Virus record (IMG/VR): IMGVR_UViG_3300025668_000681
Span: 1 to 22,635 of that record
DNA: 22,635 nt
Strand: one strand, 5' to 3'
Source of the DNA: a virus
In this document: positions 1 to 22,635 of the stretch, piece by piece
Position numbering within the stretch: position 1 is the stretch's first letter
How the letters are laid out: each line of letters begins with the position of its first letter
Translations under genes and position numbers: made by a program
Notes under the pieces: model-generated
Database searches by the model: none
The model's input: the letters and a program-made list of their open reading frames with translations, nothing else
Told to the model about the DNA's origin: nothing

Positions 1-247
1 CTCTATCAAAATTTACAGCGGCAATACTACCCATAACAACTAGTTTACATTTATCTTTAAGACGTTCTATATATTCTAATTGACTTGCATGTGCATTTAA
101 AATTACTGTACTACCTTCTTCAATAGTATCACAAATCATATCAACGTCATCATTTATTTCAAGTGGCTTGTTAAAACTCTTACATTTAAAATGTTCGGCT
201 AGATATTCTCCTAAACCTCTTGTACTACCTGTTATGTAAAATTTCAT
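1..247 (-). CDS. Partial short-chain dehydrogenase/reductase-like protein (3' end beyond the window)
   Basis: Only the first 82 residues are inside the window; the gene runs off the left edge. I translated it by hand from the ATG at 247-245. Residues 6-13 read TGSTRGLG, the TGxxxGxG dinucleotide-binding motif of classical SDRs. NAHA at 51-54 sits where SDRs have NNAG, and VVMGS at 70-74 offers a Ser in the place of the catalytic Ser. The distance from NAHA to that Ser is only about 20 residues, so the fold looks shortened compared with ordinary SDRs. The start overlaps the stop of the upstream gene as ATGA, which implies translational coupling. The SDR assignment is from visible motifs; the substrate is unknown, a sugar nucleotide being likely from context. 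The Tyr-Lys part of the active site lies outside the window and cannot be judged. Confidence 0.7.
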   Translation of the reverse strand, partial: MKFYITGSTRGLGEYLAEHFKCKSFNKPLEINDDVDMICDTIEEGSTVILNAHASQLEYIERLKDKCKLVVMGSIAAVNFDR

Positions 248-840
248 TCTACTCTAGGACCATTAGCAATAAAAAATGCCGCAATCCATTTTTCCCCTTT
301 TGTAATAGGCATTGCTTCGTGTATAGTAGACTGGTTAATTGCTTCATCTTCATAATCGTATTCAAAGTAAAACATACCATTCTTAACTGGCTCTACTGTT
401 ACACCTAATTCTGGAAAGTCGCATGCGCCACCTTCATACCCATCAGTTAGCCAAAATATTCCTGTTGCTTTTCTATCTCCACCGTTTTCGTAATATGCAA
501 TATCTTTAGGTGTGTAAGGAAAGTCGTGGTGTAATCCAAAGTATTGCCCAGGTTGATATCTATAAATATCTCCTGCTTCAATATTTTCAATTGGAAATCC
601 TACTGTTTCGGCTAATCGCTTTTTAAAGAATTCTCTATCCTCAGGTGATGTGTCCCAACTAATACTACGCTGTTCTACTTCTTCTGTAATTTGCCCGTAT
701 GTTTGTTCACGAGATTCCAATCCTGCGTCTGGATTCATGCCAACTTCTGTATACTTTTTTACATAGTAGTCTGACTCTTCGTCAGTAAGTACATCAGTAA
801 AAACTGATATACGTGGCATATTTAATAATACTTTTTCCAT
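244..840 (-). CDS. Prolyl-4-hydroxylase-like 2-oxoglutarate/Fe(II) oxygenase
   Basis: A 198-residue protein matching the compact double-stranded beta-helix oxygenases. The iron site is visible as HHD at 104-106 (His104-x-Asp106 of the HxD motif) and a distal His174. Lys184 lies ten residues after the distal His, the usual place of the 2OG-binding basic residue in prolyl 4-hydroxylases. GIFWLTD (127-133) and the GGACDF-like segment (137-142) fit the core strands. Such enzymes hydroxylate an unactivated carbon, in a peptide or a small molecule, using O2 and 2-oxoglutarate; the substrate here is unknown. The ATG at 840 is preceded by AGGA at good spacing, so the long start is preferred over Met8. 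The gene lies 10 bp after the next upstream oxygenase gene and overlaps the SDR-like gene by ATGA, consistent with one operon. Confidence 0.82.
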   Translation of the reverse strand: MEKVLLNMPRISVFTDVLTDEESDYYVKKYTEVGMNPDAGLESREQTYGQITEEVEQRSISWDTSPEDREFFKKRLAETVGFPIENIEAGDIYRYQPGQYFGLHHDFPYTPKDIAYYENGGDRKATGIFWLTDGYEGGACDFPELGVTVEPVKNGMFYFEYDYEDEAINQSTIHEAMPITKGEKWIAAFFIANGPRVE

Positions 841-850
841 CGTTATTCCT

Positions 851-1378
851 TTACCAAGCGTTCCATATGTATTTAGGCTCTAAGCCACAATTTGTTCCGG
901 CATGCCATATTTTTCTATCTGTCCATTCATATGTTGTACCTTGTGGCTGATTATAAAATGCTTGTTCGTCAGCAATAAAAATATGTCCCCACTGTGGTTT
1001 ACCTATATGGCAATGGTACCTTGGACAATCTTCTAAGTTTGCTTCATCGTCATGGACATCCCAGTGAATTGGTGCAAACATTCCAGGCCACACTCTACTG
1101 ATCCATACATTCTTACAGTTTAATCCGTAATAAGTATTCCATGTATCAACTACAGTTTCATCAAACTGTTTACCTGGTATAAACATATCCCAGCCTGCTG
1201 AGCCGCCTTCGTGTATAGTTTTGTACCCTGCTAGTTCCCACATATCTAATATAGGATCTAATCCAGGAATATTATCTCCACGTTTGTGACTTGGCCCTAT
1301 AAACTCGGGCTCAACACTTGCACATTGTTTAATAACTTTATCCCAATCAATAGTATCGCATACACCTAAATTTTTCAT
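851..1378 (-). CDS. 2OG/Fe(II) oxygenase, Asp/Asn-hydroxylase-like (paralogue A)
   Basis: A 175-residue protein with the active-site pattern of aspartyl/asparaginyl beta-hydroxylase-type cupins. HWDVHDDE at 105-112 supplies His105-x-Asp107, and WHAGTNCG at 158-165 supplies the distal His159. Between them, RYHCHIGKPQWGHIFI (120-135) fits the central sheet. The same layout, and many of the same residues, occur in the next gene upstream (1375-1953), so the two are tandem paralogues. The start overlaps the stop of that gene (ATGA), and GGAAGG precedes it by 8 nt. The family call rests on motif spacing, not on a search; the substrate cannot be told. It could act on a peptide side chain, as the namesake family does, or on a small molecule. 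Confidence 0.72.
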   Translation of the reverse strand: MKNLGVCDTIDWDKVIKQCASVEPEFIGPSHKRGDNIPGLDPILDMWELAGYKTIHEGGSAGWDMFIPGKQFDETVVDTWNTYYGLNCKNVWISRVWPGMFAPIHWDVHDDEANLEDCPRYHCHIGKPQWGHIFIADEQAFYNQPQGTTYEWTDRKIWHAGTNCGLEPKYIWNAW

Positions 1379-1953
1379 TTGTTTGGCCTTCCTAAAAAAT
1401 GAAACAAGTATTGATGATGAATGCCCATACTAGTTCCTGCATGATAACTTCTGTAGTTATCCCATTCGTATATTTTACCTTGCTCTACATTATGAAAACA
1501 TTCATCTTCGAGTATTAATACACTTCCCCAACGAGGTTTGTCTATAAAGCATACCCAACGTTTTAGTTCGCCTTGTGCTAACCATTCTTCTTCTTTATCT
1601 TCTACGTCCCAATGATACGGTACATTTGTACCTGGGCGTACATCACTAACAAAAACTCTTAAAGGCTCTGCATCTATAATTTTAGCAAACTTGTTTTGTA
1701 TCTCAATATCAAAATGTTCTCCAGGATAGTAATCCCACCATTCAATATCTTGTAAATTATATCCTGCATTGTCCCATGTGTTTATAATTTCGTGGTACTT
1801 TCCTAGCAAATTAGGATTGTCTCTCCAATTTCCTTCTGATCTTTCTACAACAGACTTAACTGAATTATAGTCACCTGTTGTACAATCTTTACAAATTTGT
1901 ACAATGGGATCCCAATCAATTATTCCGTTAGTAGTACCAATGTGTTTAGGCAT
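1375..1953 (-). CDS. 2OG/Fe(II) oxygenase, Asp/Asn-hydroxylase-like (paralogue B)
   Basis: A 192-residue paralogue of the gene immediately downstream. HWDVEDKEEE at 114-123 gives His114-x-Asp116 and YHAGTSMG at 170-177 gives the distal His171. The segment RWVCFIDKPRWGSVLIL (132-148) aligns with RYHCHIGKPQWGHIFIA of paralogue A. Both proteins also start with an IDWD sequence and share YEW about ten residues before the distal His. Paralogue B has an N-terminal stretch about 15 residues longer. AAGGA lies 8 nt before the ATG. The stop overlaps the downstream start by 4 bp and the start overlaps the upstream gene's end by 8 bp. Iron- and 2OG-dependent hydroxylation is inferred from the metal triad; the substrate is unknown. 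Confidence 0.72.
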   Translation of the reverse strand: MPKHIGTTNGIIDWDPIVQICKDCTTGDYNSVKSVVERSEGNWRDNPNLLGKYHEIINTWDNAGYNLQDIEWWDYYPGEHFDIEIQNKFAKIIDAEPLRVFVSDVRPGTNVPYHWDVEDKEEEWLAQGELKRWVCFIDKPRWGSVLILEDECFHNVEQGKIYEWDNYRSYHAGTSMGIHHQYLFHFLGRPNK

Positions 1954-2617
1954 TAAATAATTCCTTGTATATGTAACTCATATCTCGTTCTCCCCAGAGA
2001 ACATGAGTACCTAAACTACGTTTGAACATAGTTTCTAAATTTAATACATTGTCTACAGCCGCACCTGTTTCTTCTAATCTAAACTGTGCTGTATCATGTA
2101 TTATACCTTGCATATATTTTTCTTCTATGTAAGGTGTTTCAACAGGTACGCAACCGTACCAGTCTATAGCTCGCATTTGTCCTTGACTATCAGTATAATG
2201 ACAGTGCGGATACATTGTTAGTTTATATGTTCCTTCATTATATTGATCTAAAATAATCTCTTTGATTTGTTGTCGCCAATCGCCTTCGGGCCAAAGGTTT
2301 GAACCATATATTATTTGATTACAACTTTTACCATACCATTTTAAATAGATACGTTTATCTTTTATATCTATAATTTCAGGTGCATAAGGTTTGCCTTCAA
2401 ACTTTTTTATATAGTCTAATTCGTTTTGGAAAAACCAATCACATACATCTTGTGTATATAAAGGCCTATCTGTTGTTTCCATGTACTGATAATCATTTGG
2501 AAAATTATAATTTTTACAAAATGTTTTACCATCACTACTTACTAGAGGTTCGTATGTTTGCTGTGCCATACATGGGCTTCCATAAGTATCTAATTTTAAA
2601 TACGGTTCCCAGTTCAT
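1946..2617 (-). CDS. Hypothetical protein, possibly kinase-fold (weak)
   Basis: A 223-residue protein that I do not recognise with certainty. Two stretches recall small protein-kinase/LPS-kinase-like folds. Residues 66-96 (a Glu-rich helix, then PEIIDIKDKRIYLKWYG) look like the helix C to hinge region. Residues 133-155 (LTMYPHCHYTDSQ, then MRAIDWYGC) look like a catalytic loop followed by a DFG-like Asp152. No glycine-rich loop or clear ATP-binding Lys is seen, so activity is doubtful. The ATG at 2617 has AAGG at 7-8 nt. It overlaps the upstream gene's stop as ATGA and the downstream oxygenase by 8 bp, so it is co-translated with oxygenases. It could equally be a structural or binding protein of that operon. 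Confidence 0.6.
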   Translation of the reverse strand: MNWEPYLKLDTYGSPCMAQQTYEPLVSSDGKTFCKNYNFPNDYQYMETTDRPLYTQDVCDWFFQNELDYIKKFEGKPYAPEIIDIKDKRIYLKWYGKSCNQIIYGSNLWPEGDWRQQIKEIILDQYNEGTYKLTMYPHCHYTDSQGQMRAIDWYGCVPVETPYIEEKYMQGIIHDTAQFRLEETGAAVDNVLNLETMFKRSLGTHVLWGERDMSYIYKELFNA

Positions 2618-3258
2618 GTTATTACCTTAAATAATTCTTGTTTTGGAAAAGTTGCAAGTGCGGCAGGAGTAATTTTAAAAGTTACTGTTACATTTTCGTA
2701 GTTAAAATCTTTCATTGCGCCTTGCTTGTTAATTGTATTTAACCAAGGGCTGATTAGATTATCAAACTGGTATCTAGTATCAAACAATTCTTCAACTGGT
2801 TGTATTTTTATATTAACTAAATTGTCATGCTCTGACTCAATTAATAGTTTTCTAACTACTAACTGATATCGATGTATGTTTCCGTAATTACTAGCAACAT
2901 GTCTTTTGCCAGCGTTCATTTCATACCAGTTACCGTCTGGTTGCGTAAGAAACATTTGTTCTTCATCTAAGTCGATTAGATAAGATCTTTCACCTTGTAA
3001 TGTTAAATGCCAGCGGTCGTCAATATCTGTATGGCTCATATATGTTGTGCCATAATCTAATTTAATAACCCTTGCTTCGCCCTGATCAACAGGTAACGAC
3101 TTTAGCAAATCTTCCCATATAGTATTTTTATATTCAGGTTTCACTTGCCAAGAGTCATAAAAAAATCTACCTGATGGCTCGTTTAGAGTTGTTTTTGCTT
3201 CTTGAAAATTAAAGCCCTTGCTAGGTAGACTTACAGAGTATTCAGTCTTGTGTAACAT
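2614..3258 (-). CDS. Asp/Asn-hydroxylase-like 2OG/Fe(II) oxygenase
   Basis: A 214-residue protein. Residues 75-140 carry the aspartyl/asparaginyl beta-hydroxylase pattern: SHTDIDDRWHLTL (75-87) with His76-x-Asp78, WYEMNAGKRHVASNYG (111-126) with distal His120, and an Arg at 130 before a hydrophobic strand, the expected 2OG-binding position. The last ~70 residues form an extra C-terminal part without motifs I know. This is the first gene of the leftward operon. Its ATG lies at the edge of the divergent quasi-palindrome, 5 nt after a late-promoter-like octamer, and unlike most genes here it has no Shine-Dalgarno sequence. The 3' end overlaps the next gene as ATGA. Oxygenase function is well supported by the triad; the substrate is unknown. 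Confidence 0.75.
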   Translation of the reverse strand: MLHKTEYSVSLPSKGFNFQEAKTTLNEPSGRFFYDSWQVKPEYKNTIWEDLLKSLPVDQGEARVIKLDYGTTYMSHTDIDDRWHLTLQGERSYLIDLDEEQMFLTQPDGNWYEMNAGKRHVASNYGNIHRYQLVVRKLLIESEHDNLVNIKIQPVEELFDTRYQFDNLISPWLNTINKQGAMKDFNYENVTVTFKITPAALATFPKQELFKVIT

Positions 3259-3263
3259 AGCAA

Positions 3264-3271
3264 TATTTATG
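3264..3271 (-). promoter_or_regulatory. T4-late-like promoter box CATAAATA (leftward)
   Basis: On the minus strand this reads CATAAATA, one base from the T4 late consensus TATAAATA and matching the NATAAATA form described for marine T4-like phages. It ends 5 nt before the ATG at 3258, so transcription from it would begin at about the start codon and give a leaderless mRNA. I find no -35 element at sigma-70 spacing. The identity is inferred from sequence only. Confidence 0.5.
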
Positions 3272-3272
3272 G

Positions 3273-3280
3273 CATAAGTA
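3273..3280 (+). promoter_or_regulatory. Late-like promoter box CATAAGTA (rightward)
   Basis: This is the mirror copy of the leftward box, reading CATAAGTA on the plus strand (6 of 8 to TATAAATA), and it also ends 5 nt before its ATG (3286). No Shine-Dalgarno sequence lies between box and start. It is the only gap that could hold the promoter of the four-gene plus-strand cassette, though the promoter could also lie inside the leftward gene. Confidence 0.42.
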
Positions 3281-3285
3281 TTGTT

Positions 3286-3963
3286 ATGAAACTGTATTTG
3301 AACGAGGATTGGTCTAAGATCGGAATAAGCCTCAGTGGTGGTGCAGACAGTGCTTTACTTGCATACTTAATTTGTTCTAACACTAATGCTGACATACACT
3401 TTACCACACAAATTAGAATGTGGCGTACGAGACCATGGGCAGAATTTATTGCTGAAGATGTAGTAAAGTGGTTTGAAAATAATTTTAAAAACAAGTTTAC
3501 ACATCATAAAAACCTTGTCCCGCCTGAAATGGAAGAACCTAGTACAGACTTAATTACAGATGAATACGGAAAAAAGAAACCTGGTAATAGAATAATACTT
3601 AGATCATTTAATGAGTACATTGCACACAAACATAAATTAAATGCGTTGTATGCAGCCGTAAACAAAAATCCAGATATAGAATTTGACGGAAGAGTCAAAG
3701 AAAGAGATGAAGGACATTTAGAACCTCATTTTGTGCATGATGGGATTGACATTTGTCATCCTTTCGTGTATACTAAAAAGGATTGGATAATACAACAATA
3801 CTACGATAACAATATATTAGATTTACTTTCTATTACTAGAAGTTGTGAAGGCGAGTTTAGCAACATAAATTATAAAACATATAAACCAGGAATGGTTGTA
3901 CCGGAATGTGGAGAATGTTTTTGGTGCAAAGAAAGAGAGTGGGCACTTGAAAAAGTCAAATAG
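3286..3963 (+). CDS. QueC-like PP-loop ATPase with four-Cys zinc site
   Basis: A 225-residue protein. Residues 12-22 end in SGGADS, the pyrophosphate-loop signature of N-type ATP pyrophosphatases. Near the C-terminus Cys187, Cys208, Cys211 and Cys214 follow the QueC zinc-site arrangement (C, then CxxCxxC followed by an Arg-containing helix), with about 20 residues between the first two Cys where known QueC proteins have about 8. QueC converts 7-carboxy- to 7-cyano-7-deazaguanine by adenylating a carboxylate and using ammonia. The fold and ATP chemistry are well supported; true QueC activity is not, as no QueD, QueE, FolE or transglycosylase is in the window. Carboxylate activation or amidation of another substrate is as likely. 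It leads the plus-strand cassette and overlaps the next gene. No Shine-Dalgarno precedes its ATG. Confidence 0.78.
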   Translation: MKLYLNEDWSKIGISLSGGADSALLAYLICSNTNADIHFTTQIRMWRTRPWAEFIAEDVVKWFENNFKNKFTHHKNLVPPEMEEPSTDLITDEYGKKKPGNRIILRSFNEYIAHKHKLNALYAAVNKNPDIEFDGRVKERDEGHLEPHFVHDGIDICHPFVYTKKDWIIQQYYDNNILDLLSITRSCEGEFSNINYKTYKPGMVVPECGECFWCKEREWALEKVK

Positions 3964-5218
3964 TTGTACATTTTGCATGCATCCTTTTACAGGACTTGCT
4001 ACACGAGAAGATGGTGCTATTAAAGTATGCTGTCGTAGTCAGCCTATTGGGTTTATACAAGATCAAACTTTAGAAGAAGTTTGGAATGGCGATAAGATGA
4101 AAGAAGTTAGACGCCAAGTTTTGAATAATGAACGCCCAGATGTTTGCAAGCCGTGTTTCGACTTAGAAGATCAGGGTGTAGAGAGCTTACGTCAGCGTCA
4201 TATAGCAGGAGTTATACCAGAAGCAAGAGTCAACTTATACCCAGATGCATTAGATGCATTAGAAGACGACTATAGCATGCCATTTGAACTTCCTACAATG
4301 GAAATTAAGCTCAATAACTTGTGTAATCTAAAATGTCGTATGTGTAATCCGTTGGATAGTACAAGTTGGAAGGACTGGAATCAAGTTACAGAGTTTTACA
4401 AAAAAGAAAACAACTATCTTATACCCACTGTAGACGCACTTGTAGACAAGCCAGGTCAATATATAGGACCGTTTGACAACTCAGACAACTGGTGGGCAAG
4501 TTTTGAAAAACTTTTGCCGTACTTTAGACGTGTAGAATTTGCAGGTGGTGAACCATTAATGGATCCCTATCATTATAAAATACTAGACATGCTTGCTCCA
4601 TATGGTAAAAACATAGAAATAAAATATGCTACAAACGGTACTACACTAGGTATAAAAGGCGGACGTACTATACACGACTATTGGCCCAAGTTTAAAAGTG
4701 TTGCTGTAAATGTAAGCATAGACGGTATACACGATGTCTACGAATACATTAGAGGCAATGGCAAGTTTAGTGAAGTAGAAGAAAACGTAAAAGTATTTAA
4801 GAGCTTTCCTAATGTAAGTAGAGTAGTAGGTGCATTTACTGTGCAAGCAAATAATATTTTGCAAATTTGCGATGTTATAGACTACTTCTTAAATGATATG
4901 GGTATTATATTTTATTCACATAGAGTAAATTATCCTATGTCGTTATCTGCACAAGTATTGCCGCCAGAGCTAAAGAAAAAAGTTGTAAGTGATTTAGAGG
5001 ACATGAAAGAAAAAGTACTAAATTACAAACTAGTACAAGAAAACGATTTACTTAAAAAAGTTACACTACAGCAGATACAAGATAATATTAATTTTTTACA
5101 ATCAAAATGTATGTACGACACACATTGGCAAGACTGTATAGAATTCAACAAAAGATTAGACAAAACACGAAACCAAGATTTCCTAAGTGCAAATCCAGAG
5201 TTTAAGTTTTATGTATAA
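3947..5218 (+). CDS. Radical SAM protein with N-terminal twitch domain (no. 1)
   Basis: About 423 residues from the TTG at 3947. This start keeps the conserved FC...DG...CC region and has AGAGAG upstream, overlapping the preceding gene by 17 bp. The reading frame is open from a TTG at 3896, and no suitable ATG exists. Numbered from 3947, the N-terminal domain has Cys10, Cys28-Cys29, Cys67 and Cys70 in the pattern of an N-terminal twitch (short SPASM) auxiliary Fe-S domain. The radical SAM core follows with CNLKCRMC (Cys126, 130, 133; CxxxCxxC) and GGEP at 200-203. These enzymes cleave S-adenosylmethionine to start radical chemistry on a peptide or small molecule. It is an architectural sibling of the genes at 7172-8584 and 20773-22149, but has a shorter N-terminus. 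The substrate is unknown. Confidence 0.85.
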   Translation: MKKSNSCTFCMHPFTGLATREDGAIKVCCRSQPIGFIQDQTLEEVWNGDKMKEVRRQVLNNERPDVCKPCFDLEDQGVESLRQRHIAGVIPEARVNLYPDALDALEDDYSMPFELPTMEIKLNNLCNLKCRMCNPLDSTSWKDWNQVTEFYKKENNYLIPTVDALVDKPGQYIGPFDNSDNWWASFEKLLPYFRRVEFAGGEPLMDPYHYKILDMLAPYGKNIEIKYATNGTTLGIKGGRTIHDYWPKFKSVAVNVSIDGIHDVYEYIRGNGKFSEVEENVKVFKSFPNVSRVVGAFTVQANNILQICDVIDYFLNDMGIIFYSHRVNYPMSLSAQVLPPELKKKVVSDLEDMKEKVLNYKLVQENDLLKKVTLQQIQDNINFLQSKCMYDTHWQDCIEFNKRLDKTRNQDFLSANPEFKFYV

Positions 5219-6107
5219 AATTATAAGCAAGTGGCCCCACCAAGATAGTATTCACGTTGAATGGAACATGGGTAAACGGTGCAATTTAGATTGCGGATAT
5301 TGTCCAGCTGAAATACATGATAACTTTAGCCCGCATACTCCTTTGCAAACATTTAAAGATGCAATTGACAAGTTAGTAGAAATAGGTAAACCTATAAGAC
5401 TAAGTTTCACAGGCGGAGAACCGTGTGTACATCCTAATATAAAAGAAATACTTGATTATGCAAGAGATAAAGTTGAATGGATAAACATTACAACAAACGG
5501 TACATTACCGTTTGAGTTTTATATTCGGTTGCCAGTAAACCATTACGTGTTTAGTATACATTTTGACAACGAAGTTGTTGATAAAGTTGTAAGCAACGTT
5601 TTAGTATGGGCGCAAAACAACGAAGTTGATAACTTACCTTTCCAACTTAATATTATGGCACACCACGAACATATGGAAAAGGTAAGAGAAGTTACACGTC
5701 AGTTTGACAATCATATTATACCATATGTAATTAGACGCATACGATGGACCGACGCAGACGACCGTGACTGGTTTGACGACCTGAGATACAAAGGCGATGA
5801 CTTAAAATGGATTCTTGACAAAACAGCAACAGCAAAACCTAATGTAATTATTGACGATGACAAAGAAATGCATGCTAATGATGTAATAAAAGAAAAATTA
5901 AATTCGTTTGAAGGTTGGAAATGTAATGCTGGTGTAGAAAGTTTAATGATTAACTGGGACGGTGAAGTACATAGAGCAACATGTAGAGTTGGTGGAAGTT
6001 TAGGTAACATATACAACGGTAGTTTTGATTACCCAACACAATCTATTATTTGTACACGCAAATGGTGTACATGTGCCGCTGATATACCACTTACAAAGGT
6101 AAAATAA
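5211..6107 (+). CDS. Radical SAM protein with C-terminal twitch/SPASM-like Cys cluster (no. 2)
   Basis: A protein of 298 residues from the ATG at 5211; the frame is open from a GTG at 5187, but the ATG is the better start and overlaps the preceding gene by 8 bp. The [4Fe-4S]/SAM motif is CNLDCGYC (Cys24, 28, 31) and GGEP lies at 68-71. A C-terminal cluster of Cys238, 258, 281, 286 and 288, beginning GWKCNAG, looks like a twitch/SPASM-type site for an auxiliary Fe-S centre. The same GW-CNAG sequence occurs in the radical SAM gene at 10749-11735, so these two form a subgroup. It is likely co-translated with the N-twitch enzyme before it, which suggests consecutive steps on one substrate. The substrate is not known. 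Confidence 0.87.
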   Translation: MYKIISKWPHQDSIHVEWNMGKRCNLDCGYCPAEIHDNFSPHTPLQTFKDAIDKLVEIGKPIRLSFTGGEPCVHPNIKEILDYARDKVEWINITTNGTLPFEFYIRLPVNHYVFSIHFDNEVVDKVVSNVLVWAQNNEVDNLPFQLNIMAHHEHMEKVREVTRQFDNHIIPYVIRRIRWTDADDRDWFDDLRYKGDDLKWILDKTATAKPNVIIDDDKEMHANDVIKEKLNSFEGWKCNAGVESLMINWDGEVHRATCRVGGSLGNIYNGSFDYPTQSIICTRKWCTCAADIPLTKVK

Positions 6108-6108
6108 A

Positions 6109-7224
6109 ATGGCAATCGTTTTTTGCATAGTTAATGATATAGATAGTTATAGTTCTGAAGATATCAAAAGAACAATTACTAATATAGCAAATTTTACAAT
6201 CGCAAACATAAAAACAAAAGGTTATGAAGTTCTAGTAGGGAACAATGAAGATGAACTTTTACAACTTGCAAATAGATACGATTATGCTGTTGTAATGAGT
6301 CCTGGTACAGAAATAATTAACGGAGTTGCGTTTTTTGAAGCAATAGAAGAACTTGTAAAAAGAGACTTTTTTATAGCAGGACATGTATTAGATAGAACTA
6401 TGCATAATGCATACTACGAACTACATCATCAGTGCTATGTGGTTAATATGGCGGTTTATAACGCATATAAGGGCCCTACAGTAGGTTCTTTTCAGAAAGA
6501 CGTACAACATACCCAACTACAGCCACAACGTAGCACAAGCAATATACACGACGATTATACCCCTCATTTTGTCAATACAGGATTTATCGAAGTAACATAC
6601 AAACATAAATGCCACGGGTGGAATTTACTAAAAATAGCATTTGAAAATGAGCTACCTGTAGTTGTTTTTGATGACAGTATTAGAAACAACAAAATACATT
6701 ACTATCCTGAAAGCAAAGATGACTATTATAAACATTGTCATTTGATACAAGAAAAATTAGATTACTGTAAGAACGAGTTTGTACACACAGACAACACTGA
6801 ATGGTCTACAGGTATAAATGAAAAGTACGAACAAGTTGTTTTACCTGCTAGTGGAACATTATACTTAGATTTGATTGATGCTGGTCGTGTAGTGTTTTAT
6901 GACTACAATCAAAAAGCTCTAGACTATTGGAAAGAAGCATGTCCACGTAAGGAACACATAGAGTATGTGTTTGTGTACACTAACTTATTAGAAGAAGTAT
7001 TAATTGTAGATCACTTAGATCCTAAATTAAAAACACTAGTAAACTTATCTAATATATTTTGTTACGAAGGCACTGTTGCACAATATAGTTTAGAAGATAG
7101 AATTAAAGCAGAAAGTTTATTAGAATATTGTCTAAAAAGCAAATTGAAAGATGTTAAAATTAATTTTACTCTTAAAGCAAATGCGCTAACTCAGGAAACA
7201 CAGTTGCCGCGTTTAACCCTCTAA
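6109..7224 (+). CDS. Hypothetical two-part protein (glycosyltransferase-like N half, Rossmann-like C half)
   Basis: A 371-residue protein that I do not recognise as a named family. The first ~190 residues (YDYAVVMSPGTEI at 57-69; HFVNTGFIEV about 153-162; a VVVFDDS strand at 184-190) have the feel of a GT-A-like or related nucleotide-sugar fold. The second half (LPASGTLYLDL at 245-255, VVFYDYN at 261-267, YVFVYTNLL at 286-294) resembles a Rossmann/methyltransferase-like sheet. Neither has a decisive motif. It starts 1 bp after the previous stop, with AAGG upstream. The last ~17 residues are read antisense through the conserved end of the convergent radical SAM gene, so this tail is probably a recent or unselected extension. 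It is the last gene of the plus-strand cassette. Confidence 0.62.
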   Translation: MAIVFCIVNDIDSYSSEDIKRTITNIANFTIANIKTKGYEVLVGNNEDELLQLANRYDYAVVMSPGTEIINGVAFFEAIEELVKRDFFIAGHVLDRTMHNAYYELHHQCYVVNMAVYNAYKGPTVGSFQKDVQHTQLQPQRSTSNIHDDYTPHFVNTGFIEVTYKHKCHGWNLLKIAFENELPVVVFDDSIRNNKIHYYPESKDDYYKHCHLIQEKLDYCKNEFVHTDNTEWSTGINEKYEQVVLPASGTLYLDLIDAGRVVFYDYNQKALDYWKEACPRKEHIEYVFVYTNLLEEVLIVDHLDPKLKTLVNLSNIFCYEGTVAQYSLEDRIKAESLLEYCLKSKLKDVKINFTLKANALTQETQLPRLTL

Positions 7225-8584
7225 TATTATCTAACTTATTAGTATACTCTTTAAATCCAGGTAGCATACGACTGTTGTCTTGTGCATTCATGTGTTTAAG
7301 TACAGCTTCCCAACGTTTCCAACCATAAGGGTTATGTTTCCAATAATCATCGTCCTGTCTGTAGTTGTTCCACAGCCAATCTTTGAAATCCATAAAACGT
7401 TCTTCAACATCTTGCTTGTCTTCTTTAGGCAATATTTGTATACTAAGGAATGTTGGAATATACAGTAGATGCATATTAACTAAGCCGCCACCCATTTGTG
7501 TTCCGCCTGGAACTGTTCCTGCATTTAGTTTTTTAAATCCGCTTTCAACTTTCCATTTCATAAAGTCTGGCAAATGTTTTACGTTGAATATTTGTATTGC
7601 TGTTGCTAAACTTGTTTGTATATTATCAGGTGTATTGTCAAGCATATGCAAAGTTTTTTCTACAGTATCAAAGTTTGTAGGAAAACGTATATACTCATCA
7701 CGCTCGTGACTAGCATCCATACTAATAGCAAATTTAACTTTCTTAAATTTTGACCACATTTCAATTAGGTCTTCGTCAACTAATAAACCGTTAGAGTTAT
7801 AACGTAGTAATATCTTATCTTGATAACCTTGACGCAATATTTCTTCAATAAACATCTTATGTTCTTTAATCATTAAAGGCTCGCCGCCTGCAAAGTATAC
7901 TTGTTTTAGGTTTGGAATTTGTGCATTCATTTCTTCCCAAAACGTATCTTTTTCGTGCCACTTATTATTAAACTCTGATTTATCCCATTGCATTTGTCTT
8001 TTAACATCAGGGTCTTGTAATACAGGAATAAGTTTTTTGTGATCTGCTACCCACTTACTTGAATCATGCGGACTACACATTACACATTTAATATTGCAAG
8101 TATGTCCTAAACGCAAGTCTAAATAAACTAACTCTTCCGGTACTGTGCCATCTTCTTTAGTTTGTTCAATTAGGTGCGGAATGTCTACGCCATCTTCATG
8201 CCATGTTCCACTTTCCCAAACACGTTTACTTACAACACCTACTTTTTCTTCTTGGAAACATTTACGACAACTAGCAGGTATTTCACCATTCATCATAGTT
8301 GTTCTTACACTTTTCATGTAGTCATTGTTCCATGCTTCCATAGGTGTTTCTCTGCCAAAGTTTGCAGGTCTGCCATTTTCCATTTTAACAAGACCAACTT
8401 CGTGATCGCCGGACTCTGCACCACTAGCATTACTACTACAACACAAACGCATATCTCCGTTTGGTCTAGTTGCAAAATGTATCCAAGGTAAAACACAGAA
8501 GGTAGGAGAGCCTGATTCTTTTTCAATAAGTCTCTGATACTTACCTAGTTGAGTATCTTTATCGTGATACCAATCTTTATCCAT
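7172..8584 (-). CDS. Radical SAM protein with N-terminal twitch domain (no. 3)
   Basis: A 470-residue protein with the full architecture of twitch-first radical SAM proteins. The N-terminal auxiliary domain opens with SPTFCVLPW (26-34) and has Cys30, Cys48-Cys49, Cys106 and Cys109. The core motif is CNIKCVMC (Cys163, 167, 170), followed by GGEP at 233-236 and a long C-terminal part ending in FPELAH (463-468), an ending shared with the gene at 20773-22149. AGGA lies about 8 nt before the ATG. Its last 53 bp overlap the convergent plus-strand gene. The upstream methyltransferase gene overlaps its start by 8 bp, so they are coupled. The reaction and substrate are unknown; a reductive SAM-radical reaction on a peptide or glycan intermediate is inference from family. 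Confidence 0.88.
   Translation of the reverse strand: MDKDWYHDKDTQLGKYQRLIEKESGSPTFCVLPWIHFATRPNGDMRLCCSSNASGAESGDHEVGLVKMENGRPANFGRETPMEAWNNDYMKSVRTTMMNGEIPASCRKCFQEEKVGVVSKRVWESGTWHEDGVDIPHLIEQTKEDGTVPEELVYLDLRLGHTCNIKCVMCSPHDSSKWVADHKKLIPVLQDPDVKRQMQWDKSEFNNKWHEKDTFWEEMNAQIPNLKQVYFAGGEPLMIKEHKMFIEEILRQGYQDKILLRYNSNGLLVDEDLIEMWSKFKKVKFAISMDASHERDEYIRFPTNFDTVEKTLHMLDNTPDNIQTSLATAIQIFNVKHLPDFMKWKVESGFKKLNAGTVPGGTQMGGGLVNMHLLYIPTFLSIQILPKEDKQDVEERFMDFKDWLWNNYRQDDDYWKHNPYGWKRWEAVLKHMNAQDNSRMLPGFKEYTNKLDNIRGLNAATVFPELAHLL
7179..7214. terminator. Candidate two-way hairpin terminator within the convergent overlap
   Basis: The arms 7179-7191 and 7202-7214 pair over 13 positions with one C-C mismatch and two G-U pairs, around a 10-nt loop. 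The stem has a GC-rich core (GCG/CGC) flanked by AAA on the left and TTT on the right, so either transcript would end in a short U run after the hairpin. The U runs are short (about 3), which weakens the call. It sits exactly where the two operons converge and codes for both protein tails. Confidence 0.42.
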
Positions 8585-9173
8585 ATTTTTTTCCTATTAT
8601 CATATATCTAGTGTATTTTGGCATTTCTAATTCGCCTACATAACTTACATGTACATTTGATTGTTGTATAAGCTCTTCCATATTGTTAACACATCTTACA
8701 TGTTCTTCGTGTTCAAAATAATTATTACTTTGTAGTACAACTTTTGTTCCTGCTTCGAGATTGTCTAACCACGTATCGTATTGTTCCTGTGTTAAATGTT
8801 CGCAACTTGTATTAATAGCAACATCTGCATCAGTAGTGTAATCACACATATCTGCGACTGTAGCAAAGAATCTACCTTGCATATGATAACGCATATTAAT
8901 TGTTTCTGCAATGGGTTTACAACTAGGATCAATATCTATACTTTCTATTTCTGGAATAGAAAGATCACTATTAAAAAGTAGACTTGCAAGTACACCATTC
9001 CATCCACCGTATATAGCAACACTACCTGCAAGTTTATGTTCTTGCATCTGCTGTATTAGCCAAAGTTTACTGTTTATTTGACCTTTCCAAAAACTTTCAA
9101 GTGTACGATATCTATCTTCACTATTACGAATAGCATCCATCCAAAATAATACATCTTGCATATCTACTTTCAT
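8577..9173 (-). CDS. Class I SAM-dependent methyltransferase
   Basis: A 198-residue protein with a Rossmann-type SAM site. Motif I is VAIYGGWNGVLAS at 52-64, followed by the acidic strand IESIDIDPS (76-84). ADMCDY (107-112) and INTSCEHL (120-127) stand where such enzymes have the post-II and IV motifs. Motif I reads YGGWNG rather than the common GxGxG, as in some phage methyltransferases. The substrate cannot be predicted; a sugar, a nucleotide or an amino-acid side chain are all possible. It is translationally coupled to the radical SAM gene downstream (8 bp overlap), and its ATG overlaps the epimerase stop upstream. Only a weak GGA precedes the start. Confidence 0.78.
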   Translation of the reverse strand: MKVDMQDVLFWMDAIRNSEDRYRTLESFWKGQINSKLWLIQQMQEHKLAGSVAIYGGWNGVLASLLFNSDLSIPEIESIDIDPSCKPIAETINMRYHMQGRFFATVADMCDYTTDADVAINTSCEHLTQEQYDTWLDNLEAGTKVVLQSNNYFEHEEHVRCVNNMEELIQQSNVHVSYVGELEMPKYTRYMIIGKKYG

Positions 9174-10036
9174 AATAAACTTTCCAATGTCTTTTTTAGG
9201 CCTACTTCTAAAGGTGTATAATCTGTAAATCCTGTAAGCGTTTGTACTAATGTTGTATCAGGACACCTACGTGTTGCACTACCATTCGGTGCAGGACGTA
9301 TTTCAAGTCTGTCTGGATTAATTCCCATATACCCCATTATTAGTTTTGCTACAATACTTATACGTGTTTCTACGTCTTGTCCCACGTTTACGGTATTGTT
9401 ACTAGTAGTTTTTACTAGCATATCTGTCATACGTACAGCATCGTCAACGTAGCAAAAACTACGTGTGTCATTGCCGTTAATATAATACTCGCCTTGTTTA
9501 CAGCGTTCTACAAACTCATTTACAAAGTGATCTGTTTGTCCTGGACCGTATACATTAAAGTAACGTATGATAAGATACTCAAGTCCGCTATTAGCAACTA
9601 AGTTTTCACCTAGTGCTTTTGGTATGCTATAACTCCAACGTGGATTTGTAATGTCATTGTACATAACTGGTACCGCTTCATCAGTAGGTACATGGTAATA
9701 GCCGTTGTCTATTGTACTGTTGAATATTTCACAAGTACTAGCAAATACAAACTTTGTGTTTGTGTTTCTATAACGTTCAATTAAGTTAATTGTTGGAAGT
9801 GTATTGTTAATAATAATATCAGTAGGCTGTTGATAAAACAACCTTGTACCGTTAGTGGCCGCTAGATGGACTACAATATCGCAGTCCGGCATTTTGCTAG
9901 TAACATTGTTGTTGCTTAGATCGTCAACTTCGCTATCCTTTCTATCATAAGGATATACCTCATAGGTGTCTTTTACATAGTTGTAATAATGACTTCCTAT
10001 GAATCCTTTATGACCTGTTAGAACTTTTCTTTCCAT
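9170..10036 (-). CDS. NAD-dependent epimerase/dehydratase (extended SDR, sugar nucleotide)
   Basis: A 288-residue extended SDR. TGHKGFIG at 7-14 is the NAD(P)-binding motif, HLAA (57-60) the following conserved segment, and FASTCEIF (98-105) carries the active-site Ser/Thr. Tyr136 and Lys140 (YSIPK) form the catalytic YxxxK. VYGPGQ (about residues 163-168) and RSFCYVDDAV further on are typical of UDP-glucose 4-epimerase, dTDP-glucose dehydratase and related enzymes. It is somewhat shorter than the ~310-340 residues usual in the family. It probably interconverts or dehydrates a nucleotide sugar; the precise sugar is not readable. The gene overlaps the nucleotide-sugar dehydrogenase by 19 bp, and its ATG directly follows AAAGG with almost no spacing, so initiation is likely by coupling to the upstream gene. 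Confidence 0.85.
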   Translation of the reverse strand: MERKVLTGHKGFIGSHYYNYVKDTYEVYPYDRKDSEVDDLSNNNVTSKMPDCDIVVHLAATNGTRLFYQQPTDIIINNTLPTINLIERYRNTNTKFVFASTCEIFNSTIDNGYYHVPTDEAVPVMYNDITNPRWSYSIPKALGENLVANSGLEYLIIRYFNVYGPGQTDHFVNEFVERCKQGEYYINGNDTRSFCYVDDAVRMTDMLVKTTSNNTVNVGQDVETRISIVAKLIMGYMGINPDRLEIRPAPNGSATRRCPDTTLVQTLTGFTDYTPLEVGLKKTLESLL

Positions 10037-10752
10037 CCTTTGTTTAACTCTCTTATATGTTTAAACCAATTCTGGTTAATGCCTTTTTGATCAAGTGTTT
10101 CAATAAGGAAGTCTAAATCTTTAGGTAAGCACTTACCGCCAAATCCTCGTGTACCGTCATGCCCCGGAACTTCCATGTAAGTTTGATCTTGTTGTACATC
10201 CATGTACATGTCTAGTATTTTGTTATAGTCTGCGCCAACGTCTTCTGATAAATCATAAAATACGTTAGCAAATGCAATACGCATTACTGCAAAGTTATTT
10301 GAAAACATTTTTATAAGCTCTGCTTCTTTTGTAGAGCAAGTTTTAATTTCGTCATCTAATAACCACTGTGGTAAATCTTTACTATCACAACCTACAACTA
10401 ACGGACGCTTAAAGCAATCTGTGTCCCAATATCGTTCACGTAAAAATTCTGGTATGTAAATTATACTACCAACACATGCTTGAATACGTTCACTTGCGCC
10501 TAACGGTAATGTACTACGAATCACGAATGTTGCAGAAGGATTAAATTCTTGTATTTCAGCTATCTCAGAAATAACAGTATTAATATCTGTTTGTGTTTCA
10601 GTTGGTATGCATACAAATATTGTATCGCATTCTTTTAAAATTATTTTTTCTGTATCGAATGTTATGTCATGCACAACAGTTCTTGCATCACGAAGCAAAC
10701 CCTTGTGTGTAGCTTTACCTACATATCCATATCCTAATATTCCAAATTTCAT
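10018..10752 (-). CDS. Nucleotide-sugar (UDP-glucose/GDP-mannose-type) dehydrogenase lacking its C-terminal domain
   Basis: A 244-residue protein covering the N-terminal NAD domain and the central helical domain of UDP-glucose/GDP-mannose dehydrogenases. GYGYVG at 7-12 binds NAD. STLPLGA (80-86) and PEFLRE (101-106) match conserved family segments. Lys148 and Asn152/153 lie on the central helix, and GFGGKCLPKD (203-212) holds the catalytic Cys208. Full-length enzymes have about 390-450 residues and a separate C-terminal nucleotide-binding domain; here the protein stops about 36 residues after the Cys. The end is a normal stop overlapping the next gene by 19 bp, with no sign of a frameshift. 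It may be a naturally short phage form or may act on another substrate. AGAGG precedes the ATG. Confidence 0.85.
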   Translation of the reverse strand: MKFGILGYGYVGKATHKGLLRDARTVVHDITFDTEKIILKECDTIFVCIPTETQTDINTVISEIAEIQEFNPSATFVIRSTLPLGASERIQACVGSIIYIPEFLRERYWDTDCFKRPLVVGCDSKDLPQWLLDDEIKTCSTKEAELIKMFSNNFAVMRIAFANVFYDLSEDVGADYNKILDMYMDVQQDQTYMEVPGHDGTRGFGGKCLPKDLDFLIETLDQKGINQNWFKHIRELNKGWKEKF

Positions 10753-11735
10753 TGTTTCCTCTTTGGTAGTTTGCTATCTGCACTACTCATACAGCTCGGA
10801 GTTATACATGCTTTCGGTTGTTTAAATATTTCAAACCCGTCTGTTGTAGTGCCTAGTAGTTCATCATGACAACTATGACTACGCCTTACTTCTGTATCTC
10901 GTATAATAATACCTTGATAGCCTGCATTGCAAGACCACCCTTGAAATTTATTAAAGCCAAACGCATTAAACCGTTCTGCTTGATCTACTTCGTACTCTAC
11001 TCCTTGAGCTGTTTTGAGTAAGACTTGGGCAACTGATTCTCCTTCCCAGTGTTGTGGGAAACCTTGTCGCATTGTTGTGATTTGGTCTTCAGTGTATCCA
11101 TGTACCACGTGGGAGGCGGTTGGATCGGACTGGGGCTTGAGAGTGACGTTAATACCTCTGGCGGCAAATCGCTCAAGCCTTTCGTAAAGATCTTCAAACA
11201 TTTGCGGAACCATAACTTGATTGATTGTAACAAAAACTCCTCCTTCCATAAGTTGTAAACATGTATCGCCGAATTTTTGTTCATCTGCAAACTCTGCATG
11301 AAAACTTGCTGTAACACTTCGACGTTGTAAACTTTTTGTACTACGTATGTACTTATCCCACCAAATAGGTCCAGGGGATAGGTTTGTGGTCATATGTATG
11401 CTTTGATATTCAGCTTTGTCATCGTTACAGTAATGTTCAACCAACGGCATAAACTGTTTATTTGCTGTAGGTTCGCCGCCTGAAAAACTAAAATGGAAGT
11501 CTGTAAAGTTATTAGCACGAGCTTGTGCTTTGATACTATCCATGGTGTTTAAGTATAATTCTGTAGGTTTGGTATCAGGGACACTAGATCTTGCGTGAGG
11601 CCAGCAATAACTGCACGAATAATTACAATATCTAGTGGTAATCCAAGAGACTGTGAAAAGATGGCTCTCTAGGAGAGTTTTCTGGCCAAACTCAGTAATA
11701 TCTTGCCATGGTATTTGATCGTAATTATTGCTCAT
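10749..11735 (-). CDS. Radical SAM protein with C-terminal twitch/SPASM-like Cys cluster (no. 4)
   Basis: A 328-residue protein. CNYSCSYC (Cys37, 41, 44) is the SAM/[4Fe-4S] motif and GGEP lies at 86-89. The C-terminal GWSCNAG region with Cys269, Cys289, Cys310 and Cys315 fits a twitch-type auxiliary cluster and resembles the end of the gene at 5211-6107, apart from a longer loop between motif and tail. A strong AGGAG lies 7 nt before the ATG. The start overlaps the other radical SAM gene upstream by 11 bp and the stop overlaps the dehydrogenase start as ATGA. Two consecutive radical SAM genes directly before nucleotide-sugar genes suggest a shared pathway, perhaps on a sugar or sugar-linked substrate. 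The substrate is unknown. Confidence 0.87.
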   Translation of the reverse strand: MSNNYDQIPWQDITEFGQKTLLESHLFTVSWITTRYCNYSCSYCWPHARSSVPDTKPTELYLNTMDSIKAQARANNFTDFHFSFSGGEPTANKQFMPLVEHYCNDDKAEYQSIHMTTNLSPGPIWWDKYIRSTKSLQRRSVTASFHAEFADEQKFGDTCLQLMEGGVFVTINQVMVPQMFEDLYERLERFAARGINVTLKPQSDPTASHVVHGYTEDQITTMRQGFPQHWEGESVAQVLLKTAQGVEYEVDQAERFNAFGFNKFQGWSCNAGYQGIIIRDTEVRRSHSCHDELLGTTTDGFEIFKQPKACITPSCMSSADSKLPKRKQ

Positions 11736-12789
11736 ACAATGCTCCTGAACAATTTTTTACACACGTAATACACTTGTTTTCTCCTATCCAATATGATTCT
11801 AACTTTTCCCACATGCTTTGATTTGCAAGTGTATCATCTATATTAGCATTATTTAAATTTGGTACGCCTACATCTGTCATTATCATTTGACTGTTTTCAA
11901 CTGTTAGGTCACGTAATTTTTGTAGCACCATATTTCCGTTAATTGGTTCTTCAATCCAATCGCTCCCTATCCAACAGCACGGTAATAGATTACCATAGGG
12001 ATCAACATATAATTCATTCTTAGTAACGCACTGTGGTTCTATTGTTGATTTATCTATTAATTGTTGTATAGCATCTGGTGATAAAAACTTTTCAATATCA
12101 TCTTTAAATCCGTTGTTCCATTCTGGCAAGGTTGCTTGATGTAAATCGTATGCATGACTTCCATCTTTATTTTGTACGGGGAAGCCTCCTAAGTTATAAA
12201 ACCTTTTCGTAGATTTAAAGTTTACTTCAGTAACACCTAAGTCTAATAGATATTTTTCTAATTCTTTTGTTTCGTGTTCGTTATGTGCAAACACTAAACT
12301 GTCTACTCTTGCATCTCCGCCCGCATCAACAAATGCTTTAATACTTTCAATTACTTTTTCAAATTTAGTATGACGTCTATATAATTCATGCTTACCAGCA
12401 AACCCGTCTACAGCAAATATAACTTGTCCATTAGGATTAATAATTTTTGCAAGTGCTTGCCACCAATCTTTAGTTCGCAAACTACCATTAGTGTGTAATG
12501 CTAATCTTGCTGTAGGATTGCACCGTCTTACATAAGTGTAAATTTCTAAACAGTCTTTAGCAAAAGCAGGATCGCCATAGTTGCCGCAACTATAAAAATT
12601 GTTTAGTTTAGATAAAAACTTAGGTGTAAACCATTGTACAAATTGATCAATGCTTATGTCAGCATTTTTAATAAACGGTCTATCTGCGCCGCCATTAATG
12701 TTTCTAGCACACATAGGACAAGCTGCTTGACATTTATCTGTAAGCTCAATATGTAATGCTGTTATGCTGTCTAAGTATTCCCTAATCAT
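11725..12789 (-). CDS. Radical SAM/SPASM protein (no. 5)
   Basis: A 354-residue protein. CQAACPMC (Cys20, 24, 27) near the N-terminus is the CxxxCxxC motif. At 68-74 it has CGNYGDP where most family members have GGEP, a variation seen in SPASM-type radical SAM proteins. The C-terminal cluster is larger than in the C-twitch genes: Cys254, Cys271-272, Cys340, Cys343 and Cys347, around a DPYGNLLPCCW segment. This fits a SPASM domain with one or two auxiliary Fe-S clusters. SPASM enzymes typically modify peptides or act as anaerobic maturases, but non-peptide substrates are known. It overlaps the modular glycosyltransferase-like gene by 8 bp and lacks a strong Shine-Dalgarno, so it is probably translated by coupling. 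Confidence 0.86.
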   Translation of the reverse strand: MIREYLDSITALHIELTDKCQAACPMCARNINGGADRPFIKNADISIDQFVQWFTPKFLSKLNNFYSCGNYGDPAFAKDCLEIYTYVRRCNPTARLALHTNGSLRTKDWWQALAKIINPNGQVIFAVDGFAGKHELYRRHTKFEKVIESIKAFVDAGGDARVDSLVFAHNEHETKELEKYLLDLGVTEVNFKSTKRFYNLGGFPVQNKDGSHAYDLHQATLPEWNNGFKDDIEKFLSPDAIQQLIDKSTIEPQCVTKNELYVDPYGNLLPCCWIGSDWIEEPINGNMVLQKLRDLTVENSQMIMTDVGVPNLNNANIDDTLANQSMWEKLESYWIGENKCITCVKNCSGALYEQ

Positions 12790-15013
12790 AACTATTTTGG
12801 AATTGTTCCTCTAGCCAATCAAAGTCGTTAATAAGTGCAAGAACTTCGGGCTTGTTTTTATTTTCTTTTCCAAACACAGTGCCTTGTTCAGCGCCACGTT
12901 TTGCTTCTTCTCTAAATGATGCATCTGGTATAGGATGCAGCCATGCTTGCAATCTATCTTCTGTTTCATCATCAATTTGTCCAGTAATACTTTTACTTGC
13001 TAGTTTAGTACATTCTCTAAATGCACTTTTCCAAGTATTATATGCATCAGTATTAAACGCTGTATAATTACTTATTTGGTCTACAACTTTAAATCTATCA
13101 CTAATACTAGTAGTCATGTCAGTTGTGTTAACATCTACGTTTTCTGTAAGTAGTCTTGGTAATAGTTTTACACCACCGTTACCGTACTGTAATCCATTAA
13201 CAGGATTTATACTTCTCCATACATGTACAGTTGTTTCGTCCCACGCAGGCACTTGGTAATCAAATTTAAAATCATCGCACATATCAGCATCACCGTCTAC
13301 TACAAAAAACATTCTAGTCGATGATAATTCAGCGGCTTTTTTGTGTGCTTGATGTATTCCTTTAACATCTCTTACCCAACGTAAACTTATTCTTGGATCT
13401 TCTTGTCTAATTTTATCTTGTAGTTTTTGAAAGTGTTTGTCAGCATTAGGTTCTTTATAGCTGATAAAAGCAACATCATAAGGTGCCGGTGTACTAACAG
13501 TTATATCGATTTCTTTTTTCTTTACAAAAAATTTATAATCAAACTCACGTTGTGCAAGTGGCTTGTTATTGTGTATTAGAAACACACCGTCGTGATACTT
13601 ACCGTTTTTAAATACGTGTACGTTATCACGTTCATAATAAGGTATGTGATATTTGAAATCCCAATCTACGTCTACGTCATTAGGTATTACCCAAACAAAA
13701 TTACTGTTAGTAGTTGTCATTTGTAATATAAAGTCATCATAATCGTCAACATAAATTTTGTCGTAAGATTTTACAGTCGAAACTACTATGTCAACTTCTT
13801 TTTTATTTCTAAAAAATCTATAATCAAATTCTCGTTGAGATATTTCGTTTTCTTTGTGTATTAAAAATATACCGTCATAGTACTCGTTATTTTTAAAAAG
13901 ATGGACATTATTCTTTTCATAATAAGGTATATGATATTTAAAATCCCAGTCTACTTCTACATCGTTAGGTATTACATAGAAAAAATCTGTGCTGACTTTT
14001 GTTTTTAGCTCGCAAAATTCTTCATAAGAATTTACTACAATTTTGTCGTATTCTGTTTGTTCACTTGCTACTATATTATGTTCTTTTTTATTTGTAATAA
14101 ATTTATACTTAAACTCACGTTTGCTTATAGGTGCATGCTTACTACACAAAACAATGCCGTCATAGTATTCGCCATTTTTAAATACATGATTTATTTTTCT
14201 ATCAAACTCATTATCGTGACTAAAATACAAGTCAAACTCAAAGTCATCACGTAGAAGAACATGAGGAGGAATCATCCAAAACAGTTCTGTTTCTACAGTT
14301 TCTAAATATGCAAGATAGTCTTCATATGTATTAACTACACAAATTTCATATTGTCTAGGCTCACTTACTACATCGTCCCACTGCTTTGCATTTACTAAAA
14401 ATCTATAGTCTATTTGTTTTTTGTTGAGAGGTTTGTTTTGCGAACATAAGAATACACCATTGTATAATTTCCTTCCATCAACCTCATGTACAAATGCATG
14501 ATTTTCTTTTCTGTCGTAACTGTTATGGTGACTAAAATAAAAGTTGTTTATATATGACTGACTATATTTTAAATTGCGTGATACTGCCCAAAACATTTCT
14601 GTTGAACTATTTTCGAGTGCATTTTCATAATCTTCATAAGAATCTATGTAAAAAACGTCATACCTAGTTGGCATACTTGCTACTATATCAACTTCTTTTT
14701 TGTTTACAAAAAATCTGTGTTTTATTTCTTTTGTTGATATGTGTATATCTCTTGGAACTAAACATATGCCGTCAAAGTACGTATCATTTAAAAATGTATG
14801 TACATACTTTTTATCCCATTCAGCTACTTCGTAATCAAATGTAAAATTGTCTTGTACATCTACATCGTCCCAAACAACATAAAACATGTCGCTTAGAGCT
14901 TTACGTTGTGCTTGTTCAAAACTAGTTGCAAATTTAGCCGTGGGGTATTTCGTACATAATGTCTTGTACTGAGACTGGTTATTCTTTGGTGATACAAATA
15001 TTATATCATACAT
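12782..15013 (-). CDS. Large modular protein: five degenerate ~95-116 aa repeats plus a glycosyltransferase-like domain
   Basis: A 743-residue protein, the largest in the window. Residues 2-511 are five copies of one module: a YD-start strand, an FFWVIPNDV-like strand, a WDFKYHIPYY-like strand, an HVFKN-YYDGIFLI hairpin and an REFDYRFF-NKKE end. Copies span about 2-117, 118-221, 222-321, 322-416 and 417-511; the last two are exactly 95 residues apart. Residues 512-620 are a sixth, fuller copy with VVDGDADM (571-578), a DxD-like metal site typical of GT-A glycosyltransferases, and YGNGGVKLLPR (610-620). Residues 621-743 form a tail homologous to the partial gene at the right edge. No signal peptide or membrane segment is seen. 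Only the last module keeps the DxD-like site, so the others may bind sugar or scaffold. It is the first gene after a sigma-70-like promoter and has no Shine-Dalgarno. Confidence 0.85.
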   Translation of the reverse strand: MYDIIFVSPKNNQSQYKTLCTKYPTAKFATSFEQAQRKALSDMFYVVWDDVDVQDNFTFDYEVAEWDKKYVHTFLNDTYFDGICLVPRDIHISTKEIKHRFFVNKKEVDIVASMPTRYDVFYIDSYEDYENALENSSTEMFWAVSRNLKYSQSYINNFYFSHHNSYDRKENHAFVHEVDGRKLYNGVFLCSQNKPLNKKQIDYRFLVNAKQWDDVVSEPRQYEICVVNTYEDYLAYLETVETELFWMIPPHVLLRDDFEFDLYFSHDNEFDRKINHVFKNGEYYDGIVLCSKHAPISKREFKYKFITNKKEHNIVASEQTEYDKIVVNSYEEFCELKTKVSTDFFYVIPNDVEVDWDFKYHIPYYEKNNVHLFKNNEYYDGIFLIHKENEISQREFDYRFFRNKKEVDIVVSTVKSYDKIYVDDYDDFILQMTTTNSNFVWVIPNDVDVDWDFKYHIPYYERDNVHVFKNGKYHDGVFLIHNNKPLAQREFDYKFFVKKKEIDITVSTPAPYDVAFISYKEPNADKHFQKLQDKIRQEDPRISLRWVRDVKGIHQAHKKAAELSSTRMFFVVDGDADMCDDFKFDYQVPAWDETTVHVWRSINPVNGLQYGNGGVKLLPRLLTENVDVNTTDMTTSISDRFKVVDQISNYTAFNTDAYNTWKSAFRECTKLASKSITGQIDDETEDRLQAWLHPIPDASFREEAKRGAEQGTVFGKENKNKPEVLALINDFDWLEEQFQNSYD
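13154..15010 (-). repeat. Tandem coding repeat array of six modules
   Basis: Modules in coding order map to about 15010-14663, 14662-14351, 14350-14051, 14050-13766, 13765-13481 and 13480-13154. The fourth and fifth copies are also similar as DNA: 13916-13975 and 13631-13690 agree at 54 of 60 positions, with an offset of 285 bp (95 codons). The outer copies are diverged and somewhat longer. The array grew by in-frame tandem duplication, most recently at copies four and five. Confidence 0.85.
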
Positions 15014-15019
15014 CTTGTT

Positions 15020-15048
15020 ATTATACTACTTTTTTATGGTTTAGTCAA
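15020..15048 (-). promoter_or_regulatory. Sigma-70-type promoter, TTGACT-17 bp-TATAAT
   Basis: On the minus strand TTGACT occupies 15048-15043 and TATAAT 15025-15020, separated by exactly 17 bp (5 of 6 and 6 of 6 to consensus). The -35 box lies in the last codons of the upstream gene and the -10 box in the 20-bp gap. Seven bases after the -10 box is the A of the ATG at 15013, so the mRNA would be nearly or fully leaderless. It would drive the modular protein and the radical SAM/nucleotide-sugar genes after it. Confidence 0.68.
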
Positions 15049-16170
15049 GAAATATTCTTCAGTTGATTTTAGAATATTCTCAGTTATTTGATGTTTAAAA
15101 TTAATGCTATTGTACACTTGTGCGTTCTTTTTTAGTATAGGTTGCCAACTTTTAAGCAACTTATAACGCTCTGTACGCTCTAAATGTACCCAGTACTGTA
15201 TAGTGTCGTGGAATATATTAAAACGCATTGTAGGGTCTTGTACGCTGTCGTAGACGGTATTTAATCCTGGTAAACGCAAGTTAATACCTATGCTATCAAA
15301 GTAGTCTAGTATTCCAGGTTGCCCTAATACCATACAAGGATGTCCAATAGCAATTGACCTAAATGTCTTTTCTGTTATAAACAATCCAGGTTCCTTAAAG
15401 TGCGATTCAGTAATTATTGACAGCAGACTATTTTCATAGATGTCTCTATTACATACGTTTCCTAAACTGTGTTCTATAGGACTTTGAACATCAACATAGT
15501 GTCCTAACCCTGAAACTAAATTACCTTTTACAAGATTTTTTTCTTCTAACCATAACACATGTTTGTTTCTGTGTGCTTTAGGTGCTCTATTAAGACTATT
15601 AAACAGAGCAATAGTACTCCAATTACGCAACACTTTATCAATTACAAGGTCATCTTCTTTATATGCTGTTTTGGCATCCCATTCTATGCCAGCCTGTATT
15701 TCTAACTTAGGATAAACGTTTGCATCTTTACACCATTGTTGATATTCTTCATTTAATTTTAAATTACCACTTACAACTACCACACTGCCATTTGGCAAAC
15801 TTCTTTGTTCCATATCATGATGTAGAGCTTTGAATGCATTCCAATGGGCTGTAATAAACGAATCGCCTTCTATAATACTAATAATTGCAATTCTGCATAT
15901 TCCATGTTGTACACTCTGTATTACCTTTATAGGAATATTTAATAGTGTATTAAAGGAGTCAGGATTTCGTACATCACCTGTCCATTGAAAGGCATACTTA
16001 GAAACTTCTATAGGAAAAATACACTGTGACTCTGTTCCGGGATCTCCAAATGCAACTCCTACGTCAGTAGTTTTGTGTCTTTGTATAAATTGTTTAAACG
16101 GCCGTACTTCTTTTATTTGAGGCACATGATCTAAATTCAGTCTATCACTATTAGAAAATTGAAACTTCAT
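15034..16170 (-). CDS. Glycosyltransferase-like protein, 'TEKTFK' family (copy 1)
   Basis: A 378-residue protein. A signature at 263-296 starts LFITEKTFRSIAIGHPCMVL and continues to a DYFDSIG segment. It is shared with the genes at 17431-18546 and 19494-20780. An upstream segment ALFNSLNRAPKAHR (188-201) matches SSLSRNYRDWR and CFQRRYNDQR in those proteins. The TEK-F-SIA-G-P pattern recalls the donor-binding part of GT-B enzymes such as fucosyltransferases, where TEK is followed by an aromatic residue and a G-P-V segment. The link is inferred and not proven. The N-terminal ~190 residues have no motif that I recognise. GAGG precedes the ATG at 16170, which overlaps the methyltransferase stop (ATGA). 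It ends 20 bp before the next gene, the only non-overlapping junction here with a promoter. Confidence 0.68.
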   Translation of the reverse strand: MKFQFSNSDRLNLDHVPQIKEVRPFKQFIQRHKTTDVGVAFGDPGTESQCIFPIEVSKYAFQWTGDVRNPDSFNTLLNIPIKVIQSVQHGICRIAIISIIEGDSFITAHWNAFKALHHDMEQRSLPNGSVVVVSGNLKLNEEYQQWCKDANVYPKLEIQAGIEWDAKTAYKEDDLVIDKVLRNWSTIALFNSLNRAPKAHRNKHVLWLEEKNLVKGNLVSGLGHYVDVQSPIEHSLGNVCNRDIYENSLLSIITESHFKEPGLFITEKTFRSIAIGHPCMVLGQPGILDYFDSIGINLRLPGLNTVYDSVQDPTMRFNIFHDTIQYWVHLERTERYKLLKSWQPILKKNAQVYNSINFKHQITENILKSTEEYFLTKP

Positions 16171-16751
16171 TCCATGCCTCTTGTAAGTATGACACCGTTG
16201 TTACCACTGTGTACTATTTTGTAGCCGTGTATAACCAAATAAGGAATAACTGGTCCATTCTTACCAAAGTACACGCCTGACGATTTATCAAATGGAGTAT
16301 CATCACAAATTATAATACTTTGTTCATCCATACAAGACATACAGTTTATCATTTGTTCTAAATGTTCACGCTGACAATCAAAGTTTGTCATGTCAACCCC
16401 TCTATCATTGTACTCGTCTATCATTTGTTGTTCAACAGGACGTATACTATTCATAGTACTAATCCAATCGTAATTGTCAAGATACAATACACTAATTTTT
16501 TTACTGTTGTTTTTTGCCCATTTAGATCCTGCACTAGTAACAATAAAATTAGTATTTTTTAAATGCGTTAACGTAGACGATGCATAGTTTGTAACATCTA
16601 CAGAGTAAAAATCTTTGTTAAGTTGTTGTGCTATAGTATCAAACCATGCTGTGCTACCTTCGCCACGTTCACTTCCTATTTCAACTATAATGGAATCTGA
16701 AGAGGCTAGTTTGTCTATAAATGGTTTTGCATAAAGATGAAAGTTTGCCAT
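16167..16751 (-). CDS. Class I SAM-dependent methyltransferase-like protein
   Basis: A 194-residue protein with VEIGSERGEGS at 23-33 as motif I, FYSVDV (about 48-53) as the acidic strand, VLYLDNYDW (about 88-96) and IIICDDTPFDK (about 145-155) as later strands. The order resembles cephalosporin-hydroxylase-type (CmcI) or Methyltransf_24-like enzymes, which often sit in glycan clusters. VIHGYKIV near the end fits the last strands of the fold. GAGG lies 4-5 nt before the ATG. The gene lies 7 bp from the oxygenase upstream and overlaps the TEKTFK gene downstream by 4 bp. O-methylation of a sugar or a hydroxylated side chain is a reasonable but untested guess. Confidence 0.74.
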   Translation of the reverse strand: MANFHLYAKPFIDKLASSDSIIVEIGSERGEGSTAWFDTIAQQLNKDFYSVDVTNYASSTLTHLKNTNFIVTSAGSKWAKNNSKKISVLYLDNYDWISTMNSIRPVEQQMIDEYNDRGVDMTNFDCQREHLEQMINCMSCMDEQSIIICDDTPFDKSSGVYFGKNGPVIPYLVIHGYKIVHSGNNGVILTRGME

Positions 16752-16757
16752 GCTACC

Positions 16758-17438
16758 TCACATAAATTGAGATCTGCGTGGTTCCTTTTCCCATGTTCCG
16801 TTGCTAGTATAATAAAATAATATTAAATTATCCCTTGACGTATCATCAGGCGTTTGTAGTTGGTTAGGAAACCCATGCACAAGATCTGTATCATATTTCC
16901 AAAATGCAAGTCTATTAGGCTTAGGTGCTAATCTATGCATACATTTTGTTTTTTCGTTATCCCAGAATTCTAAATCTCCGCCCCAAGATTCGTCCCAGCA
17001 GTTGTTTAAGTAAAGTATTAAATTTACTTGTCTGTTTAGTTTAATTTGGTCATTCCAATTAAAGTCTGTATGCAAGTCTAACTTAGATCCGCTTTTTATT
17101 CTGCATAGTCCTCCACCACGCAAATGCGGGTCAGGCACAAGATGTGGTACCCCTACTTGTTCTTGTAACCAGTTAATTGTTTTACTTGAATTAAGAGTAT
17201 TTTGTAGTGTTTCTAATAGTGGTGCATTTACAGGATTTCTGCATTCTGTCCTACTACTAGATTCATTTTCAAATGTGTTATAATTTGCATCCGGAATATC
17301 AGCAATTTGTTTAACTATTGCTTCATAAATATTCTGCGGTAAGAAGTTATCTACAACATAAATGTCTGTAGGATCGCTACTAACTTTTCTTGGTGTAATA
17401 TCTAAACTATTAAAGTGTTGATAAATTTCATTATGCAT
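16758..17438 (-). CDS. 2OG/Fe(II) oxygenase of the prolyl-hydroxylase superfamily
   Basis: A 226-residue protein with a very clear iron site: LHTDFNWND (122-130) gives His123-x-Asp125, VHGFP (187-191) gives distal His188, and Arg202 in SRDNLILFYYTS is the 2OG-binding position. RQVNLILYLN (136-145) followed by SWGGDLEFWD (151-160) is the typical core of this superfamily (Ofd1/EGL-9-like). It differs from the four oxygenases at the left end in its GGGL-C and SWGGDLEFW segments, so it is a separate lineage. Its start overlaps the TEKTFK gene upstream by 8 bp, with AGAG upstream. It likely hydroxylates a sugar, lipid or peptide in the same pathway as its glycosyltransferase-like neighbours; the substrate is unknown. 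Confidence 0.85.
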   Translation of the reverse strand: MHNEIYQHFNSLDITPRKVSSDPTDIYVVDNFLPQNIYEAIVKQIADIPDANYNTFENESSSRTECRNPVNAPLLETLQNTLNSSKTINWLQEQVGVPHLVPDPHLRGGGLCRIKSGSKLDLHTDFNWNDQIKLNRQVNLILYLNNCWDESWGGDLEFWDNEKTKCMHRLAPKPNRLAFWKYDTDLVHGFPNQLQTPDDTSRDNLILFYYTSNGTWEKEPRRSQFM

Positions 17439-18546
17439 TTTGTTTCTCTACAAGTTTACGAAAGTTGTACTCGGTAATTTCTTTTATACCTGCTAGTACA
17501 TCTGCATACTCTTGTGGAGGAAGATTGCAAATGCGAGTAATTTCGTCTACAATCATATTTATCCGTTTTTCGTTGTCTGTCTCTACATCATAAGATTCAT
17601 CTATGTACGGATTAAAAGTTTTAAAACCCAATGCCCTAAAGTCTACAAGCATACGGGGCGTACTAAATGCAATAAATGGTTTCTTACATGCTACAGATTT
17701 ATATGTCTTTTCTGTAATACTTGTAGGTGCATAATTTCTATCATATGTATTTTGATTAGTATAATACGTTTGATCAAAATGTGTCTCAATAGCAATATGA
17801 AAATCTGCTGATAATATTGCGTCATATGTTACATTTGACCATTTGTTTAACACACTAGTATTTGCATCTAATTCATGTGGACACTCTTTAAGCCAACGAT
17901 ATGCTTCTTTACTTGTTGATACAGAACGCTTTTCTAAATCTTCTACTATTTGTTTTGCTTTAAAAACCTTTGGAGGATTTTGGTATGGCCATATGTTAAA
18001 GAAACTGTATTTGAAATGTTCTTGTAATACACCTTTGTCTAACAACTTAACATATAACATTGCTCGCCAGTCTCTGTAATTACGACTAAGACTACTAAAT
18101 TTATGTGTTATTTCTGCTTCATGAGATTCTGGTATAGTAACTTCTTTTAACAAATAATTATCAACTACAATATTACAATCTCTACCATATTTTGCAAGGT
18201 ATGATTGTAAAAATTGTTTGTGATTTTCGTCCATTACAATAACTTGAATGTCATCGAATCCTAAACTGTATTCAACTAAAGTATTTTTTAGATCTTCTGC
18301 AAAGTCAATACTAAATGTTTCACTATCGTTTTCATGTACTAAGTGAACATCTTTAAAACGCTTTATATGATTCCAATTTGGTTCATTTAATGCATTTAAC
18401 AAAGGCACACCTTCCATCAATGAATCATAAGGATGATGGTAGTATACAACTTCTTTACTTTCAAGATCTACTGTACTTAGGTCTTCTACATCGCTGAATG
18501 CTAAGTCATGTGACCATTTCTTGCCTGTTTTACTGTGTACGCTCAT
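17431..18546 (-). CDS. Glycosyltransferase-like protein, 'TEKTFK' family (copy 2)
   Basis: A protein of 371 residues from the ATG at 18546. A TTG sits directly before it, but AAAGGA lies 8 nt before the ATG. Residues 278-292 read TEKTYKSVACKKPFI and 306-320 continue through LGFKTF to DESYD, as in the gene at 19494-20780. SSLSRNYRDWR at 151-161 matches the second shared segment. The N-terminal 140 residues differ from those of the other copies and may bind the acceptor. It overlaps the GME-like gene by 17 bp and the oxygenase gene by 8 bp. The glycosyltransferase call is an inference from the conserved GT-B-like C-terminal pattern and from context; no cleavable signal or membrane segment is seen. 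Confidence 0.68.
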   Translation of the reverse strand: MSVHSKTGKKWSHDLAFSDVEDLSTVDLESKEVVYYHHPYDSLMEGVPLLNALNEPNWNHIKRFKDVHLVHENDSETFSIDFAEDLKNTLVEYSLGFDDIQVIVMDENHKQFLQSYLAKYGRDCNIVVDNYLLKEVTIPESHEAEITHKFSSLSRNYRDWRAMLYVKLLDKGVLQEHFKYSFFNIWPYQNPPKVFKAKQIVEDLEKRSVSTSKEAYRWLKECPHELDANTSVLNKWSNVTYDAILSADFHIAIETHFDQTYYTNQNTYDRNYAPTSITEKTYKSVACKKPFIAFSTPRMLVDFRALGFKTFNPYIDESYDVETDNEKRINMIVDEITRICNLPPQEYADVLAGIKEITEYNFRKLVEKQNA

Positions 18547-19504
18547 CAACTTTATCCTTTATCCATGCATAGGTATGTTTAAGTCCATACTCTAAATCTT
18601 CACTGGGGCGCCATCCAAGTAATTCTTCAATAAGATTGTTATGACTAGTTCTACCCATCACGCCAATTGGACCATCTACATTGTTAATTTCTAAAGTGTT
18701 CTTACCGGCAATTTGTCCTATAAGTTGTGCTAGGTCATTAATAGAAATCATTCTTTCGCTACCAAGGTTCACTGGTTGATCAATATTACTTGCCATAATT
18801 TTTTGTAAGCCTGTAATACATTCTTCTATATACAAGAAACTTCTAGTTTGATTTCCTGGTCCCCATATATCTACAGTACCATCGCTTTCAGCAACTTTAC
18901 GACACAGTGCCGCTGGTGCTTTCTCTTTGCCATCTTCCCAACTTCCAAGTGGGCCAAAAACATTGTGTAGTCTTACAACCTTTGCATCAATGTCATAGTT
19001 TTTCTTGTGTGTTAGATATAGTCTTTCACTAAACAATTTTTCCCATCCGTATTCTGTATCAGGCTCTGCTGGATATGCACTAGACTCTTCACAATAAGGA
19101 TTGTCAGGATCTAACTGATTACGTTCAGGATAAATGCATGCACTACTTGTATAAAGGATTTTCTTTATGCCCTTTTTAGTTGCTTCGTGTAATACATTTA
19201 AATTTATCAATGCACTGTTATGCATAATATCACTATCATGATCGCCAATGCCAATATATCCTGTTCCGCCCATATCTGCCGCAAGTTGGTACACTTCATC
19301 TAAATCAGATTTTACACAACCAGCAACAAAGTCTGGGTTACGTAAATCTACTTGAAAAAATTCTTGTGCGTTTGTAGGTTCAAAAGCAGGTTGTTTTATA
19401 TCTGCACCTATTACATAATGCCCTTGTTCAACTAGTGTGTTAACTAGATGATGTCCTATGAAGCCGCCTGCTCCACATACTAATATTTTCTTTTTAGTTT
19501 CCAT
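18530..19504 (-). CDS. GDP-mannose 3,5-epimerase-like extended SDR
   Basis: A 324-residue protein closely resembling GDP-mannose 3,5-epimerases. GAGGFIG at 11-17 binds NAD, AADMGG lies at 75-80, SSACIYPE at 120-127 includes the catalytic Cys123, YGWEK at 152-156 is the YxxxK motif, and GKEKAPAALCRK at 192-203 includes Lys195. The Cys and Lys correspond to the acid/base pair known for the plant enzyme (Cys145 and Lys217). NQTRSFLYIEEC (about 218-229) and a VNLGSERMIS segment also fit. The enzyme converts GDP-mannose to GDP-galactose or gulose forms by double epimerisation. A perfect AAGGAG precedes the ATG. It overlaps both TEKTFK neighbours, which makes a GDP-sugar donor for them plausible. 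GDP-fucose-synthase-like activity is the main alternative. Confidence 0.87.
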   Translation of the reverse strand: METKKKILVCGAGGFIGHHLVNTLVEQGHYVIGADIKQPAFEPTNAQEFFQVDLRNPDFVAGCVKSDLDEVYQLAADMGGTGYIGIGDHDSDIMHNSALINLNVLHEATKKGIKKILYTSSACIYPERNQLDPDNPYCEESSAYPAEPDTEYGWEKLFSERLYLTHKKNYDIDAKVVRLHNVFGPLGSWEDGKEKAPAALCRKVAESDGTVDIWGPGNQTRSFLYIEECITGLQKIMASNIDQPVNLGSERMISINDLAQLIGQIAGKNTLEINNVDGPIGVMGRTSHNNLIEELLGWRPSEDLEYGLKHTYAWIKDKVDERTQ

Positions 19505-20780
19505 ATTGCTCCTTAAAATGTTCTAGTTCTTGATGCTTCATTGTATCAAAATGATTGCAATTATAATCAAGAATAGATTTTACATCTTTTGTTAATTGTA
19601 TTTTTTGCTCTTGTGACCAATTAGATATTTCATTAATTAGTTTAAAGATAGTTATCATTCTTTTACTATCTTCTTGGTTATCATAAGATTCGTCCCAAAA
19701 GTCACTAAATGTTTTAAACCCTAAATCTTTAAGATGTCTTAAAGAACCTTTTGCACCTATCATTATAAAAGGTTGTTTAAATGCAATAGGCTTAAATGTT
19801 TTTTCAGTCAAGTGTATTTCTGGACTGTAAAAATAAGTTTCTTGAATAATATTTATAAGTGAATTTTGGTAGTAATGTTCGGTGCTGAATTGTGTTTCTT
19901 CCATAGGATAAGAACTAAAATTAGTTGTATCTAATATAAGTGGTAAACTGTGTTTTGCCGCTACTGTTTCTTCTTGTGTAATTTTAAGTTCTGGTCTTCT
20001 ATTTGCTAGGTGTGTTATGTTGCTTTCAAATGATTGCCCACTTTCTGGCTGTGTTGCATCCATGCTCATATAAAACTTGTCTAACATATTACTACGATGC
20101 ATTTCCATATAAAATGCAAGTCGTTGATCATTATACCGTCTTTGAAAACATAAGAAGTCTTTTTCTCTTGGACCGCATACGTATTCTGTTGTAACGTATT
20201 TTTTTGTTACTTCTTCTAAATTTGTTCTATCATATCTAAATGTAGGAAAATGTTCTACATTAAGTTTAGTCTGTACATTTCTTTTATTACAATAGTTGTT
20301 GTATATCTCAGATACATTATGACAGTTAGTAACATAAATTACTCTGTCTAACGGTATGTTATAATGTGTAAAGAACCTTGACATTTCATCAAATAATTGA
20401 TCGTGTGCCCATCCTTCAAATAAAATTGTAACTAAAAAATAACCATTGTTTGCAAGTAGATAATCTATATCTTCTTGAGTAAATGCTTGATCGGAAAATG
20501 GACCGTCATTAATACTAAACAGTTTCCGCCAGTTCCTATAATGATAGGGTGAAAAATTAAGTTCGTATAAAAACTTACCTTTGGGTATCTTATGGCAACT
20601 TACAATATTTGCATCATCGCCAAACCTTGTATGAAAATGAGGTTCTTGTAATAAGTCTCGTGGCGGGCGATGTTCGCTATTTAAAGCCCAAGATAGATCT
20701 GCTATTGTAGGTATTCTGTTATTAGTTATTGGTCCGTTTGGTCCAATCCATTGATATGCAAAGTTTAATTTTTTAGACAT
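19494..20780 (-). CDS. Glycosyltransferase-like protein, 'TEKTFK' family (copy 3)
   Basis: A 428-residue protein, the longest of the three paralogues. TEKTFKPIAFKQPFI at 325-339, LGFKTF at 353-358 and the DESYD that follows are nearly the same as in copy 2, and FLCFQRRYNDQR at 209-220 is the second shared segment. The N-terminal 200 residues include FLVTILFEGWAHDQL (115-129) and VIYVTNCHN (147-155), which look like alternating strands and helices of a Rossmann-type domain, as expected for a GT-B N-terminal half. AAGGA lies 8 nt before the ATG. The gene overlaps the radical SAM gene by 8 bp and the GME-like gene by 11 bp. It probably transfers a sugar from a nucleotide donor; the donor and acceptor are unknown. 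Confidence 0.7.
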   Translation of the reverse strand: MSKKLNFAYQWIGPNGPITNNRIPTIADLSWALNSEHRPPRDLLQEPHFHTRFGDDANIVSCHKIPKGKFLYELNFSPYHYRNWRKLFSINDGPFSDQAFTQEDIDYLLANNGYFLVTILFEGWAHDQLFDEMSRFFTHYNIPLDRVIYVTNCHNVSEIYNNYCNKRNVQTKLNVEHFPTFRYDRTNLEEVTKKYVTTEYVCGPREKDFLCFQRRYNDQRLAFYMEMHRSNMLDKFYMSMDATQPESGQSFESNITHLANRRPELKITQEETVAAKHSLPLILDTTNFSSYPMEETQFSTEHYYQNSLINIIQETYFYSPEIHLTEKTFKPIAFKQPFIMIGAKGSLRHLKDLGFKTFSDFWDESYDNQEDSKRMITIFKLINEISNWSQEQKIQLTKDVKSILDYNCNHFDTMKHQELEHFKEQYGN

Positions 20781-22149
20781 TGCTACAGTCCTTGTAAAAA
20801 TGTTCTAACTCAGGAAAAGTTTCAACTAAGTTTGTACCTCTACGTTTATCATACTCACTAAACCAAGAATAGAAGTTACGCATGCCGTGTATAACTTTAT
20901 CTTGATCATAATTAGTATTTTTCATATAGTCTATTACACGTCTAAATCTTTCAAATTCAAGAGAACTAAATTTTGTTCTATCTTTATCATCTGTATTTTC
21001 TTCTATAAACTTTAAATGTTTTTCCATGTAAGGTAAAAATTCATCCTTAGGCAAAATATTCATATCAAATTGCAAAGGCTCTTTAAGATAAGGTGTGTCA
21101 AATCTTACACGTTGCCATTGTGTTTCGTTTGCGTCAGTGTTATACTTTGTACGCCATTCTAATATTTTTTCTAACAAAGAACTAAAACTTGTAACTACAA
21201 ATAAATTAAATGTAACCATAAATGTTACAGGCCAACCTGTTGCTGTAAGATAGTAATCTAAGTTACGTTCCCATAGTTCAACATCTAAACCTGTACGTGT
21301 ATATTCTGCACGTTTACCCCAAGTGTCAATACTTGTGTATAATTTAAAACTATTGATGCAACCTTTTTCTTTTAGATCTTTTACACGCTCTACTAGCCTG
21401 TATACCATTGCAGGCTTAACGCCCATGTTACTATTAAGTTCAATATTAAGGTGCGGCTTAGGATTTTGCTCTAGTTCGTCAAACAGCCGCCATGTGCTTT
21501 TATGCATTAATGGTTCGCCGCCAGTTACACGCAAAATGTTTAGTGTCTTGCTTACTTCAGGCCACCATTTCCACCATGCGGCTACATAAGGGTTAGTATC
21601 TTCTTCATATAATTCAAACCAGTCAATATCATTACGGTGTTCTGTACTATTACTATATGGTCCGTTTTGTTTTATTTCGCTGTAGTATCTACTACTAAAT
21701 TTAGGATGACAGTAACCGCATTTAAAATTACATTCATTACTAAAGTTAACTTCAATGTATTCAGGATTTATATCGTAATCCCAAGGATTATTTTTTATTT
21801 CTTCAATGCGTTCTGGTGTATAAATGCTAGTTGTCTTTATATGTCTGTCACTAACATAGTCTTTGCCCATACACTCAATATTCCAACAGTACTGACAGCC
21901 TGCTGGCTTTTGGCCGTTAAGCATAGCAAGTCGTTCTTGTTTCTTTTGTGGAGTATTATGTAGTTGACTAGGATTTTGTTCAAGGCCTTCTAACGGAATC
22001 TTGTGGGGAGCAGGATGATAACAACTATGTGTTTCGCCAGTTTGTAAATAGATTGTTACATGATGCCATTTAGCCAAACAAAAAGTAGGTGAAGTCTCTT
22101 TTTCAACACCCGGCATTATTTCCTTAATCCTAATTAATTCGGTGTTCAT
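20773..22149 (-). CDS. Radical SAM protein with N-terminal twitch domain (no. 6)
   Basis: A 458-residue protein. The N-terminal auxiliary domain opens with SPTFCLAKW (20-28) and has Cys24, Cys43, Cys85 and Cys88; it has HSCYHP where the other two N-twitch proteins have a CC pair. CNFKCGYC (Cys140, 144, 147) is the SAM motif and GGEP is at 210-213. The end FPELEH (445-450) matches the end of the gene at 7172-8584. The ATG overlaps the stop of the upstream modular gene (ATGA). An AAGGA is present but rather far from the start (about 12 nt), so coupling probably drives translation. It is the third N-twitch radical SAM gene in the window and the only one placed directly before the TEKTFK genes. 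The reaction is unknown. Confidence 0.88.
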   Translation of the reverse strand: MNTELIRIKEIMPGVEKETSPTFCLAKWHHVTIYLQTGETHSCYHPAPHKIPLEGLEQNPSQLHNTPQKKQERLAMLNGQKPAGCQYCWNIECMGKDYVSDRHIKTTSIYTPERIEEIKNNPWDYDINPEYIEVNFSNECNFKCGYCHPKFSSRYYSEIKQNGPYSNSTEHRNDIDWFELYEEDTNPYVAAWWKWWPEVSKTLNILRVTGGEPLMHKSTWRLFDELEQNPKPHLNIELNSNMGVKPAMVYRLVERVKDLKEKGCINSFKLYTSIDTWGKRAEYTRTGLDVELWERNLDYYLTATGWPVTFMVTFNLFVVTSFSSLLEKILEWRTKYNTDANETQWQRVRFDTPYLKEPLQFDMNILPKDEFLPYMEKHLKFIEENTDDKDRTKFSSLEFERFRRVIDYMKNTNYDQDKVIHGMRNFYSWFSEYDKRRGTNLVETFPELEHFYKDCSNV

Positions 22150-22635
22150 CTCTTTTTAATAATCCTTGGAGTATTGTGGTAAACACTTTTAAAGAACTTG
22201 CTTCCTAATGCGTCTATATCAGCAATTTCTAAGTTTAATTCTGATCGTATAAGGTTGCCATATCTAAATAGTTCAGAGCTAACATCTAAATCAGCAACTT
22301 TTTCATCTTTCCAGTAACTAGTTAGGTATTTAAAGTCACGTACATTTGTGTAATCCCAATCTGTACACATAGTCATATAGCAACCCATCCTTGCTCCTAA
22401 CATACTCCAGTTACCATTTTCTACATCAGCACCAATGCTACACCAAATGCGTAATCTGTCTAAATTTTGCCACCAAATGTTTTGTATGTCAACGTGTTTT
22501 GCCCCTTCATTTAGGCTCATTTTAACACCTTCACGAAAACCTGCTCTCCATGCCTGAAATGGGGTAGCGTTTGTGTAACTTGTACTGTAGTTGTCATTAA
22601 ATTGGTAATATTTTTCATCAAAACAGAATTCCACT
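22146..22635 (-). CDS. Partial gene: C-terminal tail of a second modular glycosyltransferase-like protein
   Basis: The frame is open to the right edge of the window and no convincing start lies inside; a GTG at 22634 is most likely internal. The 162 visible residues include PFQAWRAGFREGVKM, LDRLRIWCSIGADVENG and a later DFKYL segment. These align with AYNTWKSAFRECTKL, EDRLQAWLHPIPDASF and DFDWLE in the last 100 residues of the 743-residue modular protein at 12782-15013. So this is the C-terminal domain of a paralogue whose repeats, if any, lie beyond the edge. The last ~55 residues have no counterpart in that protein. It ends by an ATGA overlap with the N-twitch radical SAM gene. No catalytic residues can be assigned. 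Confidence 0.68.
   Translation of the reverse strand, partial: VEFCFDEKYYQFNDNYSTSYTNATPFQAWRAGFREGVKMSLNEGAKHVDIQNIWWQNLDRLRIWCSIGADVENGNWSMLGARMGCYMTMCTDWDYTNVRDFKYLTSYWKDEKVADLDVSSELFRYGNLIRSELNLEIADIDALGSKFFKSVYHNTPRIIKKR

Follow-up and report, generated by a model that had tools for sequence, protein, structure and literature searches.

Leaderless messages such as that of lambda cI are translated in an AUG-dependent manner, and the late messages of bacteriophage T4, the textbook system, usually carry a leader with a ribosome-binding site. Activation of T4-type late promoters depends on gp33/gp45, and transcription starts one turn downstream. The T4 late promoter is an 8-bp box, TATAAATA, located at −13 to −6 and without a −35 element (PMC2988020). 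In mycobacteria, leaderless mRNAs begin at or close to the start codon and lack a Shine-Dalgarno sequence (PMC3898074, PMC4633059). In known prokaryotic bidirectional promoters, a single −10 element is shared and the two starts are separated by 10, 18 or 23 bp (PMC12825309), and for pelagimyophages late-promoter prediction has been reported as unsuccessful (PMC7029224). Here, we describe a 33-bp viral element that probably consists of two T4-type late promoters in a compact divergent arrangement, from which two operons would both begin as leaderless mRNAs.

The stretch of DNA analysed (the window) is a complete IMG/VR record of 22,635 bp. Its positions 3256–3288, CATAGCAATATTTATGGCATAAGTATTGTTATG, end in divergent ATGs, one at 3258 on the minus strand and one at 3286 on the plus strand, and hold two 8-mers, CATAAATA and CATAAGTA, with a gap of 1 bp between them and an ATG 5 nt from each (Table 1). 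The original prediction of a quasi-palindrome with mirrored boxes 5 nt from two divergent start codons is confirmed, with arms that match at 14 of 16 positions and mismatches at 3260/3284 (G/T) and 3266/3278 (T/G). That both differences keep G-U pairing, as was also proposed, is valid for the plus-strand RNA only, because the opposite strand has C/A mismatches there. The minus box matches the T4 late box at 7/8 positions and the plus box at 6/8. Given that each box ends 5 nt before its ATG, T4 geometry would place +1 on the A of the ATG and hence yield a leaderless mRNA.

Table 1 Features at and around the divergent junction of the window.
Feature	Position	Strand	Remarks
Putative compact divergent promoter, ATG-N5-box-1 bp-box-N5-ATG quasi-palindrome	3256..3288	.	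Layout also in at least 119 viral stretches
Late-promoter-like box CATAAATA	3264..3271	-	−13 to −6 from the A of the minus ATG; box and 5-nt spacing kept in relatives
Late-promoter-like box CATAAGTA	3273..3280	+	−13 to −6 from the A of the plus ATG
Predicted minus-strand +1, on the first letter of the ATG	3258..3258	-	Deduced from where T4 late promoters start (PMC2988020)
Predicted plus-strand +1, on the first letter of the ATG	3286..3286	+	Deduced from where T4 late promoters start (PMC2988020)
First minus-operon gene; 214-aa product of unknown family	2614..3258	-	Relatives exist
First plus-cassette gene; 225-aa QueC-like PP-loop product with SGGADS motif	3286..3963	+	PHROG 1550, E = 2.6e-9; start confirmed by homologues
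Other plus-cassette genes, for two radical-SAM proteins (SPASM in the first) and a 371-aa product that matched no family	3896..7224	+	

The symmetry had been judged well beyond chance. This holds against a random 27-bp spacer between divergent ATGs, for which 14/16 is reached with P ~4.5e-5; once two half-sites of the same class are assumed, random pairings of the half-sites among the matches listed in an IMG/VR scan (below) reach at least 14/16 in 4.7% of cases. Among the same listed matches, the arms of the 33-bp class agree at 9–15 of 16 positions, with a class mean of 11.6 compared with 11.0 in shuffled pairings. The symmetry is real, yet largely accounted for by one element serving as both arms: the arms are alike because two copies of one short signal face apart. 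The suggestion of a duplicated and inverted minimal late promoter giving two leaderless mRNAs stands in part. Mirrored promoters are well supported at the sequence level by spacing enrichment, the restriction to AUG, the lack of Shine-Dalgarno sequences, the identity of the late genes and a gp55 homologue in large relatives, whereas an origin by duplication and inversion finds little support in a class arm identity barely above that of random half-site pairing among the matches listed.

We counted TAARTA before ATGs that open at least 80 codons in nine related uncultured viral contigs (1.1 Mb). There are 58 matches at a spacing of N5 and 24 at N4, compared with approximately 4–6 at each other spacing, followed by a dip at N8–13 and a second hump at N16–35; chance alone would account for about 12 of the 82 N4/N5 sites. 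Enrichment at N4/5 is 3.3- to 10-fold, and even though homologous genes across the nine contigs are non-independent events, each contig is significant on its own (P = 6e-4 to 3e-11). The class has the consensus (G/A)ATAARTA, and GTG and TTG starts show no N4/N5 peak in the nine contigs. It is very unlikely that the promoters lie elsewhere and that TAARTA before ATG is a feature of translation initiation or sequence composition. The contigs are AT-rich (GC 0.34–0.38), as this reading would favour, but box-reversed and permuted hexamers (ATRAAT, AATART) have no N4/N5 peak of such size in the same contigs, and the AT-rich genomes of T4, PA5oct and 121Q lack the peak. Moreover, Shine-Dalgarno sequences return at the second hump (N16–35) of the same hexamer, which fits a transcription signal.

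Shine-Dalgarno-like tetramers precede 3/82 genes of the N4/5 class, compared with 88/164 of the N16–30 class and 437/997 of all genes (Fisher ~1e-15), in part because the box fills the Shine-Dalgarno position. The N4/5 class thus combines an AUG start with the lack of a Shine-Dalgarno sequence, the two marks of leaderless mRNAs. A logo of its 82 sites has no conserved position upstream of −13 and hence no −35 element. Both the missing −35 and the conserved hexamer TAA(A/G)TA speak against host sigma-70-type −10 elements that produce near-leaderless early mRNAs in place of gp55 late promoters. TAAATA does partly resemble TATAAT and the start-to-start spacing would likewise be near-leaderless, but sigma-70-like promoters, like terminators, are no more frequent near the junction than in shuffles, the class holds late genes such as TerL and the tail tube gene, and gp55 is present in large relatives; we consider this reading quite unlikely. 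A TGCGCA-like element was also seen upstream of or between many of the predicted leaderless boxes (G002:141754–141811, G001 (minus start 49929), L052 and L086), with GCGCA/TGCGC within 40 nt of 11/82 N4/5 sites, 2/159 N16–30 sites and 2.3% of random 40-mers. The window junction lacks this element, which may serve as an operator or activator site elsewhere.

At the junction itself, each ATG is the sole ATG, GTG or TTG start after the last in-frame stop. The 225-aa plus protein begins at the same methionine in 22 relatives and is conserved from the N terminus onward, and the next methionine in the window is residue 45, beyond the SGGADS loop. Together, the conserved N terminus and the motif thus fix the plus ATG, and this counts against a variant in which the boxes are late promoters but ribosomes start downstream, or +1 falls a few nucleotides upstream and leaves very short leaders. 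The preference for AUG alone and the sharp cut-off at N4/5 are further arguments for starts on the codon itself, although the presence of both N4 and N5 indicates that +1 can shift by one nucleotide; overall, we regard very short leaders as unlikely. Leaderless late promoters, the reading we prefer, are also consistent with homologous loci. Among homologues of the plus gene with 60–75% identity, TAAGTA or TAAATA stands 4–5 nt before the ATG in most eligible loci, defined as those with no close co-directional gene upstream, operon-internal loci being set aside.

A 45-kb sister contig, G020, represents the same phage species as the window, with 99.8% and 99.05% identity over the window. At its junction, three bases of one 5-nt spacer differ and the arms match at only 12/16, but both boxes and their spacings are intact. 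The sole differences in the 33-mer are AGC in the window and GCT in G020 at window positions 3259–3261; these are mutual reverse complements, and reflect either a 3-bp micro-inversion or three substitutions. As anticipated from the locus, the box recurs near other gene starts: beyond the junction, G020 carries another three N5 sites, among them a second divergent pair, and its TAARTA-N4/5-ATG enrichment is significant alone (P = 6e-4). The full motif CATAAATATTG fared less well, with 29 matches in the window and 23.9 expected, that is, no enrichment as such. The core that matters is TAARTA at a fixed distance from the ATG, not the full motif.

The layout CATN5TAYTTAN5TAARTAN5ATG occurs in at least 119 stretches of IMG/VR, compared with 19 for a box-reversed control. 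Among the matches listed, 59/73 distinct cores join two open reading frames (starting at both ATGs and at least 80 aa long or open to the contig end), compared with 0/13 for the control. A scar or recombination site of cassette inversion, in which the palindrome would record or permit flipping of the plus cassette, was the other origin put forward for the junction, and the plus cassette (3286–7224) does lie on the strand opposite to the rest of the window. However, dozens of gene pairs that are unrelated to one another share the 33-bp layout, and the boxes are also found unpaired in front of late genes. Identity outside the boxes is about that of random half-site pairs, falls to the 12/16 of the sister phage and is not conserved as an inverted repeat kept at the ends of an invertible segment would be. 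As the palindrome itself is not conserved, and no cassette was seen in both orientations with the same flanking repeat in the loci examined, we dropped the inversion origin as extremely improbable.

For the plus cassette, no direct DNA or protein matches were found in annotated phages. Its region 6275–7184 has a second copy, 78% identical and on the opposite strand, in G020 (30790–31700), and the 371-aa gene may hence be duplicated in this phage. Elsewhere, the window encodes a 743-aa protein (12782–15013, minus) with several imperfect internal repeats of ~80–100 residues visible in the translation. A dense cluster of genes for radical-SAM/SPASM proteins, 2OG-Fe(II) oxygenases and sugar-nucleotide epimerases/dehydrogenases spans 2–22634.

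Divergent starts are set at discrete distances. The orthologous divergent pair has start-to-start distances of 27–28, 39–41, 44 or 54–55, and a count of all divergent pairs of predicted leaderless late promoters over related contigs (for example, L011, G003, G006, G011, G020 and L086) gives 30, 27, 1 and 7 pairs for these classes, with none at 29–38 or 45–53. Discrete distances recur in different gene pairs, with one pair at 50 in that comparison, in which the loci taken from the 33-bp scan were ascertained for a distance of 28. The steps between distances are ~12 and ~14 bp and do not fit whole 10.5-bp helical turns. Among the listed matches of the 33-bp class, the two boxes of a pair agree on A or G at position −8 at a rate of 0.83 compared with 0.51 expected, as if the preference for TAAGTA or TAAATA went by phage lineage; the window is a mixed case within this class.

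Links to T4 late transcription extend beyond the box. With T4 gp55 as the query, every contig over 115 kb gave a match (7/7), and the late sigma of one large contig hits phrog_12791, ‘sigma factor for late transcription’ (E = 7e-77). Searches of the 22.6-kb window and the 45-kb sister, both fragments, did not find gp55, which was found only in the large relatives. N4/5-class genes in relatives include those for TerL, a tail tube protein, a head virion structural protein and a baseplate wedge subunit. As neither junction gene of the window is structural, their late timing is predicted solely from the promoter. By gp55 and TerL, the nearest cultured phages are jumbo Pseudomonas phages such as PA5oct, followed by Sinorhizobium phage Phosso and Agrobacterium phage Atu_ph07. 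Of these relatives, PA5oct, Atu_ph07 and 121Q have no N5 enrichment, and none was found in T4, KVP40, S-PM2, the Prochlorococcus phages P-SSM4 and P-SSM2 or the methylophage Melnitz.

Each half-site would act as a gp55-type late box that lacks a −35 element and stops exactly 5 nt short of the ATG, so that initiation one helical turn downstream would fall on the A of the start codon. Late in infection, a gp55–RNA polymerase would bind one of the two abutting boxes and fire in either direction, and the resulting transcript would be read by leaderless initiation. With the boxes back to back and only 1 bp apart, probably one late RNA polymerase could be accommodated at a time; as open complexes cannot fill both boxes, the two operons should alternate and have linked rates. 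We infer the use of the boxes by gp55–RNA polymerase, the exact +1, leaderless translation and mutual exclusion. For the class as a whole, the data suggest that many late proteins are made from messages without a ribosome-binding leader across uncultured, distant T4 relatives.

Among cultured phages, the SAR11 phage HTVC008M shows the N5 peak, with 12 TAAATA sites at N5, most of them at annotated CDS starts, and SAR11 phage Mosig shows weak N5 enrichment (P = 0.02). Candidate leaderless ATGs in HTVC008M include those at 6280, 7562, 18916, 18943, 19456, 31132, 49760, 75559 and 75830. HTVC008M resembles the class described here in that TAAATA-N5-ATG marks annotated late genes, among them the divergent DNA end protector and head completion genes, with starts 27 apart. 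It differs in belonging to the Kyanoviridae, in its T4-sized gp55 and in that the box is often TAAATAG. We found no description of its late genes as leaderless in the literature searched, nor any of boxes fused to start codons, abutting divergent pairs or discrete pair distances. We tentatively propose, as a possibility short of an even chance, that uncultured T4-related phages and, independently, SAR11 phages run a substantial part of their late programme on leaderless mRNAs from gp55 promoters joined directly to start codons, with back-to-back boxes that couple divergent late operons and serve as one-polymerase-at-a-time bidirectional switches at the fixed distances of 27–28, 39–41 and 54–55. 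If true, late protein synthesis, including that of terminase and tail proteins, would use a different mode of translation initiation in environmentally widespread phages. It would also provide a promoter rule where late-promoter prediction in pelagimyophages had failed (PMC7029224), better start-codon annotation and a minimal natural bidirectional promoter. The leaderless claim is directly testable in the cultured HTVC008M.

The known part is the box, which varies on the T4 late promoter. An 8-bp box of matching sequence and position, no −35 element and an AT-rich stretch downstream are shared with T4, as are an encoded gp55 homologue (in large relatives) and late structural genes downstream, both of the latter seen in relatives. 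Unlike T4, the class favours G/A at −13/−12 and A or G at −8, places the box 4–5 nt from the ATG (predicted leaderless) and not ahead of a leader with a Shine-Dalgarno sequence, and often occurs as abutting divergent pairs. Compared with mycobacterial and lambda cI leaderless mRNAs, the predicted leaderless starts are bound to a phage late promoter class and to many T4-related late operons. Known bidirectional promoters (PMC12825309) are likewise short and pseudo-symmetrical, give two opposite transcripts and are expected to involve competition between polymerase orientations. However, in place of one shared −10 with starts 10, 18 or 23 bp apart, the window has two separate boxes with starts 28 apart, and in the class such boxes are either abutting (28) or spaced at ~40 or 55.
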